In this document: one piece after another, positions 1 to 64,000 of the stretch
Numbering within the stretch: position 1 is the first letter of the stretch
How the letters are laid out: each line of letters opens with the position of its first letter
DNA from: Sphaerobacter thermophilus DSM 20745
GTDB taxonomy: Bacteria > Chloroflexota > Chloroflexia > Thermomicrobiales > Thermomicrobiaceae
Assembly (NCBI RefSeq): GCF_000024985.1
Contig: NC_013524.1
Span: 186,001 to 250,000 of the forward strand
Direction: 5' to 3'
Length of the DNA: 64,000 bases
The notes under the pieces: generated by a model
Told to the model about the DNA's origin: nothing
What the model saw: the letters and a program-made list of their open reading frames with translations, nothing else
Database searches by the model: none
Position numbers and translations under genes: made by a program

Positions 1-262
1 TGTTCAGCCAGGATCCCGGGTGCGCATGGCTATCCGCCCCGAACGCATCGTGCTGGTGACCGAGACCCTCACTGATAACGTGCTTGACGGCACCGTGGAG
101 GAAGTGATCTACGTCGGTGAGTCGACAAGACTGCGTGTTCGCATCACCGGAGAGTGGTCTCTGTCAGTGAAGCAGCAGAACCGAGCAGATGCGGCAGTCT
201 GGAAGCGTGGTGATCGTGTCCGCGTGGGGTGGAAAGCGTCAGACGCAGTGCTGGTTTCGTAG
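1..262 (+). CDS. ABC transporter ATP-binding protein, C-terminal TOBE domain (5' partial)
   Basis: The frame is open from base 2 with no start inside the window, so this is the 3' end of a longer gene. The visible 86 or so residues contain a typical TOBE-type segment: an (I)RPERI entry, an N-x-L-x-G-x-V-x-x-V-x-Y-x-G stretch, and a closing G-x-x-V-x-V-x-W. This tail is characteristic of the PotA/MalK/UgpC ATPases that energise uptake of polyamines, sugars or related solutes, where it forms the regulatory beta-barrel after the nucleotide-binding domain. The Walker motifs lie outside the window, so the substrate cannot be told. A polyamine, iron or thiamine-type transporter is as likely as a sugar one. 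Confidence 0.8.
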   Translation, partial: VQPGSRVRMAIRPERIVLVTETLTDNVLDGTVEEVIYVGESTRLRVRITGEWSLSVKQQNRADAAVWKRGDRVRVGWKASDAVLVS

Positions 263-828
263 TCTGAGACTGCGCGCTCTCCTCAGTGATCAGTAGCTGG
301 CGAACCACATCCTACGGAGTTACTGTCCCCGAGCCATGATTGGCTGCGATTTCGCAGCAACCCGAACACGGGGATCATCCGTCCTGCACGTGAGGCCCGT
401 TGGGCCACGCTGTACTGTCGGGAGTCCGGTCTAACGGGTTCCCGAGCGGGCGATTTCATGCTTCACCTTGATGCCGAACCACCAGCGGGTGGCGCCTTGC
501 CCGGGATCGGTTGACAGGAGGCCGCATCGCATTGCGCTGCCCGGTCGGTTCTCAATAGCCGGTCTTCCACCATGCGGCCTACTGCTCGGCCCTCTACTTC
601 TTACTCCGACCGCAGTTCGACCCCGTTGCGTGCTGCCGCCAACTCCGCACGTCACTTACTCGTACCCATACCCGCGCCACGCCCGCTACCTCCCACCTGA
701 TCGTCACGCTCGCTCGAATTCCGCCTCGAATCGCTCCCGGTACATCCTACGCGAGGGTGAAGCAGGTGGCTAGGGCGGGAAAGAAGCGCGCGGATTGCGC
801 AGATCATGCGTATCGGTTGGTCCTGAAC
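263..828. other. Intergenic region without a recognisable gene
   Basis: About 570 bases between the ABC ATPase tail and the promoter of the next gene. Overlapping frames of 74 to 101 codons exist on both strands, but they lack a convincing ribosome-binding site, have Ser/Arg/Pro-rich shadow-like composition, and match no family I recognise. The minus-strand frame ending near 431 finishes in a Trp-Trp-Phe segment that could be a decayed gene end, which is only a guess. Confidence 0.4.
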
Positions 829-857
829 TTGCTATTGGCTCATGTCACGTGTAGGAT
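829..857 (+). promoter_or_regulatory. Predicted sigma-70-type promoter of the small CxxC protein gene
   Basis: TTGCTA at 829-834 and TAGGAT at 852-857 are separated by exactly 17 bases, about 50 bases upstream of the start codon at 907. Both hexamers are moderate matches to TTGACA and TATAAT. Confidence 0.45.
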
Positions 858-906
858 GGTTGCACGCTGACCTCCAATTCACTCTGGGAGTCATGGGGAG
901 GGTGCC

Positions 907-1137
907 ATGACGTCGGATCAACGCTCAGTCGTCGACCAGGTGCTGACCCATCTCTGCCACAAGGGATTGTATGGGGACGTGGTCGAGTGGTGCGAGATGC
1001 GGAACGATTGCGTCTACGTGGTCACTTGCCCCGAGTGCCGCACCTCCTTCACCCTGCTCGATGAGGAGTACGAGGCACTGATCGAGCGCATCGAGCAGGC
1101 GGGGCTGGCCTGCGGGGTGCGCCCCGTCAGTGCGTGA
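907..1137 (+). CDS. Small conserved-looking protein with a CPEC motif
   Basis: A 76-residue acidic protein preceded by a good GGGGAGG ribosome-binding site six bases before the ATG. It contains Cys16, Cys29, Cys35, a Cys41-Pro-Glu-Cys44 pair and Cys69. The CPEC pair followed by Arg-Thr-Ser-Phe resembles half of a zinc ribbon, so metal binding is plausible, but I do not recognise the family. The gene stands alone behind a predicted promoter and converges on the next gene, whose last 11 bases overlap its 3' end on the other strand. Function unknown. Confidence 0.65.
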   Translation: MTSDQRSVVDQVLTHLCHKGLYGDVVEWCEMRNDCVYVVTCPECRTSFTLLDEEYEALIERIEQAGLACGVRPVSA

Positions 1138-1825
1138 CGGGGCCGGATTCCTCCATCCCCCTACCATGAGGCGCCGACGGCGTGGGTGAGGCCGCGCCGG
1201 AATCACCCTGGTCCAGTTCAGCGAGGATCTGGGCCACCAGGTGCTCGGCTGCGGGGAGCAGCGTCGCCGCCGCGCTGTCGTCGAAGCCTTCCGGGTCTGG
1301 GAGCGCGTCGAGCCTCCGCAACCGGTCGGACGGCACGGCGTTGTGCACTGCCGATGGCCCGGTGAAGATGCCGCTGAAGTTGCTCGGTTCCAGCACAGCA
1401 ATGTCCTGCGCAGTCTCCTGTCCGCTCCATCCGGTGTGGAGCAGATAGGTGCGCAGGTGCCGGCGCGTGAGGCGGCCGACCCAGGTGGCGAGTTGCTCGG
1501 GGGCGCCGGGTTGGACCAGCGCGACATCGGCGGTGGCCAGCGTGCGCGTGAGCCACTCCACCAGATCGGCTCCGGCACGCCGCTCGATCGTGCGGTAGAT
1601 GATATCGGGGTAGGCAGTGCGGAAGGCATCCAGCCCGCGCGCTCCCTCGTGACGGAGGAGTCGCTGCAGGGCCGGGTTTCCCCGCTCCTCGTAGAAGGTC
1701 ACCTCGTGTCCGTCCCGGACGAGCACACGCCCGAGGGCGCGCAGCAGGTAGGCGTCCGGGTTGCCGTCGGCGGAGATGACCGACGCCGCGAAGATGGCCC
1801 AGCGGGTACGACGCCGCTCCATCAC
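1127..1825 (-). CDS. Glycosyltransferase-like protein (CgeB-type N-terminal fold)
   Basis: 232 residues. The N-terminal part reads as a Rossmann-type unit: a hydrophobic strand (WAIFAASVIS), then D-G-N-P-D-A-Y-L-L-R-A-L and D-G-H-E-V-T-F-Y-E-E-R. This arrangement is seen in CgeB-like and GT-B glycosyltransferases, where the first domain binds the acceptor. The length covers only about one GT-B domain plus linker, so it may be a single-domain relative or not catalytic. It overlaps the upstream BON-domain gene by four bases (ATGA), which implies co-transcription and translational coupling. Donor and acceptor are unknown. Confidence 0.5.
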   Translation of the reverse strand: MMERRRTRWAIFAASVISADGNPDAYLLRALGRVLVRDGHEVTFYEERGNPALQRLLRHEGARGLDAFRTAYPDIIYRTIERRAGADLVEWLTRTLATADVALVQPGAPEQLATWVGRLTRRHLRTYLLHTGWSGQETAQDIAVLEPSNFSGIFTGPSAVHNAVPSDRLRRLDALPDPEGFDDSAAATLLPAAEHLVAQILAELDQGDSGAASPTPSAPHGRGMEESGPVTH

Positions 1826-2499
1826 CGTCCTTCCTCGATACGGCGCGCTTCGGCCGCGCGCACATCGCTCGGATCGACCTCAGGGCGGTTGATCACGTTG
1901 ACGACGTCCCGCACCCCTTCAACCTGCCGCACCCGCGATTCGATCTCCTGCACCATGCGCGGGTCATCGACGGTGCCGCGCAGATAGACGACCCCGTCGA
2001 CCGTGTTGACGTTGATGTTGCCCTTGGGGATGTCGGGGTCGCGGAAGACGATGCTCATCACCCGGTCGGTGACGAACTGGTCGTCGTCGGGCATCTCCGA
2101 CGGTTCCCGGCGGACCGTCGACATCACGCGGTGGCGCGCACCGGCGGCGACGCCCGAGAGGTAGTCGACCCGCCGGGGGATCGTCTCGCTGATGAGTTCA
2201 TCCGCGCGGTGGCCGAGATGCACGACCTTGTCGCGCGCCAGGGCACGCCGGCGCCGGCCGGCGCGTGGGTCGAGGACGAAGGTTGCCACCGCTCCGCCGA
2301 TGAGCCCGATGACGAGGCCGCGGCGGAAGGCCGCGCGCTCCCGCGCACGCCGCGCCTGGTCCACCCACATCAGGGCCATGTGTTGGAAATCCGGAAGGTC
2401 CCGCATCGCCTGGATGCTGCGCATGGTGCGCATCGCGCGCCGCGCCTCCCGGCGACGCCTGCGCATGCCTCGGGAGTCTGCCATCTTGAGCATCGGCAT
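1822..2499 (-). CDS. BON-domain membrane protein
   Basis: 225 residues. The first 60 residues are very Arg-rich. One membrane-spanning segment follows (around residues 61-77, GLVIGLIGGAVATFVL). The C-terminal third (about residues 140-205) is a BON domain, with the typical N-I-x-V-x-T-V-D-G-V-V-Y-L-R-G-T-V and V-x-G-V-x-x-V-V-N sequence. BON domains bind phospholipid or other ligands and occur in envelope stress proteins. GGAGGTGAGCG precedes the ATG. It is the first gene of a two-gene unit with the glycosyltransferase-like gene. The exact role is unknown, and envelope maintenance is inferred from the domain. Confidence 0.75.
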   Translation of the reverse strand: MPMLKMADSRGMRRRRREARRAMRTMRSIQAMRDLPDFQHMALMWVDQARRARERAAFRRGLVIGLIGGAVATFVLDPRAGRRRRALARDKVVHLGHRADELISETIPRRVDYLSGVAAGARHRVMSTVRREPSEMPDDDQFVTDRVMSIVFRDPDIPKGNINVNTVDGVVYLRGTVDDPRMVQEIESRVRQVEGVRDVVNVINRPEVDPSDVRAAEARRIEEGR

Positions 2500-2855
2500 C
2501 GCTCACCTCCGGTTTGTGATGGTGCCCGGGCGGAACGCGGCAGTCACCGCGGACGCCGACCCGTGCGAGTACAGCAGCGTAGCGCAGCCGCAATCAGTAT
2601 GCCAGTTTCGGGCTAGTACGCATCCGGCATCAATACTGCATCTCCGCGCCGGACGCTGCCGGCTCCTGCCGGGTTCTTGCCGTCCGACCACCACGCACCG
2701 AGATGGAGAGCATGATGAAGCATGCGCAGGTCGCCCCGCTCGTCGAGAGGGTGCCTCCCGTCTCTTACGGCGACACCGGAGGCGACGTGTCCGCCCCCCT
2801 CGCTAATCGACCTCGCGGCGGGGGCAAACCGCGCCGGGCGTGGGGAACGGTTTCG
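2500..2855. other. Intergenic region upstream of the BON-domain gene
   Basis: This stretch separates the end of the debranching-enzyme gene from the start of the BON-protein gene, both on the minus strand. It should hold the BON operon promoter. I see no gene, repeat or clear terminator in it. Confidence 0.4.
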
Positions 2856-5066
2856 CTAGCTCGCCACGACCTGATCGTTGACCACGACCGCGATCTCGTG
2901 CCCCGCGTCGACCGTGACCTCCACGTCGCGGCCGCGCCCGCGGATGGTCAGGTCGACGGTACGGCCGGCGAACTGCATCCCGCGGATGCGCACCGTATCG
3001 AGCCAGTCCGGCAGGTAGGGCCGCAGGGTGAGCTGCCCGGTGGCGGCGTCGGGCTCCAGCCCCAGCACCACCTGGAGCAGGTACGGGAGAGTCCCGGCCG
3101 CCCATGCCTGCGGGCTGCAGCTCACGGGATAGGCGATCGGGAAGGTGTAGCGCTCGGACTCCCGGCTGAAGCCGCAGAACAGCTCCGGCAGACGGCCGTA
3201 GGGGAAGTGAGTCGCAGCGTCGACGAGATCGGTGAAGACCGCCGCGGCGGCCTCGTCGAAGCCGTAGCGTCGCAGCCCGGCGGCGATGAGCGCGTTGTCG
3301 TGCGGCCAGACGCTCCCGTTGTGATAGCTCATCGGGTTGTAGTGCGGCATCTGCGACGATAGGGTGCGGATCCCCCAGCCGGAGTACATGTCGGCGGCCC
3401 GCAGCCGCTCGGCTACGATCGCGGCGCGCTCGGGCGACACGATATCGCCGAACAGGCAGTGCCCGGGGTTGGAGCTGATGGCGGTGACGAGCCGGCCGGT
3501 GCCGTCGATGGCCTGGCCGTAGAACTGATCTTCCTCGCTCCAGAACTGCTCCTCAAAGCGCCGGCGCAGCGCCTCAGCCTCACGCCGGAGCTCTTCGGCG
3601 CGGCCGGGGTCTCCCCAGCGGTCGTGGGCATCGGCCAGTGCCTGCTTTGCCCGGTAGACATACCCCTGAACCTCCACCAGGGCGATCGGCGTTGCTACCG
3701 GCGAGCCGTCTGGGCATTGGAGCGAATCGTCGCTGTCCTTCCAGCCCTGGTTCACCAGGCCACCTCGGGAGGGCTGGCCGTAGTCGACGAAGCCGTCGCC
3801 ATTGCTGTCGCCGTAGCGGTTGATCCAGGCGATCGCCCGCTCGGCCGGCTCGCGGAACTCGTCGAAGAGGTCGCGGCTCCCGCTCCAGCGCAGCACCTCG
3901 CCGAACAGGAGCACGAACAGCGGCGTGGCGTCCACCGTGCCGTAGTAGGGCACGTGTGGCACCTCGCCGAGGCGGGCCATTTCCCCGAACCGTTGCTCGT
4001 GCAGGATCTTACCCGGCTCCTCTCCGGTCCAGGGATTGACCTGCGTGCCTTGCTGGCGCGCCAGATAGCGGAGCGTCTCCACGGCCATCGCTGGCGAGAA
4101 CATGAGCATCTGGAGGGCCGTGATGAGACTGTCCCGGCCAAAGGGGGCGACAAACCACGGGATGCCGGCGGCGACGAGCCGACCGCCCGGGAATGGGGTG
4201 ATCAGCGTCCGCAGGTCCCGGAGGCTGCGGTCGAGAAGACTGTTGAAGATCTCGTTGTTGGTTTCGACGACCGGGAACGGCTCGCTCGCGACCGGCAGCG
4301 GGCCGTTGGTCGTCGTGATTGTGTGGACCTGCCCGTCGCTCGACTCCGCGGTCCAGCGCGGCGTCAGCGTCAGGGTCAGCTCGGCGTCCGACTGCGCCTC
4401 CAGCTCGAAGCGGAAGAGGAGCGAGGCCCTGGGCGCCTGGCCGGCCGGTTCCGACCGGACGACCCGGTCGTTGCCGGGGAGCATCGCCCGAAGTTCCTCC
4501 AGCTCCGCCGTGTAGCCCGCGCCTGCTACGATCAACGTCTCGTCCGGCGTCCGGCTGAAGCGCATGACCGTCTCGAGCAGGTGACCGTCGGGCGCTCGAT
4601 AGCCGAGGACCACCTCGTTCTCCTCCCGGCGCGGCAGAAGCACTCGTCCCCGCTGCATCCTGCGGAAGCCGCGCACGTCGAAGATGTCGCGGAAGTCGGA
4701 GCTGACGATGAACGTGAGTGAGAGGCTGACGGGAAAGGGGTTGTAGTTGTGGATCTGGATCTGCTCCGTCATCCCCTGGTCGATCACGCGGTAGCGCTGG
4801 ATGCCGATGGTGTTCGGCAGCACGGTCTGTCCCGCGGCGCTCTCGAGGAGCGGGTTGCCGAACTGGAACATCCCGACGGTATTCTGCGTCCCTGACGAGT
4901 CGAGTAGGTCCGGCAGCTCGTCGTTGAGCAGGAGCTGGTAGTCGCTGAGGAATCGGGTATCGCGGTAGTAGAGACCGGCGCCAGCGACGGTGCGTCCGAT
5001 ATCGCCTCGCTCATCGCTGACGACGAAGATCTCGCCCTGCTTGAGTACCATCGTTCCCGTGCGCAT
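2856..5066 (-). CDS. Amylo-alpha-1,6-glucosidase / glycogen-debranching-type enzyme
   Basis: 736 residues. The N-terminal beta-rich domain (about 1-215) is of the GDE_N_bis type: it opens with a lysine-rich strand, then L-Y-Y-R-D-T-R-F-L-S and long beta strands. The C-terminal (alpha/alpha)6 barrel (about 260-720) carries A-P-F-G-R-D-S-L-I-T near residue 310 and N-Q-G-W-K-D-S-D-D-S near 442, both typical of amylo-1,6-glucosidase and MGH-type glucosidases. The family trims alpha-1,6-linked glucose from branched glucans or related oligosaccharides in the cytoplasm. No signal peptide is seen. The first 100 bases upstream show no clear operon partner. A role on another alpha-glucoside, such as glucosylglycerate, cannot be excluded. 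Confidence 0.85.
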   Translation of the reverse strand: MRTGTMVLKQGEIFVVSDERGDIGRTVAGAGLYYRDTRFLSDYQLLLNDELPDLLDSSGTQNTVGMFQFGNPLLESAAGQTVLPNTIGIQRYRVIDQGMTEQIQIHNYNPFPVSLSLTFIVSSDFRDIFDVRGFRRMQRGRVLLPRREENEVVLGYRAPDGHLLETVMRFSRTPDETLIVAGAGYTAELEELRAMLPGNDRVVRSEPAGQAPRASLLFRFELEAQSDAELTLTLTPRWTAESSDGQVHTITTTNGPLPVASEPFPVVETNNEIFNSLLDRSLRDLRTLITPFPGGRLVAAGIPWFVAPFGRDSLITALQMLMFSPAMAVETLRYLARQQGTQVNPWTGEEPGKILHEQRFGEMARLGEVPHVPYYGTVDATPLFVLLFGEVLRWSGSRDLFDEFREPAERAIAWINRYGDSNGDGFVDYGQPSRGGLVNQGWKDSDDSLQCPDGSPVATPIALVEVQGYVYRAKQALADAHDRWGDPGRAEELRREAEALRRRFEEQFWSEEDQFYGQAIDGTGRLVTAISSNPGHCLFGDIVSPERAAIVAERLRAADMYSGWGIRTLSSQMPHYNPMSYHNGSVWPHDNALIAAGLRRYGFDEAAAAVFTDLVDAATHFPYGRLPELFCGFSRESERYTFPIAYPVSCSPQAWAAGTLPYLLQVVLGLEPDAATGQLTLRPYLPDWLDTVRIRGMQFAGRTVDLTIRGRGRDVEVTVDAGHEIAVVVNDQVVAS

Positions 5067-5260
5067 GAGGCCCCGCGTTTCCGTGACGATCTGCTTCGGC
5101 CGATCCGGGTGCGGTAGCCGCCGCGGTGTGCGTGGCGGCGGGTCATCCCGGTTAATCGTTCAAGGGTACGGGACACTCCGGCTCCATTCAACCGTGGTGG
5201 ACGCATGTCCGTAGACTAGCGTTACGCATGAACGCCGGAAATGGACGTAGCGGGGTCGGG

Positions 5261-6592
5261 TCACAGGAGTTCGCCGTACTCGGACCACTCCCAAGGATCG
5301 ACGCGCCGCTCCCACTCTTCCGTGCCGTAGCTGGGGCAGGCGAGTCGCGTCCGCGCGATCTCGAACCGCGCCACGCCGAGATAGGTGCGGATGAACGGCT
5401 CGCCCAGGAGCGCGTGCAGTGGCGTGTCGGCCTCCAATGCGGCGAGTGCCTCGTCCAGCGACCGGGGTAAGCGTGGAGCGCCGTTCCGTGCCGTTGGGTC
5501 GCCGTGCAACGGCGCGGGTGGGAGCATACGCTGGCGCAGCCCATCAAGCCCGGCGGCCAGGCAGGCGGCGAGCGCGATGTACGGGTTGGCGCTGGCCGCC
5601 GCGATGCGGTTCTCCACGTGTGCCGCGTCAGCCCCGGGGCGGGGGGTAACGCGCACGGCCGCGGCGCGGCTCTCGCAGCTCCAGGTGGCGTGCTGCGGCA
5701 CGCAACCGGCCGCGTGGTAGCGCTTGTAGTCGTTCGGGATCGGCAAGAGGAAGGCGGACAGCGCCGCCGCGTGGTAGAGCAGCCCGGCGACGAAGTGCTT
5801 GGCGATCGGCGAGATGCCCAGCGGATCCTCGTCGTCGGCGAATCGATTCTCGCCGGTTACGGCGTCGAGCAGCCGGTGCTGCATGATGCAGGCCGAGGCA
5901 ACGTCACCGCAGGGCGGCCGGGTCATGAACGTGGCGGTCAGCTCGTCCTGGCTGGCGACCTCCTTTACCGCCGTGCGGAAGGTAAAGGCCTGGTCGGCAG
6001 CGGCGACCCCGCGCGCTGTGGCGAGCTCGGCATGGACCTGACCCGGCGCCCCGGCCGTGTTGATGCTCTCCAGCTCGACCCCGAGCGAGGGGAGCGCCGA
6101 CAGCAGGGTGTCGCGCCACGCAGGCCGCGCGGCGTTGCGCACGCTCGCGCCGGGGCGTCCACCCGGGAACGCGGGCGTGCCCGTTTCCCGCTCGATGACG
6201 TAGAAGTCGAATGCGAAGGTCGTCGCGGGGAGGAGTCCCTCGTCGAGATACTGCTCGACGACCTGCTGCAGCACCCAGCGGCCGTCGTGGGGGGCGGGCT
6301 CCTGGTTCAGGTCGTACAGCTCGCAAATCACACGTGCCTCTCCCGGCGCATAGGGGAGAAGGGCGAGCGTGTCAAAGTCCGGCATCAGGATGAAGTCGGG
6401 CGCCGGGGCGGCATTGTTGCTGGCCCGACCGTCCGTGCCCCCGTAGAAGCGCAGCCCGCGGGTGCCGACACGTTCCAGGCGGGACAGCGGGACGACCTTC
6501 GAGCGCGCGACACCGAGGGTGTCGGCGAACTCAAAGCGCAGCCAGTGCACGCCCGCGGCCGCCAGGAGACGCGTGACGGTCTCGACTCTCAC
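5261..6592 (-). CDS. Glutamine synthetase family protein lacking several metal-ligand residues
   Basis: 443 residues from a GTG start chosen because AGGAG lies seven bases upstream. The longest frame begins at 6688 but adds 32 unlikely residues. The fold is recognisable: an N-terminal W-L-R-F-E-F-A-D-T-L-G beta-grasp segment, F-V-A-G-L-L-Y-H-A near 267, N-D-Y-K-R-Y at 287-292, and V-E-N-R-I then N-P-Y-I-A-L-A-A-C-L-A-A-G-L-D-G near 326-351. However, the usual E-x-E strand reads A-F-D-F at 127-130. The G-Q-x-E motif reads G-Q-V-H-A-E at 184-189. The G-S-G-M-H-x-H motif reads A-S-A-C-I-M-Q at 232-238. The adenylylation loop was not seen. It may be a gamma-glutamyl ligase of changed specificity or a non-catalytic homologue. 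Confidence 0.8.
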   Translation of the reverse strand: MRVETVTRLLAAAGVHWLRFEFADTLGVARSKVVPLSRLERVGTRGLRFYGGTDGRASNNAAPAPDFILMPDFDTLALLPYAPGEARVICELYDLNQEPAPHDGRWVLQQVVEQYLDEGLLPATTFAFDFYVIERETGTPAFPGGRPGASVRNAARPAWRDTLLSALPSLGVELESINTAGAPGQVHAELATARGVAAADQAFTFRTAVKEVASQDELTATFMTRPPCGDVASACIMQHRLLDAVTGENRFADDEDPLGISPIAKHFVAGLLYHAAALSAFLLPIPNDYKRYHAAGCVPQHATWSCESRAAAVRVTPRPGADAAHVENRIAAASANPYIALAACLAAGLDGLRQRMLPPAPLHGDPTARNGAPRLPRSLDEALAALEADTPLHALLGEPFIRTYLGVARFEIARTRLACPSYGTEEWERRVDPWEWSEYGELL

Positions 6593-6757
6593 CGGTCCGG
6601 CTCCTATCCTGCCCAGTGCCGAGGGGGCACGATGCACTATGCCGGCTTCGCAGGTGCCGGCGCGTTGTCCCATGTGCATGTACCACAAGTCTATGCGATC
6701 TCGCTACCGCCGCACATGGGTCGCATCGCGCCGGTAGCATGCCGCGGCGCGGGGCTC

Positions 6758-7549
6758 CTACCGCGAGCGAGATGGGGGGCTGGTGAGGGTGGAGCGCCCT
6801 GGTGCCAGCAAGGGGCTCGCTCCGGAGAGCCGCATCTGCCAGACGCGGACCAGCGCCTCGGCCACGATCTGCATCGACATCTTGGACTGGCCGGCGCGCC
6901 GCTCCTCGAAGCGGATCGGCACCTCGATGATGCGGAACCCCGCCAGGTGCGCGCGGTAGGTCAGTTCGATCTGGAAGGCATAGCCGCTGGACTGGATGCT
7001 GTCCAGGTCGAGCGATTCGAGCACCCGGCGCCGGAAGCACTTGAACCCGCCGGTCAGGTCGCGGTAGGGGAGCCCGAGGATCAGCCGAGCGTAGGTGGAC
7101 CCGCCGCGGCTGATGAAGCGCCGCAGCGGCGACCAGTTGACCGTACCCCCACCCGGCACGTAGCGGGAGCCGAGCACGAGGTCGGCGTGGCGCGAGGCTT
7201 CGACGAGGCGCGGCAGTGTCTCGGGGTCGTGCGAGAAGTCGGCATCCATCTCGCAGATGAGATCGTAGTCGCGATCCAATGCCCAGCGGAACCCGGTCAG
7301 GTACGCGGTACCGAGGCCCAGCTTGGTGGGACGAGAGATCAGATGGAGGCGCCCGGGGTAGTCCGAGGCCAACTCCCGCACCAGATCGGCCGTTCCGTCA
7401 GGCGAATTGTCGTCGACGACCAGGATGTGAAAGCGGGGGTCGGCCAGGATGCGGGGGATGAGCGCTGCAAGGTTGGCGCGCTCGTTGTAAGTCGGCAGGA
7501 TGACAACCGGGCACGGCGTTGTCCTGCCGTGCGATCGCTGACTAGTCAA
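6758..7549 (-). CDS. GT2 polyprenol-phosphate sugar (mannose) synthase
   Basis: 263 residues from a TTG start with GGAGA eight bases upstream. The open frame reaches back to 7657 but the extra 36 residues look non-coding. It is a GT-A fold: V-I-L-P-T-Y-N-E-R at the N terminus, V-V-D-D-N-S-P-D-G-T, a catalytic D-A-D-F-S-H-D-P metal site, G-S-R-Y-V-P-G-G, and D-L-T-G-G-F-K-C-F near the C terminus. This pattern is that of dolichyl/polyprenyl-phosphate mannose synthases, which move a sugar from a nucleotide donor to a polyprenol carrier at the inner membrane face. No C-terminal membrane helices are present, so it is the soluble, peripheral type. The sugar is inferred from the family. Confidence 0.85.
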   Translation of the reverse strand: MTSQRSHGRTTPCPVVILPTYNERANLAALIPRILADPRFHILVVDDNSPDGTADLVRELASDYPGRLHLISRPTKLGLGTAYLTGFRWALDRDYDLICEMDADFSHDPETLPRLVEASRHADLVLGSRYVPGGGTVNWSPLRRFISRGGSTYARLILGLPYRDLTGGFKCFRRRVLESLDLDSIQSSGYAFQIELTYRAHLAGFRIIEVPIRFEERRAGQSKMSMQIVAEALVRVWQMRLSGASPLLAPGRSTLTSPPSRSR

Positions 7550-8076
7550 GTGACCCGTCTCCTTTTCGCTCGACAGCCTAGCGCTCGCCCCCCAATGTTT
7601 GGCTGCTGTCCGGCCGGGACCGGCGCGACGGGAGCAACCGCAATTGCGCTGCCACACCTCGCCTATCGACGAGGATCGTCGTGTCTCGACGCAGGGCTTG
7701 CCTTCAGGCAGGGACGTGGTTTGGGTGCCGCCTCATTTCGGAAGTGGATGACGCAGGGAGAGCGTCGGGACAGCGACGATGAGGCAGGTGAGCGGCGAGC
7801 AAGAGCCCTTCACGCCCGGGGCGAGCCTCACGAGGAAGATGCCAGGGAGAGTTGAGGTGCTCACCCCGGCTCGGGGCGCCGATACATAGGCTGAACGCCG
7901 CGGCGATGTTGCCAAGCAAGCCGGAACTGCCGCACGTGCGGACCATCTGGGCGACGACACCTCCCGGCATGGTCGCTCCGTGATCGACGCGTCGCGCCCC
8001 GCCTCGCTGTCGGCGAGGGGGGCCGTGCGGATGCAGAGTATACCCAAAACATCGCATGTGATGACGGTGGGATGCG
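7550..8076. other. Intergenic region between divergent genes
   Basis: About 530 bases between the minus-strand glycosyltransferase and the plus-strand ridA promoter. Overlapping minus-strand frames of 60 to 159 codons lack ribosome-binding sites and recognisable domains. I see no RNA gene. The region presumably contains the glycosyltransferase promoter. Confidence 0.35.
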
Positions 8077-8106
8077 TTGACACCGGGGGAATGGGTCGCC
8101 TACGAT
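8077..8106 (+). promoter_or_regulatory. Strong predicted sigma-70 promoter of ridA
   Basis: A perfect TTGACA at 8077-8082 and TACGAT at 8101-8106 are separated by 18 bases, 50 bases before the ridA start. This is one of the best promoter matches in the window. Confidence 0.7.
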
Positions 8107-8156
8107 GCCGCCGGTAACACCATGGGCGCAGCCAACGTACGGGAAAGGGAGAGGGC

Positions 8157-8615
8157 ATGAAGGTCGAGGAGCGCCTCAAGGAGTTGGGCATCGAGCTGCC
8201 GGCCGTCGGCAAGCCGATGGGGACTTACGTCCACGCCGTCCAGACGGGCAACCTGCTCTTCCTGGCCGGCAAGGGCCCCTTCAACCCGGACGGGTCGACG
8301 CCGACCGGGAAAGTCGGCCGGGATGTGACCACTGAAGAGGCTTACCAGCACGCCCGCTCGGTTGGGCTGATGCTGATCGCGGTCATGAAGGATGTCCTCG
8401 GTGACCTGGACCGCGTCAAGCAGGTGGTCAAGGTCCTGGGTATGGTCAACGCCGTCCCCGAGTTCGGCGAGCAGCCCCAGGTGATCAATGGCTGCTCCGA
8501 CCTCTTCGTCGAGGTCTTCGGCGACGCCGGGCGCCACGCCCGCTCGGCCGTCGGCATGGGCTCGCTGCCCAACGGCATCACGGTCGAGATCGAGGCGATC
8601 GTCGAGGTCGCGTAA
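8157..8615 (+). CDS. ridA: RidA/YjgF-family protein
   Basis: 152 residues, slightly longer than the usual 125-130, and typical of the YjgF-like subgroup. Visible family features are N-L-L-F-L-A-G-K-G-P, a G-K-V-G-R-D-V-T-x-E-E-A-Y-x-H-A-R segment and A-R-S-A-V-G-M-G-S-L-P-N-G-I near the C terminus, which supplies the Arg of the trimer-interface pocket. The family hydrolyses reactive enamine/imine intermediates made by PLP enzymes to the keto acid, or acts on related small molecules. A GGGAAAGGGAGAGG run precedes the ATG. The gene is monocistronic: a strong promoter lies upstream and a terminator 14 bases downstream. Confidence 0.9.
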   Translation: MKVEERLKELGIELPAVGKPMGTYVHAVQTGNLLFLAGKGPFNPDGSTPTGKVGRDVTTEEAYQHARSVGLMLIAVMKDVLGDLDRVKQVVKVLGMVNAVPEFGEQPQVINGCSDLFVEVFGDAGRHARSAVGMGSLPNGITVEIEAIVEVA

Positions 8616-8628
8616 GGACCCAAAGCGA

Positions 8629-8656
8629 GGCGCCCCCGACCGGGGGCGCCTTCTTT
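8629..8656 (+). terminator. Rho-independent terminator of ridA
   Basis: A nine-base-pair GC stem (GGCGCCCCC at 8629-8637 with GGGGGCGCC at 8642-8650) closes a GACC loop and is followed by TTCTTT. Confidence 0.85.
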
Positions 8657-8762
8657 ACCAACACTGTCCCTGTTTCCGTTGGCGGAGTGGACGCCGCCGC
8701 GGCTCTCGCCGCGAAACCTCCCACCGAGATAGGAACCCGGCAGTTGCTCTCCGTGTGCGCCG

Positions 8763-10037
8763 CTATTGCTGCGGCACGATGCGGAGGATGCGGTCATCGT
8801 CGGATGCCGGGTCGCCCCGGCCGTCCCGGTTGCTGGTCAGGATGTAGATGTAGCCGTCCGGACCCTCGACCACGTTGCGTAGGCGCCCGTAGTCCCCGGA
8901 GATGATCGCTTCCAGGTTGGGCGGGCTGCCGCCGCCGGGGATGTCCAGCCGCCAGAGAGTGGTCCCGCGCAATGAGCCGAAGAGCAGGCTGCCGGTCCAC
9001 TGCGGGAAGGTGTTGCCCTGGACGAAGGTCGCGCCGGACGGCGCCCAGGTGTCGGTGCCGCTCTCAATCACGGGGAGCGTGTAACCGTTGTTGGGGCCTT
9101 CGTTGCCCTGCATGATAGGCCAGCCGTAGTTGGCGCCGGGTTGGATCTGGTTCACCTCGTCATGGGCGGATGGCCCGTGCTCGGTGGCGTAGAGCGCGTT
9201 GGTGCCGGGCTCCCAGGCCAGGCCCTCCGGGTTGCGGTGGCCATATGAATACACCGGCGAGCCGGGGAAGGGGTTGTCCGGTGGGACCGAGCCGTCGTCG
9301 TTGAGCCGCAGGATCTTGCCGGCGAGCGAGTTCGTATCCTGCGCCAGTTCCGGTTGCGCCGCGTCGCCGGTCGTGATGTAGAGCTTGCCGTCAGGACCGA
9401 AACCGAGACGCCCGGCGTCGTGGATCTGCGCGCCCGGGATGCCGTCCAGGATGACCACCGGGTCGACCAGAGTGTTGTTCGTCTCGGTGTAGCGCACGAC
9501 CTTGTTGGCGACACCGCCGCCGGACTGATAGGTGTAGTAGAAGTAGATCCAGTGGTTGTTGGCGAAGTCGGGGTGCAGCGCCATCCCGAGCAATCCACCC
9601 TCGCCGACGGGTGCCACGTCGGGGATAGTCGCGACCGGCTCCGGCCGCAGTTGGCCGTTCTCAATCACGCGGACGCGTCCCGGCCGCTCGGTGACAAAGA
9701 TGCGGCCGTCGGGCAGGAAGCGCATCTCCCACGGGATCTCCAGCCCGGACACGAAGGTCTCAACCGTCCAGGCGACGGGCCCTGTCGGGGCCGCCGTCGG
9801 CTCGGGCGTCGCCGCAGCCGTGGCGGTCGGGGTCGCCTCTGGGGTTGGCGGGGTCGTCGGTGTCGGGTCGGCGGGCGCATCGGTTGCCGTGGGGACCGAT
9901 GCCTCAGCACCGGTCGTCGCGGTCGCGGTCGCGCTCGAACTCCCGCAGGCGGTGGCGAGCATGAGCGTCAACAGAAGCGCGGTTGCGGCAAGCCGGGACA
10001 GCCCCGGCCGGGCATGACGGAAGCGCGTCTGGCTCAT
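8763..10037 (-). CDS. PQQ-dependent glucose/sorbosone-type dehydrogenase, lipoprotein
   Basis: 424 residues. A basic N terminus and hydrophobic stretch end in L-A-T-A-Cys31, a lipobox, so the protein should be lipid-anchored outside the membrane. Residues about 35-90 form an Ala/Thr/Pro linker. The rest is a six-bladed propeller of the soluble glucose dehydrogenase family: W-E-M-R-F-L-P-D-G-R, E-G-G-L-L-G-M-A-L-H-P-D-F, G-P-D-G-K-L-Y-I-T-T-G-D, Y-G-H-R-N-P-E-G-L-A-W and E-H-G-P-S-A-H-D-E. These supply the catalytic His and the Ca/PQQ-site residues. The family oxidises aldose sugars with PQQ, but some members have lost PQQ. Substrate is not determinable here. It depends on lgt, which is also in this window. 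Confidence 0.87.
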   Translation of the reverse strand: MSQTRFRHARPGLSRLAATALLLTLMLATACGSSSATATATTGAEASVPTATDAPADPTPTTPPTPEATPTATAAATPEPTAAPTGPVAWTVETFVSGLEIPWEMRFLPDGRIFVTERPGRVRVIENGQLRPEPVATIPDVAPVGEGGLLGMALHPDFANNHWIYFYYTYQSGGGVANKVVRYTETNNTLVDPVVILDGIPGAQIHDAGRLGFGPDGKLYITTGDAAQPELAQDTNSLAGKILRLNDDGSVPPDNPFPGSPVYSYGHRNPEGLAWEPGTNALYATEHGPSAHDEVNQIQPGANYGWPIMQGNEGPNNGYTLPVIESGTDTWAPSGATFVQGNTFPQWTGSLLFGSLRGTTLWRLDIPGGGSPPNLEAIISGDYGRLRNVVEGPDGYIYILTSNRDGRGDPASDDDRILRIVPQQ

Positions 10038-10129
10038 CGGGTTCCTCCCGCGGTTGGGCCGTACGGTCGGACTGATGCGGGGCGAGGCGCGGAGTCGCCG
10101 CTGACCCCGGCTCGCCCCGGTTTCGGACG

Positions 10130-11386
10130 CTAGCTTCCCAGGTAGCGCAGCGCGGCGGCCACCATCGTCTTCACGCCGACCGCCAGCGCGTCCTCATCGG
10201 CGTCGAAGCGCGGGTGGTGCGGTGGGTACACAATGCCCCTCTCAGTGTTGCGGACGCCGAGCCCGAACATGCAGGTCGGTACCCGCTCGGCGATGAAGGC
10301 CATGTCCTCCCCGGCCATCAACGGCGCCCGGTCGAGGACGTTCTCTGCACCCAGCACTTCGGCAGCCGCTGAACGCACGATCTCGGTCACGGCCGGATCG
10401 TTGTACATGGGCGGGTACCCGCGGAGATACGTCGTTTTCGCTTCGGCTCGCATGGCGCTTGCCACGCCCGAGGCGATCTCCGCAATCCGCCGCTCGATGT
10501 GGTCCCGCACCGCAGCGGTGTACGTGCGCACCGTCCCTTCGAGCACAGCCGTCTGCGGGATGACATTGTTGGCAGAGCCGCTGTGGATGGCGCCGAAGGT
10601 CACGACGGCCGACTCCAGCGGGCTGACCTCGCGGCTCACGATCGTCTGCAGCGCGATGAGGATGTGCGCGGCAACGACGACGGTGTCGACCGCGTTATGG
10701 GGGGCGGCCGCATGGCCGCCGCGGCCGGTCACCTCGATCTTCACGGTATCGGCCGCGGCCGTCGCCGGCCCGGGAGACACGGCGATCTGGCCCGGCTCGC
10801 AGTCGACGCCGACGTGGAGAGCGATCGCCGCGTCGACCGGCGGATCGTCCAGGACGCCGTCGTGAATCATGGCAATGGCGCCGCCCGGACCCTCCTCAGC
10901 CGGCTGGAACATCAGCTTGACCGTGCCGTCGAACTCGTCGCGCAGGCCGTTGAGTATCTCCGCCACACCGAGGAGGATGGTGGTGTGCACGTCGTGCCCG
11001 CAGGCGTGCATCACACCGGGGCGCGTCGAGCGGTAGGGGACGTCGTTCTCCTCCTCGATCGGCAGAGCGTCCATATCGGCGCGCAGGAGAACCGTCTTCC
11101 CCGGCCGACGGCCGCGGATCAGCCCCACGACACCCGTGCCGCCGGTCGTCGGCCCTGGCTCGACCCCTGCGGCGGCCAGTGCCTCACGCGACATAAAGAG
11201 CGAGCGGCCATCACCGCCGACGCCGGTTCGGTGCTCGATACCCAGCTCGCGCAGGTGGCCGGCGACGAAGCGGGCGGTGTTCGTCTCCTGGAGCGAGAGC
11301 TCCGGGTTCATGTGGAGGTAGCGGCGCGTCTCGCGCAGCCACGCATCAAGCTCGGGCGTGACCTGGATCCGATCGATCGGAATCAC
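10130..11386 (-). CDS. M20-family amidohydrolase / N-acyl-amino-acid deacylase
   Basis: 418 residues. The dinuclear metal-site motifs are present: R-A-D-M-D-A-L-P near residue 98, M-H-A-C-G-H-D-V-H near 127, F-Q-P-A-E-E-G-P-G-G near 160, and a C-terminal M-A-G-E-D-M-A-F segment. The middle part, with G-R-G-G-H-A-A-A-P-H, is the dimerisation lid. The family (hippurate hydrolase, IAA-amino acid hydrolase, AmhX) removes acyl groups from N-acyl amino acids, or acts as an aminoacylase or carboxypeptidase in the cytoplasm. It lies just upstream of the sugar dehydrogenase gene in the direction of transcription, about 90 bases apart, so the two may be co-transcribed. Confidence 0.9.
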   Translation of the reverse strand: MIPIDRIQVTPELDAWLRETRRYLHMNPELSLQETNTARFVAGHLRELGIEHRTGVGGDGRSLFMSREALAAAGVEPGPTTGGTGVVGLIRGRRPGKTVLLRADMDALPIEEENDVPYRSTRPGVMHACGHDVHTTILLGVAEILNGLRDEFDGTVKLMFQPAEEGPGGAIAMIHDGVLDDPPVDAAIALHVGVDCEPGQIAVSPGPATAAADTVKIEVTGRGGHAAAPHNAVDTVVVAAHILIALQTIVSREVSPLESAVVTFGAIHSGSANNVIPQTAVLEGTVRTYTAAVRDHIERRIAEIASGVASAMRAEAKTTYLRGYPPMYNDPAVTEIVRSAAAEVLGAENVLDRAPLMAGEDMAFIAERVPTCMFGLGVRNTERGIVYPPHHPRFDADEDALAVGVKTMVAAALRYLGS

Positions 11387-11520
11387 GGGCGTGCTCCTTC
11401 GTTCATCAACGGCCGATAGCGGTGCCGGAATGCTCGGTGCGGACGCGAGCGATCATAGCACAGGATCAGCGAGGCGGCGTTGGGGGCGTGCTGCCTCCGT
11501 TCGTGGCCGTTTCGGGTGCG

Positions 11521-11529
11521 TGATAAGAT
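11521..11529 (+). promoter_or_regulatory. Predicted extended -10 promoter of the terC-type gene
   Basis: TGA-TAAGAT fits the extended -10 pattern TGn-TATAAT, about 100 bases upstream of the TerC start. No good -35 hexamer is present, as is common for extended -10 promoters. Confidence 0.4.
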
Positions 11530-11631
11530 CACACCGTACGCTGGCGAGGGAGAGTGTCCCGCGCCGGGTAGGATGCGATCGCGCCCCGGCCTTGGGGACA
11601 TTGTCGATCCGCTGGCAAGCGACGAGAGCAT

Positions 11632-12375
11632 ATGAGCTGGCAACTACTCGCAAGTATTCTGTCCATCGTCGTCATTGATCTCGTCCTGAGCGGCGACAAT
11701 GCCCTGGTCATCGGGATGGCGGCGCACCGCTTGCCGCCGCGGCAGCGTCGCTGGGCGATCATCCTTGGTGGTGCGGGCGCCATCGGCCTCCGCGTCCTCT
11801 TCACCGCGCTGGCGGTCTTCCTGCTGGTCGTGCCGTTCCTGCAAGCGGCGGGTGGGTTGCTCCTCACCTGGATCGCGTACAAGCTGCTGCGGGACGAGAC
11901 GCACGCTGCCCCGCAGATCGAGGCGCAGGAGACGCTGATCGACAGCATCCGCACGATCATCATGGCCGACGCTGTCATGAGTCTGGACAACATCCTCGCT
12001 GTCGGTGGCGCCGCCCATGGGAGCATCGCGCTGCTGCTGTTCGGCCTTGCGCTCTCGATGCCAATCCTGCTGTTCGGCAGCAGCGTCATTGCGCGGCTGA
12101 TGAATCGCCTGCCGTGGCTGATCCTGGTCGGGGTCGGGGTCTTGACGGTCACGGCGGCGCGCATGATCGTCGACGACCGGATTGTCGCAGCGCATGTCCC
12201 GTCGTCGCTCCACGGGCCGCTGCTGGTCGGCCTGGCGATCGGGCTGAGTGCCCTGGTATTGATCCCGGCGGCGGTGCGCTGGCGCCGCGCGCGGCAGACG
12301 CGCGACGCGGCGGGTGGGGAGGAACAGCCGGTCGGGGCCGGCCACGGCCACACCGCGCGCCCGGGCGGGAATTGA
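11632..12375 (+). CDS. TerC/YjbE-family integral membrane protein
   Basis: 247 residues with about seven hydrophobic helices. Two acid-containing family motifs are clear: L-V-L-S-G-D-N-A-L-V-I-G-M near the N terminus and A-D-A-V-M-S-L-D-N-I-L-A-V-G-G-A-A-H-G near the middle. TerC-family members are implicated in metal (notably manganese) export across the cytoplasmic membrane. YjbE-type proteins are often manganese-responsive. The leader of roughly 95 bases could hold a regulatory RNA, but I could not fit it to the yybP-ykoY pattern. The stop codon overlaps a possible TTG start of the next frame, so the two genes are probably one operon. Confidence 0.85.
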   Translation: MSWQLLASILSIVVIDLVLSGDNALVIGMAAHRLPPRQRRWAIILGGAGAIGLRVLFTALAVFLLVVPFLQAAGGLLLTWIAYKLLRDETHAAPQIEAQETLIDSIRTIIMADAVMSLDNILAVGGAAHGSIALLLFGLALSMPILLFGSSVIARLMNRLPWLILVGVGVLTVTAARMIVDDRIVAAHVPSSLHGPLLVGLAIGLSALVLIPAAVRWRRARQTRDAAGGEEQPVGAGHGHTARPGGN

Positions 12376-12401
12376 GTGACCTGGAGGAGGAACTGCGGCG
12401 G

Positions 12402-12683
12402 ATGGTACAGCCTCCGATCACCATTGAGGATCTGGACCGCATCTACGTGGTCATCCCGAACGATCAGGGCACGGGCACCATCAACATCACCGTGCGCCAG
12501 ATGAGTGACCGGCAGTTCCGCTGGTGGATCAAGGCCAAGGCCGACCACCACGGAGTTCCGATGCTCGTGCCGATGGGGCGGATCGGCTACGAGACGCGCG
12601 TGCGCATGCTGAACCGGCTCGTCCGAGCTGGCGTGCGCATCTACATGGTCCCGCTCGGTACCCCGCCGCCAGAGGAGATGTAG
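12402..12683 (+). CDS. Small hypothetical protein downstream of terC
   Basis: 93 residues from ATG at 12402, with GGAGGAGG 11 bases upstream. An in-frame TTG at 12372 that overlaps the terC stop would add ten residues, so the start is uncertain. The sequence (E-D-L-D-R-I-Y-V-V-I-P, T-I-N-I-T-V-R-Q-M-S, F-R-W-W-I-K-A-K, G-V-R-I-Y-M-V-P) looks like a compact alpha/beta protein with no signal peptide or membrane segment. I do not recognise a family. The position suggests co-expression with the TerC exporter. Confidence 0.65.
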   Translation: MVQPPITIEDLDRIYVVIPNDQGTGTINITVRQMSDRQFRWWIKAKADHHGVPMLVPMGRIGYETRVRMLNRLVRAGVRIYMVPLGTPPPEEM

Positions 12684-12686
12684 GAG

Positions 12687-12778
12687 TCCGACCCTCACCC
12701 CGAGTCCCATACGGAACGCTCGTCACGTAAAGCGTTCCCCCTCTCCCAACGTCGGAAGAGGGGGCGGGGGTGAGGGCC
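12687..12778. repeat. CCCTCACCCC-type inverted repeat between convergent genes
   Basis: An outer arm CCCTCACCCC near 12690 pairs with GGGGTGAGGG near 12767. An inner arm CCCCCTCT at 12737-12744 pairs with AGAGGGGG at 12757-12764. It lies between convergent genes, so it can act as a bidirectional terminator. Related sequences occur at 25.56, 35.98 and 37.08 kb. Confidence 0.7.
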
Positions 12779-12786
12779 GTCGCAGC

Positions 12787-13707
12787 TCACCGTTTCAGCA
12801 GATTGCGCAGGACGAAGAAGACGTTGGCCGGCCGCTCGGCCAACCGTCGCATGTAGTAGGGGTACCACTGCGTGCCGTAGGGCACATAGACACGCATGTT
12901 GTAGCCCTGCCGCGCCAGGCGGAGTTGCAGATCGCGCCGGATCCCGTAGAGCATCTGGAACTCGAACCGGTCGGGGCTGATCTTGTTGCGCGCGGCATAG
13001 GCGATCGCGGCGTTGATCATCGCCTCGTCCTGGGTTGCCAGGGCCGGGTAGTTCCCCTCTGCGAGCAGCATCTCCATGTGCCGCCGATAGGCCGCATCGA
13101 CCTCCTTCTTGGAGGGGTAGGCGACCATGTCCGACTCGGCATACGCACCCTTGACAAGGCGGACGCGGATCCCGGCCGCGATCGCATCGCGGATGTCGCG
13201 GTCGGTGCGGTAGAGGTACGACTGGAGCACGATGCCGACGGTGCCGGGGAACTGCTCGTGCAGATCGTAGGCGATGTCGAGGGTACGCTGCGTGTAGGGG
13301 GAGCCCTCCATATCGATCCGCACGAAGTTGTTGTGCGCCTTGGCACGCTCCAGCACCTTCGCTGTGTTCGAGCGTGCCAGCTCATCCGAGATGTCGAGCC
13401 CCAGCATCGTCAGCTTGATTGAGATGTTGCTGTTGACGCCGGTCTCGGCGATCTGGTCGAGAATCTGGCAGTACGCATCGGCGGCGGCGCGGGCCTCGTT
13501 CTCCGACGTGACGTTCTCGCCCAGCAGGTCGAGCGTCACGGTGAGCCCGTTCTGATTGAGGTCTCGCGTGACTGCCAGCGCCTCGTCCAGCGTCTCCCCA
13601 GGCACGAAGCGCCGGGCGAAGCCCTTCGAAAAACCGTTGCGGGTCACGACGCGTTGGATTCGCTCATTCCCCGCGAGCGCGAGCATCCCGCTGCGAAATA
13701 CGGGCAT
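12787..13707 (-). CDS. Proline dehydrogenase (monofunctional)
   Basis: 306 residues from ATG at 13707, where GGGGAGG lies eight bases upstream. The open frame back to 13827 adds 40 residues that would run through the neighbouring promoter. The (beta/alpha)8 PRODH domain is complete: R-L-V-K-G-A-Y-A-E-S-D, E-F-Q-M-L-Y-G-I-R-R and V-Y-V-P-Y-G-T-Q-W-Y-P-Y-Y-M-R-R-L-A-E-R-P-A-N. These hold the FAD- and proline-binding residues, including the conserved Arg pair. The enzyme oxidises proline to delta-1-pyrroline-5-carboxylate, passing electrons to the respiratory chain. The length is that of the short, Thermus-type enzymes. The partner P5C dehydrogenase is not in this window. Confidence 0.92.
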   Translation of the reverse strand: MPVFRSGMLALAGNERIQRVVTRNGFSKGFARRFVPGETLDEALAVTRDLNQNGLTVTLDLLGENVTSENEARAAADAYCQILDQIAETGVNSNISIKLTMLGLDISDELARSNTAKVLERAKAHNNFVRIDMEGSPYTQRTLDIAYDLHEQFPGTVGIVLQSYLYRTDRDIRDAIAAGIRVRLVKGAYAESDMVAYPSKKEVDAAYRRHMEMLLAEGNYPALATQDEAMINAAIAYAARNKISPDRFEFQMLYGIRRDLQLRLARQGYNMRVYVPYGTQWYPYYMRRLAERPANVFFVLRNLLKR

Positions 13708-13806
13708 CCCTCGATCCTCCCCAAACTGATCGCTGCGGCACGAGCGGTGCCGCCCAACCGAGCAGTGTAGCATGTTCACGTAAGCGTCAGCCGGGCGGCG
13801 TGATGG

Positions 13807-13828
13807 CGAACGAATGTTCGGGTACAAT
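13807..13828 (+). promoter_or_regulatory. SOS box (LexA operator) overlapping the promoter of the HD phosphohydrolase
   Basis: CGAACGAATGTTCG at 13807-13820 fits the Gram-positive/Chloroflexi-type LexA consensus CGAAC-RNRY-GTTYG exactly. It ends two bases before a TACAAT -10 hexamer at 13823-13828. LexA bound here would cover the spacer and block transcription of the gene starting at 13865. Confidence 0.65.
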
Positions 13829-13864
13829 GCGAGGCAATGACGGTGTGGGGCGCAAGGAACGAGG

Positions 13865-15190
13865 GTGCACGTGATGGACGGGCTCGGCGGCCAGGAGTGG
13901 GTGACGACGATCCGCGATAGCCTCTACGACCGCATCCCGTTGACGGCAGCGGACGTGGCGCTGATCGAGACGCCGGCCTTCCTGCGGCTCGACCGCATCC
14001 AACAGCTCGGCTTCGTGAGCAAGGTCTGGCCGGGCGCCAAGCACACCCGGTTCGAGCACTCCCTGGGCGTGTTCCACCTCATGCGGCAGGCCGTGGCCGC
14101 GGTCCGGCGCGTGGCGCCCGCGTGCGTGGAGATCGACGACGAGACGGCGCGCACGGCGATCGCGGCGGCACTGCTGCACGACATCGGCCACTATCCGTTC
14201 AGCCACGCCATCGAGGAGCTCGGGCCACCCATCCTCTCGCACGAGGAAGTCGGGCGGCGCGTGATCGAGGGCAGCGAGGTGGCTGCGGTCCTCACCGAGC
14301 ACTGGCGTGTCGACCCCGGTCGCGTCGCGGACCTGATCGACCCGCGGGGCGAGTTACCGCCCGGCGACCGGCTCCTGCGCGGGCTCTTGAGCGGCGCGCT
14401 TGATGTCGACAAGCTCGACTACCTGCCGCGGGACGCAAAGCACTGCAACGTGCCCTACGGCGGGGTGGACACCCCGCGCCTGCTCGACGCGCTGCGGGTC
14501 GTCGATGTCGAGGGCCGGCCGCGGATCGTGGTCAACGAGAAGGGCGTGAGCCCGCTCCACTCGCTGATCACGGCCCGCCAGGAGATGTTCGACAATGTCT
14601 ACTGGCACCATACCAACCGCGCCTGCATGGTCATGCTGCTGCGCGCGGTACAGGACGCGCTCGCGGTGGGGGCGATCACGCCGGAGCAGCTAACGCTCCA
14701 CGACGATGCCTCCCTGCTGGAGGTGCTCTCGCGGTCCGCGATGCCCGCGACCACGCGGGCGCTGGTCGACAGCCTGCGGTCGCGTCGCCTGCACAAGCGT
14801 GCCGTGGAGGTGAGTGCGCGCTCGGCCGATCTCTACCGCTATCTAAACAGCCTGTACGCCGATCCGGCGCGGCGCCGCGCGGTCGAGATGGGCATGGCCG
14901 CGGCGCTCGCGGACGCCCTGGGCACCATGGTGGAGCCGCACGAGGTGCTGATCGACATCCCGAAGCCGGAGCGCTGGCGGACCGACGTCTGGGTGTGGTT
15001 CAGCCGCCCGCCGCTCGGATTTCGGCCGCTGATGCCGTGGTCCGAGGCGGTCGGGCTCAGCGACGATGATCTCAAGCGCTACGAGGAGCACCGACGCCTC
15101 GTGCGGGTGGTCACGACCGAGCGCCTGCGCGATGAGGTGGCCAAGCGCGCGGAAGTGCTCCTGCTCCCGCTGCTGGGTGGGATCGCGTGA
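13865..15190 (+). CDS. HD-superfamily phosphohydrolase (COG1078/SAMHD1-like)
   Basis: 441 residues from a GTG start, with an in-frame ATG nine bases on. The N-terminal HD domain has His65 in T-R-F-E-H-S-L-G-V, His105-Asp106 in L-L-H-D-I-G-H-Y-P-F-S-H and an Asp in D-V-D-K-L-D-Y-L-P-R-D-A near 180. This is the full metal-binding set of the family that includes SAMHD1 and bacterial YwfO. Those proteins are dNTP triphosphohydrolases or related phosphohydrolases acting in the cytoplasm. The promoter carries an apparent SOS box, so expression is probably raised on DNA damage. The gene is divergent from proline dehydrogenase and not obviously in an operon. Confidence 0.85.
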   Translation: MHVMDGLGGQEWVTTIRDSLYDRIPLTAADVALIETPAFLRLDRIQQLGFVSKVWPGAKHTRFEHSLGVFHLMRQAVAAVRRVAPACVEIDDETARTAIAAALLHDIGHYPFSHAIEELGPPILSHEEVGRRVIEGSEVAAVLTEHWRVDPGRVADLIDPRGELPPGDRLLRGLLSGALDVDKLDYLPRDAKHCNVPYGGVDTPRLLDALRVVDVEGRPRIVVNEKGVSPLHSLITARQEMFDNVYWHHTNRACMVMLLRAVQDALAVGAITPEQLTLHDDASLLEVLSRSAMPATTRALVDSLRSRRLHKRAVEVSARSADLYRYLNSLYADPARRRAVEMGMAAALADALGTMVEPHEVLIDIPKPERWRTDVWVWFSRPPLGFRPLMPWSEAVGLSDDDLKRYEEHRRLVRVVTTERLRDEVAKRAEVLLLPLLGGIA

Positions 15191-15202
15191 CGAAGCGCCG
15201 CG

Positions 15203-15622
15203 CTAGGCGCCGTCGACGGCGGGCTGGTAGGTCGGGGCGTTGGACCGGATGATCTCCTCGATCTGTTCCGGCGTGCTGTCGCGGAAGCTGGCGGCCCACT
15301 GGGTGTTGTGAAGATAGAGGTCGATGTCGAAGGGGAAGGCGTCGGCGCGCTCCAGCTCCGCCCAGCGCCGGTAGAGTGCCTCCAGCCAGGTGAACCCGGT
15401 CACCTCGACCCGGAACGTGCACACGCCCTTGCCGCGGATGTAGGTCAACTCCTCGCCGAACCAGACGCGCGCGTCGCCGGTCGACTCGATGGCCTCGCGG
15501 AGCGCCTTGAAGTGGCGCGGCACCGAGCGCAGGGTGATGAGCCAGGCACCGGGCGTCGTCGGACGATCGCGGACGTGCCGGTACGGCTCCGCAGCTCGAC
15601 GTCGTCCGAACAGTCGCACCAT
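15203..15622 (-). CDS. Hypothetical protein
   Basis: 139 residues from ATG at 15622, behind GGAGG. The protein is soluble, with several Trp residues (G-A-W-L-I-T-L-R-S, R-V-W-F-G-E-E-L-T-Y-I-R-G-K-G-V-C-T-F-R-V-E-V, F-T-W-L-E-A-L-Y-R-R-W). It looks like a small alpha/beta fold, but I recognise no family. It converges with the HD gene with a 12-base gap. Codon use looks like that of the neighbours, so it is likely a true gene. Confidence 0.6.
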   Translation of the reverse strand: MVRLFGRRRAAEPYRHVRDRPTTPGAWLITLRSVPRHFKALREAIESTGDARVWFGEELTYIRGKGVCTFRVEVTGFTWLEALYRRWAELERADAFPFDIDLYLHNTQWAASFRDSTPEQIEEIIRSNAPTYQPAVDGA

Positions 15623-15862
15623 ATCGCCTCCGCCCACCTCTCCACTTCTGGGTCACTCGCCGCACCGGTGGTCGGTACGGCGCCCTCCGTCTCCGCCGGG
15701 GATTGTACGTGACGGCGCCGATTCCGTCACCAGGGGCGCCCGTAAGCGGACATGTTACGGTCGCCACTATGTAGCGGGCAGCGGCCGCGTGGTCCTCGCT
15801 AACAGCGACCGGCGATGGTTCTCCATCGCCGGTCGCCGGGGGAATTGGAGGAGTGAATGGCG

Positions 15863-16375
15863 TCACTGTACGGTGACGGAGCCCAGCATGGTTGGGTGGA
15901 GCGTGCACCAGTAGGAGTACATGCCCGGCTCTTCGAACGTGAACCGGTAGGTCGCGCCAGCCTCCATGATTGGAGACTCCCAGATGCCCTCCTGACTCAC
16001 CACGTTGTGCGGGGTGGGCCCGACGTTCGTCCACTCGACCGTGGTCCCGGCCGGGATCGTGATGTTCGGTGGGTCGAAGGCGAAGTCCACGATCTGGACG
16101 GCGACCACGTCCGACGCTGCCTCAGGCGGCTCCGGCGCCGGTGTGGCCGCGGACGTCGTGTCCTCGGTCGGCGCTGAGGTCGCCGTCGGGGCTTGCGTGG
16201 CCGTCGGCTCACTCGTTGCTGTTGGCGGCACCGTCGGCGTCGTCGTCTCCCCTGCCGCGGACGTGTCGCCGGCCGCACCGCCACCGCAAGCGGCGAGACT
16301 GACGCTGATCGGGACGAGCAGCAGGCCGAACACGCCTCGGCGCGTCAGGCGCAGGTTCTCCAACCCTCTAGACAT
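15863..16375 (-). CDS. Plastocyanin-like type 1 copper lipoprotein
   Basis: 170 residues. A twin-Arg-containing N terminus (L-T-R-R-G-V-F-G-L-L-L) is followed by a hydrophobic segment and the lipobox S-L-A-A-Cys30. Residues 35-85 are a Thr/Pro/Ala linker. The rest is a cupredoxin domain with all four type 1 copper ligands visible: His123 (T-P-H-N-V-V), Cys157, His160 and Met163 (Y-W-C-T-L-H-P-T-M). It should be an extracellular, membrane-anchored electron carrier. The next gene downstream in the same orientation ends 63 bases before its start, so the two surface proteins could share a transcript. Confidence 0.88.
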   Translation of the reverse strand: MSRGLENLRLTRRGVFGLLLVPISVSLAACGGGAAGDTSAAGETTTPTVPPTATSEPTATQAPTATSAPTEDTTSAATPAPEPPEAASDVVAVQIVDFAFDPPNITIPAGTTVEWTNVGPTPHNVVSQEGIWESPIMEAGATYRFTFEEPGMYSYWCTLHPTMLGSVTVQ

Positions 16376-16438
16376 AGGCTCCTTCCTCTTCGGGCGGGCG
16401 CACCGTTCGGTGCGCCCGCCGCGCGCTCACCTGCCCCA

Positions 16439-16969
16439 CTACCGCGTCGCCTGGCGGCGCAGCAGGACCCCGCCGCCGATGGCGATTACGCCAAGGAGTG
16501 CGGCACCAGCCGCCAGTGAGCCGATCATGCCCGTTTGCGGGTTGCCGGTCGCAGGCGCAACCTGGGCCGCGGCCGGGATGTCGCCGCACGAGACGTAGAC
16601 CTGAACTTCCTCCGGGGATCGGTGCACGTTGATGGCGAAGTTCCCGTTCATCAGGCTCGCCAGGGACGCCGGCACGATCGTCTCCGACTGCCCGTTCTCA
16701 ACGTTGGTCAGCGGGTAGGCAGGTGCCGGATTGAGATTGACGCAGGTGCCCTCGTGAATGTGGGCGGGCTGCGGCCCTGCCGGCGCGCCGGTCAGATTCA
16801 ACACCACCCGCGTCTGATCCCCCATGGCCGTCAGGGTGGCTGTCCCTGACTCGCCGGAGTCGTTCTGCGCGTTCAACGTCACGGTGATCTCCTCCTGGGC
16901 ACCGACTGGCGCGAAGGCCAGAAGAGCCAGGAGGGTTCCCAACGCCAGAGCTACCACGGCGCGTTTCAT
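16439..16969 (-). CDS. Secreted CHRD-like protein with a C-terminal NPQTG sorting signal
   Basis: 176 residues. A clear signal peptide (MKRAVVALALGTLLALL, likely cut after Ala24) leads into a beta-rich domain. That domain contains P-A-H-I-H-E-G-T-C near 69-76 and I-N-V-H-R-S then V-S-C-G-D-I near 113-131, a pattern reminiscent of CHRD or Cu/Zn-SOD-like folds. The C terminus is a cell-wall sorting signal: Asn143-Pro-Gln-Thr-Gly147, a hydrophobic helix (148-170) and Arg-Arg-Gln-Ala-Thr-Arg. A sortase gene lies at 39.1-39.9 kb in this window. Domain assignment is tentative; the topology is clear. Confidence 0.8.
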   Translation of the reverse strand: MKRAVVALALGTLLALLAFAPVGAQEEITVTLNAQNDSGESGTATLTAMGDQTRVVLNLTGAPAGPQPAHIHEGTCVNLNPAPAYPLTNVENGQSETIVPASLASLMNGNFAINVHRSPEEVQVYVSCGDIPAAAQVAPATGNPQTGMIGSLAAGAALLGVIAIGGGVLLRRQATR

Positions 16970-17183
16970 CCGCTGCTCCCCTCTCGTTGTCGGGCCCGGC
17001 GGGGCGCCGCCGTCCGAGCTCCATACATTGCGCGAGGCTCACGCCCTTCAGGACACTTACGTCGGAGCCTTCACCTTGGATGGCACCAATCAGGATGCGG
17101 AAATCGGCCGTGATAGAATGGGTGAGTTGACCGGGTCATGGCGCGGGGCGGGGTCGTCCCGTCGGGTGACGAGGGTAGCGAGA

Positions 17184-17933
17184 GTGCGGATGGTCTTGAA
17201 GCAGCGGGAGCAGATCGCGACGATGCGTGCGGCCGGGAAGATCGTTGCCGACACGCTGGCGCTCGTCGCGGAAGCGGTTCGCCCAGGGGTGACGACGGCG
17301 GAGCTCGATGAGATCGCCGAGCGGTACATTCGGAACGCGGGCGCAACCCCGGCGTACAAGGGCTACCGCGGCTTTCCGGCCACGATCTGCGCATCGGTCA
17401 ACGAAGAGGTCGTGCACGGCATCCCCGGTCCGCGGCGCTTGCAGGAGGGGGATATCATCAGCATCGACGTCGGTGCCCGCTACCGCGGCTACTATGGTGA
17501 CGCGACCATCACCGTGCCGGTCGGGCAGATCGACCCCGAGGCCCAGCGGCTGCTCGATGTCTGCCGCGAGTCGCTAGAGATCGGCATTGCCCAGGCCCGA
17601 GCCGGTCAGCGCCTGACCGACATCTCTGCCGCCATCCAGCGCCACGTCGAGAGCAACGGCTTCTCCGTGATTCGCGATCTGTACGGGCACGGCATCGGGC
17701 GGAAGCTCCATGAGGATCCACTGCTGCCACACTACGGCCGACCGGGGCAAGGGCCGGTCCTCCGCCCGGGTCTCGTGCTGACGATCGAGCCGATGATCGC
17801 GGCGGGCGCCCCCGAATGGCGGACGCTGGATGACCAGTGGACCGTGGTCACCCTTGACGGCAGCCTCGCCGCCCAGTTCGAGCACACCGTCGCCATCACC
17901 GACAACGGCCCGGAGATCCTCACCCTCCCCTAG
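17184..17933 (+). CDS. map: Methionine aminopeptidase, type I
   Basis: 249 residues from GTG at 17184, with GAGGG eight bases upstream. An in-frame ATG lies six bases on, and the much longer open frame from 16824 is antisense to the sorted protein. All five metal ligands are visible: Asp95, Asp106, His169, Glu202 and Glu233, plus the substrate-contact His79. The length fits type Ia enzymes without an N-terminal zinc extension. It removes the initiator Met co-translationally. The gene is separated from the usual ribosomal-protein/adk cluster. Confidence 0.95.
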   Translation: MRMVLKQREQIATMRAAGKIVADTLALVAEAVRPGVTTAELDEIAERYIRNAGATPAYKGYRGFPATICASVNEEVVHGIPGPRRLQEGDIISIDVGARYRGYYGDATITVPVGQIDPEAQRLLDVCRESLEIGIAQARAGQRLTDISAAIQRHVESNGFSVIRDLYGHGIGRKLHEDPLLPHYGRPGQGPVLRPGLVLTIEPMIAAGAPEWRTLDDQWTVVTLDGSLAAQFEHTVAITDNGPEILTLP

Positions 17934-18485
17934 GACCGGTCGCTCGGAGCATCACGCGACGGACAGGGCTCGGCTCCACAACGAAGCTCCGTCTGCTGAA
18001 AGACTGCTGTGTAGTCGCGCTGACGCCGGTCGCGATGGACAGGATTCACACCTCGGCGTTGGGTCTCACCGTCCGGCACGTGCCGGGGGTATTGAAGTCT
18101 GACGAATTCGCGTCGTCTACTCGCCAGCAACCCGCTGCCGCGCTGATGTCATCCTGAGCGAAGCGAAGGATCTCGCGTCGGACCGGCGACGTACCGGAGA
18201 GATCCTTCGCTTCCGCCGGCTGTCGCTCCCGCGCTGGCCGGCTCCGCTCAGGATGACAGCAACTGGGCAGCTTCGGTGTAGCACGGTAATTCGTCAAACT
18301 TCATGACCCCCGGGTAGGTGGCGCAACGCGGAGATCCTTGCACCACTCATCCCCGGACACAGGTCACCATCCCGCGCCGTACCAAAGCGGCTCGGCGGCG
18401 TTCGCCCCGGGCACCAGCCGACCGCGTACACCCATTCACGTGCAGCGGCTGCAGATGGGTCCGCCGCTCTCCCACGCGCGGCGCG
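17934..18485. other. Intergenic region with a palindromic repeat
   Basis: Convergent spacer between map and the DMT transporter. Its only clear structure is the CCTGAGCGAAG inverted repeat at 18147-18258. The remaining sequence shows no gene. Confidence 0.5.
18147..18258. repeat. CCTGAGCGAAGCGAAGGATCTC-type inverted repeat, copy 1
   Basis: The left arm starts TGTCATCCTGAG-CGAAGCGAAGGATCTC. The right arm has GAGATCCTTCGCTTC and ends GGCTCCGCTCAGGATGACA. This is the fullest copy of a family that recurs at 36.05, 44.2 and 47.3 kb, always between genes. Confidence 0.8.
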
Positions 18486-19403
18486 TTAGCCCTGCGTCTC
18501 CCGTGCCCGGGCAGCCGGTGCAGACTCAGCGGCAGGTTGGGGGCGACCGCTAGCGATGGCGAGGCCGAGGAAGATCACCGCGACGCCGAGCAGCGCGTCG
18601 AGCCCCAGTGCTTCGTCCAGGAGCAGCCAGCCCCACGCCACCCCGACGATCGGGATGATGTAGGTGGTGTAGGACGTCCGCGTCGCGCCAATCCCGGCGA
18701 TCAAGCGGTAGTACAGGATGTACGCGACGCCGGTCGGGATCAGGCCGAGCGTGATCCATGCCGCGGCATTCGCGGGGGTGAGGTTCGTCGATGCAACGTC
18801 GCCGAAGAGCAGGGCGACCGGTGCGAGGAGGATCGCGGCAATAGAGATCTGCGTCGCGCTGATCGCGAGCGGCTCCCCCCGGACGTAGCGGCGGGCGTAG
18901 GCGAATCCCACCCCGTAACAGGCGCTCGAGGCGAGGAGTGCGAGCACCCCCTGGCCGGAGGCCGATCCGAGGTTGGTCAGATCCGCGCCGGTCAGGATCG
19001 CCACCCCGGTGAAGCCGACAACGATCCCCACCACCTTGCCGAGCGTGAGGCGCTCCGTGCGCAGGACCGACACCGCAAGGAGCAGTGTGAAGAAGGGCGT
19101 CGTCGCGTTCAGGATCGAGGCAAGGCTGGAGGTGACCCGCTCTTCAGCCCAGGCGATGAGCAAGAAGGGCAGGATGTTGCCGGTCACCGCCATCACGGTC
19201 AGGTGCAGTAGTTGGGTGCGCTCGCGGGGTAAGCGGAGGCCCATCATCCGGGCGGTCACGAGGAGGAGGGCCGCGCCCAGCACCAGACGACCTGCGACCA
19301 GGGTCAGCGGGCTGATCCCGGCGACGGCGATCTTGATCAGCGCGTAGGATGACCCCCAGATCGCCGCCAGCAGTAGCAGTTGCACCAGATGGGTGGTTCG
19401 CAC
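18486..19403 (-). CDS. EamA/DMT-family transporter
   Basis: 305 residues with about ten hydrophobic helices in two homologous halves. The first opens with A-A-I-W-G-S-S-Y-A-L-I-K-I-A and R-L-V-L-G-A-A-L-L-L. The second has G-L-I-P-T-G-V-A-Y-I-L-Y-Y and P-I-V-G-V-A-W-G-W-L-L-L-D-E. Both are hallmarks of the drug/metabolite transporter superfamily. These proteins export or exchange small metabolites such as amino acids, nucleosides or sugars across the cytoplasmic membrane. The substrate cannot be read from sequence. The C-terminal tail (A-A-E-S-A-P-A-A-R-A-R-E) is hydrophilic. Confidence 0.88.
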   Translation of the reverse strand: MRTTHLVQLLLLAAIWGSSYALIKIAVAGISPLTLVAGRLVLGAALLLVTARMMGLRLPRERTQLLHLTVMAVTGNILPFLLIAWAEERVTSSLASILNATTPFFTLLLAVSVLRTERLTLGKVVGIVVGFTGVAILTGADLTNLGSASGQGVLALLASSACYGVGFAYARRYVRGEPLAISATQISIAAILLAPVALLFGDVASTNLTPANAAAWITLGLIPTGVAYILYYRLIAGIGATRTSYTTYIIPIVGVAWGWLLLDEALGLDALLGVAVIFLGLAIASGRPQPAAESAPAARARETQG

Positions 19404-19573
19404 CCGCTCTCCCTCACCGTCGCGCGTCGCCTACGTCCGCGCGTAGTTGTACCGCAGGAAACGGCTCAGCGCGCTGTCCTATTCCTCAGGCGGCGTGCGA
19501 CGCCGCTGGTAGGGCGCTGCAACCCGTCGGCATTCGCCGGCAGGTGCTTCGCTGGCCGCTCGAAATCCTGGTG

Positions 19574-20056
19574 TTAGCTCGCCGCGTTGTCCACGCGCAG
19601 GTCGAGCACCTGGCCGCCGGTGATGCGCAGCAGTTCGTCTGGGGTGATGGAGAAGACGGCGTTGGGCGTGCCTGCCGCGGCCCAAACGACGTCGTAGGCA
19701 AGGAGGTCGGCGTCGATGTAGGTCGGCAACGGCGCCGGGTGCCCGATCGGCGGGGTGCCGCCGATGACGTAGCCGGTCGCCGCTCGTGCCTGGTCAGCGT
19801 CGGCGCGCTTCACGGGTCGGCCGGTCGCCTCCGAGAGCTTGCGGGTGTCTACCCGGTTGATGCCCGAAACCAGCACGAGGATCGCTTCATCCCCGGCCAG
19901 GAAGACGAGCGACTTGACAATCCGCTCCACGGTGGTGCCGATGGCGGCCGCTGCCTGCGCGGCGGTGCGCGTGCTCTCGGCAAACTCCACAACCTCCGCG
20001 TCCACCCCGACGGCCGCCAGCGCCGCCCGCACCCGTTCGACTGCCGGCTGCTTCAT
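19574..20056 (-). CDS. YbaK/EbsC-family aminoacyl-tRNA deacylase-like protein
   Basis: 160 residues from ATG at 20056. A longer frame to 20335 exists, but its extra part is low in coding character. It is a single YbaK/ProX domain: V-E-R-I-V-K-S-L-V-F-L-A with the conserved Lys, then V-x-V-S-G-I-N-R-V-D-T-R-K-L, A-T-G-Y-V-I-G-G-T-P-P-I-G-H and V-W-A-A-A-G-T-P-N-A-V-F. The family clears mischarged tRNA, such as Cys- or Ala-tRNA(Pro), in trans. The G-x-x-P-I-G-H loop is retained, so it is probably active. The exact tRNA substrate is unknown. Confidence 0.88.
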   Translation of the reverse strand: MKQPAVERVRAALAAVGVDAEVVEFAESTRTAAQAAAAIGTTVERIVKSLVFLAGDEAILVLVSGINRVDTRKLSEATGRPVKRADADQARAATGYVIGGTPPIGHPAPLPTYIDADLLAYDVVWAAAGTPNAVFSITPDELLRITGGQVLDLRVDNAAS

Positions 20057-20374
20057 GGCTGCGCTTTCTCCCTTCCGTTGAGTCTGGCTCGATCCTCCAA
20101 GATGACGCGCAGACCGATCGAGCCTATCGCGCTCGATCGCGTGCCCAATCTCGACGGGCCTCAGTCGCTGCAAGCTCGCGATCAAGTCCACGCCGGTTCC
20201 GCTCGGGTTCCGGCGCGAGCCACCCCCGCTCGTGGCCACCGGCGTCCTACACGAATGCGAACGAGTGGGATTGTCTCTCGACGAGTTGAGCGGGCCACGC
20301 GGCGTCCCGTCGGTCACGTTGTGCCGCGCGAACATGGACCAGGAGTGCCCCGGCCGTTGTTCCTGGTGCAGGGC

Positions 20375-20548
20375 TCAGCGGGTCGCGGGCACGCCAACCG
20401 TTGGTGTTGGTCCCGGGGTCGAGGGAGTCTCGCGGGAGAAGGACGGGAGAATGATGCCGATCACCAGAAAGTACGCGAGCAGAATGATGAGCGCACGCAC
20501 CAGGATTCCCCGAAGGCGTGCATTGCTCAATACGGATTCAGACATCAT
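20375..20548 (-). CDS. Small single-pass membrane protein
   Basis: 57 residues from ATG at 20548, directly preceded by GAGGAG. A second ATG follows immediately. One hydrophobic helix (about 19-38, ALIILLAYFLVIGIILPSF) is followed by a Thr/Pro tail. I recognise no family. The good ribosome-binding site and membrane topology argue for a real small protein. Confidence 0.55.
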   Translation of the reverse strand: MMSESVLSNARLRGILVRALIILLAYFLVIGIILPSFSRETPSTPGPTPTVGVPATR

Positions 20549-20753
20549 ACGCTCCTCGTCCGCTTGAGCCGGTCGTTGCCGTATCGCCATTCTACCGCAG
20601 CATCCCGACGCTGGCAATCGCAGCCGTGATTCTGGTGATCACGCGCGCAGCAGGAGCGGAGGGAGCGCCGCGGTCGCGAGGGGATAGCGGCGTGCTGCGC
20701 GTGGTCCTGCCGCATGCCAGTGACGGCCGCACCGTGCCGGGAGGGCCGCCGCT

Positions 20754-21254
20754 TCAGGGAGTCTCTAGCCACTCGCGCAATCGTTTGCTGAGGATGACGT
20801 CGTAGGGGAGCGCCTTCAGCTCGTCGGCGGTCACCGCGATACCCTGTTGCCTCGCCAGTTCAGCCAGCCACTCCCACGGGTGGGGCTCTCTGCGCGCTTC
20901 CTCGTCGTCGTCAGGGAGCACAACATTCAGCACGTCCTGTCGGATCCTGTCGGGTGTCAATCCGGTGCGGGCGGGGGCTGCATTCTCCAGGACCACTCGC
21001 CGCCCATCTTCCAGTTCCACAAGGGCCCGCACCGAACTAGTGGTCCACCCGAGTTCACGCAGGACGACATGCCGCCCGTTGTCCAGCTCCACGAACTCCC
21101 GGACCGTGAAGCTCTGGGACGGTCCCGTCTCAGGAGCACCGGTCGCAAGGTCGCAGATCGCGCCTAGGCGAACCACCCTGCCCTGGTCAGGCGGGTTTCC
21201 GGCATCGGGGTCGAGCCTCGGGTCATAGGGAAGCCAACCTGATCGTTCGCTCAT
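20754..21254 (-). CDS. Hypothetical protein with repeated beta segments
   Basis: 166 residues, acidic and soluble. Two similar stretches are visible: F-V-E-L-D-N-G-R-H-V-V-L-R near residue 54 and L-V-E-L-E-D-G-R-R-V-V-L-E near 79. They suggest a duplicated beta-hairpin unit. The C terminus (residues about 120-166) is helical, with W-E-W-L-A-E-L-A. I recognise no family. The gene stands alone, divergent from the zinc-ribbon gene. Confidence 0.6.
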   Translation of the reverse strand: MSERSGWLPYDPRLDPDAGNPPDQGRVVRLGAICDLATGAPETGPSQSFTVREFVELDNGRHVVLRELGWTTSSVRALVELEDGRRVVLENAAPARTGLTPDRIRQDVLNVVLPDDDEEARREPHPWEWLAELARQQGIAVTADELKALPYDVILSKRLREWLETP

Positions 21255-21552
21255 GACATGCTCTCTCCTCCCTCGGTGACTGTCGAGCAGGCCGGCGTCA
21301 CGCCGGGTTTGTCTGGAGCGTTCATGATGTCAGAGTGTACGGCACTCCGGGCGGGTCAGGTTGAACCGGATGCGGGAGACGCCTCGTTTCATGTCATGAG
21401 GAGCGGAGTCGGCCGCAGCAGGGCGACGGGTCGGGAACGTTCCGCCTGGGGTGGCCTGGACGGGGCGAGTACAATCGAGGGCCACGACCCGGCGGCCTGC
21501 ACCATGCGTCAACGGGCCGGGGACCGCGATACAGCAGGGAAGGATGTCCACC

Positions 21553-22278
21553 ATGTATTGTCCCCGCTGTGGGGCGGACCAACCGCTGGGTACCCGCCGG
21601 TGCGCGCTGTGTGGGCAGCCGTTCACGCGCCGCGCGTATGCTCGGAGCCAGCGCATGAGGCCCGCGCCAGCGGTGCAGGCCCGGACGCAGTACCGGGAAT
21701 GGGAGCGCGGCCCGGGAGTCGGCCGCCGGGTTGTCGGTTGCCTGGCTGTGATGGTCGTGACCGTGGTCCTCGTCCTGGCCGGGTTGGCGACCTTCTCCAG
21801 TGTGGTTCGCCCCTATGTAGCGCGCACGATCACCGAACGGCTGAGCCCTGCGACCTCGCAGTCATCCGAGGAACCTGCGGCGCCCGCGGTGGTGTCTGTC
21901 CCGACCCCGTCTCCCGGAACGCGGCAGGTGACCGTCACCCAGGAGGACCTGAACCAGCGGATTGAGGCCAACCGGGACCGGATCCGGCCGCTGGAGAGCG
22001 CCCAGGTGCAGATCACGCCAGATGCGTTCGCCATTGAGCTGCGTGCCTTCGGGTTGAGCGGACGCTATGAGGGGCAGGTGACGGTGGTGGACGGTGAGCT
22101 GCAGCTCACCGACGGGCGGATCACCGGACCACTGGGTTGGCTCATCCCCGTGGCCCCGCTGGAGTCGGCGCTGAACGACCAGCTCCGCAACGGGCTGAAC
22201 CAGTCAGGCGTGGCGGTCGACTCCGTGACGCTGCAAGAGGGGCAGATGACCATCACGCTGGCGCCGGCCGCGGGTTGA
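21553..22278 (+). CDS. Zinc-ribbon membrane-anchored protein with an extracytoplasmic domain
   Basis: 241 residues from ATG at 21553, where GGAAGG lies nine bases upstream. An in-frame ATG at 21544 and a longer frame to 21451 exist. The N terminus is a zinc ribbon, M-Y-C-P-R-C-G-A then R-C-A-L-C-G. One membrane helix follows (about 60-83). After a Ser/Pro linker, the outer domain (about 115-238) starts V-T-V-T-Q-E-D-L-N and has an L-Q-L-T-D-G-R-I-T-G-P motif. It resembles LmeA/DUF2993-like lipid-binding folds. Function is unknown. A predicted TACAAT -10 element lies at 21470-21475. Confidence 0.7.
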   Translation: MYCPRCGADQPLGTRRCALCGQPFTRRAYARSQRMRPAPAVQARTQYREWERGPGVGRRVVGCLAVMVVTVVLVLAGLATFSSVVRPYVARTITERLSPATSQSSEEPAAPAVVSVPTPSPGTRQVTVTQEDLNQRIEANRDRIRPLESAQVQITPDAFAIELRAFGLSGRYEGQVTVVDGELQLTDGRITGPLGWLIPVAPLESALNDQLRNGLNQSGVAVDSVTLQEGQMTITLAPAAG

Positions 22279-22837
22279 GATCGCCCCGCTCTGTTCCAAG
22301 CGCGGGCCAGCCCCGGTACGGCCGAGCCGGCCACCCCGCGGCTCGCGCTTCCTCGAGATCGTCTGGCCAGTCCTTCCAGCGGTGGTGATAGGTGCTGTAC
22401 CACGCCGCGTAGGCGTCGACCAGCCGCTGCCACTTGTCGCGCTGGCTCGCGCGGAACGCGAGGGCGAAGTGCCAGGCCTGGACCTCGCGCGGGTCGTCCT
22501 TGCCCAGTCGCAGCGCCCGGCGCCGATCACCCTCGTGCCGGTGCGCGGCATGCCCCACCTCGTGCAGGAACCAGAGGGTCACGGCCTCGACATAGGTCGC
22601 GGCACCGTACGTCAGCGCGGTCTGGTACCAGGTGGTTCCCCGCGTGTTGACATAGATGGCGCGCGACGCGGGGTGGTGGTAGCTGGAGCGGACCTGCCAG
22701 TCGTCCACCAGCCAGACGACCCGCACGCCGTGCGTGGCGGCCGTCACCTGCCAGGCGAGCGGCGCGGGGAACTTGCGGACCCAATCGAAGCTCACGATGT
22801 GGAGTGCAGGGTCTGGTACGCGGTGACGGAAGACCAC
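22253..22837 (-). CDS. HEXXH-containing putative metalloprotein
   Basis: 194 residues. The centre carries W-F-L-H-E-V-G-H-A-A-H-R-H-E (about residues 89-102), a zincin-type HEXXH motif with an extra His pair. It is preceded by a strand with S-R-A-I-Y-V-N-T. No signal peptide is present. It could be a minimal metallopeptidase or a metal-binding domain, and I cannot place it in a named family. The 3' end overlaps the convergent zinc-ribbon gene by 26 bases. It lies 17 bases from the cysteine desulfurase gene in the same orientation and may follow it in one transcript... the order is this gene downstream of the desulfurase. Confidence 0.6.
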   Translation of the reverse strand: MVFRHRVPDPALHIVSFDWVRKFPAPLAWQVTAATHGVRVVWLVDDWQVRSSYHHPASRAIYVNTRGTTWYQTALTYGAATYVEAVTLWFLHEVGHAAHRHEGDRRRALRLGKDDPREVQAWHFALAFRASQRDKWQRLVDAYAAWYSTYHHRWKDWPDDLEEARAAGWPARPYRGWPALGTERGDLNPRPAPA

Positions 22838-22853
22838 GGCGATCCTACACTCT

Positions 22854-24008
22854 TCAACGCGCGCGGAGCCGGGCGACGCCCGCGGCCAACGCCTCGGCTG
22901 CGCGTTCGAGTTCGTCCTCGGTCGTCAGCCGGCCGAGGCTGAGGCGCACTGCCCCGACGGCCTCAGCCGGAGGGATGCCCATTGCCAGCAAGACAGCCGA
23001 CGGCTCGGTCTCCCCTGCGTGGCAGGCGGAACCGGTCGATGCCGCCACCTCGGGCACGGCGGTCAGGAGCGCGTTCCCGTCAATACCGGCGAAGCGGACG
23101 TTGAGCGTGTTCGGCAACCGGTCGGTCGGGTGACCGTTCAGCGTCACGCCACCCGCCTTCTCCTCCAGAAGCTGCTGCAGCCGGTCGCGCAGCGCCTGCT
23201 GACGCGCTGCCTCGGTCTCGAGCGTCGGGTGCGCGAGCGCCGCGGCAGCACCCAGCGCAACCATCCATGGCACGTTCTCGGTCCCGGCCCGGCGTCCCCC
23301 CTCGTGGCCCGCGCCGTGGATGAGGGGCTCCAGTGCCGTGCCGCGCCGGACGTAAAGCGCGCCAATCCCCTTGGGCGCGTACAGCTTGTGCCCGGCGATC
23401 GTGAGCATGTCCACACCCAGGTCATCGACCCTGGTTGGGACCTTCCCCACGCTCTGGGCAGCGTCGGTGTGCAGCGGCACTCCGGCTTGCCGGCAGATGG
23501 CCGCGATCTCGGCGATGGGCTGGAGGGTACCCACCTCGTTGTTGGCGTGCATCACGGAGACGACGACCGTCTCCGGCCGGAGCGCGCGGCGCACGTCGTC
23601 CGGGTCCACCTGTCCGGTCCCGTCCACCGGGAGGTAGGTGACGGCCACTCCGCGCCGCTCAAGGAAGCGGCAGGTGTTCAGCACGGCCGGGTGCTCGACG
23701 ACAGTGGTGATGATGTGCGCACGGTCGCTCCCGGCAGCCCAGACCCGGCCGACGAGAGCCCAGTTGTCGGACTCACTGCCACCGCTGGTGAAGACGATCT
23801 CGTCGGCGGCGCAGCCGAGGAGGTCGGCCACCAGCTGCCGGGCACGCTGGACGGCCTCGGCCGCGGCCCGGCCGTACGGGTGATCGCTCGACGGGTTGCC
23901 GAAGTGCGTGTCGAGGAACGGGAGCAGTGCGTCGCGCACCTGCGGCAGCACCGGCGTGGTGGCGTTGTAGTCGAGATAGATTGGCGTCTCGCGGGGATCG
24001 GTGCCCAT
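22854..24008 (-). CDS. Cysteine desulfurase (NifS/IscS family)
   Basis: 384 residues from ATG at 24008, with GGTGGAG five bases upstream. The family features are complete: Y-L-D-Y-N-A-T-T-P at the start, His106 (V-V-E-H-P-A-V), the PLP lysine 208 in A-G-H-K-L-Y-A-P-K-G, and the catalytic Cys in T-G-S-A-C-H-A-G-E-T-E-P-S. The single-residue Cys loop type suggests class I (IscS/NifS). The enzyme moves sulfur from cysteine to Fe-S scaffolds or to tRNA thiolation partners. It could supply ThiI, whose gene is in this window. It could also act in selenium mobilisation, which is an inference only. Confidence 0.92.
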   Translation of the reverse strand: MGTDPRETPIYLDYNATTPVLPQVRDALLPFLDTHFGNPSSDHPYGRAAAEAVQRARQLVADLLGCAADEIVFTSGGSESDNWALVGRVWAAGSDRAHIITTVVEHPAVLNTCRFLERRGVAVTYLPVDGTGQVDPDDVRRALRPETVVVSVMHANNEVGTLQPIAEIAAICRQAGVPLHTDAAQSVGKVPTRVDDLGVDMLTIAGHKLYAPKGIGALYVRRGTALEPLIHGAGHEGGRRAGTENVPWMVALGAAAALAHPTLETEAARQQALRDRLQQLLEEKAGGVTLNGHPTDRLPNTLNVRFAGIDGNALLTAVPEVAASTGSACHAGETEPSAVLLAMGIPPAEAVGAVRLSLGRLTTEDELERAAEALAAGVARLRAR

Positions 24009-24164
24009 ATGCGCTCCACCCCCTTGCCCAAGCGGACCGATCCGGCCCGATCGTACCATGCGTCCGCCGCCCGGCACAGGGCGGGTTCGTGGCACCGTGC
24101 GTGGTACCATCCCCCCGGGATTGGCAGGTGGGTACAGCCGGGAGGCTAGGGAGGTCCCAGCGGG

Positions 24165-24566
24165 ATGGACGAGCGCGCCACGTCGCCGGTCGATGTCGTG
24201 CGGGCGTCGATCGCGGCGCTGAACCGAGGTGATATCGACGAGGCACTTGAGTACTGCGCGGACGACATCGTCGTCTGGGCACCGGGGCGCGAGCTCGACG
24301 GTCAGGAGGTACGCGGGAAGGAGCAGCTCCGGCTGGTGCTCGAGTACAGCGAGGCGCGCTGGCCCGACATGTGGACCGCCGTCCGCTCAATCGTTGCGGA
24401 TGGGGAGCGGGTCGCCGTGGAGATGACCACGGTCGCGACCGAGCAGGGCCGCCGCATCACCCAGCCGATGGCTGCCTTCTACCGCGTGCGCGACGGCTTG
24501 ATCGTCGAGCAGTCCAGCTATTACGACCTCGGCGCCCTCACCCGCGCACTGGGCGAGGAGGGGTGA
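24165..24566 (+). CDS. SnoaL/NTF2-like protein
   Basis: 133 residues with the NTF2-like cone-fold pattern: V-V-R-A-S-I-A-A-L-N-R-G-D-I-D-E-A-L-E-Y-C-A-D-D-I-V-V-W-A-P, then G-K-E-Q-L-R near 52 and M-A-A-F-Y-R-V-R-D-G-L-I-V near the C terminus. The family includes ketosteroid isomerases, polyketide cyclases and many binding proteins. Substrate and activity cannot be read. It stands alone, convergent with the dehydrogenase gene. Confidence 0.8.
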   Translation: MDERATSPVDVVRASIAALNRGDIDEALEYCADDIVVWAPGRELDGQEVRGKEQLRLVLEYSEARWPDMWTAVRSIVADGERVAVEMTTVATEQGRRITQPMAAFYRVRDGLIVEQSSYYDLGALTRALGEEG

Positions 24567-24577
24567 GGCGTGACGTA

Positions 24578-25552
24578 CTACCCCGCCGCGCTGAGGAGCA
24601 CTTCCGCTGCGCGCTCCGCGAAGTTGCTTCGAACGGCGTCGGCGCTTGCGCCGCCGACGTGTGGGGTGAGCACGACGTTGTCGAGGGCGAGGAGGGGGCT
24701 GTCCGGGGCGATTGGCTCGTAGGCGAAGACGTCCAGTCCGGCTCCGGCAATGTCACCCTGGCGCAGCGCGCGGATCAATGCGCCCTCGTCGACCAGCCCG
24801 CCGTGCGCCGTGTTGATGAGGTAGGCATCCGGCCGCATGAGTGCCAGCTCGGGTGCATCGAGCAGGCGCCTCGTCTCGGGCGTGAGCGGCAGATGCAGGC
24901 TGACGATGTCGGCCTCGCGGAGGAGTTGGTCGAAGCGTCGGTACGGCACGCCCCAGCGCTGCTCGGCGGCCGGCTTGCGCTCCCGGTCGTGGTAGATCAC
25001 ACGCAGGCCGAACGCACGGGCTCGCGCCGCCACCGCTTCCCCGACTCGTCCAAGTCCTATGATGCCCAGCGTCTTCCCAGCGATCGGTGCCGGCCATGCC
25101 ATGCCGACCCAGTTCTCTGCACCCTGTCCCGAATCGGGCCGTTGGAGGTCGGCTCGTCGTTCCCCCGACACGAGGTCGGAGTAGGCGTGGAAGAGGCGGC
25201 GGCTGAGCGCGAGGATGAGGAGCATGGTGTGCTCCGCCGCGGCGATGGTGGCGAGCGAGGGGATGACCTCCAGCCGCGTGCCGTTCCGGCCGGCGAGCAG
25301 GCGCACCGCACGCAGCCGCTCTGCTTCGTCCGGGTCGAGGAGCACGACGACGCGCGCCTCGGCCAGCGCCTCGTCGGTCACCGCTTCCAACGCTCCACGC
25401 ATGGCCACGATCGCCGGCGTCCCCGTCGGCTCGGAGCCGTCCTCGACAACCGTCCCGCCTGGCAGGCGTTCGGAGAGCATCGCCGGGAGCCAGTCGTCCC
25501 CAGCGACCAACGCAGCTCCGGGCGGTCGGTTCCAGGTGACTAGCGTGAGCAT
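24578..25552 (-). CDS. D-isomer-specific 2-hydroxyacid dehydrogenase
   Basis: 324 residues. The NAD-binding domain (about 105-285) has G-I-I-G-L-G-R-V-G and a following Y-H-D-R (position D of strand beta-2, favouring NAD). Catalytic residues are visible: Arg in N-T-A-H-G-G-L-V-D-E-G-A-L and following, Glu in D-V-F-A-Y-E-P, and His in T-P-H-V-G-G. The usual N-T-A-R-G is changed to N-T-A-H-G, so the substrate-binding Arg at that position is His here. The family reduces 2-keto acids or oxidises phosphoglycerate. Substrate is unknown. Confidence 0.85.
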   Translation of the reverse strand: MLTLVTWNRPPGAALVAGDDWLPAMLSERLPGGTVVEDGSEPTGTPAIVAMRGALEAVTDEALAEARVVVLLDPDEAERLRAVRLLAGRNGTRLEVIPSLATIAAAEHTMLLILALSRRLFHAYSDLVSGERRADLQRPDSGQGAENWVGMAWPAPIAGKTLGIIGLGRVGEAVAARARAFGLRVIYHDRERKPAAEQRWGVPYRRFDQLLREADIVSLHLPLTPETRRLLDAPELALMRPDAYLINTAHGGLVDEGALIRALRQGDIAGAGLDVFAYEPIAPDSPLLALDNVVLTPHVGGASADAVRSNFAERAAEVLLSAAG

Positions 25553-25556
25553 GAAT

Positions 25557-25640
25557 CCCCCTCACCCCCGGCCCCTCTCCCCTGGTGGGAGAGGGGGCAT
25601 TACGGACTACGCAATACGCAGTACGGGTGACGCATGACGC
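25557..25640. repeat. CCCTCACCCC-type repeat with ACGCAATACGCAGTACG segment
   Basis: It starts CCCCTCACCCCCGGCCCCTC, contains an inverted repeat around GGTGG, and ends with ACGCAATACGCAGTACGG and GTGACGCATGACGCATCA. The same two blocks occur in the same order at 37.08-37.19 kb. Confidence 0.75.
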
Positions 25641-25641
25641 A

Positions 25642-27219
25642 TCACCCCTCGATCCTCGGAAAGATAGGCCGCGGCTCGCTGACCTGGGTTCCGGGTGGGA
25701 GCTGGCCCCAGGTGAGCGCTGCAGGCCAGGACGGTGTCTCCAGCGCGACCCCGATCTGTTCGGCGATGCGCTTCGCGGTGTCGGGAAGAAACGGCCGGAG
25801 CGCCTGGGCGATGATACGTAGGGCCTCGGCCAGGTGGTACAGCGCGGTGTCGAGCCGTGCGGTTGCTGCTGCGTCACCGCTCCGCTCGGCCCTGGCAAGA
25901 CTCCACGGGGCAGTCTCTTCCACGTACCGGTTAGCGCGGACGACCAGGTCCCAGATCGCGGCCAGTGCCGTCTGTGGGTCGAAATTCTGGCCCATCGCCT
26001 CCGCGATCGCACCGGGGAGGTTCGCGGCGACCGCTTCCAGATCCTGGTCGGTCGTGACCGGTTCGCCGGGTGCAGGCACCAGCCCGGCCCGGTAGCGCCG
26101 GATCATGCTGACCGTGCGGTTGAGCAGGTTTCCGAGGTCGTTGGCAAGGTCGGCGTTGTAGCGCCGCTCCAGCTTCTCGTCGGTGTAGTCGGCGTCCTGG
26201 GTGGGTGGCACCTCAAGCAGCATCCAGTAGCGCACGGCGTCGGCGCCGTAGCGTGCAGTCAGCTCGGCGGGATCGACGACGTTGCCCAGCGACTTGCTCA
26301 TCTTCTCGCCTCCCACGGTGAGGTAGCCGTGGACGACGATGGTGGTCGGCAGCGGCTCCCCGGCGGACATCAGCATGGCCGGCCAGTAGACAGCGTGGAA
26401 CCGGAGGATGCCCTTGCCGATGACGTGGACGCGGTGGGGGTTCTCCACCCAGTAGCGGCGGTAGAGGTCGGCGTCGTGGGCGTAGCCGAGCGCGGTGATG
26501 TAGTTCGCCAGCGCGTCGAACCAGACGTACATCACCTGATCGGGGTCGCCCGGCACGGGAATGCCCCAGCCGCGGGCCCGTGCGCGCGTGCGCGAGATGC
26601 TGACGTCCTCAAGGCCGCGGGCGATGAAGGCGCGGACCTCGTTCCGGCGGGTTTCGGGGATAATGCGCAGCGCCTCGGAGTCAATTGCCCGCGCCAGGGC
26701 GTCCTGGTAGCGAGAGAGGCGGAAGAAATAGTTCTCCTCCTCGACCAGTTCCAGGGGGATGTGGTGCTCGGGGCAGAGGCCGTCCGGCGCCTCCTCCTCG
26801 GTGTAGAACTGCTCGCCGAGGACGCAGTAGAGCCCGGAGTAGTAGCGCTTGTCGATGTCGCCTGCCCGGGCGCACGCCTCCCAGAGCTTCTGCGCCCCCT
26901 CGATGTGGCGCGGCTCGGCGGCGGTGCGGATGAAGTCGTCGTTCGAGATGTCCAGGTACTCGGTGAGGCGGCGGAACGCCTCGGCGTTGCGGTCGACGAG
27001 ATCCGCGACCGGGATCCCCTCCCGCTCGGCGGCCAGGACGTTCGTCAGGCTGTTCTCGTCGGTCCCGGTCAGGAAGCGAGTGTCGTCGCCGGTGAGCCGG
27101 TGGTAGCGGGCGAAGGCGTCGGCCAGGACGTACTCCAGTGCATGGCCGAGGTGCGGCGCCGCGTTGACGTACGGGATCGACGTGGTGATGTAGAAGCGGT
27201 GCCGGCCGTCGGTATCCAC
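25642..27219 (-). CDS. metG: Methionyl-tRNA synthetase, bacterial (KMSKS, zinc-less) type
   Basis: 525 residues. The class I signature is H-L-G-H in A-A-P-H-L-G-H-A-L near residue 22, and K-M-S-K-S is in G-G-E-K-M-S-K-S-L-G-N near 310. The connective peptide (about 120-190) has G-L-Y-C-V-L-G-E-Q-F and C-P-E-H-H with no CxxC pairs, as in the B. subtilis/Thermus branch. It charges tRNA(Met) with methionine. No C-terminal dimerisation (EMAP-like) domain is present. It directly follows a second methionyl-tRNA synthetase gene (27339-29120) in the same orientation, separated by about 120 bases. Confidence 0.93.
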   Translation of the reverse strand: MDTDGRHRFYITTSIPYVNAAPHLGHALEYVLADAFARYHRLTGDDTRFLTGTDENSLTNVLAAEREGIPVADLVDRNAEAFRRLTEYLDISNDDFIRTAAEPRHIEGAQKLWEACARAGDIDKRYYSGLYCVLGEQFYTEEEAPDGLCPEHHIPLELVEEENYFFRLSRYQDALARAIDSEALRIIPETRRNEVRAFIARGLEDVSISRTRARARGWGIPVPGDPDQVMYVWFDALANYITALGYAHDADLYRRYWVENPHRVHVIGKGILRFHAVYWPAMLMSAGEPLPTTIVVHGYLTVGGEKMSKSLGNVVDPAELTARYGADAVRYWMLLEVPPTQDADYTDEKLERRYNADLANDLGNLLNRTVSMIRRYRAGLVPAPGEPVTTDQDLEAVAANLPGAIAEAMGQNFDPQTALAAIWDLVVRANRYVEETAPWSLARAERSGDAAATARLDTALYHLAEALRIIAQALRPFLPDTAKRIAEQIGVALETPSWPAALTWGQLPPGTQVSEPRPIFPRIEG

Positions 27220-27338
27220 GACGCCCTCTCCCCGGTCGGGTCGTGTGCCCCCGCGCCGCAGGTTCCTCGGCGAGCGCGGGGCGATGCGTCCGTTGATCAG
27301 GCGTTCTTACCACACCGGGCGAGGTCTGGCTACGGAGG

Positions 27339-29120
27339 CTACTCCTCCGCCACCGTGGCGGCGCCGCTCGCCTGCTCGAGGCGGGCGCGCTCTTCGTCGA
27401 CGACGCTCTCGTCCAGCTTCTGGAACAGCACGCGCGGCCGCGCCAGCGGCTGGCCGGGGGCAAGCTCGCTCGGCACCCAGCGATCGACGCTGCCCTCGGA
27501 GGCGAGGGGCTGGTAGACCAGCGCCTCGTGGGACCGCTCGCTCTCATCAAAGCGCTCAATCTGGAGATCGCCGAAGAGCGGATCCTCATAGCCGAGGAAG
27601 CGCTTGACCTCGGCGCTGGTGAAGGGCAGCACCGGCGCGAAGAGCGTGGCCAGCGAGTCGATCGCGCGCAGGGCGACGTAGATGGTGGTCCCGGCCGCTG
27701 CGCGGTCCTCCTTGATCTGGAACCAGGGCGCCTTGTCGTCGAGGTAGCGGTTGACCTCGCGCGCAAGGGACATCGTCTCCCGCAGGGCGGCGCGGAACTC
27801 CGCGCGGGCGTAATGCGCCCCGACCGTGCCGAATCCGGCCGAAATCTGGTCCAGCAGTTCGGTGTCGCGGGCATCCTGTGGGCCCGGCTCCGGCACGCGG
27901 CCGTCCCAGTGGCGCACGGCGAAGCTGATCACGCGGTTGACCAGGTTGCCCCAGGCGGCGACCAGCTCGTTGTTGTTGCGCTCAACGTAACCGCGCCAGG
28001 TGAACTCGCTGTCACCGGTCTCCGGCGCGATGGCGGTCAGGTAGTAGCGAAGGGGGTCCGGGGCGTAGCGCTCCAGGTAGTCGGGCAGCCAGACGGCCCA
28101 GTTGCGGCTGGTGCTGAACTGCTGCCCCTCCAGGTTCAAGAACTCGCTGGCCGGAATGTCGAACGGCAGGTTCAGCCGCTCGTCGTAGCCCATCAGCTCG
28201 GCCGGCCAGATGATGGCGTGGAACGGGATGTTGTCCTTGCCGATGAAGTAATAGCCGCGGGCGGCCGGGTCAGTCCACCAGGCCTCCCAGGCCTTTTCCT
28301 CCCCCCGGTTCTTGGCCGCCTCGATACTGGCCGACAGGTAGCCGATCACCGCTTCGAACCAGACGTACATCACCTTGTGCTCGTAGCCGGGGATCGGCAC
28401 CGGAATGCCCCACTCGATGTCGCGCGTCACCGGGCGAGGCTTCAACCCGCCGCGCAGGTAGTTCTCTACGAAGCGCTGGACGTTGGGGCGCCAGTGCTCC
28501 TGGCGGCCGATGTATTCGAGTAGCGGCCCCTCAAAGGCCGGCAGGTCGAAGAAGAAGTGCTCGGTCTCGCGGACCACCGGCTGACTGCCGCAGAGCTTGC
28601 AGCGCGGGTCAATCAACTCTGTGGCATCGAGGGTGCGCCCGCAGTTGTCGCACTGGTCGCCCCGTGCGTTCGGGTAACCGCAGTGGGGGCAAGTGCCCTC
28701 GACGTAGCGGTCGGGCAGGAAGCGCTGGTCGGTCTCGCAGTAGAGCTGGGCCATCGCCTCGGTGTGGATGTAGCCCCGCTCGTAGAGCACGCGGAAGATG
28801 TCCTGAGACACCGCGGCGTGGTTCTCGGTGTCAGTGTGGGTGAAGAGGTCGAAGCTGATGCCCAGCCCGATGAAGCTCTCGAGGAAGCGCCGGTGGTAGC
28901 GCTCGAAGAACTCCCGCGGGGAAACCCCGGCCCGCTCGGCCGAGACGGTGATCGGCGTGCCGTGTGCGTCGCTGCCGCTCACCATGAGCACCCGGTTGCC
29001 GCGTAGGCGATGATACCGGGCGAAAATGTCTGCTGGCAGGTAGACCCCCGCCACGTGCCCAAGGTGGAGGTCGCCGTTGGCATACGGCCAGGCGACGAAG
29101 ACGCCGATCCGCTCGTTCAC
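27339..29120 (-). CDS. metG: Methionyl-tRNA synthetase, archaeal/four-Cys-pair type
   Basis: 593 residues. H-L-G-H is at D-L-H-L-G-H-V near residue 18. The connective peptide (about 138-185) carries zinc-knuckle pairs C-P-H-C, C-D-N-C and C-K-L-C with G-T-C-P-H-C-G-Y and G-D-Q-C-D-N-C-G-R, as in archaeal-type enzymes. In place of KMSKS is Gln334-Phe-Ser-Thr-Ser-Arg339. The anticodon-binding helical domain follows. It should charge tRNA(Met), and the two lysine positions of KMSKS are not lysine here. It differs in lineage from the other enzyme next to it. Which one is essential is unknown. Confidence 0.9.
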   Translation of the reverse strand: MNERIGVFVAWPYANGDLHLGHVAGVYLPADIFARYHRLRGNRVLMVSGSDAHGTPITVSAERAGVSPREFFERYHRRFLESFIGLGISFDLFTHTDTENHAAVSQDIFRVLYERGYIHTEAMAQLYCETDQRFLPDRYVEGTCPHCGYPNARGDQCDNCGRTLDATELIDPRCKLCGSQPVVRETEHFFFDLPAFEGPLLEYIGRQEHWRPNVQRFVENYLRGGLKPRPVTRDIEWGIPVPIPGYEHKVMYVWFEAVIGYLSASIEAAKNRGEEKAWEAWWTDPAARGYYFIGKDNIPFHAIIWPAELMGYDERLNLPFDIPASEFLNLEGQQFSTSRNWAVWLPDYLERYAPDPLRYYLTAIAPETGDSEFTWRGYVERNNNELVAAWGNLVNRVISFAVRHWDGRVPEPGPQDARDTELLDQISAGFGTVGAHYARAEFRAALRETMSLAREVNRYLDDKAPWFQIKEDRAAAGTTIYVALRAIDSLATLFAPVLPFTSAEVKRFLGYEDPLFGDLQIERFDESERSHEALVYQPLASEGSVDRWVPSELAPGQPLARPRVLFQKLDESVVDEERARLEQASGAATVAEE

Positions 29121-29203
29121 ACTCCGCTCCCATCCGAGCAGGTTGACGGGCCGCGCCCGCTGCTCCCATCGACTGTGCGCGGCGCTCCGGAATCTACGGT
29201 GCG

Positions 29204-30343
29204 CTAGAACTCCTTCAGCCGCGACTCCATCTTATCCCAGCGGTCAATCCGCGGGTTGAGAACCCGCGGCCCATCGGCCTCGATGACGACGGTTCGGGCA
29301 TTGCGGGCACCGATGCGCCCGGGGATGTAGACGCCCGGGCGGTCCACCAGCACCATCCCAGGCGTCAGCGCCGTCGCCTGGGAGCGGGTGAGATACGGTG
29401 CCTCGATCGGACTGAGGCCGATCCCGTGACCGGTTCGGTGCCGGATGTTCGTGCCGAGCCCGAGGCGCTCCAGCGCCCGGCGAGCGGCCAGGTCGACCGA
29501 CTCCGCGGTCGCGCCCGCCGTCATCGCCTCGAGCGCTGCGTTCTGGGCGATCATCGAGCTCTCCACCCAGCGGACCACATCGCGCAGCGGGTCGCCGACG
29601 AAGAAGGTGCAGCCCGCCTGCGCGTGGTAGCCGGCCACATTCGCGGTGAACTCCACGACGACGCAGTCGCCCCGGGTCAGGGATCGGCTGCTGGTTGGGG
29701 CGTTCGGCATGGTGGTGCGGGTGCCGCTCTGCACGGATCCGGTGATAGCCGGTCCCGGGAGGTCGTAGTCGTCACCGAGATCCTGGCGCATGATGCCGTC
29801 GACAACGGAGACGATCTCCGCCAGTACGTCCTGTTCGGTGCTGCCGGTCGCAAGGCGTGCGAAGGCCCGCTCGAGCGCCATATCGGCGTACCCCGCCGCG
29901 CGCTCGATCAGGGCGATCTCGGCCGGGGATTTCACCACTCGCTGCTCGGCGACCGGATCGAGCAGTTCGACCTCCTCGACCTCTTCCGCGATGTGCTTCC
30001 AGTCCTGGGCGCTGACGGCGGTATCGACGACGAGCGGGCCGCCGGCCTCGCGGGCCATCCAGCGCACCGGCGGTTCGTCCGCCGGGTACTCGGCGTACCA
30101 GCGGACGTCGGTCACCCAGCCGCTTGCCAGGTGTTCAGCCTCCATCTGCGGCACGAACAGGGCCGCGCTGCCGTCAGCCCAGACACAGGCCGCGAGCGGC
30201 CGGTCCGTCGGCAGGAAGCGAAGGCCGGTCACATACCTGATGTTGGCTGGATCGAAGAGTAGGGCAGCGTGCTTCTCGAGCGTGGTGAGCCGCTCGCTCA
30301 GCAGCTTGGCCGCCCGCCGGTGAAACGCTTCTCCGAGCACCAT
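29204..30343 (-). CDS. M24-family (Xaa-Pro aminopeptidase/creatinase-like) protein lacking most metal ligands
   Basis: 379 residues from ATG at 30343, with GAGGAG six bases upstream. The N-terminal creatinase domain (about 1-135) and the C-terminal pita-bread domain (about 140-365) are evident, and His306 (T-G-H-G-I-G-L) is retained. The metal-site D-x-G-(x)4-G-Y-x-x-D reads E231-F-T-A-N-V-A-G-Y-H-A-Q242. The E-P-G motif reads D-R335-P-G. The last R-I-E-D reads R-N-A349-R. Four of five ligands are therefore changed by eye alignment. Creatinase-type members work without metal, so a non-peptidase hydrolase is possible. It is downstream of no obvious partner. Confidence 0.85.
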   Translation of the reverse strand: MVLGEAFHRRAAKLLSERLTTLEKHAALLFDPANIRYVTGLRFLPTDRPLAACVWADGSAALFVPQMEAEHLASGWVTDVRWYAEYPADEPPVRWMAREAGGPLVVDTAVSAQDWKHIAEEVEEVELLDPVAEQRVVKSPAEIALIERAAGYADMALERAFARLATGSTEQDVLAEIVSVVDGIMRQDLGDDYDLPGPAITGSVQSGTRTTMPNAPTSSRSLTRGDCVVVEFTANVAGYHAQAGCTFFVGDPLRDVVRWVESSMIAQNAALEAMTAGATAESVDLAARRALERLGLGTNIRHRTGHGIGLSPIEAPYLTRSQATALTPGMVLVDRPGVYIPGRIGARNARTVVIEADGPRVLNPRIDRWDKMESRLKEF

Positions 30344-30412
30344 GCCGCTCTCCTCACCCTTTCGTGCCTGTCCACCGCGATGGCCTGATCCACGCCGCAG
30401 GAAGCTCCGCAA

Positions 30413-30692
30413 CGTCGCCCATAATGATCGCCGCTCGCAGCGGATCGTGCCAGTACGTTCATCGTCCTACCGGGACTCTGACAATTCTCCCACACTCTGG
30501 TCTGGACAAATCGCCGGGTTGGGGTCAGAATAGGAGTAACCGGAGATGTCTAACCCCAGAAGGGTCAACGCTCCGGGGTCTAACTCAGCACACCAGACTC
30601 ATCTCCTCCTCACGTGCGAGGCAGCCGTCCACCAGCGGCTGCCTCGTGCGGTTTGGCATGTCACAACGGGCTCACCGCGGCAGTCCGCCGCA
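30413..30692 (+). other. Intergenic region with potential RNA structure upstream of ftsH
   Basis: No gene is supported. GTCTGG at 30500-30505 can pair with CCAGAC at 30593-30598. Inside it, GGGTTGG at 30516-30522 pairs with CTAACCC at 30550-30556. A strong hairpin follows (GAGGCAGCCG at 30618-30627 with CGGCTGCCTC at 30636-30645). It could be a leader, an untranslated RNA, or a decayed mobile sequence. Confidence 0.35.
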
Positions 30693-30722
30693 ACGACACA
30701 GAAAGTTCCAAACCGGTAGAAT
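30693..30722 (+). promoter_or_regulatory. Candidate promoter of ftsH
   Basis: ACGACA at 30693-30698 and TAGAAT at 30717-30722 are separated by 18 bases. The leader to the ftsH start at 30852 would be about 120 bases. Confidence 0.4.
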
Positions 30723-30851
30723 AAGTACATTGGATGGCACCCAGGGTGCGATGCCCAAGGGCAAGCGTCATCTTCGGCATCGCCCGCTTGCGGGGGCCGC
30801 CGGAAGCAGACCAAACAGGGTCCAAAGCATCGAGGAAGGCATTCCAGTAGC

Positions 30852-32828
30852 ATGAGAGAGCCCACCAACCGCCAGGGGTCGCCGGGCCCCGGCGAACCCC
30901 GCCCGCCAGCTCAGGGGCGGCCGCGGTTTCCAACCTGGATTCTCTGGGTGGCATTGCTGGCACTGGCGCTGTGGAACGTCTACACGTTCTTCTGGCCGTC
31001 GAGTGGTGCGCGGCTGAACATCCCGTACTCGGCGTTCATCCAGCAGGTCGAGGGCGAGAACGTCTCCAGCGTCACAATCAGGGGCCAGCGGGTCAGCGGC
31101 ACCTTCACGGAGGAGGTGCGCGTCGCGGGCGACCAGGTGCTCAGCCCCGGCGATCCCGTACCGCCCGGCACCAGCCCGAATGAAATCCGGACGGGAACCC
31201 AGTTCCAGACGACGATACCGGAGAACAGCCAGACCGAGCTGGTCCCGCTGCTGCAGAGTCACGGGGTCACCGTGAAGATCGACCAGGCGGGTGGCTCCGT
31301 CTGGCCCAGCCTGCTCGCCACCATCGTCCCGCTGTTCCTCTTCATCGGGTTGATGGTCTACCTCGGCCGGAGCATGTCGCGCGGGCAGCAGAACGTCTTC
31401 AGCTTCGGCCGCTCCAAGGCGCGCGTCTATGACGCCGAGCGTCCGCGCGTCACCTTCGCCGACGTTGCGGGGGAGGAGGAGGCGAAGGCCGAGCTGTCGG
31501 AGGTCGTCGACTTCCTGCGCAACCCGATGAAGTACCACGCCATCGGCGCGCGGCTGCCGCGGGGTATCCTGCTGGTCGGCCCGCCCGGGACGGGGAAGAC
31601 GCTGCTGGCGCGTGCGGTGGCCGGAGAGGCCGGAGTGCCCTTCTTCAGCGTCAGCGCATCCGAGTTCGTCGAGATGTTCGTCGGCGTCGGTGCCAGCCGC
31701 GTGCGCGACCTGTTCGAGCGAGCCAAGGCGTCCGCCCCATCGATCATGTTCGTCGATGAGCTGGACGCCGTCGGCCGGCAGCGTTTCGCCGGGCTCGGCG
31801 GCGGGAACGACGAGCGCGAGCAGACGCTCAACCAGTTGCTCGTCGAGATGGACGGATTCGAGCCTCACCAGGACGTGATCGTGATCGCGGCCACCAACCG
31901 GCCGGACGTGCTGGACCCGGCCCTACTGCGCCCGGGTCGCTTCGACCGGCAGGTGACGGTCGGGCTCCCCGACCGCCGCGGGCGCGAGGCGATCCTGCGC
32001 ATCCACACGCGGGGGATCCCGGTGGCGGACGACCTCGACCTCGAGGAGCTCGCCGCGGCCACCCCGGGTTTCTCCGGGGCGGACCTGGCCAACCTGGTCA
32101 ACGAGGCGGCGCTGATGGCCGCGCGGAAGAACAAGAAGATCGTCGAGCGGATCGACTTCGACGAGGCGCTCGACAAGATCGTGCTCGGCACCGAGCGGGC
32201 CATGATCATGAGCGAGCACGACAAGCGGGTCGTGGCCTACCACGAGGCCGGCCACGCGGTCGCCGCCCACTTCTCCCCTGGGACCGACCCGCTACGGAAG
32301 GTCAGCATCGTGCCACGCGGGCAGTCGCTCGGGGTGACGATCCAGGCGCCGGAAGAGGACCGCTTCAACTACAGCCGGGCCTATCTCCTCGCGCGCCTGA
32401 CCGTCATGATGGGCGGGCGAGCTGCCGAAAAGCTTGTCTTCAACGAGATGACGACCGGCGCCCAGAACGACCTCAAGGAAGCCACGCTGCTCGCGCGGCG
32501 CATGGTCGGGCTCTGGGGCATGAGCGACGAAGTCGGTCCGGTCTACCTGGGGATGGGCGAGCAGCACGTCTTCCTCGGGCGGGAGATCATGCAGGACCGC
32601 GATGTCGCCGAGGCCACCCTGGAGCGTGCCGACGAGGCGGTCCAGCGACTCCTGCGCGAGGCGATGGAGCGTGCCGAGCAGTTGCTCCGCAAGTATCGCG
32701 ATAAGCTGGATGCGCTGGCCGAGGCGCTGATCGCGGAGGAAACGATCGGCCAGGAGAAGATCACGGAGATCCTGGGTGCGCCCCCGGTGCCGTCGGCCGC
32801 CCCGGCCGCGGCGGCGGACAGCGTGTAG
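30852..32828 (+). CDS. ftsH: ATP-dependent zinc metalloprotease FtsH
   Basis: 658 residues. It has an N-terminal membrane helix (about 27-47), a periplasmic FtsH-external domain (50-150) and a second helix (about 155-175). The AAA domain has Walker A G-P-P-G-T-G-K-T at 243-250 and the pore motif F-V-E-M-F-V-G-V-G, with the second region of homology A-T-N-R-P-D. The zinc protease has H-E-A-G-H near 463. The C-terminal tail is Pro/Ala-rich. It degrades membrane and regulatory proteins in an ATP-dependent manner, as a hexamer. Two hydrophobic helices and the length are standard. The gene is monocistronic with a hairpin terminator behind it. Confidence 0.96.
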
Positions 32829-32859
32829 GGCGGCAGGTTCGCCCGGGTAACGACGTCCG

Positions 32860-32896
32860 GCGGCCGCCCCGCACGGGGCGGCCGCGGCGCGGTTTT
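32860..32896 (+). terminator. Terminator of ftsH
   Basis: An 11-base-pair GC-rich stem (32860-32870 with 32875-32885) with a four-base loop is followed by a short T run at 32893-32896. Confidence 0.6.
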
Positions 32897-32932
32897 CGGC
32901 CGGCAGAGGTGATGGGACGGCGGAGATCCGAG

Positions 32933-33622
32933 GTGGAGCGGACAAAGGACGAACACTTCAGCGCCCTGTTTGTGGTGGTCGCCGCGCTGTTCGTCACCTC
33001 ACTGATCACGGCCAACATCGTGGCGGTGAAGCTGGTCGATATCGGCGGGCTGGTCGTGCCGGCCGGCACCGTGACGCTCTTCCCCTTGAGCTACATCTTC
33101 GGCGACGTCCTGACCGAGGTGTACGGCTTCCGCCGAGCCCGGCTCGTCATCTGGCTGGGGTTCGTGTGCAACCTGCTCGCGGTCGGCTCAATCGTCATCA
33201 CCCAGGTCCTGCCGCCGGCGGCGATCTGGGACGGACAGGCGGCCTACGAGCGCATCCTCGGTTTCACGCCGCGGCTCCTGGCTGGCTCCTTCGCCGCCTA
33301 CCTTGTAGGCGAATTCCTCAATGCCGTGGTGCTGGCCAAGCTGAAGATCGTGACGCAGGGGCGCTGGCTCTGGATGCGGACCATCAGCTCCACGCTGGTG
33401 GGCCAGGGGGCGGACTCATTGGTCTTCATCACAATCGCCTTCGTGGGAACCATCCCTGGGGGCGAACTCGTGCCGTTAATGGTCACTGCCTGGCTCGTCA
33501 AGTCTGCCTACGAGGTCCTGGCAACGCCTCTGACCTATCTCGTGGTGAACACGCTCAAGCGGCGCGAAGGGGTAGACACCTACGACTACGGCACCGATTT
33601 TTCGCCTCTGCGGCTCCGTTGA
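32933..33622 (+). CDS. YhhQ/COG1738-type queuosine-precursor transporter
   Basis: 229 residues from GTG at 32933, with GGAG seven bases upstream. ATG at 32912 in frame is an alternative with a poor site. Six or so hydrophobic helices are seen, with V-T-S-L-I-T-A-N-I-V-A-V-K-L-V, F-P-L-S-Y-I-F-G-D-V-L-T-E-V-Y-G and V-G-Q-G-A-D-S-L-V-F. These are family features of the VUT/YhhQ group. These proteins import queuine or preQ1 precursors for tRNA wobble-base modification. The exact precursor is inferred from homology. Confidence 0.85.
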   Translation: MERTKDEHFSALFVVVAALFVTSLITANIVAVKLVDIGGLVVPAGTVTLFPLSYIFGDVLTEVYGFRRARLVIWLGFVCNLLAVGSIVITQVLPPAAIWDGQAAYERILGFTPRLLAGSFAAYLVGEFLNAVVLAKLKIVTQGRWLWMRTISSTLVGQGADSLVFITIAFVGTIPGGELVPLMVTAWLVKSAYEVLATPLTYLVVNTLKRREGVDTYDYGTDFSPLRLR

Positions 33623-33654
33623 CAACGCAGTCGCACCGAACACGTGAGAGTGCA

Positions 33655-33663
33655 TGGTATGAT
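33655..33663 (+). promoter_or_regulatory. Extended -10 promoter of the fabD-fabF unit
   Basis: TGG-TATGAT is an extended -10 motif about 75 bases before the fabD start. A TTGACA at 33619-33624 is too far upstream to pair with it. Confidence 0.45.
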
Positions 33664-33737
33664 ACGCGCGGCACTCCATATGCGGTCGAGCCGTGCGCGG
33701 ATGGGTGGCGGATAGGGCGATAGGGGTAGGGCGAGCG

Positions 33738-34682
33738 ATGGACCTCGGGAGCGTGATCTCAAAGCGGATCGCGTTCGTGTTCCCCGGACAGGGGAGCCAG
33801 TACGTCGGCATGGGTAAGGCCCTCTATGAGAAGTCGGCCGCTGCCAGGAAGGTCTTCCAGCAGGCTGATGAGATCCTCGGGTTCCCGTTGTCCACGCTCT
33901 GCTTTCACGGGCCGACTGAGGAGCTGGGCGACACCATCAACGCCCAGCCGGCGATCCTCACGGTCAGCCTCGCCTACCTGGAAGCCCTGCGCGAGCGGTG
34001 GCGCTCGCTCAATGTGAATATCGTGCCGTCCTTCGTCGCCGGACACAGCCTCGGCGAGTTCACCGCGCTGGTGGCCGCGGGTGTGCTCGACTTCGCCGAT
34101 GCGCTCTACCTCGTGCGGGAGCGCGGCCGGTTGATGAAGGAGTGCGGGGATCTCCAGCCGGGCGGGATGGCGGCCGTCCTGGGTCTGGATCGCGAGACCC
34201 TCGAAGCCATCTGCGAGGAAGCCTCCGAGGTCGGGACCGTCGTGCTGGCTAACGACAACTGCCCCGGACAGTCGGTCATCTCCGGCGAGAACGCCGCGCT
34301 GGAGCGGGCAATGGAGCTGGCCCGCCAGCGGGGCGCCCGCAAGGTCGTGCGGCTCGACATTTCAATCGCATCCCACTCGCCGTTGATGGAGCGCGCGGCT
34401 CAGCAGTTGGCGGAGCTGGTCAACAAGATCCCCCTGCGTGAGCCGCAGGTGCCAGTCGTGGCGAACATCTCCGGGCGCTTCATGACCACGGTCGACGAGA
34501 TCCGGAAGGAAATCGCCGCGCACGTCGTTCGCCCGGTCCAGTGGACCCACTCGGTGCGTGAGATGGCGAACGACGGCACAGCCGCCTTCCTGGAGATCGG
34601 GCCGGGCCAGGTGCTGGGCGGGCTGATCCGGCGCATCCGGAGCGATGTCGAGGTAATGAGCGCGAAGGATTTCGGGATCTAG
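33738..34682 (+). CDS. fabD: Malonyl-CoA:ACP transacylase
   Basis: 314 residues from ATG at 33738. The family motifs are F-P-G-Q-G-S-Q-Y near residue 14, the active-site Ser in A-G-H-S-L-G-E-F near 100, and catalytic His in I-A-S-H-S-P-L-M near 215. It loads malonyl groups onto ACP for chain elongation in type II fatty acid synthesis. It is followed 36 bases on by fabF, so the two probably form one transcript. The usual acpP and fabG genes are not between them and must lie elsewhere. Confidence 0.94.
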   Translation: MDLGSVISKRIAFVFPGQGSQYVGMGKALYEKSAAARKVFQQADEILGFPLSTLCFHGPTEELGDTINAQPAILTVSLAYLEALRERWRSLNVNIVPSFVAGHSLGEFTALVAAGVLDFADALYLVRERGRLMKECGDLQPGGMAAVLGLDRETLEAICEEASEVGTVVLANDNCPGQSVISGENAALERAMELARQRGARKVVRLDISIASHSPLMERAAQQLAELVNKIPLREPQVPVVANISGRFMTTVDEIRKEIAAHVVRPVQWTHSVREMANDGTAAFLEIGPGQVLGGLIRRIRSDVEVMSAKDFGI

Positions 34683-34718
34683 GGTACGGGGAATACGGGG
34701 AATCGGGAGGAAACAAGG

Positions 34719-35957
34719 GTGCATCGTGTCGTCGTCACCGGGCTGGGAGCGGTCACGCCGATCGGGATCGGCTATCCGACGTTCTGGCGCAACCTCCTGG
34801 ACGGTGTCTCGGGAATCGATCGCATCACGTCCTTCGATCCGAGTGATCTCGAGGTCCAGATCGCAGCCGAGGTGACCGACTTCGATCCTAGAGACCACAT
34901 GGACTTCAAGGCCGCGCGTCGGATGGACCGCTACTCGCAGTTCGCGGTCGCAGCGGCGCGGGAAGCGATCGAAGACGCCGGCCTGACCATCGACCAGAGC
35001 AACAGCGAGCGCGTCGGCGTGATGATCAACACCGGCGGTGGCGGGATCCAGACGCTGACGCGCGAAGTTCTCGTCCACCACAGCCGCGGGCCGAACCGAG
35101 TCAGCCCCTTCTTCATCCCGATGTTCGCCCCGAACATGGGCGCCTGCCAGGTCTCCATCACCTTCGGCATCACCGGGCCTGTGATGGCGTCGGTGGCGGC
35201 CTGTGCGGCCGGCACCCAGGCCTTTGTCGACGCACTGCGCATGCTGCAGCTCGGCGAGGTAGACGTCATGATCGCCGGGGGCACCGAGGCGGGGATGGAC
35301 CCCGTGGCGGTGGCCGCCTTCGGCAACATGGGAGCGCTTTCGAAGCGGAACGATGACCCGAAGCGGGCCAGCCGCCCCTTCGACAAGGACCGGGACGGCT
35401 TCGTCTTCGGCGAGGGCGCGGCGGTCATGGTGCTGGAGACCGAGGAACATGCCCGGCGCCGCGACGCGCGCATCTACTGCGAACTTGCGGGCGGCGCGCT
35501 CACCGCGGACGCCTTCCACATCAGCGCCCCGCTGCCGGGCGGCCTCGGCGCGGCGCGGGCCATGCGCCAGGCGATCGCCGGTGCCGGCCTGACCCCCGAG
35601 GACGTCGACTACATCTGCGCGCACGGGACGAGCACTCCGCTCAACGACGTATCGGAGACGGAAGCAATCAAGTCTGTCTTTGGTGAGGCGGCCTACCGTG
35701 TGGCGATCAGCTCACCCAAGAGCATGATCGGGCACCTGGTGGGTGCCGCGGGCGCGGTGTCCGGTGTCGTCTGCGCGCTCGCGATCCGGGACAACGTGAT
35801 CCCGCCGACCATCAACCTCGATGAGCCGGACCCGCAGTGCGACCTCGACTACGTGCCGCACACACCGCGGAAGGCCGAGGTGAACGTCGCCATGGCGAAC
35901 GCCTTCGGCTTCGGCGGCCAGAACGCCGTCGCCGTCTTCCGCCGGTACGAGGGATAG
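34719..35957 (+). CDS. fabF: Beta-ketoacyl-ACP synthase II
   Basis: 412 residues from a GTG start with GGGAGGAAACAAGG just upstream. The Cys-His-His triad of the condensing enzymes is visible: Cys in A-A-C-A-A-G-T-Q-A-F near 163, His in C-A-H-G-T-S-T-P-L-N-D near 302, and His in S-M-I-G-H-L-V-G-A-A-G near 340. The length and G-F-G-G-Q-N-A end match FabF. It condenses acyl-ACP with malonyl-ACP and acts in chain elongation. Its substrate malonyl-ACP is produced by the preceding fabD product. Type II KAS in thermophiles often controls saturated/unsaturated balance, but this is not shown here. Confidence 0.94.
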   Translation: MHRVVVTGLGAVTPIGIGYPTFWRNLLDGVSGIDRITSFDPSDLEVQIAAEVTDFDPRDHMDFKAARRMDRYSQFAVAAAREAIEDAGLTIDQSNSERVGVMINTGGGGIQTLTREVLVHHSRGPNRVSPFFIPMFAPNMGACQVSITFGITGPVMASVAACAAGTQAFVDALRMLQLGEVDVMIAGGTEAGMDPVAVAAFGNMGALSKRNDDPKRASRPFDKDRDGFVFGEGAAVMVLETEEHARRRDARIYCELAGGALTADAFHISAPLPGGLGAARAMRQAIAGAGLTPEDVDYICAHGTSTPLNDVSETEAIKSVFGEAAYRVAISSPKSMIGHLVGAAGAVSGVVCALAIRDNVIPPTINLDEPDPQCDLDYVPHTPRKAEVNVAMANAFGFGGQNAVAVFRRYEG

Positions 35958-35978
35958 CAGGACCGGCCTTCAGCCAAT

Positions 35979-36035
35979 AACCCCCTCTCCCGATTGGCCC
36001 ATGGTCCTCAGGACCAGGCTAAGGGAGAGGGGGTT
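35979..36035. repeat. CCCCTCTCCC-type inverted repeat, bidirectional terminator
   Basis: AACCCCCTCTCCC at 35979-35991 pairs perfectly with GGGAGAGGGGGTT at 36023-36035. An inner GGTCC/GGACC stem (36003-36015) lies between. It sits between convergent fabF and lgt. Confidence 0.75.
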
Positions 36036-36049
36036 GTTGTGTATCCGAC

Positions 36050-36096
36050 GAGAGATCCTTCGATCTCGTCGGGCCCGGCTCCGCTCAGGATGACAT
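36050..36096. repeat. CCTGAGCGAAG-type repeat, right half only
   Basis: Only the right arm of the family is present, with GAGATCCTTCGATCTCGTCG near 36051 and CCGCTCAGGATGACA near 36080-36095. It is a truncated copy. Confidence 0.65.
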
Positions 36097-36142
36097 CGGC
36101 TCAAGGGCCTGAGCGTCACACGCTGCGGAGCGCGAACGGTGC

Positions 36143-36952
36143 TTAGTCAGCCGTGAGCGGCTCGGTGGAGGGCTGGCGGCGGCGCAGGAGGATGAAGAGC
36201 GCGACGGCGGACACGGCCAGCACGACCAGCGACACCACCTGTGCTTCCTGCAGCCCCCAGAACCAGATCCGCTCCTGGCGCACGAAGCTGATGACGAAGC
36301 GGGTCACGGCGTAGAGCAGGGCGAAGACCGCGAAGGTCGTCCCTGCCGGGAGGCGCCGGCGGTTGAGCCAGACCACCACCCCGAAGATCATGAGGTTCAT
36401 GGCCATGTCGTAGATCGGGTACGGATGGGTCGGCACGCCGTGCAGGCTGCTGGGCAGCAGGGCGTCGGGGTGAGTGTAGGTCAGGGAGAAAGGTCCGTCG
36501 GTCGGCGCGCCCCAGGCGTCCCCGTTGATCAGGCAGCCGATGCGGCCCACTGCCTGGGCCAGGATCAACCCCGGCGCGATCGCGTCGATCACCTGCCCGA
36601 AGGGATAGCCGAAAAGGCGTGTCAGCAGGAGCACGGTGAAGAACCCGCCGATGACCGCGCCGTAAACAGCCAGGCCGCCCTCTTGAATGGCGAAGGCCTC
36701 CAGCGGGTGGTCCACGAAGTAATCGGCATGGTCGATGACGTAGAACAGTCGCGCGCCGAGGATACCGCCGATGATGGTCCAGAACGCCAGCCCGTCGAAC
36801 TTCTCCAGTGACAGCCCGCGGCGAGCAAACTCACGATAGATCACGACGACGGCGAGGACGATGGCGAAGGCCGTCAGCAGTCCGTGCCATGCCAGCACGA
36901 ACGGTCCAATGCGGGCGAGATTGGGATCCATTCCGATCGTAAAGTGGAACAC
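36143..36952 (-). CDS. lgt: Prolipoprotein diacylglyceryl transferase
   Basis: 269 residues from GTG at 36952, where GGAGG lies seven bases upstream. The longer frame to 36973 adds seven residues. Seven or so helices are predicted. The Lgt signature is present: W-H-G-L-L-T-A-F-A near 28, A-V-Y-G-A-V-I-G-G near 100, and the essential Arg in A-V-G-R-I-G-C-L-I-N-G-D-A-W-G near 140. It attaches diacylglycerol to lipobox cysteines at the cytoplasmic membrane. Substrates in this window include the PQQ dehydrogenase and the cupredoxin. Confidence 0.94.
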   Translation of the reverse strand: MFHFTIGMDPNLARIGPFVLAWHGLLTAFAIVLAVVVIYREFARRGLSLEKFDGLAFWTIIGGILGARLFYVIDHADYFVDHPLEAFAIQEGGLAVYGAVIGGFFTVLLLTRLFGYPFGQVIDAIAPGLILAQAVGRIGCLINGDAWGAPTDGPFSLTYTHPDALLPSSLHGVPTHPYPIYDMAMNLMIFGVVVWLNRRRLPAGTTFAVFALLYAVTRFVISFVRQERIWFWGLQEAQVVSLVVLAVSAVALFILLRRRQPSTEPLTAD

Positions 36953-37037
36953 CGCCTGTCCTCCGCGCTTCACCGAATCCCGCGCCTAGTGTGCCACAGG
37001 CCGGGCGGGTGTGGGTGATTCGGCATTCGTCGTTCGA

Positions 37038-37190
37038 CATACGTCATACGTCATACGTCATACGTCATGCGTCCCTCCTCACCCCCGGCCCCTCTCGAAC
37101 GGAGCCCACCAGGAGAGAGGGGAGCACGACGGAACTACGGAACACGGAACACGCAATACGCAGTACGAGTGACGCATGACGTATGACGCA
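37038..37190. repeat. Composite repeat with CATACGT tandem and inverted ends
   Basis: Four tandem copies of CATACGT at 37038-37065 lead into CATGCGT. CATACGTCATGCGTC at 37059-37073 is the perfect inverted repeat of GACGCATGACGTATG at 37171-37185. The interior holds the CCTCACCCCCGGCCCCTCTC block and ACGCAATACGCAGTACG, shared with the 25.56-kb copy. Confidence 0.8.
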
Positions 37191-38969
37191 TCAATAGAAC
37201 AGCGTGACGCGCTCGATGAGGATCCAGGGGGCCTGGGGGGCGTCGCCGTTCGGAGAGGTGTTAGCAATCACCAGCCGGTTCTCGCCGTCGCGCAGGACGG
37301 AGCGGTCCTGGATGATCCAGTAGGCATTGCCGGACTCGCCATTGGGCAGCGGGTTATCACCCTCCCAGACGAGCTGTCCGTTGAGGGTGATCCGGATGGG
37401 CGCCTTCCGCTGGGCTAGATCGTCGGTGCCGGTGATCTGGAGGACGACGACGGGGCGATTGGACTCTGACACGTCAAACGTGGCCGTCCCCGTGTGATAG
37501 TCGCTCTGGCCCCCGAAGAGGAACGCCGCCTTGTCCGGGATGTTGCCCTGGCGGTTAGACCCCTCGCCCGGCACGAGCGCACCCTCGAAGTCCTCGCCGT
37601 CGAGTTCGACATCCCGCGCGCCGACCGTGAGGGACCGGGCGAGCGCCTCCGGCGCGGGGCTGCCGATCGGCGTGCCCGGATCCTGCGTTGGCTCGGGAGT
37701 CGGCTCCGGCGTCGGTGTTGGCTCCGGTGTCGGCGTCGGAGTCGGCTCGGGCGTTGGCGTCGGCGTTGGTTCCGGCGTGGGTGTCGGTGTCGGGGTCGGC
37801 TCGGGCGTCGGGGTCGGCTCAAGTGTCGGCGTCGGCTCCGGTGTCGCGGTCGTAACCGCGGGAAGCTCCTGTGTCGGGCTAGGCGCGGTGTCTCCGTTGC
37901 CGTCGCCCATGGCGAGCAGGGCGATGCCGCCGATACCGAGCAGGATCAGGATTCCGGCCAGGAGCACGAGCGGCCAGGTCGGCGTTGGGTCCGGGACCGC
38001 CGCGGCCGTCCGGCGGCGGGGTGGGGGCGGCGATCCAGGCGGCTGCGCCGTGCGGGCGGCCCTGCCCGTGTGCTGCATGGCACGCGTTGCACCGGGGCCC
38101 GAAACCGGCGCCGTCGCGGCGGCGAGGATCCGTGTCGCCTCGTCCGCGCTCGGCGTGCGCTCGAGTGCGGCTTCCATCTCAGCCGCGGACTGGAAGCGGT
38201 CGCTCGGGTCCTTGGCGAGCGCGCGGAGCACGACCAGTTCCAGCCCAGGCGGGATGTCGGGGTTGAGCGTGCGCGGGCGCGGCGGCGGATCGTTCACGTG
38301 CTGGAACATGACCTGGACTGGGTTGTCCCCCGGGAACGGCAGCCGCGCCGTGAGCATCTCGAAGAGAATGACGCCTGCGGCGTAGATATCGGCAGCAGGC
38401 GTGAGCGGCTGGCCGCTGGCCTGCTCGGGCGCCATGTAGGCAGCAGTCCCCAGCGCCATGCCGGTATCGGTCAGCCCGGTGTCGAGCGCTCCGCGAGCGA
38501 TGCCGAAGTCGGTGAGCTTGGCGGTGCCCGACTGGGCGATGAGCACGTTCTGGGATTTCACGTCTCGGTGGATGATCCCCGCCCGGTGGATGGCGCCCAG
38601 TCCCTGCAGGATCTCGCGGATCAGCCGCGTGGCCTCCGGCACCGGGAGCGGCGCGCGCCGCCGGATGTGCTCCTTGAGGTCGGTGCCGTCGACCCACTCC
38701 ATGACGATGTAGAGCGTGTTGCCGTCGCGGCCGTAGTCGTAGACATCGACGACGTTCGGGTGCGTGACGGACGCCGCTGCGCGAGCCTCGCGCTCGAAGC
38801 GGGCCGCGACTCGGACATCGCTGGCGTATTGCTCACGTAACACCTTGACGGCGACTTGCCGTCCGAGTGAGGTATCGGTGGCCAGGTACGTCTCGGCGAA
38901 GCTCCCTTCGCCGATGCGTGCGGTGAGCCGGTAGCGTCCGGCCAGAGTGTGTGGCAGCGTCAGGGACAC
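37191..38969 (-). CDS. Receptor-type Ser/Thr protein kinase with PT-rich linker
   Basis: 592 residues. The kinase domain (about 10-270) has a glycine loop G-E-G-S-F-A-E-T-Y, Lys42, the catalytic His134-Arg-Asp136, Asp154-Phe-Gly and A-P-E-Q. It is of the PknB type. A cytoplasmic linker follows (about 270-330), with a membrane helix at 332-354, then a (PT)/(PEPT) repeat at 378-428 and a beta-sandwich ectodomain (about 445-592). The domain order is like PknB, but the ectodomain has no PASTA repeats and ends with [14 protein letters not shown] and [10 protein letters not shown], as in carbohydrate-binding modules. It probably senses an envelope ligand. Confidence 0.9.
37686..37838 (-). repeat. 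Coding PT/PEPT repeat within the kinase gene
   Basis: About 50 codons alternating Thr, Pro and Glu, encoded by repeating units of GGCGTCGG-like sequence on the plus strand. It codes for a stiff extracytoplasmic stalk and may be prone to length change by slippage. Confidence 0.8.
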
Positions 38970-39074
38970 GCCGTCTCCTTCTCGGTCTGGTCCGACCCGA
39001 TGCCGGTTCCCTCCCGACCGGAGATTGTACGGCTTTGGTCCCGCGGGGTCGAACGAGGCGGCCGGGATACCCGG

Positions 39075-39869
39075 CTAGGGGCGCACTGGTTTGGCGATCA
39101 CGATGAGCCGGTGGTCGTCGATGCCGTAGGGCCAGCAGGTCACGAGCGTCAGCCGCTCCTCCGGCATCGGCGCGAAGTATTGCCCGGTCGCGATCCGGGT
39201 GGCGATGGGCATCCCTGCTTCCTTGCGGTAGACGATCTCGGTCACGGCGTAGGTGTGCTCGCCCTCCGGCGTCACCAGGATCACATGGTCACCGAGCGTC
39301 AGGTGCTCCAGATCGCGGAACACCTCGCCGCGCCAGTCGTCGTGGCCGGCGATGACGATGTTCCCGCCCTCGCCGGGGTCGGCGGATGTGCTGTGGTGCC
39401 CGGCTGCGTAGTCGGCGACCTGCCACTGGATGACCCGGACGCCTTCGATCTCGACCACGTCGTAGCCGACCTCGACGATCGGCGCATCCAGCCCAATTGC
39501 CGGGATCTTGATCTGCGTCGCGTGTGGCCGGTCGGGCACCGGCGTTCGGGTGGGTATCGCCGTCGGCGATGGCGCGGGAGTGGCGGGGGCAGGCGTGGTC
39601 GTCGCGGCGCTTGTCTCCTGGGGCGGCGTCGGCGTGGTTGCCGGAGCGGCCTGGATGACCGGCGGTGCGAGCGTGCTGCCCGGCGTGGCGATGCGGTCGG
39701 GTGGTGGCGTCACGCTGGCGACCCGGCCAGCGGGACGTCCTCCGGCGGCGGCCAGGCTGACAGCCGCGCCCAGCAGCACGATGCCCAGCACGATGAGCAC
39801 GCTTCCGAGCGTGCTGCCCCTGTGTCGTGGCGCGCGTCGCTGTTCTCCGCCGGTTTCTTGCTCGTCCAT
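39075..39869 (-). CDS. Sortase (class D/E-like)
   Basis: 264 residues. A basic N terminus and membrane helix (about 20-42) are followed by a Thr/Pro/Ala linker (50-115) and a sortase domain. The catalytic residues are His176 in I-A-G-H-D-D, Cys245 in T-L-V-T-C-W-P and Arg254 in D-H-R-L-I-V-I-A. It is anchored with the enzyme outside the membrane. It should cleave an LPXTG-like signal and attach the protein. The only candidate substrate in the window is the NPQTG protein at 16439-16969. The gene is alone and not in a pilus cluster. Confidence 0.9.
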   Translation of the reverse strand: MDEQETGGEQRRAPRHRGSTLGSVLIVLGIVLLGAAVSLAAAGGRPAGRVASVTPPPDRIATPGSTLAPPVIQAAPATTPTPPQETSAATTTPAPATPAPSPTAIPTRTPVPDRPHATQIKIPAIGLDAPIVEVGYDVVEIEGVRVIQWQVADYAAGHHSTSADPGEGGNIVIAGHDDWRGEVFRDLEHLTLGDHVILVTPEGEHTYAVTEIVYRKEAGMPIATRIATGQYFAPMPEERLTLVTCWPYGIDDHRLIVIAKPVRP

Positions 39870-40010
39870 CGCCGATCGCTTTCGTCCTCGATATCCGGGC
39901 CGCTGTAGGCATAACGGATCGGTGCTCTGATCGGATGGCTAGCGCGATGGCACCCAAGGTGCTTGTTGCCCTCCGCATCGACACGGGACTGAAGCGGAGA
40001 GAGGTGCGTG

Positions 40011-40313
40011 GTGAGCGACCAGGAAGATCGGCTGCTCAGCGAAGCGGCTGCCGACGAAGAACAGATCGTCTCCACGCTGGTGGATGAGCTTCGTGATTCG
40101 TTCCTCGGTTACCTGCACGGCGCGATTGGGTTCGACGAGTTGACCTTCGAGGTCTTCGACACCCTTCAGGCCGTCCACGCGGTGCGCTCCGGACGATACA
40201 CCATCGAGTACCTGGACGAAGAGGACACGGTGATCGACGAGATGGAGGAGTTGAGCCAGGAGCCGGTCCGCGAGGAGGCGCAGAAGCCGCGGCGCCGAAA
40301 AAAGCGTCGATAG
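40011..40313 (+). CDS. Small acidic hypothetical protein
   Basis: 100 residues from GTG at 40011, with AGAGG six bases upstream. Another GTG at 40008 is possible. The protein is acidic, with E-E-x-x-x-E-E near 70-85 and a strongly basic C terminus (R-R-R-K-K-R-R). No signal peptide or membrane helix is seen. I recognise no family. A nucleic-acid-binding tail is plausible, but the function is unknown. Confidence 0.6.
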   Translation: MSDQEDRLLSEAAADEEQIVSTLVDELRDSFLGYLHGAIGFDELTFEVFDTLQAVHAVRSGRYTIEYLDEEDTVIDEMEELSQEPVREEAQKPRRRKKRR

Positions 40314-40418
40314 CGCAGCCCCACACCGCCGCGCAGCGCTGGCAAGCAACATGCGGGACATCACAGTTACGCAATCCACAGATATCGGTCGTGGCAGGGG
40401 TGGAAAGGGGTGCTCGCG

Positions 40419-40967
40419 ATGCTGGCGTTGTCGCGTAACTGGTGGGCGGTGGCTGTCCGCGGCGTCGTCGCCATCCTCTTCGGCCTGGCGGCACTCGTGT
40501 GGCCGGACGTGACGCTGGCTTTCCTCATCGCACTTTTCGGCGTATACGCGCTGCTCGACGGGATCTTCGCCATCGTCGCGGCCTTTCGCGCCGCCCGGCG
40601 GGATCTCCGGTGGGGGCCGCTCGCGTTCGAGGGCGTTCTCGGGATCCTGGCCGGCCTTGCCGCCTTCGTCTGGCCAAGCCTAACCGCTCTGGCGCTGCTC
40701 TACCTGATCGCGGCCTGGGCGATCGTTACCGGGCTAGCCGAGGTGATCGGCGCTGTGCAGCTCCGCGAGGTCGGGGGCGGAACGCTCTGGCTCGGGCTGG
40801 CTGGCGTCATCTCGATCATCTTCGGCGTGTTGCTGATCCTGTTCCCCAGCTCTGGGGCACTGGCGGTGCTCTGGGTGATCGGTGTCTACGCGATCGTCTT
40901 CGGCATCCTGCTGCTGGTGCTCGCGTGGCAGCTCCGCAGCATGGGGGAGCAGCGACCCGCAATGTGA
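40419..40967 (+). CDS. HdeD-family membrane protein
   Basis: 182 residues from ATG at 40419, with GGGG eight bases upstream. A GTG at 40410 is in frame. Six hydrophobic helices form three two-helix repeats, each with a V-R-G-V-V-A-I-L-F-G-L-A-A-L-V-W-P or G-I-L-A-G-L-A-A-F-V-W-P core. This is the HdeD/DUF308 fold. In E. coli, HdeD is linked with acid resistance. Its role here is not known, and the gene stands alone. Confidence 0.85.
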   Translation: MLALSRNWWAVAVRGVVAILFGLAALVWPDVTLAFLIALFGVYALLDGIFAIVAAFRAARRDLRWGPLAFEGVLGILAGLAAFVWPSLTALALLYLIAAWAIVTGLAEVIGAVQLREVGGGTLWLGLAGVISIIFGVLLILFPSSGALAVLWVIGVYAIVFGILLLVLAWQLRSMGEQRPAM

Positions 40968-41086
40968 CTCCGACCACGGGGTGCGGACCGGGCTCGCCGA
41001 GCCCGGTCCGCTGCCTTTCCGTCTGACGGTGGCTGCGATGGCTACCATGGGCAGGGACATGCGCCGAACGGGGACGAGCCCCGCCC

Positions 41087-41425
41087 CTACCGCACGGTGA
41101 CCCGCACGATGTGGGAATCCTCTCCCTCGCCCAGGGCGAACCACACTTCGTCGGGTCCGACCCAGAGCGGGTAGGCTGCGGGCGTGTCTTGGGAACTGAG
41201 GTAGTGCAGGGTCCGCCCGTCGCGGCTGGCGAGCGCGACGCGGCAGCGGTCGCAGCCGCGGGCGTGCTGGTAGAGGGCAACCCGGTCGCCGAGGTCGAGC
41301 GCGGCGTCGGCGCTGATCCTGAGCCCTTCTGTGTCATATCGTAGTACGCCGGATCGCCGTTGCGGGCCCCGCGCGACCAGCGCGGGGCCGGTCGCTACTG
41401 TCCACTTGGACAGGTGTACACGGCC
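41087..41425 (-). pseudogene. Remnant of a protein-coding gene without a start codon
   Basis: A frame of 112 codons on the minus strand opens after a TGA and ends with TAG. It reads as a real protein (R-V-A-L-Y-Q-H-A-R-G-C-D-R-C-R-V-A-L-A-S-R-D-G-R-T-L-H, P-L-W-V-G-P-D-E-V-W-F-A-L-G-E-G-E-D). No ATG, GTG or TTG with a ribosome-binding site opens it. Strong hairpins lie in its first part (41365-41389, and CGCTACTGTCC/GGACAGTAGCG at 41393-41441). It looks like the C-terminal half of a beta-propeller- or zinc-ribbon-like protein. Confidence 0.45.
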
Positions 41426-41524
41426 TCATGGGACAGTAGCGGTACACGCGAAGCATTGCTACGATGGCTTGGTCTCTCGGGGACGCTGGTCCCCGGGTTG
41501 GGTGTCAGTCGGAAGGAGCGAACA

Positions 41525-41602
41525 ATGGTGTGGTGCAGTGACGTCACTCTCGTTGCCGTTGTTCGGCCTTCGATCCGGCTGCCCCTGAGGTACGTCATGT
41601 GA
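41525..41602 (+). CDS. Very small ORF (25 aa) with a strong ribosome-binding site
   Basis: GGAAGGAG lies six bases before the ATG. The peptide is M-V-W-C-S-D-V-T-L-V-A-V-V-R-P and then S-I-R-L-P-L-R-Y-V-M. An AGTGACGTCACT palindrome (41537-41548) lies within it. A terminator begins 26 bases after its stop. It could be a leader peptide controlling attenuation or a stand-alone small protein. The Val- and Leu-rich composition is suggestive but there is no biosynthetic operon downstream. Confidence 0.45.
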   Translation: MVWCSDVTLVAVVRPSIRLPLRYVM

Positions 41603-41628
41603 CGCGCCGCCGTCTCTGTCTGTGGCAG

Positions 41629-41662
41629 CCCGGATCGATCCGCTCGATCCGGGTTTTTGTTT
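41629..41662 (+). terminator. Rho-independent terminator after the 25-aa ORF
   Basis: A ten-base-pair stem (CCCGGATCGA at 41629-41638 with TCGATCCGGG at 41644-41653) closes a five-base loop and is followed by TTTTTGTTT. Confidence 0.85.
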
Positions 41663-41691
41663 GCCCGGATTGTCGAAAGGGGGCCGATGCG

Positions 41692-41754
41692 ATGGTGAAG
41701 ACGCCGCAGCTCGATGAGAGCGAAAGGCGCCGATGCGCGGGAGACCCGCGATAG
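41692..41754 (+). CDS. Very small ORF (20 aa)
   Basis: AAGGGGG lies eight bases before the ATG. The product is Arg/Glu-rich. It is followed by a hairpin (GAGCACCGGC at 41761-41770 with GCCGGTGCTC at 41777-41786) that abuts the next ORF. A coding role is not certain. Confidence 0.3.
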   Translation: MVKTPQLDESERRRCAGDPR

Positions 41755-41806
41755 ATGGAGGAGCACCGGCAACGTCGCCGGTGCTCGGAAAGAGCGAGGC
41801 TTGACC

Positions 41807-42034
41807 ATGGATCACATGCACTTCGTCAACGAGAGGCTGGCCGCCGAGCGACAGCAGCGCTGGCTGCGTGAGGCGGAGGAACGGCGGATGATGCGCCAGG
41901 TGATGCAGGCGCGGCGCGCGGGCGGAATGCGCCTGGCGGTTGGCGCGGCCGTCATGCGGCTGGGCGCCTGGGTCGCTGGGCAGTCGCTGGCCGACATCAT
42001 CTCGCCGGAGGGCCGCCTCTCCTCGGCAGGATAG
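41807..42034 (+). CDS. Small hypothetical protein
   Basis: 75 residues from ATG at 41807, with GAGG seven bases upstream. The N-terminal half is a charged helix (V-N-E-R-L-A-A-E-R-Q-Q-R-W-L-R-E-A-E-E-R-R-M-M-R-Q-V-M-Q-A-R-R). The second half is amphipathic (M-R-L-A-V-G-A-A-V-M-R-L-G-A-W-V-A-G). I recognise no family; it may bind the membrane. It is bounded by terminators on both sides. Confidence 0.6.
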   Translation: MDHMHFVNERLAAERQQRWLREAEERRMMRQVMQARRAGGMRLAVGAAVMRLGAWVAGQSLADIISPEGRLSSAG

Positions 42035-42071
42035 GTGACCGGTCATGACGCTGCGGTTGTCGCACTGGAGA

Positions 42072-42112
42072 TCCCGGGCTACGAGCCAACTCGTAGCCCG
42101 GGACGTTTTTTT
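42072..42112 (+). terminator. Strong rho-independent terminator
   Basis: A 14-base-pair perfect stem (42072-42085 with 42090-42103) closes a four-base loop and is followed by ACG and seven Ts at 42106-42112. Confidence 0.92.
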
Positions 42113-42146
42113 GGGGCCGCGACGTGACTGGCTGGCACGGTCGCCC

Positions 42147-42197
42147 TGGACTCGCACGCGGGCCTCTGCTATGATGGTGACGCCAATGTACGTACAT
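42147..42197 (+). promoter_or_regulatory. parAB promoter with a 12-bp palindrome (probable operator)
   Basis: TGGACT at 42147-42152 and an extended -10 (TGC-TATGAT at 42167-42175) are separated by 17 bases. The perfect palindrome ATGTACGTACAT at 42186-42197 lies around and just after the transcription start. It is a candidate for autoregulation by ParA, or for binding by another factor. Confidence 0.5.
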
Positions 42198-42220
42198 GGC
42201 TGACGGGGGGACAGTCTACC

Positions 42221-43003
42221 ATGCCGCCGATCGTCGCCTTTTTCAACCAGAAGGGTGGGACCGCCAAGACCACCAGCACGCTCAACGTCGGCGCGGCGTT
42301 GGCCGAGCGCGGGCGCCGGGTGTTGGCGATCGACCTCGATCCGCAGGCGAGCCTGACGATGGCGCTCGGCATTGACGTCGGCGCGCTCGACCTCTCGATC
42401 TACGATCTCCTCTCCGACGAGGAGTTGCCCGTGGCGGAGGCGATCCTGGCCAGCCGTATCGAGGGCCTGGACCTGATCCCGAGCCACCCCGACCTCGCCG
42501 CCGCGGAACTCGAGCTGCTCAACGTCCTGGAGCGAGAGCGGCGGCTTTCGGACAAGCTTGGCGCGGCGCAGCCTCTACCCTACGACTACGTGCTGATCGA
42601 CAGCCCGCCCGCGCTGAACATCCTGAGTATCAACATCCTGGTCGCGGCGGACGCGCTGGTGATCCCGATCGAGCCGCATCCCCTCTCGCTCATGGTGCTG
42701 CGGCGATTGTTCGACACGATCGGACGCATTCGGCGGCTGAACCCCAAGCTTGAGGTCATCGGCTTCCTCCCGACGAAGGTTCATCACTCGTCGCGGCTCG
42801 CGGCCGACATGATCGACACGCTGCGGGAGCAGTTCCCTGAGCTGCCGCTGCTGCCGATCATCCCGCTCTCCGTGAAGGGGGCCGAGTCGATCGCGGAGCA
42901 CACCTCGATCCTCCAGTACATGCCGCGGTCGCCGCTGTCGGCCGCCTACCGGGAGGTCGCGAGCATCTTGGAGGCGCGCGTAGGGAGCCCGGCCCATGTC
43001 TGA
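42221..43003 (+). CDS. parA: ParA/Soj-family chromosome-partition ATPase
   Basis: 260 residues. The deviant Walker A is [11 protein letters not shown] at 9-19, with both Lys residues. The A' motif is [11 protein letters not shown] near 45, and Walker B is [12 protein letters not shown] near 126. The class is a small ParA (no N-terminal HTH), like Soj. It forms an ATP-driven gradient on DNA to move ParB-parS complexes. It overlaps parB by eight bases, so the two are translationally coupled. The GG-T-A-K-T-T variant is common in ParA. Confidence 0.94.
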
Positions 43004-44072
43004 GCCAGCCCGCAGCGTGGTCGAACGGCCCGCGGCGCGCCGCCGCCGCTTCACCGTCGACGCGCTGTTCCAGGACACCTCACCCCGTGCGGTGGGCGTC
43101 AGCGATCTCGTCACCGCCAAGGAGATCCGGCTCGACCGGATCGAGCCCGACCCGCATCAGCCACGCCGCACCTTCGATCAGGAGCGGCTGGAGGAGCTGG
43201 CGGCGTCGATCGCACAGGAGGGTGTGCTCCAGCCGATCGCGGTCCGCTATGACGAGGAGCGCGACCGGTACGTCATCCTCCACGGCGAGCGCCGCTGGCG
43301 CGCGGCACAGATGGCTGGCCTCACCGCGATCCCGGCGGTCGTGCGCGACGTGCCGGAGGAGCGGCGCCTTCTGCAGCAGCTCATGGAGAACGTGGTCCGC
43401 GAGGACCTGAATGCTGTCGACCGCGCCGCGGCGCTTCGTGCGCTCAAAGCCCAGATGGGTGACGCATCCTGGGAGCGGGTGGCCGAAGCGGTCGGCATCA
43501 AGCGGAGCCGCCTCTTCCAGTTGCTGGGGACCGAGAAGCTGCCCGATGCGGTGCAGGAGGATATCCGCGCCGGTCGGCTCTCGGAGAAGCAGAGCCGCGT
43601 GCTCCAGGGACTCGCACCCGCGGCGCAGGCCGCGCTGGCGCGCCTTATCGTTGACGAGGGCCTGGGGCAGAACGAGGCCCAGCGGCTCGCCCGAGCGATC
43701 CGCGATGACCCCGAATTCGCGGCTATGGAGCCGCCCGCACTTGTCGAGCGGTTGCGGGCGATGCGGGAGGTCGTGGAGCGTCGCCCGGCGCGCGATGCGG
43801 GGCCGTCCAGCGTCGCGGCCGCTCTTGCGCGGGCACTTGGTGAAGCCGCGCCCGCGCCGGACGACAGTGACTACATCCAGTCCGCGGTGGCGCGTGCCGG
43901 GGCACCGGCCCCAGACAAGGATCTGCTGGACGCGCAAACGCGCGCCCTGGCCCTGTCCCTGGCGCAGCTGGCGCAGGCGCCCCTCCCGGCCCGTGAGCGG
44001 CGCGCTCTGGCTCCGCGCCTGCGTGCCCTCCGCGAGTTGATCGGGGCCGCGCTCGATCCCAAGAAGGGGTGA
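42996..44072 (+). CDS. parB: ParB/Spo0J-family DNA-binding partition protein
   Basis: 358 residues. The N-terminal ParB/Srx domain has E-P-D-P-H-Q-P-R-R-T-F, S-I-A-Q-E-G-V-L-Q-P-I and the CTPase-type signature G-E-R-R-W-R-A-A near 100. The HTH follows (about 140-190, V-A-E-A-V-G-I-K-R-S-R-L-F-Q-L-L). The C-terminal part (about 230-350) is Arg/Ala-rich. It loads at parS and spreads along DNA in partition. No consensus parS was seen in this window. Confidence 0.92.
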   Translation: MSEPARSVVERPAARRRRFTVDALFQDTSPRAVGVSDLVTAKEIRLDRIEPDPHQPRRTFDQERLEELAASIAQEGVLQPIAVRYDEERDRYVILHGERRWRAAQMAGLTAIPAVVRDVPEERRLLQQLMENVVREDLNAVDRAAALRALKAQMGDASWERVAEAVGIKRSRLFQLLGTEKLPDAVQEDIRAGRLSEKQSRVLQGLAPAAQAALARLIVDEGLGQNEAQRLARAIRDDPEFAAMEPPALVERLRAMREVVERRPARDAGPSSVAAALARALGEAAPAPDDSDYIQSAVARAGAPAPDKDLLDAQTRALALSLAQLAQAPLPARERRALAPRLRALRELIGAALDPKKG

Positions 44073-44214
44073 GCGTTCACCCGGAAATCCGGCACCTTGC
44101 CGCCTTCCGCGGTACTCATACGCACCCGAAATGGACGAGAGCCGGCAGAATGCCGGCTCTCATGGTATTCGCAAGGACGTATTGGCACTTTGGCGTTTCC
44201 ACTTGAACAGCCGA

Positions 44215-44292
44215 TGTCACCCTGAGCGAAGCGATGGATCTCGCGCTGCGGACCACCCAACCGAGAGATCCATCGCTTCGCTCAGGATGACA
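44215..44292. repeat. CCTGAGCGAAG-type inverted repeat, copy 3
   Basis: Left arm TGTCACCCTGAGCGAAGCG near 44215 and GATGGATCTC pair with right arm GAGATCCATCGC and TTCGCTCAGGATGACA ending at 44292. It is a near-perfect palindrome and could form a long hairpin between convergent genes. Confidence 0.8.
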
Positions 44293-44352
44293 ACACCACC
44301 TCAGGATGCTACGAAGCCGGGCCATCACCGACATTCGGTCCGGTATGACGCC

Positions 44353-44583
44353 TCACCCGACAACGACGTAGGTGTTGGTGCTGATGATGCCGGGGAGGCC
44401 GTGGATCTCGCGCATAATCAACCGGCCGATCTCCCGCGCGTCGGGCACCTCGATCACGACGATCAGGTCGTACTCGCCGGTCACGATGTCCGCGTCGCGT
44501 ACCCCCGGCAGCTGTGCCAGCGCTTCCTGGACACGTTCCACGTGGCCGACGTCCGCCTTGACCAGGACGTACGCGCGTGCCAC
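44353..44583 (-). CDS. Stand-alone Lrp/AsnC-type RAM domain protein
   Basis: 76 residues from GTG at 44583; GGAGG is six bases upstream. GTG at 44586 is also possible, and the 264-codon frame that reaches 45144 is a shadow. It is one RAM ligand-binding domain: A-Y-V-L-V-K-A-D-V-G-H, a T-G-E-Y-D-L-I-V-V-I-E-V strand and G-I-I-S-T-N-T-Y-V-V-V at the end. It lacks the HTH. Such proteins bind amino acids or act as partners for full Lrp proteins. A full Lrp regulator is encoded 2 kb away. Confidence 0.85.
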   Translation of the reverse strand: MARAYVLVKADVGHVERVQEALAQLPGVRDADIVTGEYDLIVVIEVPDAREIGRLIMREIHGLPGIISTNTYVVVG

Positions 44584-44669
44584 CACAAGCCTCCGATCCG
44601 CTGTCTCGCCGCCAGGTCCGCGTCGCCGGCATCGTACGATCGGCTCTGGCCGACAACGCCGCTCCCGGA

Positions 44670-45284
44670 TCAGCGGGCACGGGAGCCTGCGCTGCTCCGG
44701 CGCCTGGCCGCCCGCGCGCGCTCCGCGAGCCCCGGATAGGCGGCGTCGAACGGGAACCAGGTATCGGGGTCGGTATCGACGCGGGCGATCAGCATGGCGA
44801 CCTGGAGTTCTTGCAGGGCGCGGTTGAAGCGGCGCTCCGCGCCCGGTCCTTCGAAGCCCGCCTCGGCCCGCAGTTCGCGGTTGGTAATCGGCCGGGTTGC
44901 GATGACGGTCAGGAGCCGGCGCGCGTCGCGGCTCACCTCGTCCGGCTCGCGGCGCTGCTCCCGCATGATCTCCTCCAGCCGCTCGATGGTGCAGAGCATC
45001 GCGCGCCCGTTGGCGAGCTTGCCGTAGAAGATCTCGTCCGGGTACATGGCCGGCAAATCGTTCTTCAGCCGCCAGACGAGATTCGTGCGCTCGCCGAAGC
45101 CCCGCTCGCCGGGGCGCTTGTCGGGCGCGTCGACCACATCCCACAGTGTCGGATAACCGAGGCGCCCCGACTCGCTGAAGATCAGGCAGAGGCCGACCTC
45201 CTCCACGAAGCGCTTGGCGTCCTCCACGGTTCGGACCCAGCGGTCCCGAATGGGTGCGGCGTCACGCGATGGCGTCGAGCGCAT
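44670..45284 (-). CDS. AlkZ-related protein
   Basis: 204 residues from ATG at 45284, with GGAGA nine bases upstream. The N terminus reads V-R-T-V-E-D-A-K-R-F-V-E-E-V-G-L-C-L-I-F. It is followed by L-G-Y-P-T-L-W-D-V-V and a winged-helix-like segment (T-N-R-E-L-R-A-E-A-G-F) near 150. This pattern is that of proteins labelled AlkZ-related, which share parts of the YcaQ DNA-glycosylase fold. Activity is unproven. The gene overlaps the aminotransferase gene by 23 bases, which suggests coupling, but a mechanistic link is not obvious. Confidence 0.65.
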   Translation of the reverse strand: MRSTPSRDAAPIRDRWVRTVEDAKRFVEEVGLCLIFSESGRLGYPTLWDVVDAPDKRPGERGFGERTNLVWRLKNDLPAMYPDEIFYGKLANGRAMLCTIERLEEIMREQRREPDEVSRDARRLLTVIATRPITNRELRAEAGFEGPGAERRFNRALQELQVAMLIARVDTDPDTWFPFDAAYPGLAERARAARRRSSAGSRAR

Positions 45285-46551
45285 CGGCGAAGATCTCCAG
45301 GGTGCGGTCCACGTCCTCGTCGGTGTGGGCGAGGGACACGTAGAACTTCTCGCCCGGATTGAGGAACAGGCCGCGCTCGACGCAGGCGAGCCCGAAGGCC
45401 CGCGCGCGGGCGCGGTCGGTCTTGAGCACGCCCGGGTAGTCGTGTACGGGCGCGTCGGTGAAAAAGACCTGGAATACCGGACCATCCCCGGCGACGAAGA
45501 TCGGGATGTCGCGCTCGGCAGCCAGCGCCCGCAGCCCCGACGTGAGTCGCTCGGTCGTCGCGTACAGCCGCTCGTAGGTACCGGGGGCGCGCAGCACGTC
45601 GAGCGTGGCCAGCCCGGCGACCGCGCCGATCGGGTTCCCGTTGAGCGTGCCGCTGAGGTAGGCGAAGGGTGCCTTCCCGCGGCGGGTCGGGTCGGTCACG
45701 GCCAGGATCTCTGCCGGGCCGGCGACCGCCGCCAGTGGGTAGCCGCCCCCAATGACCTTGCCATAGGTGGCGAGATCCGGCACCACCCCGTAGCGCTCCT
45801 GACCGCCTCCGTAGGCGAGGCGGAAACCGGTCACGATCTCATCGAAGATGAGGAGCACGCCGTGGCGGCGGGTGAGCTCGCGCAGCTCAGCCAGGAAGCC
45901 AGGCGCCGGCACGAGTGACCGCTGCAGCGGCTCGCAAATCACGGCGGCGAGGCGGTCCGCGTGGGTGGCCATCACCTCACGGAGGAGGTCGACGTCGTTC
46001 CAGCGCGCCACCAGCACATCGGCCTCCACCTCGCTCGGGATACCGGCCGAGTCCGGGATCGGCCTTGGGTAGTCGGTCGGCCGCGGGGCCATCGCGCTCA
46101 TCAGGGCATAGTCGTTGACTCCGTGAAAGCCCCCCTCGAACTTGAGCACCAGCGGCTTGCCGGTGTAGGCGCGGGCGATGCGCATGGCGTGGAGGGTCGC
46201 CTCCGTGCCGCTGCTGACGAACTTCACCTGCTCGGCGCAGGGGATCGCGTCGATCATGCGCTCGGCCAGCTCGATGATCGGCTGGTTGAGCGTGTAGAAG
46301 GTCGAGCCGAGTTCGGCCTGCCGTTGGACCGCTGCGACCACGGCTGGGTGCGCGTGGCCGATCAGCAGCGGGCCGGAACCGAGCACGTAGTCAATGAACT
46401 CGCGACCGTCCGTGTCCCAGACGCGGCTCCCCGACCCGCGGGCGATGACGATCGCCAGGTCGTCGGGGAGCCGGAAGGTGCCAAGGCACCCGCCGACCGC
46501 GCTCGCAGCACGGTGGAGGAGCCGTTCCTGCTCCGCGCTTCGTGGTTGCAT
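45262..46551 (-). CDS. Glutamate-1-semialdehyde 2,1-aminomutase-type aminotransferase
   Basis: 429 residues from ATG at 46551, with AGGAG eight bases upstream. It is a class III PLP enzyme: G-S-G-P-L-L-I-G-H-A-H-P near 65, F-V-S-S-G-T-E-A-T-L-H-A near 120, I-F-D-E-I-V-T-G-F-R near 250 and the PLP Lys in T-Y-G-K-V-I-G-G-G-Y-P near 275. The pattern is close to HemL, but many HemL-like proteins are not in haem synthesis. The gene lies between the AlkZ-related gene and an Lrp regulator, not in a hem cluster, so an amino-acid role is possible. Confidence 0.85.
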   Translation of the reverse strand: MQPRSAEQERLLHRAASAVGGCLGTFRLPDDLAIVIARGSGSRVWDTDGREFIDYVLGSGPLLIGHAHPAVVAAVQRQAELGSTFYTLNQPIIELAERMIDAIPCAEQVKFVSSGTEATLHAMRIARAYTGKPLVLKFEGGFHGVNDYALMSAMAPRPTDYPRPIPDSAGIPSEVEADVLVARWNDVDLLREVMATHADRLAAVICEPLQRSLVPAPGFLAELRELTRRHGVLLIFDEIVTGFRLAYGGGQERYGVVPDLATYGKVIGGGYPLAAVAGPAEILAVTDPTRRGKAPFAYLSGTLNGNPIGAVAGLATLDVLRAPGTYERLYATTERLTSGLRALAAERDIPIFVAGDGPVFQVFFTDAPVHDYPGVLKTDRARARAFGLACVERGLFLNPGEKFYVSLAHTDEDVDRTLEIFADALDAIA

Positions 46552-46594
46552 CTGGCGTACTCCTGATTGATTCGGCGCGGCAGCGCCCCGGGGG

Positions 46595-47116
46595 TCACGC
46601 GCGCGAGCGGTTGGCCGTTTTCGGCGTCTGTTGGCCGCGGGCGACTCCGCTCGGCAGATTCTCGGGCAGTTCCCACTCGTAGATCGACTTGACGACACGG
46701 GGGATCACGAACGTCTTGGCGCGCAAGACGCCCGGGATGCGGTTCAGCTTCTCGGTCACGAAGTCATATAGGGCGTCGACTGACGGGGCGAAGAGCTGGA
46801 TGCTGATGTCGCGGTCGCCGGTAGTTAGACCGACGTAGCCGACCTCCTCCAGTTCGGCGACGGTCTGCGCGACTTCCTGAACCTTGCCGAGTTCAACTTC
46901 GAGGAAGACGTCCGCAGTGACCCCGTAGCCGATGGCCCTGGGGTTGAGCACCGCGACCAGCCGGAGGACGCCGTCGTTCACGAGGCGGTCGATCCGGGCA
47001 CGAACGGTGCGCTCGGCCACACCGACCCGGCGCGCGATCTCCGCGCTCGGGGTCCGACTATCCGCCTGGAGACATGCGATGATCGCACGGTCAATCTGAT
47101 CGATCGATCTTGCCAT
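46595..47116 (-). CDS. Lrp/AsnC-family transcriptional regulator
   Basis: 173 residues. An N-terminal HTH (I-D-R-A-I-I-A-C-L-Q-A-D-S-R and I-A-R-R-V-G-V-A-E-R-T-V-R-A-R-I) is followed by a RAM domain (G-Y-G-V-T-A-D-V-F-L-E-V, V-G-Y-V-G-L-T-T-G-D-R-D-I-S-I). It has a 20-residue C-terminal extension. It probably controls the aminotransferase gene, which starts 44 bases downstream of its stop. A minus-strand TACAAT (plus 47158-47163) and the inverted repeat TCGAAT/ATTCGA near 47193-47222 may be the promoter and operator. Confidence 0.9.
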   Translation of the reverse strand: MARSIDQIDRAIIACLQADSRTPSAEIARRVGVAERTVRARIDRLVNDGVLRLVAVLNPRAIGYGVTADVFLEVELGKVQEVAQTVAELEEVGYVGLTTGDRDISIQLFAPSVDALYDFVTEKLNRIPGVLRAKTFVIPRVVKSIYEWELPENLPSGVARGQQTPKTANRSRA

Positions 47117-47491
47117 AACCTCTCGCCCTTCGTTCAGCCCTAAGCGTGGGTGAGGGCATTGTAAGCGGAAACAGTGGAAAAAGTGAAGAGCATTCGGTCG
47201 AATCGACTGGAATCCGGTATTCGAGTCGTGTGCACGGGCTTGAATCAGGGGCGAGAGGTCGAAGCGGCTACCAACCCGTCTGTTGTTCCCGCGGGGTTGA
47301 TGCCGAACGCGGCATGTCCCTTGTTTTCGGGGACGCGTCGTCCTGAGCGAAGCGAAGGGCTCGCGCTGGGGCTACCGCCCCTAAGATCCTTCGGCTCGGA
47401 CGGAGCCGCCGTGCCCGGCTGACCGCCGGACACGGCTCCGCTCAGGAGGCAGGGTGACGTCACGAGAGCGGGTGAGTACCCCGCTGTGGTG
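47117..47491. other. Intergenic region with repeat
   Basis: The region contains the regulator's promoter and the CCTGAGCGAAG repeat at 47338-47457. No gene is supported. Confidence 0.45.
47338..47457. repeat. CCTGAGCGAAG-type inverted repeat, copy 4
   Basis: CGTCCTGAGCGAAGCGAAGG starts the left arm and CGGCTCCGCTCAGGA ends the right. An internal hairpin, CGGAGCCG with CGGCTCCG, lies between 47401 and 47440. It is the most diverged of the four copies. Confidence 0.65.
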
Positions 47492-49429
47492 TCACAGGTC
47501 GTCCGTGATCGCGGGGACGCTGAAGTGGATGCGGGTGCCGCCGTCGGGTGGTCGCTCGATCCAGATCTGGCCGCCGTGGGCCTCGATGAGGTGCTTGCTG
47601 AGGTAAAGTCCCAGGCCCATCCCTGCGGTGTGGCGGAGCACAGCCTGCTTCCCGCGCTGGAAGCGTTCGAAGACGAAGGGCAGATCCTCCTCGTCGATGC
47701 CCGGACCGTGGTCGCGCACCGAGACGATGACCGTGCCATTGTCGCCTCGGGCGGCGCGGACCTCGATCGGGGTTCTGGCGGGTGCGTACTTGATCGCATT
47801 GTGCAGCAGGTTACGCACCACCTGATCCAGCCGCCCGGGGTCGCCCAGGGCGAGGAGGTCGCGTTCCACGTCGAGCACGAAGGGGTGCTCGGGATCCTGT
47901 TCCTGCATCGCGTCGATTGCCCGCTGGAGCAACGTGCGTAGGTGTACCGGCTCCGAGTCCATGCCGAACCGTCCGGCGCGGATATTGGCCAGTTGGACCA
48001 TGTTCTCGACCAGCCCGGCCAGGCGGCGGCTCTCATTGGCGATGTCAGTGAGGATCTCGTGACGGGTCTCCTCGTCGAGGTCGGCCCCGTTCTGTAGCAG
48101 GAGCAGTGCGCCCCCCTGAATCGTCGTCATCGGTGTGCGCAGCTCATGGGAGACGAGCGAGAGGAAGTCATCCTTGAGTTGCTCGGCGTCCTTGATCGCG
48201 GTGATGTCCTGGAAGACGGCGATGGCGGCCGTGATCTTGCCGTCGGCGTCGCGCACCGGCGCGGCATTGACGAGCGCGGTGATCGCCTGGCCATCGGAGC
48301 GGACCATGCGGATCTCACGGCGGGAGGTTTCGCCGTAGCGCAGTGCCCGAACCACCGGGATGTCGGCGGGACTCAGGGGTGTGTCATCGACCTGGAAACG
48401 GGGGTTGGCTGCCAGGAACTCGTCTAGCGCGAGCGGCGGGCGGATCTCCCAGCCGAGGAGGTGCGCCGCCTGGGTGTTGGCCAGCGTCACCCGCTCGGGG
48501 TTGGGCTCAACGAGGAGCACTGCCTCCGGGAGCTGGTCGATGATCGCCTGGAGGCGCGCCTGCTGCGCCTCCGCGCGCTGGTATAGGCCCGCGTTCTCAA
48601 TAGCGACCCCGGCGTAACGCGCCAGCAACTCCACCAGCCGGACGTCCTCGTCGGTGAAGTCGCGAGCGAACCGCTTCTCAATGAGGTAGAGGTTTCCCAG
48701 TACCCGGCCGCGAGATGTGATCGGCACTCCCAGGAAACTGCGCATTTCCGGATGGCCCTCGGGGAAGCCGTAGGCGTCCGGGTTGGTGCGCAGGTCGCGG
48801 AGGCGGATCGTCTTCCCCTCACGGAGCAGTCGTCCCAGAATGCCCCGGCCGTGCGGGATGTGCGGAACACGCGCCTGCTCCTCCTCGCTCATCCCCGACA
48901 CAATGAGCGAGACGATCTCGCCGCGCTCGTTGGTGACCCCCAGCGCGGCATAGCGCGCGCCTGCCACATCGCGGGCGAGATCGACGATGCGGTGGAGCAC
49001 CGTGGAGAGTTCCAGTTCCCCGGTGATGGCGATAGCCGCACTGTCGATCAATTCCACCTGGGCGGCAAGTTCAAGGCGCTTGCGCTCAGCGGCCATCACC
49101 TGGCTGAGTCCCTCGCCGGCCTGCGCCAGAGCACGCCGCGCCCGTGCCTCGGCCGGAGCGTCCAGCACCGGGGCGTCGCACGGTACGTCCTCGGGGCGGC
49201 GGAAAGGACCGAGCAGCACAATCGCTGCGTGCCCGCGGCCGTAGCGTGTCGCCAGGTAGCGCCGGCCACTCACCGTGAACGCGGCAACGCCGTCCGTCTC
49301 CTGGTGTGCGCCGAGCGCGTGCAGCGCCGCGCGCCGGGTCTCCGCGCCGGCGGACGCAAGCGTGCTGGCAGGCACGCCCAGGGCGGTCTCGAGCGCGGCC
49401 AGGAGGGGCTGGACGGTGAGCCGTGGCAT
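47492..49429 (-). CDS. Sensor histidine kinase with GAF and PAS domains
   Basis: 645 residues. No membrane helix is visible, so it is cytoplasmic. The N-terminal 120 residues are unassigned. A GAF domain (about 130-275) has G-V-T-N-E-R-G-E and F-L-G-V-P-I-T-S-R-G-R-V-L-G-N-L-Y-L. A PAS domain (about 290-410) follows. HisKA has the phosphoacceptor in S-L-V-S-H-E-L-R-T-P-M near 428, and HATPase has N-box N-A-I-K-Y-A, D-H-G-P-G-I and G-M-G-L-G-L-Y. It should phosphorylate the adjacent regulator. The ATG abuts the regulator's stop, so the two are translationally coupled. Confidence 0.92.
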   Translation of the reverse strand: MPRLTVQPLLAALETALGVPASTLASAGAETRRAALHALGAHQETDGVAAFTVSGRRYLATRYGRGHAAIVLLGPFRRPEDVPCDAPVLDAPAEARARRALAQAGEGLSQVMAAERKRLELAAQVELIDSAAIAITGELELSTVLHRIVDLARDVAGARYAALGVTNERGEIVSLIVSGMSEEEQARVPHIPHGRGILGRLLREGKTIRLRDLRTNPDAYGFPEGHPEMRSFLGVPITSRGRVLGNLYLIEKRFARDFTDEDVRLVELLARYAGVAIENAGLYQRAEAQQARLQAIIDQLPEAVLLVEPNPERVTLANTQAAHLLGWEIRPPLALDEFLAANPRFQVDDTPLSPADIPVVRALRYGETSRREIRMVRSDGQAITALVNAAPVRDADGKITAAIAVFQDITAIKDAEQLKDDFLSLVSHELRTPMTTIQGGALLLLQNGADLDEETRHEILTDIANESRRLAGLVENMVQLANIRAGRFGMDSEPVHLRTLLQRAIDAMQEQDPEHPFVLDVERDLLALGDPGRLDQVVRNLLHNAIKYAPARTPIEVRAARGDNGTVIVSVRDHGPGIDEEDLPFVFERFQRGKQAVLRHTAGMGLGLYLSKHLIEAHGGQIWIERPPDGGTRIHFSVPAITDDL

Positions 49430-50131
49430 CTAGCCTTCCTCGCTCGGGGACTCCAGCCGGTAGCCCATGCCGGGGAATGTCGTGATCAATCGCGGATTCT
49501 CGCGGTCGTCTTCGAGCTTGGCTCGCAGCCGGCTGACCCAGGTGCGCAGGTAGTAGGTCTCATCGCGGAACTCCGGGCCCCAAATACGCGAGAGCAACTC
49601 GCTGTGGAGCATGACGCGCCCCGCGTTGCTCGCGAGCTGGTACAGGAGTTCCCACTCAGTCCGGCTCAGCCGAACCTCTTTGCCGTCTACCGTCACCTGC
49701 CGGTTGTTCAGATCGATGGTGACGCGGTCGTACTTGAGCACCTGCGTCGCCGGGGCGGCCGTGCCCTTTGCCCGGCGAAGGACGGCGGCTACCCGGGCCG
49801 ACAGCTCGTCCGGGCTGAACGGCTTGGTCACATAGTCGTCGGCACCCAGATCCAGGCCGCGAATCTTGTCGGCCTGACCGGAACGCGCGGTGAGCATAAT
49901 CACCGGCGCGTTGGACATCTGCCTGATGCGCTGCATGGCCTCGAATCCGTCCATGACCGGCATCATCAGGTCCAGAATCACGATGTCGGGCCGCTCCCGC
50001 TCGAATATCTCCACCGCTTCGCGGCCGTTCATCGCTGTGACGACGCTGTAGCCGTCCGCCTGGAGCTTGGTGCGCACCAACCGCAGAATCGGCGCATCGT
50101 CGTCCGCTACGAGAACGAGATCCTTCCGCAT
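49430..50131 (-). CDS. OmpR/PhoB-family response regulator
   Basis: 233 residues from ATG at 50131, with AAGGAG six bases upstream. The receiver domain (1-120) has the acidic pocket Asp10-Asp11-Asp12, phosphoacceptor Asp54 and Lys in V-T-K-P-F near 103. The winged HTH (about 135-230) has R-L-S-R-T-E-W-E-L-L and Y-L-R-T-W-V-S-R-L-R-A-K-L. It is first in the operon with the histidine kinase. A divergent UspA gene lies 220 bases away, so it may regulate that gene. Confidence 0.94.
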   Translation of the reverse strand: MRKDLVLVADDDAPILRLVRTKLQADGYSVVTAMNGREAVEIFERERPDIVILDLMMPVMDGFEAMQRIRQMSNAPVIMLTARSGQADKIRGLDLGADDYVTKPFSPDELSARVAAVLRRAKGTAAPATQVLKYDRVTIDLNNRQVTVDGKEVRLSRTEWELLYQLASNAGRVMLHSELLSRIWGPEFRDETYYLRTWVSRLRAKLEDDRENPRLITTFPGMGYRLESPSEEG

Positions 50132-50352
50132 ACCTGACTCCTTGTCCGGCGGGGGCGCCACCGGCAGTCTGCCTTAATTTCGAAGCATACCCGTGACGCC
50201 CGCGTTACGCCGTCTGGACGAGAAAAACTGATACGGCATTGTAACGCCCCGGGTTTCCTCGGAACCGGCGGTGTCACGGCCTGCCTGTTAGTCTCTGATC
50301 AGAAGCACTCTACGCACCGCCGAATCCCGGGGTGCCGCACGGAAAGAGTGTG

Positions 50353-51294
50353 ATGACGATGGATCGAATCATTGTACCGTTGGACGGCTCCCCCCTCGCC
50401 GAGCAGGCACTCGAGACGGCACGCTACCTGGCCCAGACGCTACAGGGCAGCCTGGTACTGGCGCATGTCGTGGAGTCGCCGCCGGTCCCCGGCGTGGCCG
50501 AGGCGGACCGGGAAGACGCCGAGCGCTACCTCGCAGCCGTAGCCCAAGCTATCGCTGCGGACGGCGCGGTTCCGGTCGCGACGCGCGTCCTGCTTGGCCC
50601 GGTTGCGGAGACCCTGTTGGCTCTGGCGCGCGAGGAGCCGAGGACCATGATCGTCATGTCGTCCCACGGCCGCAGCGGGGTCGGGCGGCTCCTCTTCGGG
50701 AGCGTCAGCGACCGGGTCATCCGTGCCGCCACTGTGCCGGTGCTGATCGTACGAGCACCCCTGATCAGCGGGGACCGGATGCGGCACGTGCTGGTGCCGC
50801 TCGACGGATCACCCCTGTCCGAGGCGGCACTGCCGCTGGGACTGGCAATCGCCCGCGCGACCGGGGCGACCCTCGGGCTGGTACGGGTCGCGGAGGTCTA
50901 CTCGATGGCTCCCTTTGCGGGCCTGGGCGTGTCGATTACGCCCGTCGACGGTGACCTGTTCTGGGAGTTGACCGAGCAGGTGCGGGACGAGGCTCGTGCC
51001 TACCTCGATGCGGTTGTGGAGGAGCACCGCGCACCGGACGTTCGCATCGTCTGGGAGGTCCGCGTCGGGCGCCCGGCCGAGGAGATCATCCGCGCGGCGC
51101 AAACGACCGGCGCAGATCTGATCGTCATGTCCACACATGGGCGGGGTGGACTGCAGCGCTGGGCGTTCGGCAGCGTGACGGACGAGGTGCTGCGCAGCCG
51201 TGCGGCGCCGGTGCTGGTGGTGCCGCCCGGCGTGCGCGGGGAGGGCGTGTCGGAGTGGGCCCGCGCGGGTACCGCTCCGGTTGGGACGGCCTAA
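50353..51294 (+). CDS. Universal stress protein with two UspA domains
   Basis: 313 residues from ATG at 50353; ATG at 50359 and GTG at 50332 are alternatives. Each half starts with I-V-P-L-D-G-S-P-L-A/S-E and ends with the ATP-binding motif, G-S-V-S-D-R-V-I-R-A-A-T-V-P-V-L-I-V and G-S-V-T-D-E-V-L-R-S-R-A-A-P-V-L-V-V, after S-S-H-G-R-S-G and S-T-H-G-R-G-G. It is a cytoplasmic tandem UspA. Tandem forms bind ATP and are induced in stress. It is divergent from the two-component operon. Confidence 0.92.
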   Translation: MTMDRIIVPLDGSPLAEQALETARYLAQTLQGSLVLAHVVESPPVPGVAEADREDAERYLAAVAQAIAADGAVPVATRVLLGPVAETLLALAREEPRTMIVMSSHGRSGVGRLLFGSVSDRVIRAATVPVLIVRAPLISGDRMRHVLVPLDGSPLSEAALPLGLAIARATGATLGLVRVAEVYSMAPFAGLGVSITPVDGDLFWELTEQVRDEARAYLDAVVEEHRAPDVRIVWEVRVGRPAEEIIRAAQTTGADLIVMSTHGRGGLQRWAFGSVTDEVLRSRAAPVLVVPPGVRGEGVSEWARAGTAPVGTA

Positions 51295-51318
51295 TTCCGG
51301 GGTAGGGAGGAGCGGTGA

Positions 51319-51345
51319 GGGGGCGGGCATTTTGCCCGCCCCCTT
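51319..51345. terminator. Bidirectional terminator between convergent genes
   Basis: GGGGGCGGGCA at 51319-51329 pairs with TGCCCGCCCCC at 51333-51343 around a three-base TTT loop. It lies between the UspA and the propeller gene. Confidence 0.75.
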
Positions 51346-51372
51346 CCGTTTCGCCGCCCGCTGATGTTGGCC

Positions 51373-54300
51373 TCAGGCCACCACCGGTGGGATCCCTGCG
51401 TCCCGGAGCACGCCATTGAAGGCGGCCACGTCGGTCTTGACCACCTCGTCGAGGCGACCAAGGCAGTCGTCCACCTGGCGCGAGAGCTCGGCGAACAACT
51501 CCACCGCCTGTCGCGTGGGCCGGGCGTCGGCGCTGGCGACGACCCCCATCAACGCGCCCAGCTTGGCGTTGAGCTTCAGCGGGTAGTTCAGCGCGTCTTC
51601 CCGGACCTTGGCCTTGACCTGGATCAGATCCTCCTCGATGGCGGTCAGCCGATCCGCCACCGTCTTGCCGCTGCGCTCCACCTCCTCATGGATCGGGAGC
51701 CCCTCGGTGCGCTTGCCCCAGTCCTCAACCTGCCGCTTGATCGCACGGATGCGGTTGACCGCCTCGTGCGTCTGGGACAGCTTGTCCCGGATCTGGAGGA
51801 GCAGCGCGAACTGGGCGTCGAAGTCCTCCTGCGTGGCGGACACCCGCGGATCCTTCACGATCTCGAACGACTCCGTCCAGGTGCGGTCGCCGACGGTGAG
51901 GCGGACCTGGTACCGACCGGGCTTCGCCAGCGGGCCGGGCACCTTGGCCTCGGGCGTGGCGTATCCCTCGACCCGAGTCGGTGCCGGATAGCGCATGTCC
52001 CAGACGAAGCGGTTCAGCCCGGCCTTGGCCGGCACCCGCGGCTCCTTCGGCGCCTCGTCCTGCGCTTCTCCCGCGGGCTCGGGCTCCTTGCTGGAGAAGG
52101 TGCGAATCTCGTTGCCCTCGGCGTCGAGGAAGGTGAGCGTGACCTCGCCTTCCGGCTGCTCCTTGAGCGCGTAGTAGACGATCACGCCGTCGGGCGGGTT
52201 CTGCCCGGCGTCGAGCAGCCGCTCGGTCTTGGTTCCCTCCGGCGTCTCTTCCGGACGGAAGGTCACCATCGTCGCGCCGGTCATCCAGTAGTTGTTCCCG
52301 ACCGCCTCCCGGTGGCCGAAGCCGCGGTTCGTCCAGAACCGGGTAGTGGTCTGGGGTGGCACCAGCGCGGCCGGCTCGTCCAGCGTGGCGGGCAGGTGGT
52401 AGAGGGGGCTCACGTCGTCCAGCACCCAGATCGACCGGCCGTGCGTGGCGACGACGATGCTGGTGCCAGTGATAACCAGATCGTGGATCGGCACGACCGG
52501 CAGGTTCTGGCGGAACGGCTGCCAGTGCACCCCGTCGTCGATCGAGACGTAAATGCCCGTCTCGGTGCCGCAGTAGAGCAGCCCCCGCCGGTTCGGATCC
52601 TCCCGGATGACCCGGGTGAAGTCGTCCTCGGGGATGCCGCCCGTGATCCGGGTCCAGGTCTGACCGTAGTCGGTGGTCTTGTAAAGGTACGGGGTGAAGT
52701 CGTCGAGCTTGTAGCGGGTCGCGGCGACGTAGGCCACGGCCGGGTCGTGCGGCGAGGGCTCGATGATCGAGATCAGGGCCCACTCCGGCAGGTCGGGCGG
52801 GGTGACGTTCTGCCAGGTCTGCCCGCCGTCGCGCGAGACGTGGATCAGTCCATCGTCCGAGCCGGCCCAGAGGAGACCCGGTTGCAGCGGCGACTCGGCG
52901 AAGGCGAAGATGGTGTTGTAGTACTCGGCGCCGGTCACGTCCTTGGTGATCGGGCCGCCCGAGGGCTCCTGCTTCGACTTGTCGTCGCGGGTGAGATCGG
53001 GGCTGATGACCTCCCAGGACTCCCCTTCGTCGGTGCTGCGGTGCACGACGTTCGACGTGACGTAGAGCACGTTCGGGTCGTGCGGCGAGATGACGATCGG
53101 GTACGTCCACTGGAAGCGGTACTTGAGGTCTTTCGCACCCCAACCCAGTGATGCCTCAGGCCACACGGCGATGTTGCGCCGCTGCCCTGTGCGCCGGTCG
53201 TAGCGGGTGAGGAATCCGCCGTAGCTCCCGGCGAAGACGATGTTGGGATTGTCCGGTCGCACGGCGATGTAGCCGGACTCCCCGCCGCCCACCTCCTCGT
53301 AGTCGGCGCGCGTGATCCCGGCCGTCACCGAGCGGGACGGGAGGCTGATCGTGGTGTTGTCCTGCTGCGCGGCGTAGATGCGGTACGGCACCTGCGTATC
53401 GACCGTGACGTGGTAGAGCTCGGCCGTCGGCTGGTTGTAGAGAGTGGACCAGGTCATGCCGCCGTTGAACGTGACGCAGGCACCACCGTCGTTGCCGTTG
53501 ATCATCCGCTGCGGGTTGTTGGGGTCGATCCACAGGTCGTGGTTGTCCCCGTGGGGCACTGCCACCTGGAAGAAGGTCTTGCCGCCGTCGATGGACTTCC
53601 AGGCGGCGAGGTTGAGAACCCAGACCGTGTCCGGATCCTTGGGATCGGCGTAGATGTGCATGTAATACCACGGCCGCTGTCGCAGGTTGCGGTCCTCGCT
53701 GAGGCGCTCCCAGGTATCGCCGTAGTCGTCGGAGCGGAAGACGGCACCGTCCTCGGCCTCGATGATGGCCCAGACCCGGCCCGGTTTCGCGGGCGAGGCG
53801 ACCACGCCGATCTTGCCGAGCAGCCCCTGCGGCAGCCCGGGGTTGCGGGTGATCTCTTCCCACGTATCCCCGCCGTCGGTCGAACGGAACAGCCCGCTCC
53901 CCGGTCCGCCGCTCACCAGTTCGTGCGGCCGGCGGATCGCCTCCCAGAAGGCGGCGTAGATGATGCGGGGATTGGTCGGGTCGATCGAGAGGTCGATGGC
54001 GCCCGCGTTCTCCGATCGGAAGAGCACGTGTTCCCAGGTCCGGCCGCCGTCGCGGGAGCGGAAGACGCCGCGCTCAGGGTTGGGGCCGTGGGCATGGCCG
54101 AGCGCCGCGACGTAGACGGTGTCGGGGTCGTGGGGATGGATGCGCACCTTGCCGATGTTGCGGGTCGCTGCCAGCCCAAGGTGTTGCCAGGTCCGGCCGG
54201 CGTCGGTGGAACGGTAGACGCCGTCGCCGTGGGAGACGTTGCCGCGGATGGTGGCCTCGCCCATCCCGACATAGATCACGTTCGGGTCGGCCTCGCTGAC

Positions 54301-54537
54301 AGCGATAGCGCCGACCGAGGCGCGGCGGAAGTACCCGTCGGAGATGTTCTCCCAGATCATGCCGCCGTCGGTCGTCTTCCAGACCCCGCCGCCGGTGGAA
54401 CCGAAGTAGAAGGTGCCCACGTCGCGCGGGTCACCGGCGACCGCAACCACCCGGCCGCCGCGGTAGGGTCCGACCAGTCGCCACTCCAACGCCTGCAGCA
54501 GGGCAGGATCGAGTGGTCCAGTGTAGCCGTCGGGCAT
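51373..54537 (-). CDS. Very large BNR/VPS10-type beta-propeller protein
   Basis: 1054 residues. The first 700 or so form repeated blades, with many copies of an S-T-D-x-G-x-T-W Asp-box (for example G-V-Y-R-S-T-D-A-G-R-T-W, F-R-S-D-D-Y-G-D-T-W, V-H-R-S-T-D-E-G-E-S-W) as in sialidase/VPS10/sortilin families. The C-terminal third (about 750-1054) includes a fibronectin-like stretch (V-W-D-M-R-Y-P-A-P) and a long helical region. It begins M-P-D-G-Y-T-G without a signal peptide. Family relatives are called glycosyl hydrolases but are usually of unknown function. No catalytic residues are claimed. Confidence 0.82.
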   Translation of the reverse strand: MPDGYTGPLDPALLQALEWRLVGPYRGGRVVAVAGDPRDVGTFYFGSTGGGVWKTTDGGMIWENISDGYFRRASVGAIAVSEADPNVIYVGMGEATIRGNVSHGDGVYRSTDAGRTWQHLGLAATRNIGKVRIHPHDPDTVYVAALGHAHGPNPERGVFRSRDGGRTWEHVLFRSENAGAIDLSIDPTNPRIIYAAFWEAIRRPHELVSGGPGSGLFRSTDGGDTWEEITRNPGLPQGLLGKIGVVASPAKPGRVWAIIEAEDGAVFRSDDYGDTWERLSEDRNLRQRPWYYMHIYADPKDPDTVWVLNLAAWKSIDGGKTFFQVAVPHGDNHDLWIDPNNPQRMINGNDGGACVTFNGGMTWSTLYNQPTAELYHVTVDTQVPYRIYAAQQDNTTISLPSRSVTAGITRADYEEVGGGESGYIAVRPDNPNIVFAGSYGGFLTRYDRRTGQRRNIAVWPEASLGWGAKDLKYRFQWTYPIVISPHDPNVLYVTSNVVHRSTDEGESWEVISPDLTRDDKSKQEPSGGPITKDVTGAEYYNTIFAFAESPLQPGLLWAGSDDGLIHVSRDGGQTWQNVTPPDLPEWALISIIEPSPHDPAVAYVAATRYKLDDFTPYLYKTTDYGQTWTRITGGIPEDDFTRVIREDPNRRGLLYCGTETGIYVSIDDGVHWQPFRQNLPVVPIHDLVITGTSIVVATHGRSIWVLDDVSPLYHLPATLDEPAALVPPQTTTRFWTNRGFGHREAVGNNYWMTGATMVTFRPEETPEGTKTERLLDAGQNPPDGVIVYYALKEQPEGEVTLTFLDAEGNEIRTFSSKEPEPAGEAQDEAPKEPRVPAKAGLNRFVWDMRYPAPTRVEGYATPEAKVPGPLAKPGRYQVRLTVGDRTWTESFEIVKDPRVSATQEDFDAQFALLLQIRDKLSQTHEAVNRIRAIKRQVEDWGKRTEGLPIHEEVERSGKTVADRLTAIEEDLIQVKAKVREDALNYPLKLNAKLGALMGVVASADARPTRQAVELFAELSRQVDDCLGRLDEVVKTDVAAFNGVLRDAGIPPVVA

Positions 54538-54787
54538 AGCGCATCCTCCCTCTCATGGATCGCGTGGTGTCTTAACGCTGATCGCCGGCCGGTGTTGTCG
54601 CCGATTCCCGCCCGCACGTCAAGGGTGGGCGGCCGAGAGGCGCCGACATCCATCTTGGGCATGCCGGATGAGTGACGTTCGTACGTATGCCGGACGTGCG
54701 CGGATTCGCCGGCTGGTGTATAGCTGACATGGGAAAATGGACTCTCACAAGCTGGACGACACAGCCGTGTGATCGGAAGGGGTCAGG

Positions 54788-57238
54788 ATGGAGAGCATCA
54801 GGGAACGCCTGGCGGTGCCACCGGAACGTCTGCGCCGTCGGCTTGACCCGGCAAGCCTGCCGTTCAAGACGACCGCCGAGGTCGAGCCGCTGAATGGAAC
54901 GATTGGACAACCGCGGGCGCTCGATGCCATCGAGTTCGGGCTCGATGTGCAGAACCACGGGTACAACCTCTACGTGGCCGGCGTGCCCGGCTCCGGGCGT
55001 GAGACGACCGTGCGGGACTACCTGGGCCGCTACGCCCGGACACGCCCCACGCCGTCCGACTGGATCTACGTCCACAACTTCGACGAGGCTGATCGCCCGA
55101 ACGCGATCCCCTTGCCGGCCGGCCGCGGGGTCCAGTTCGCGCGCGAGATGGACGAGTTTCTCGAGAGCGCCCGGCAGGAGATCCCCCGAGCGTTCGACAG
55201 TGAGGATTATGAGCGGCGAAGGCGGGAAGCGCTGGCCGAACTGGGCCAGCGGCGCGAGGAGCTCTTCCGCCAGATGAACGAGTTCGCCGCCAACCGCGGC
55301 TTCGTGCTCGAGGCCACCCCGACCGGTATCCTGAGCATCCCCGTCGTGCAGGGCCGCCCGCTGTCCCCGGAGGAGTTCGAACGCCTACCCGCCGAGGTGC
55401 AGCAGGAAATCCGCAACCGCGATGCGGAGATTCAGGAGCATGTCTCCCGCGCCCTGCGGCAAGTGCGGCAGTTGGAGAAGGAAGCGGCCGAACGGGTCCG
55501 GAAGCTTGACCGGGACGTCGTCACCTTCCTCGTCGGGCCGATGTTGGACGACCTCCGGGATCGCTACCAGGATTGTCCCGAGGTCGTGGCCTACCTGGAG
55601 GCGGTGCGCAACGACCTGCCGGAGCACATCGACATGTTCCGGCAGGCGCGACAGCCGGCAGTGGCTTTGCCGATCCCCCAACCGGCTCAGGCGCAGCCGG
55701 ACCTGAACCGGTACCGGGTCAACGTCCTGATCGACAACAGCCATCTGGACGGGGCACCGGTCGTCATCGAACGCAACCCCTCCTACTACAACCTGATCGG
55801 ACGGATCGACTACCGGGCTACGTTCGGCGCGATGGTGACCGACTTCCGCCAGATCCGGCCCGGCGCACTTCACCGGGCGAACGGCGGGTTCCTCGTCCTT
55901 CACGTGGTGGAGCTGCTGCGTGAACCGTTCGCCTGGGACGCACTGAAGCGCGCACTCGTGACCCGGTCGATTCAGATCGAGAACCTGGGCGAGCAGTACA
56001 GCGCCGTGCCGATGGCGCGGCTCCGGCCCGAGCCGATCCCGCTCTCGGTCAAGGTGGTCCTCATCGGGCCGCTCGAGGTCTATCACATCCTTTACCAGAT
56101 CGACGAGGATTTCCAGGAGCTGTTCAAGGTCCGGGCGGACTTCGGCCCGGACATGGACTGGATCGACGAACACGTGCAGAACTACGCTGCCTTCATCAGC
56201 CGGCGCGTGCACGAGTGGGGGCTGCGCCACTTCGACCGGAGCGCGGTGGCACGGGTCGTCGAGTACGGTGCCCGCCAGCGCGAGCACCAGGGGAAACTCT
56301 CGACGCGCCTGCTCGACATCGCGAACATCGTGGCGGAGGCGAGCTACTGGGCGGAAAAGGCGGGGCACGAATTCGTCCAGGCCGACGACGTGGATCAGGC
56401 GATCCGCAAGCGGCGCTACCGATCGAACCTGGTCGAGGAGCGCATCCGCGAGCTGCTCACCGACGGCACGATCATGATCGACGTCGACGGGGAAGCCGTC
56501 GCCCGGGTCAATGGCCTGGCGGTCCTCAGCTTCGGTGACTACGCCTTCGGCAAGCCCTCCCGCGTGACCGCGCGCGTATCCGCCGGGCGCGGCAGCATCG
56601 TCAGCATCGAGCGGGAGATCGAGCTGTCCGGGCCGATCCACTCCAAGGGCGTCATGATCCTCTCGGGCTACCTGCGCGGCCACTACGGCCAGCACGTGCC
56701 GCTGGCGATCACCGCGACCCTCACCTTCGAGCAGTCGTACGAGGGCGTCGACGGCGACTCCGCCTCGTCGACGGAGCTGTACGCGCTCCTGTCGGCCCTC
56801 TCGGGCCTACCGCTCGACCAGGGGATCGCCGTCACTGGCTCGGTGAATCAGTTCGGCGAGGTGCAGGCGGTCGGCGGGGTCAACCAGAAGATCGAAGGGT
56901 TCTACGCCGTCTGCAAGGAGAAGGGGTTGACCGGGCGCCAGGGCGTGATCATCCCCGCGGCGAACGTGAAGAACCTGATGCTCGACGATGACGTGGTGGA
57001 AGCCGTGCGGGCCGGCCGCTTCCATGTGTGGGCGGTGAGAACGATCGATGAGGGGATCGAGATCCTGACTGGCCGCCCGGCGGGTGAGCGCGGGCCGGAC
57101 GGCCAGTACCCCGAGGGGACCGTCCACCGGCTCGTGGAGGACCGTCTCCGCCGCTACGCGGAGGAGGTTCGCGCTTTCGCCGCACCAGATGGCGCGGCCG
57201 GAGCGGCGCAGGTCGCGTCCGGCGAGGAATCCCAGTAG
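54788..57238 (+). CDS. Lon-like ATP-dependent protease (AAA_32 type)
   Basis: 816 residues. The N-terminal part includes a P-loop-like V-A-G-V-P-G-S-G-R-E-T-T-V near 68, in which Arg replaces the Walker A lysine, and a long insert coiled coil (about 140-260). The Walker B region has G-G-F-L-V-L-H-V near 364. The Lon protease domain (about 560-780) has catalytic Ser in G-D-S-A-S-S-T near 658 and Lys in N-Q-K-I-E-G-F-Y near 701. The order and insert match YcbZ/LonC-like AAA_32 proteins rather than true Lon. Activity with the altered P loop is plausible in the family. GGAAGGGG precedes the ATG. Confidence 0.9.
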   Translation: MESIRERLAVPPERLRRRLDPASLPFKTTAEVEPLNGTIGQPRALDAIEFGLDVQNHGYNLYVAGVPGSGRETTVRDYLGRYARTRPTPSDWIYVHNFDEADRPNAIPLPAGRGVQFAREMDEFLESARQEIPRAFDSEDYERRRREALAELGQRREELFRQMNEFAANRGFVLEATPTGILSIPVVQGRPLSPEEFERLPAEVQQEIRNRDAEIQEHVSRALRQVRQLEKEAAERVRKLDRDVVTFLVGPMLDDLRDRYQDCPEVVAYLEAVRNDLPEHIDMFRQARQPAVALPIPQPAQAQPDLNRYRVNVLIDNSHLDGAPVVIERNPSYYNLIGRIDYRATFGAMVTDFRQIRPGALHRANGGFLVLHVVELLREPFAWDALKRALVTRSIQIENLGEQYSAVPMARLRPEPIPLSVKVVLIGPLEVYHILYQIDEDFQELFKVRADFGPDMDWIDEHVQNYAAFISRRVHEWGLRHFDRSAVARVVEYGARQREHQGKLSTRLLDIANIVAEASYWAEKAGHEFVQADDVDQAIRKRRYRSNLVEERIRELLTDGTIMIDVDGEAVARVNGLAVLSFGDYAFGKPSRVTARVSAGRGSIVSIEREIELSGPIHSKGVMILSGYLRGHYGQHVPLAITATLTFEQSYEGVDGDSASSTELYALLSALSGLPLDQGIAVTGSVNQFGEVQAVGGVNQKIEGFYAVCKEKGLTGRQGVIIPAANVKNLMLDDDVVEAVRAGRFHVWAVRTIDEGIEILTGRPAGERGPDGQYPEGTVHRLVEDRLRRYAEEVRAFAAPDGAAGAAQVASGEESQ

Positions 57239-57270
57239 CGCCGGAGCGCGGGATCGGGCACTGAAACACA

Positions 57271-57306
57271 GGGCAGCCGCGCGGGGCCGAGCCCGCGCGG
57301 CTGCCC
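57271..57306. terminator. Hairpin between convergent genes
   Basis: A 15-base-pair stem (57271-57285 with 57292-57306) with a six-base loop and no T run. It probably terminates both the protease gene and the exporter operon. Confidence 0.65.
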
Positions 57307-57339
57307 TCCTCGGAGAGGTGATGCCCTGGTTCGTAGGCT

Positions 57340-58419
57340 CTAGACCGCCTGCGCTTCCCAGCGGAAGAAGCGGACGGAGAGAGCTATACCGACGGCGGCG
57401 GTCGCGAGCATGACCAGGGCGCTGCTCCAGACGCTGAACAGCGTGTCGCCCCGGATCATGATGTCGCGAAGGCCGTTGGCGAAGTAGGTCAGCGGGATGA
57501 TCTTGGTGATCGGCTGCATCCAGGCCGGCGCCAGTTCGATCGGGAAGAACACGCCGCCCAGGAACATCATCGGGAACGAGATCGCGTTCGCCACGCTGTC
57601 CGCGACCTCCTGATTGCGCGCGATCCCGCTGACGAAGAAGCCGATTGCTAGGAACGCCAGCGATCCGAGCGCGATCATGACGAGCAACGACACGAGGTCG
57701 CCGGAGATCTTCACGTCGAAGAGCAGCACGGCGATCGACAGGACGATCACTGCCTGCGCCATGGCGATGAGCACCTGGGTGAAGATGCGCGCCCCGATGA
57801 ACGACCACAGCGAGAACGGCGTCGCCTTGATCCGGCGCAGAATGCCCCGCTCGCGATAGCTCACGAAGGTGGATGACAGCCCCATCAGCCCGCTGGTCAT
57901 GATCGACATCGCGAGGATACCCGGCACCAGGAAGTCGATGTAGCGCACGTTCTCCGTGTCCACACCCTCAACCGTGGCGACGATGGGCTGCGGAGCATCG
58001 GTCATCGCCTGGTTCGCCTCGCTGAAGAACTGGCGGATGGCGGCCACGGCAACCTGTGACTCCTGCGGGTTACCCTGGTTGTAGTAGATCTTGGCCGACA
58101 CCTGCTCGGGTGAGGCGCCCGGGCCGAAGACGATGACGATATCGCGGTCGCCTTCGTTCAGCGCAGCCAGCTCCTCCGCCTCGGTGCCGGCGTTCACGCT
58201 GAAGCCGTCGACGCTGCGCATCTGCTCGACGACCTGGGTCACCGTGGGATTGATGTCGCCGCCGACGACGCCCACCGTCAGGTTGAAGTCGCCGTTCCCG
58301 ATGAGGAAGCCGAAGAGCACGATAAAGATGACGGGGAAAGCCAGCAACCAGAAGAGCGCGGCGCGGTTGCGCACCGTCATCTTCAGGTTGGCCATCACCA
58401 TGTAGCGCAGAGCCTTCAT
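57340..58419 (-). CDS. ABC-2-type transporter permease
   Basis: 359 residues. One N-terminal helix (about 22-42), a large extracytoplasmic domain (about 45-170) and five C-terminal helices (about 175-350) follow the ABC-2 plan. The terminal part has P-M-M-F-L-G-G-V-F-F-P and I-I-P-L-T-Y-F-A-N-G-L-R, typical motifs. It forms an exporter with the ATPase encoded upstream, whose stop overlaps its start by four bases. Substrate is unknown: drug, lipid or polysaccharide export are all possible. Confidence 0.9.
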   Translation of the reverse strand: MKALRYMVMANLKMTVRNRAALFWLLAFPVIFIVLFGFLIGNGDFNLTVGVVGGDINPTVTQVVEQMRSVDGFSVNAGTEAEELAALNEGDRDIVIVFGPGASPEQVSAKIYYNQGNPQESQVAVAAIRQFFSEANQAMTDAPQPIVATVEGVDTENVRYIDFLVPGILAMSIMTSGLMGLSSTFVSYRERGILRRIKATPFSLWSFIGARIFTQVLIAMAQAVIVLSIAVLLFDVKISGDLVSLLVMIALGSLAFLAIGFFVSGIARNQEVADSVANAISFPMMFLGGVFFPIELAPAWMQPITKIIPLTYFANGLRDIMIRGDTLFSVWSSALVMLATAAVGIALSVRFFRWEAQAV

Positions 58420-59396
58420 TCGCGCAGACTCCGTCCGGTAAGGGCGAGGAAGACGTCCTCAAGCGTCGCGCTCGACGTGCTCAGGTTGTCGAGCCGTAGG
58501 CCAGCCTCGCGCGCGGTCGCCAGCAGCGCACTCATAGTCACCTGCATGTCGTCGCTGTGCAGTTCGACGTACCCATCTTCTACGGCGACGTGCGTGACGT
58601 TGGGTAGGGACTTGAACGTCTCGACCGGCACCGTGCCGTTGTCGATCCGCGCGCGGATCGTCGCTGCCTGGTCGAGCTGATCGATCAGGCGCCGGGGGGT
58701 GTCGCAGGCGATGATGCGGCCCTGATCCATGACCGCGACGCGGTCGCATAGGACCTCGGCCTCTTCCATATAGTGGGTTGTCAGCACAACGGTCTTGCCG
58801 CCGGCGCGTACGGTGCGGATGACATCCCACAGGTTTCGTCGCGCCGCGGGGTCGAGACCGGTGGTCGGCTCATCGAGGAAGATGATCCGCGGGTCGTTCA
58901 CCATGGCGAGGGCGATCGACAGCCGCTGCTGCTGCCCGCCCGACAGGGCGTTGGCGTAGTCGTTGGCCTTCTCCTGGAGGCTGACCAGTTCGACCAGTCG
59001 ATCGACCTTGGCCTTCGAGGTATCGGCGCCGTAGAGCGCGGCGAAGAGGGCGATCAACTCGCGCACCGTCAGGTGGTCGAACAGCGCCGTTGACTGAAGC
59101 TGCACGCCGATCACCCGCTTGACGGCGGTCGGGTTACGCGCCGCGTCGATGCCGGCCACATGGATCGTGCCCTCGTCGGGCTCGCGCAGCCCTTCGATCA
59201 TCTCCAGCGTGGTGGTCTTGCCGGCGCCGTTCGGGCCAAGAATGCCGAAGATCTCGCCATCGTACACGGTCAGGTCGACGCCGTTGACGGCGGTGAAGTC
59301 TCCGTAGCGCTTGACCAGCCCCCGCACCTCGATCACGGCGGGCCGGGTCGCACCCACGGCAACGCCGTTGGTCACTGGCGTCGAGACATCCTGCAT
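58416..59396 (-). CDS. ABC transporter ATP-binding protein
   Basis: 326 residues. Walker A is G-P-N-G-A-G-K-T-T near 52, the signature is L-S-G-G-Q-Q-Q-R-L near 149, Walker B is I-I-F-L-D-E-P-T-T-G-L-D near 170 and the switch His is in T-T-H-Y-M-E-E-A. The C-terminal 100 residues form the extension seen in DrrA/CcmA-type ATPases. It energises the adjacent ABC-2 permease. The first 18 or so residues are disordered. A 26-bp dyad lies 60 bases upstream. Confidence 0.93.
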   Translation of the reverse strand: MQDVSTPVTNGVAVGATRPAVIEVRGLVKRYGDFTAVNGVDLTVYDGEIFGILGPNGAGKTTTLEMIEGLREPDEGTIHVAGIDAARNPTAVKRVIGVQLQSTALFDHLTVRELIALFAALYGADTSKAKVDRLVELVSLQEKANDYANALSGGQQQRLSIALAMVNDPRIIFLDEPTTGLDPAARRNLWDVIRTVRAGGKTVVLTTHYMEEAEVLCDRVAVMDQGRIIACDTPRRLIDQLDQAATIRARIDNGTVPVETFKSLPNVTHVAVEDGYVELHSDDMQVTMSALLATAREAGLRLDNLSTSSATLEDVFLALTGRSLRE

Positions 59397-59455
59397 TCGG
59401 GCAACCCTCCTCGTGGTCCCCTACGTCACTCGGCCGGTTCCGGAACGCGATGTCT

Positions 59456-59481
59456 CGGCACCGCCAATACTGGCAGTGCCG
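59456..59481 (-). promoter_or_regulatory. 26-bp dyad upstream of the ABC exporter
   Basis: CGGCAC and GCCA on the left (59456-59466) pair with TGGC and GTGCCG (59471-59481) with only one mismatch. Nearby are the palindromes GTTCCGGAAC (59437-59446) and GGAATATTCC (59533-59542). It looks like an operator cluster for a dimeric repressor, or a leader hairpin. Confidence 0.4.
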
Positions 59482-59622
59482 TCCGGGTTCGGTAACCCGA
59501 CACCGGAACAACCGACGCAATCCACGATACCGGGAATATTCCGCTCGCGCATCGGACCACCGGTGAGTCGCGATACTGTTCTTCCGGACAGGGATCGCCG
59601 CAACCGGGAGGGGGATGGCGGC

Positions 59623-59781
59623 TCACTTCCTGGTGTCGCGCAGCCGGTCCAGGACCTCTTGAATGCCGCGAGGAGCGGAGCCGGGATCTGCTCGCCGGAC
59701 GCCGAGGCGCGCCATCAACCGCTCCACCCCCAGGCCGAGGGCGGCGGCGATCGCGAGGACGAAGGTGGCCCAGCCGATCAT
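59623..59781 (-). CDS. Small membrane-associated protein
   Basis: 52 residues, below the usual gene-calling threshold. GGGAGGGAG lies two bases before the ATG (59781). The N terminus M-I-G-W-A-T-F-V-L-A-I-A-A-A-L-G-L-G-V is a membrane helix, followed by a charged C terminus (I-Q-E-V-L-D-R-L-R-D-T-R-K). It is upstream of the ABC exporter genes, in the same orientation, with a 226-base gap. Function unknown. Confidence 0.6.
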   Translation of the reverse strand: MIGWATFVLAIAAALGLGVERLMARLGVRRADPGSAPRGIQEVLDRLRDTRK

Positions 59782-59950
59782 GGCTCCCTCCCGGCGCGGC
59801 ACCGCACGGCGTTCGTCGCTGTGTTGAAGTCTACCCCAGAGGGGACCGGCGCCGCGCCGGTCAGGTTTGGTACTATCTGCCGCACCGGCGGGTCACCGCC
59901 GAGCCCGGCGCCGGGCACGGCTCGAAGTACGGCATGCGAAGGGAGACGCG

Positions 59951-60355
59951 ATGACTCCCGGCGATCTGCTTTTTATCGGCGCGTTCATCATCCTGCCGAT
60001 CGCGCTGATTATCTGGAGTCTGACGAGCCTGCGCGCCATCCGCCGCCGGCGGCGGGAGTGGGATGTGGATCCCACCGTCGGGACAGGGACGGCTGAACTC
60101 CCGGTGGTGGAGCACGTGCCGCCCCCGCGGGACTGGGGAGCGACGGTCCGCCCGACGCGGGGAGGAGGACCCAGTGCCGCGGTGGACTCTGGCGCGGTGC
60201 TGGTCACGACCCGCCCGTTCTGGCCCCCGATCTACCGGGGCCGGTCGTCCGGGGTGGTGCGGCGGATGACACCGCCTGCCGCGCGCTGGCCGCGGGCTCA
60301 CCGACGCCGCCCGCGCGACGCCGACGTCGCCCTCGGTGCCGGGTGGCGCCGCTAA
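59951..60355 (+). CDS. Small membrane protein with a basic cytoplasmic tail
   Basis: 134 residues from ATG at 59951, with AAGGGAG five bases upstream. One N-terminal helix (about 7-27, F-I-G-A-F-I-I-L-P-I-A-L-I-I-W) is followed by R-R-R-R-R and a long Pro/Arg-rich tail. It is divergent from the 52-residue protein. I recognise no family. Confidence 0.6.
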   Translation: MTPGDLLFIGAFIILPIALIIWSLTSLRAIRRRRREWDVDPTVGTGTAELPVVEHVPPPRDWGATVRPTRGGGPSAAVDSGAVLVTTRPFWPPIYRGRSSGVVRRMTPPAARWPRAHRRRPRDADVALGAGWRR

Positions 60356-60405
60356 CACATCTGGCAACCTATCCAGCAGCACGCACGCCGGGCGTGAAGG
60401 AGTGG

Positions 60406-60431
60406 GGCGGGTAGGAAACCCGCCTTTACTG
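60406..60431 (+). terminator. Terminator after the small membrane protein
   Basis: GGCGGGT at 60406-60412 pairs with ACCCGCC at 60418-60424 around an AGGAA loop, followed by TTTACTGTT. Confidence 0.6.
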
Positions 60432-60475
60432 TTGCCAGGTCATGCCGCGCCGCTGTCGATGGCGCGAGGGTCAGC

Positions 60476-61885
60476 CTACGCGGGCTGTTCCCCGAGGCCG
60501 AAGGCGCGGTGGAGCGCCGGGACGGCTCGTGCGACCTCCGAAGCCGCGATGGCGCAGGAGATGTTCAGCTCCGACGAGCCCTGGGCGATGGCGACGATGT
60601 TGATCCCCTCGGCGCCGAGGGTCTGGAAGACCCGGCCCGCCACGCCCGGCGTACCGCGCATCCCCGCGCCGACTACCGCCACGATGGCGACGTCGGGGTC
60701 TTCCCATACGCGCAGCAACCGTGCACGCAGCAGGTCAAGCTCAAACTCTGCTTCAAGGACACGACGCGCCGTCGCCGCGTCGGAACTGCGGACGACAAAG
60801 CTCAGGCTGTTCTGCGACGACGCCTGGGAGATCATGAAGACGTTGACTCCCGCGCCGGCGACGGCGGTGAAGACCCGGGCCGTCACCCCGGCCACGGTCA
60901 GCAGCCCGGCTCCCTCGACCGTGATCACGGACAGGCCCGGGATCGCAGTGATGGCCTTGACGACGCCGTTCTCGACCGGTTCCGGACCGATGCGGGTGCC
61001 GGGGTGCTCGGGTTCGAAGGTGTTCCGGATCCAGATCGGGATGCCGCGCTCGGCCGGGAGTTGCATCGTGCGCGGGTGGATCACGTTCGCGCCGAAGTAG
61101 GCCATCTCGGTCGCCTCGGCGAACGACACGGCCGGGATCGTGCGCGCCTCCGGGACCAGCTTGGGGTTGGCGGTCATGACGCCGTTGACATCGGTCCAGA
61201 TGATGATTTCCTCAGCATCGAGCGCGCTGCCGATGATGGCTGCGGAGAAGTCCGAGCCACCGCGGCCAAGGGTCGTCGTGACTCCGTTGACGTCCGCTCC
61301 GAAGAACCCGGTCACGACCGGAAGGATCCCCTTCTCCAGCAGCGGCCGCAGGCGCGCCGCCGCGGCCTCCCGCGTCTGCTCGAAGAGTGGTGACGCGCCG
61401 CCGAAGACGCCGTCGGTGATGATCACCTGGTCGGCGTCGACCGCCTCGGCTGGCGTACCGTGGTCGCGCAGGATCCCTGCGATCAGCCGGCTACTCATGC
61501 GCTCGCCGAAGGAGCTGATCCAGTCGGTGACGCGCGGGGAGAGATCGCCCAGGACCTGCACCGACTCGATCAGGCGCAAGCACTGGTCGGTGAGCGCGGC
61601 CATCGACGTCGCCACGTCCTGGCGCAGCCCGGCGTCGCGGATCAGCTCGGCTGCAGCCACCAGGTGCCGATCCAGCAGGCGGTGGCGCACGTCGGACGTC
61701 TCGATCAGGCGGCCCTGGGCAGCGTCCGCCGCGGCCTCCAGCAGCAGGTTGGTAATGCCGCTCATGGCGGAAACCACCGCGATTACTGGGGCGTCTGGCC
61801 GGTGGGCTGCACTGAGAATCGAGACGACCTGGCGGATCGCATCTCCGCTCCCGACGGACGTTCCTCCGAACTTCATCACCCGCAT
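60476..61885 (-). CDS. lysC: Aspartate kinase
   Basis: 469 residues. K-F-G-G-T-S at 5-10, S-F-G-E-R-M near 126 and G-R-G-G-S-D near 210 mark the kinase domain, which phosphorylates aspartate. Two ACT domains lie in the C-terminal 150 residues (I-S-Q-A-S-S-Q-N-S near 361 and I-A-Q-G-S-S-E-L-N-I-S-C near 440), so feedback by lysine and/or threonine is likely. The length and ACT arrangement are like the longer ThrA/LysC-type enzymes rather than the short LysC of B. subtilis. It starts the diaminopimelate, lysine, threonine and methionine pathways. Confidence 0.93.
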   Translation of the reverse strand: MRVMKFGGTSVGSGDAIRQVVSILSAAHRPDAPVIAVVSAMSGITNLLLEAAADAAQGRLIETSDVRHRLLDRHLVAAAELIRDAGLRQDVATSMAALTDQCLRLIESVQVLGDLSPRVTDWISSFGERMSSRLIAGILRDHGTPAEAVDADQVIITDGVFGGASPLFEQTREAAAARLRPLLEKGILPVVTGFFGADVNGVTTTLGRGGSDFSAAIIGSALDAEEIIIWTDVNGVMTANPKLVPEARTIPAVSFAEATEMAYFGANVIHPRTMQLPAERGIPIWIRNTFEPEHPGTRIGPEPVENGVVKAITAIPGLSVITVEGAGLLTVAGVTARVFTAVAGAGVNVFMISQASSQNSLSFVVRSSDAATARRVLEAEFELDLLRARLLRVWEDPDVAIVAVVGAGMRGTPGVAGRVFQTLGAEGINIVAIAQGSSELNISCAIAASEVARAVPALHRAFGLGEQPA

Positions 61886-62126
61886 ACTGCTCGCTCCCGC
61901 ACCCGCTCCCTGGATCGACTCGCCCGGCTACGGTGTTGCCACGGCGCCTAAGAATACCCAATGTGGGTGGCGATCCGGTAGCACCCGTGACGAATTTCAC
62001 CAGCATCCGCGGGACACTCGACGCTTCCGGCTGACGCCGATTCGCGGTAGATTAGGCGGTGCGGCTCCCGGCGTACTGGAGCCGGGTAATTGTGGTTGCA
62101 TGGTCGGTACGAGAAGGAGGGTGTCG

Positions 62127-62372
62127 ATGCCCCATCGCATCACGATCGAATACTGCCAGAGTTGAGGCTACCGCGGTAAAGCCACCGGTGCGGTGGACGC
62201 GATTCTGGCGCATTACCAGTCCCACCTCAGCGAGATCACCCTCAAACCCAGCAGCGGCGGTGTATTCGACATAACCGTCGACGGCGAAGTCGTCTTCTCG
62301 AAGCACGACGCCGGACGCTTCCCGGAACAGGACGAGGTCATCCGCCTCGTGGGGGAGCGGATCCGCGCCTAA
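62127..62372 (+). CDS. SelW/Rdx-family selenoprotein, in-frame TGA read as selenocysteine
   Basis: 82 codons from ATG (AAGGAGG lies six bases upstream) to TAA. Codon 13 is TGA at 62163-62165. Reading it as selenocysteine gives an 81-residue protein with redox motif Cys10-Gln-Ser-Sec13 and then Gly-Tyr-Arg. The rest fits the family: S-G-G-V-F-D-I-T-V-D-G-E-V-V-F-S-K and G-R-F-P-E. Animal SelW has the same Cys-x-x-Sec-Gly-Tyr pattern, G-x-F-E-V-T-V and V-x-S-K. The thioredoxin-like fold is a small redox protein. A SECIS-like hairpin follows the TGA. The alternative is a Cys-to-stop mutation, but then the frame would not be expected to stay intact. Confidence 0.85.
62163..62201 (+). promoter_or_regulatory. 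UGA Sec codon with a SECIS-like stem-loop
   Basis: CCACC at 62182-62186 pairs with GGTGG at 62192-62196, with a GGTGC apical loop that starts 22 bases after the TGA. CGCG at 62172-62175 can pair with CGCG at 62198-62201 below an asymmetric internal loop. Position and loop GGU resemble bacterial SelB-binding elements. Confidence 0.6.
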
Positions 62373-62606
62373 CGCGTGTGCGCCGGGAGCCCGCAGCGCA
62401 CAGCGGATGGCCCATCCATGTGCGCTGCCCCCGGCGATCCTGGCCCGATGCTGCGACCGACGGACCCGGCAGCGATCAGTCCCGGTGTGGACGGTCGCTG
62501 CCCGGGCGGGGGCAGCCTGCCCGCTTCCCTACGCCGAATGGTTGCTGGAGATCCCGCCGCGCCGAGCGGCGGTGAGGCTCATGCCGTCGCTCGCCGGGCG
62601 GGGCGA

Positions 62607-63005
62607 TCAGGCCTCACCCGGCTGCGCGGTGGCCGGGGTTTCGAAGCGGGGAGGCACACGTGTCGTCACGGCTTCGCCAAGCTCGTCCAGGTCGAACGGC
62701 TTGTGCAGCAGCGCGTCGATCGGCAGCACCGAGGCGAGTTCATCGGCATTGCCCAGGGCGGAGATGGCGATGATCGGGATCGACGCAGTGTGCGCGTGCT
62801 GGCGCAGCATGCGGGCAGCCTCACCGCCGTTCAGGTGCGGCATCATGAGATCCATGACGATCAGATCCGGCGGTGCCGCGGTGGCTCGCTTGACTGCCTG
62901 CTCGCCGTGCGCAACGACCTCGACCACGTATCCGAGTTCGCTCAGGTACTCCCCCAATGCCTGCGCGAGATTCGGCTCGTCCTCGACGACGAGAATCCGC
63001 GACAT
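62607..63005 (-). CDS. Single-domain response regulator (CheY-like)
   Basis: 132 residues from ATG at 63005, with GGAAGGG seven bases upstream. It is a receiver domain only: I-L-V-V-E-D-E-P-N at 4-12, phosphoacceptor Asp in L-I-V-M-D-L-M-M-P near 53 and Lys in L-L-H-K-P-F near 103. It has no output domain, so it must act by protein contacts. It is divergent from thiI and no kinase is next to it. The last 20 residues are a Pro-rich tail. Confidence 0.88.
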   Translation of the reverse strand: MSRILVVEDEPNLAQALGEYLSELGYVVEVVAHGEQAVKRATAAPPDLIVMDLMMPHLNGGEAARMLRQHAHTASIPIIAISALGNADELASVLPIDALLHKPFDLDELGEAVTTRVPPRFETPATAQPGEA

Positions 63006-63096
63006 GCCCAATCCCTTCCAGGTGCCCTTCCGGCCTAAAGCGAACGGATTCGGGACGACGGCCGGATAGTTCGCTTCCAACTGCGTAGCGGCCGAT

Positions 63097-63105
63097 TGGT
63101 AGAAT
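63097..63105 (+). promoter_or_regulatory. Extended -10 promoter of thiI
   Basis: TGG-TAGAAT matches an extended -10 motif. It is about 95 bases before the thiI start. Confidence 0.45.
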
Positions 63106-63199
63106 AGTCGACAGCACGGGACCCTGCACGGTGCGGCTCGCCTCCGCCCCGCCGAGCGGTCCGGATCGACGTCGCGCGGAGTGGTTCCAGGAGGATGGT

Positions 63200-64000
63200 G
63201 TGCCTGAAATCCGGCCGGTTGTGGTCGTACGAGTCCATGAAGTCGCCCTCAAGGGACGCAACCGTCCCTGGTTCATGCGCGTGTTGCGTCGAAACCTCGC
63301 GCACGCGCTGCGGGGCGTGCCGTACCAGGATCTGAAACTCCGCAGCGGCCGTGCCCTCATCACGCTGAACGACGTAGCCGAATGGTCCCAGGTCCGGGAG
63401 AGGCTGTCCCAGGTCTTTGGGGTAGCCAACTTCTCGTTGACGGTGGAGGCGGGCCTCCCGATCGAGGAGATCCGTGAGGCGATCGGGGCGCTGCTGGAGG
63501 CGGAGGGCCCCCCGCCGGGCACGTTCCGCGTGCGCGCCAAGCGCTCCAACAAGGACTATCCCCTGATCTCGCCCGAGATCGAGCGCGATCTCGGCGCCTA
63601 CATCCAGCAGCGGACCGGTGCACCGGTGGACCTGCGTCGGCCGGACCGCACCTACCGCGTCGAGGTGCTGCACGATGCCGCATACGTCAGCAGCGAGACG
63701 ATCCCGGGACCGGGCGGGCTGCCCGTGGGTGTCAGCGGACGGGTCGTGGTGTTGATGTCCGGCGGCTTCGACTCGCCCGTCGCCGTGTATCGCATGATGA
63801 AGCGTGGCTGCGAGGTGACGCTGCTCCACTGCCACGCCTACCCCTTCGTCCGCTCCACCTCGATTGAGAAGGTGGTCGAGCTGGCGCAGCACCTGGGACG
63901 CCACCAGCCCGGCATGCGCCTGGTCATTGTCCCGATCGGGCAGGCACAGCGGCAGATCGCGATTGCCACCGAGCCGGAGATCCGGGTCGTCCTCTACCGG
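63200..64000 (+). CDS. thiI: tRNA 4-thiouridine synthase ThiI (3' partial)
   Basis: The gene runs off the right end. It begins at GTG 63200, with AGGAGG five bases upstream. The first 267 residues include the N-terminal ferredoxin-like part (R-V-H-E-V-A-L-K-G-R-N-R-P-W-F), a THUMP domain (about 60-165) and the PP-loop V-V-L-M-S-G-G-F-D-S-P-V-A near 185. The protein adenylates U8 in tRNA and accepts sulfur, often from IscS. It also serves in thiamine thiazole synthesis. Whether the C-terminal rhodanese domain is present cannot be seen. Confidence 0.92.
   Translation, partial: MPEIRPVVVVRVHEVALKGRNRPWFMRVLRRNLAHALRGVPYQDLKLRSGRALITLNDVAEWSQVRERLSQVFGVANFSLTVEAGLPIEEIREAIGALLEAEGPPPGTFRVRAKRSNKDYPLISPEIERDLGAYIQQRTGAPVDLRRPDRTYRVEVLHDAAYVSSETIPGPGGLPVGVSGRVVVLMSGGFDSPVAVYRMMKRGCEVTLLHCHAYPFVRSTSIEKVVELAQHLGRHQPGMRLVIVPIGQAQRQIAIATEPEIRVVLYR

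Follow-up and report, generated by a model that had tools for sequence, protein, structure and literature searches.

At the locus studied here, two genes diverge from a common 166-bp gap, one encoding an HD-domain protein and the other a proline dehydrogenase, and a palindrome of the SOS box type lies in the promoter of the former. The window, i.e. the whole stretch of DNA that was analysed, is 64 kb long and comes from a Sphaerobacter genome of 3.99 Mb in two contigs. The features are listed below together with the evidence for each.

12787-13707, minus strand: divergent proline dehydrogenase gene (Pfam Pro_dh); the operator probably does not act on it.
13807-13820, plus strand: predicted LexA operator (SOS box), CGAACGAATGTTCG (sequence, score with a lexA-derived matrix, the same element at lexA and recA promoters of the clade, presence before the HD gene in 9 genomes).
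13823-13828, plus strand: -10 element TACAAT of the HD-gene promoter (sequence; kept in 3/3 Sphaerobacter genomes).
13874-15190, plus strand: gene for an HD-domain phosphohydrolase of the SAMHD1/EF1143 type, 438 aa, a probable dNTP triphosphohydrolase (dNTPase) (Pfam, PDB relatives, predicted fold, catalytic residues).

A preliminary description of this DNA held that the palindrome fits the LexA consensus CGAAC-RNRY-GTTYG and is positioned just before a TACAAT -10 box. The fit is exact, with no mismatch between CGAACGAATGTTCG and CGAACRNRYGTTYG at positions 13807-13820; only 2 nt separate the palindrome from TACAAT, and it lies 53 nt before the ATG of the HD gene. This ATG, at 13874, is the likely start codon: the related locus of the same-genus genome G002 retains it but lacks the GTG at 13865. 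Scanning with consensus promoter elements gave no good -35 hexamer for the HD gene. Using a weight matrix derived from lexA promoters, and hence made independently of the HD gene, CGAACGAATGTTCG scored 21.3 bits compared with 10.4 bits for the runner-up in the window, where it is also the only exact GAACN4GTTC.

The same description had named similar boxes at lexA and recA as the check on its proposal, and this check came out in its favour. A single gene scores above the LexA family cut-off, and its translation shows the Ala-Gly cleavage site and the Ser/Lys motifs. The lexA promoter reads TTGACA-AGAACAGATGTTCG-ctcc-TATAAT and the operator therefore occupies most of the spacer, an arrangement that was recovered in 37/37 lexA promoters of relatives. 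At recA the box AGAACATTTTTTCT is situated directly 3' of the -10 element, and each of the 18 genomes read has a related box before recA, mostly at the same place. Thus, what would be expected in a genome with SOS genes, a LexA of the autocleavage type and operators at both lexA and recA, was found, and the palindrome adjoining the -10 element of the HD gene matches the LexA motif of its own genome.

Genome-wide, CGAACN4GTTCG occurs at 12 sites while the reversed control pattern has none, and the shorter GAACN4GTTC occurs at 53 sites, or approximately one per 75 kb, versus 22 for the control. The element is hence commoner than chance. Among the GAACN4GTTC sites that score at least 16 bits, 14 of 16 are intergenic (including one at a gene start, L019, that was entered as a promoter by hand), compared with 12 of the 35 remaining sites. 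Boxes were also detected at dinB (DNA polymerase IV), an imuB-like Y-family gene, radA and fpg. For the ribonucleotide reductase gene, approximately 870 bp of upstream sequence held no strong SOS box, the best site there reaching 9.2 bits about 300 bp before the ORF start.

Details of several individual boxes are as follows. That of radA (sms), CGAACGTATGTTCG (G000:C1:558732-558745), comes directly after a TACAAT and is kept in the genera g1, g2, g3, g5 and g6, and not in g4. The box CGAACTCGTGTTCG (G000:C1:871915-871928) lies near the start of fpg (mutM), in the gap that separates this gene from a HIT-family gene. Divergent from dnaN is a 198-aa ORF (L093 1500-2133, near G000:C1:1454839) with AGAACAAAAGTTCT after its likely -10 element; searches of Pfam, NCBIfam and the PDB gave no match for its product and it hit only PHROGs of unknown function, and we regard it as a candidate SOS protein of unknown function. 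The two top-scoring boxes in the genome, 23.4 bits each (G000:C1:27733, L015, and G000:C1:961329, L090), have no clear gene close downstream, and small unrecognised SOS genes are possible at both places. Finally, AGAACTGATGTTCG (G000:C1:89654, L017) precedes a gyrB-like topoisomerase gene by approximately 200 bp.

The box before the HD gene is kept at the orthologous promoters of related species, in total in 9 genomes of four genera of the family: 3/3 Sphaerobacter genomes, 4/4 genomes of genus g2 (among them the record HRbin26), and in g3 and g5. Among the Sphaerobacter genomes the flanks of the promoter have diverged, while both arms of the box and the -10 element are kept; likewise, among the relatives that have the box its centre varies and both arms are conserved. 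Six exact GAACN4GTTC sites occur in the 306 kb that surround 80 related loci, and four of these sites are no more than 75 bp before the HD gene. With sites spaced about 75 kb apart on average in the genome, we estimate that a 200-bp promoter would contain one by chance in approximately 0.3% of cases, and independent chance sites in four genera are therefore not credible on these comparisons. A match by chance within the window was rejected on the gap between 21.3 and 10.4 bits and on the clustering of the relatives' sites before the HD gene. Some GAACN4GTTC sites in the genome are intragenic and presumably due to chance, so one may ask whether the palindrome before the HD gene is another of these, or the site of a different regulator with a GAAC half-site. 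We consider this highly improbable given the low genomic density of such sites, the persistence of the box in four genera amid diverged promoters, and its being of the same type as the lexA operator of those very genomes.

Which of the two divergent genes the operator would serve is indicated by its position. The pair is conserved in the family and the two genes share the intergenic gap, which leaves room for the idea that the box acts on the proline dehydrogenase gene, or on both. Across the relatives that have the box, however, it lies 37-66 bp from the start of the HD gene, whereas its spacing from the proline dehydrogenase start ranges between 92 and 347 bp; it also adjoins the -10 element of the HD gene. 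Because the one distance is steady and the other variable, the HD gene is the likely target; proline dehydrogenase was rejected as the target on these distances, and a role for the operator at that gene seems very unlikely.

The box is missing before the HD gene in Thermomicrobium (g6) and in genus g4, both of the same family, as well as in every other family examined (approximately 30 promoters); LexA control is therefore not essential to the HD gene. In a tree of the HD protein, g4 falls outside the group that holds all genera with the box and g6 falls inside, with modest support for the joining fork (82/71). The simplest history suggested by this tree would be one gain after g4 had split off and one loss in Thermomicrobium. 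The distribution of the radA box resembles that of the HD-gene box, except that it is kept in g6.

We next consider the protein. It was previously proposed to be a SAMHD1/YwfO-like HD phosphohydrolase and a probable dNTPase, and both sequence and predicted fold relate it to EF1143 and SAMHD1. Specifically, it matches the Pfam families HD and HD_assoc_2, and the nearest solved structures by sequence are 2hek, 2q14, EF1143 (2o6i, 3irh and 4lrl; E-value 1e-24) and SAMHD1. The predicted model (mean pLDDT 84.8) matches the same structures with TM-scores of approximately 0.7. An HD domain, an HD-associated region and, in the predicted model, a SAMHD1-like fold are hence all present. Membership of the classical Dgt family or of the anti-phage dGTPases was rejected, since the scores are far under the curated cut-offs: 29.4 bits versus 152 for TIGR01353 (dGTP_triPase) and 20.1 bits versus 400 for NF041026. 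By these sequence comparisons the protein belongs to the SAMHD1/YwfO branch, and not to classical Dgt.

The catalytic residues R59, H62, H102, D103, H106, H111, H123, D179, K180, Y183 and D187 are all present and are invariant among the 12 aligned relatives. We take their SAMHD1 counterparts to be R164, H167, H206, D207, H210, H215, H233, D311, K312, Y315 and D319, respectively. Because the metal- and substrate-binding residues of SAMHD1 are thus all present and invariant, the protein is likely to be a dNTPase. The allosteric site appears different. In SAMHD1, Asp137, Gln142 and Arg145 of the first allosteric site (AL1) recognise guanine (PMC7045340). These places are taken by Glu32, Leu37 and Asp40 in the HD protein, which hence lacks the AL1 signature, a trait of SAMHD1 and not of every dNTPase. 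At the place of Arg145 (residue 40 here), all aligned relatives have an acidic residue, Asp or Glu. The guanine activator site thus seems to be rewired across the whole clade, and from the sequence alone activation by GTP or dGTP as in SAMHD1 should not be assumed for this protein. The AL1 replacements are not a consequence of LexA control, because relatives without the box have them too.

These replacements bear on the substrate. LexA might control the gene while the main substrate is not a canonical dNTP, the enzyme acting instead on oxidised dNTPs or another nucleotide, or having a role on nucleic acids; a nucleic-acid role at stalled forks has been reported for SAMHD1. The clade-wide replacement of the activator residues would agree with this, as would the lack of an assigned substrate for 2hek and 2q14, the closest structural relatives, and the presence in the regulon of fpg, whose product repairs oxidised guanine. 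Against it, the catalytic residues common to the dNTPases EF1143 and SAMHD1 are all invariant, and we regard a non-canonical substrate as unlikely, albeit less so than either proline dehydrogenase as the target or an accidental palindrome.

We therefore favour the reading that the HD gene encodes a LexA-repressed, damage-inducible dNTPase, with a probability of roughly 0.8. The operator, its conservation, the common regulon, the fold family and the catalytic residues come directly from the computations, and from these we infer binding, induction, activity and physiological role. In this model LexA, bound at 13807-13820, would occupy the DNA immediately before the -10 element and exclude RNA polymerase, in a geometry nearly the same as at lexA itself. 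Upon DNA damage, RecA filaments would promote self-cleavage of LexA, lifting repression, and the HD gene would be induced along with lexA, recA, dinB, the imuB-like gene, radA and fpg. The enzyme would then hydrolyse dNTPs to deoxynucleosides and triphosphate, and dNTP pools lowered or rebalanced during the SOS response may slow replication, or reduce the number of damaged precursors, for as long as the translesion polymerases and repair are at work. A dGTPase over-expressed in E. coli reduces the level of dGTP, and replication is slowed if salvage is blocked as well (PMC4014421), so the induced HD enzyme could slow DNA synthesis while repair proceeds. It may also serve other ends, for instance the removal of damaged precursors or the starvation of phage.

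The link between a probable dNTPase and the DNA-damage response that was originally drawn from the box has thus gained comparative support from the lexA and recA boxes, the conservation in four genera and the fixed distance to the HD gene. That the HD gene is a new lineage-specific SOS gene is, as a prediction from these comparisons, well supported, and the physiological implication would be moderately surprising. A bolder version, in which the SOS response actively lowers dNTP pools by means of a transcriptionally controlled dNTPase that has lost the SAMHD1-type guanine-sensing site, is more tentative and, in our judgement, somewhat less probable than an even chance; if true, it would reverse the usual pattern, in which dNTP supply rises after damage. 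The locus offers a testable case of a dNTP-destroying enzyme predicted to be directly under the DNA-damage repressor, and should dNTP pools fall on SOS induction, this would be relevant to the balance that bacteria strike between fork arrest, mutagenesis and phage replication.

With respect to known systems, the GAAC-N4-GTTC operator type is that of Bacillus and Mycobacterium LexA (PMC3323433). The comparative study in question set aside Sphaerobacteraceae and other multi-chromosome groups for want of an established motif, of another complete genome, or of both (PMC3323433), and the LexA motif and regulon of Sphaerobacter therefore appear not to have been described previously in the literature searched. 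Our data provide a well-supported motif and a first regulon for Sphaerobacter and its kin. Like the SOS regulons of Bacillus subtilis and Mycobacterium tuberculosis, this regulon has the same operator architecture and comprises lexA, recA and Y-family polymerases; unlike them, in our comparison, it also includes radA, fpg and, as predicted here, an HD dNTPase.

The preliminary description remarked that SOS control of dNTP levels by this family is not often described; this is correct, apart from one partial precedent. A search for papers joining the LexA/SOS regulon with a dNTPase, a triphosphohydrolase or an HD domain returned none, which is weak evidence as it covered open-licence literature only. 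The nearest precedent found for an SOS-linked dNTPase is dgt of Acinetobacter baylyi (ACIAD2613), whose induction by mitomycin C is 2.1-fold and depends on recA, and whose locus tag adjoins that of ruvA (PMC3978071). It resembles the Sphaerobacter HD gene in being a dNTP triphosphohydrolase gene tied to the damage response (a tie that is predicted for the HD gene), but by its name it belongs to the classical Dgt branch, it is perhaps co-transcribed with ruvA, and it resides in an organism without LexA, no operator of its own having been described. With EF1143 of Enterococcus faecalis and human SAMHD1, the HD protein has in common the HD fold, the catalytic residues and the overall predicted structure; it differs from SAMHD1 in the replacement of Asp137, Gln142 and Arg145 of AL1, and its gene differs from those of both in its predicted transcriptional control by LexA.
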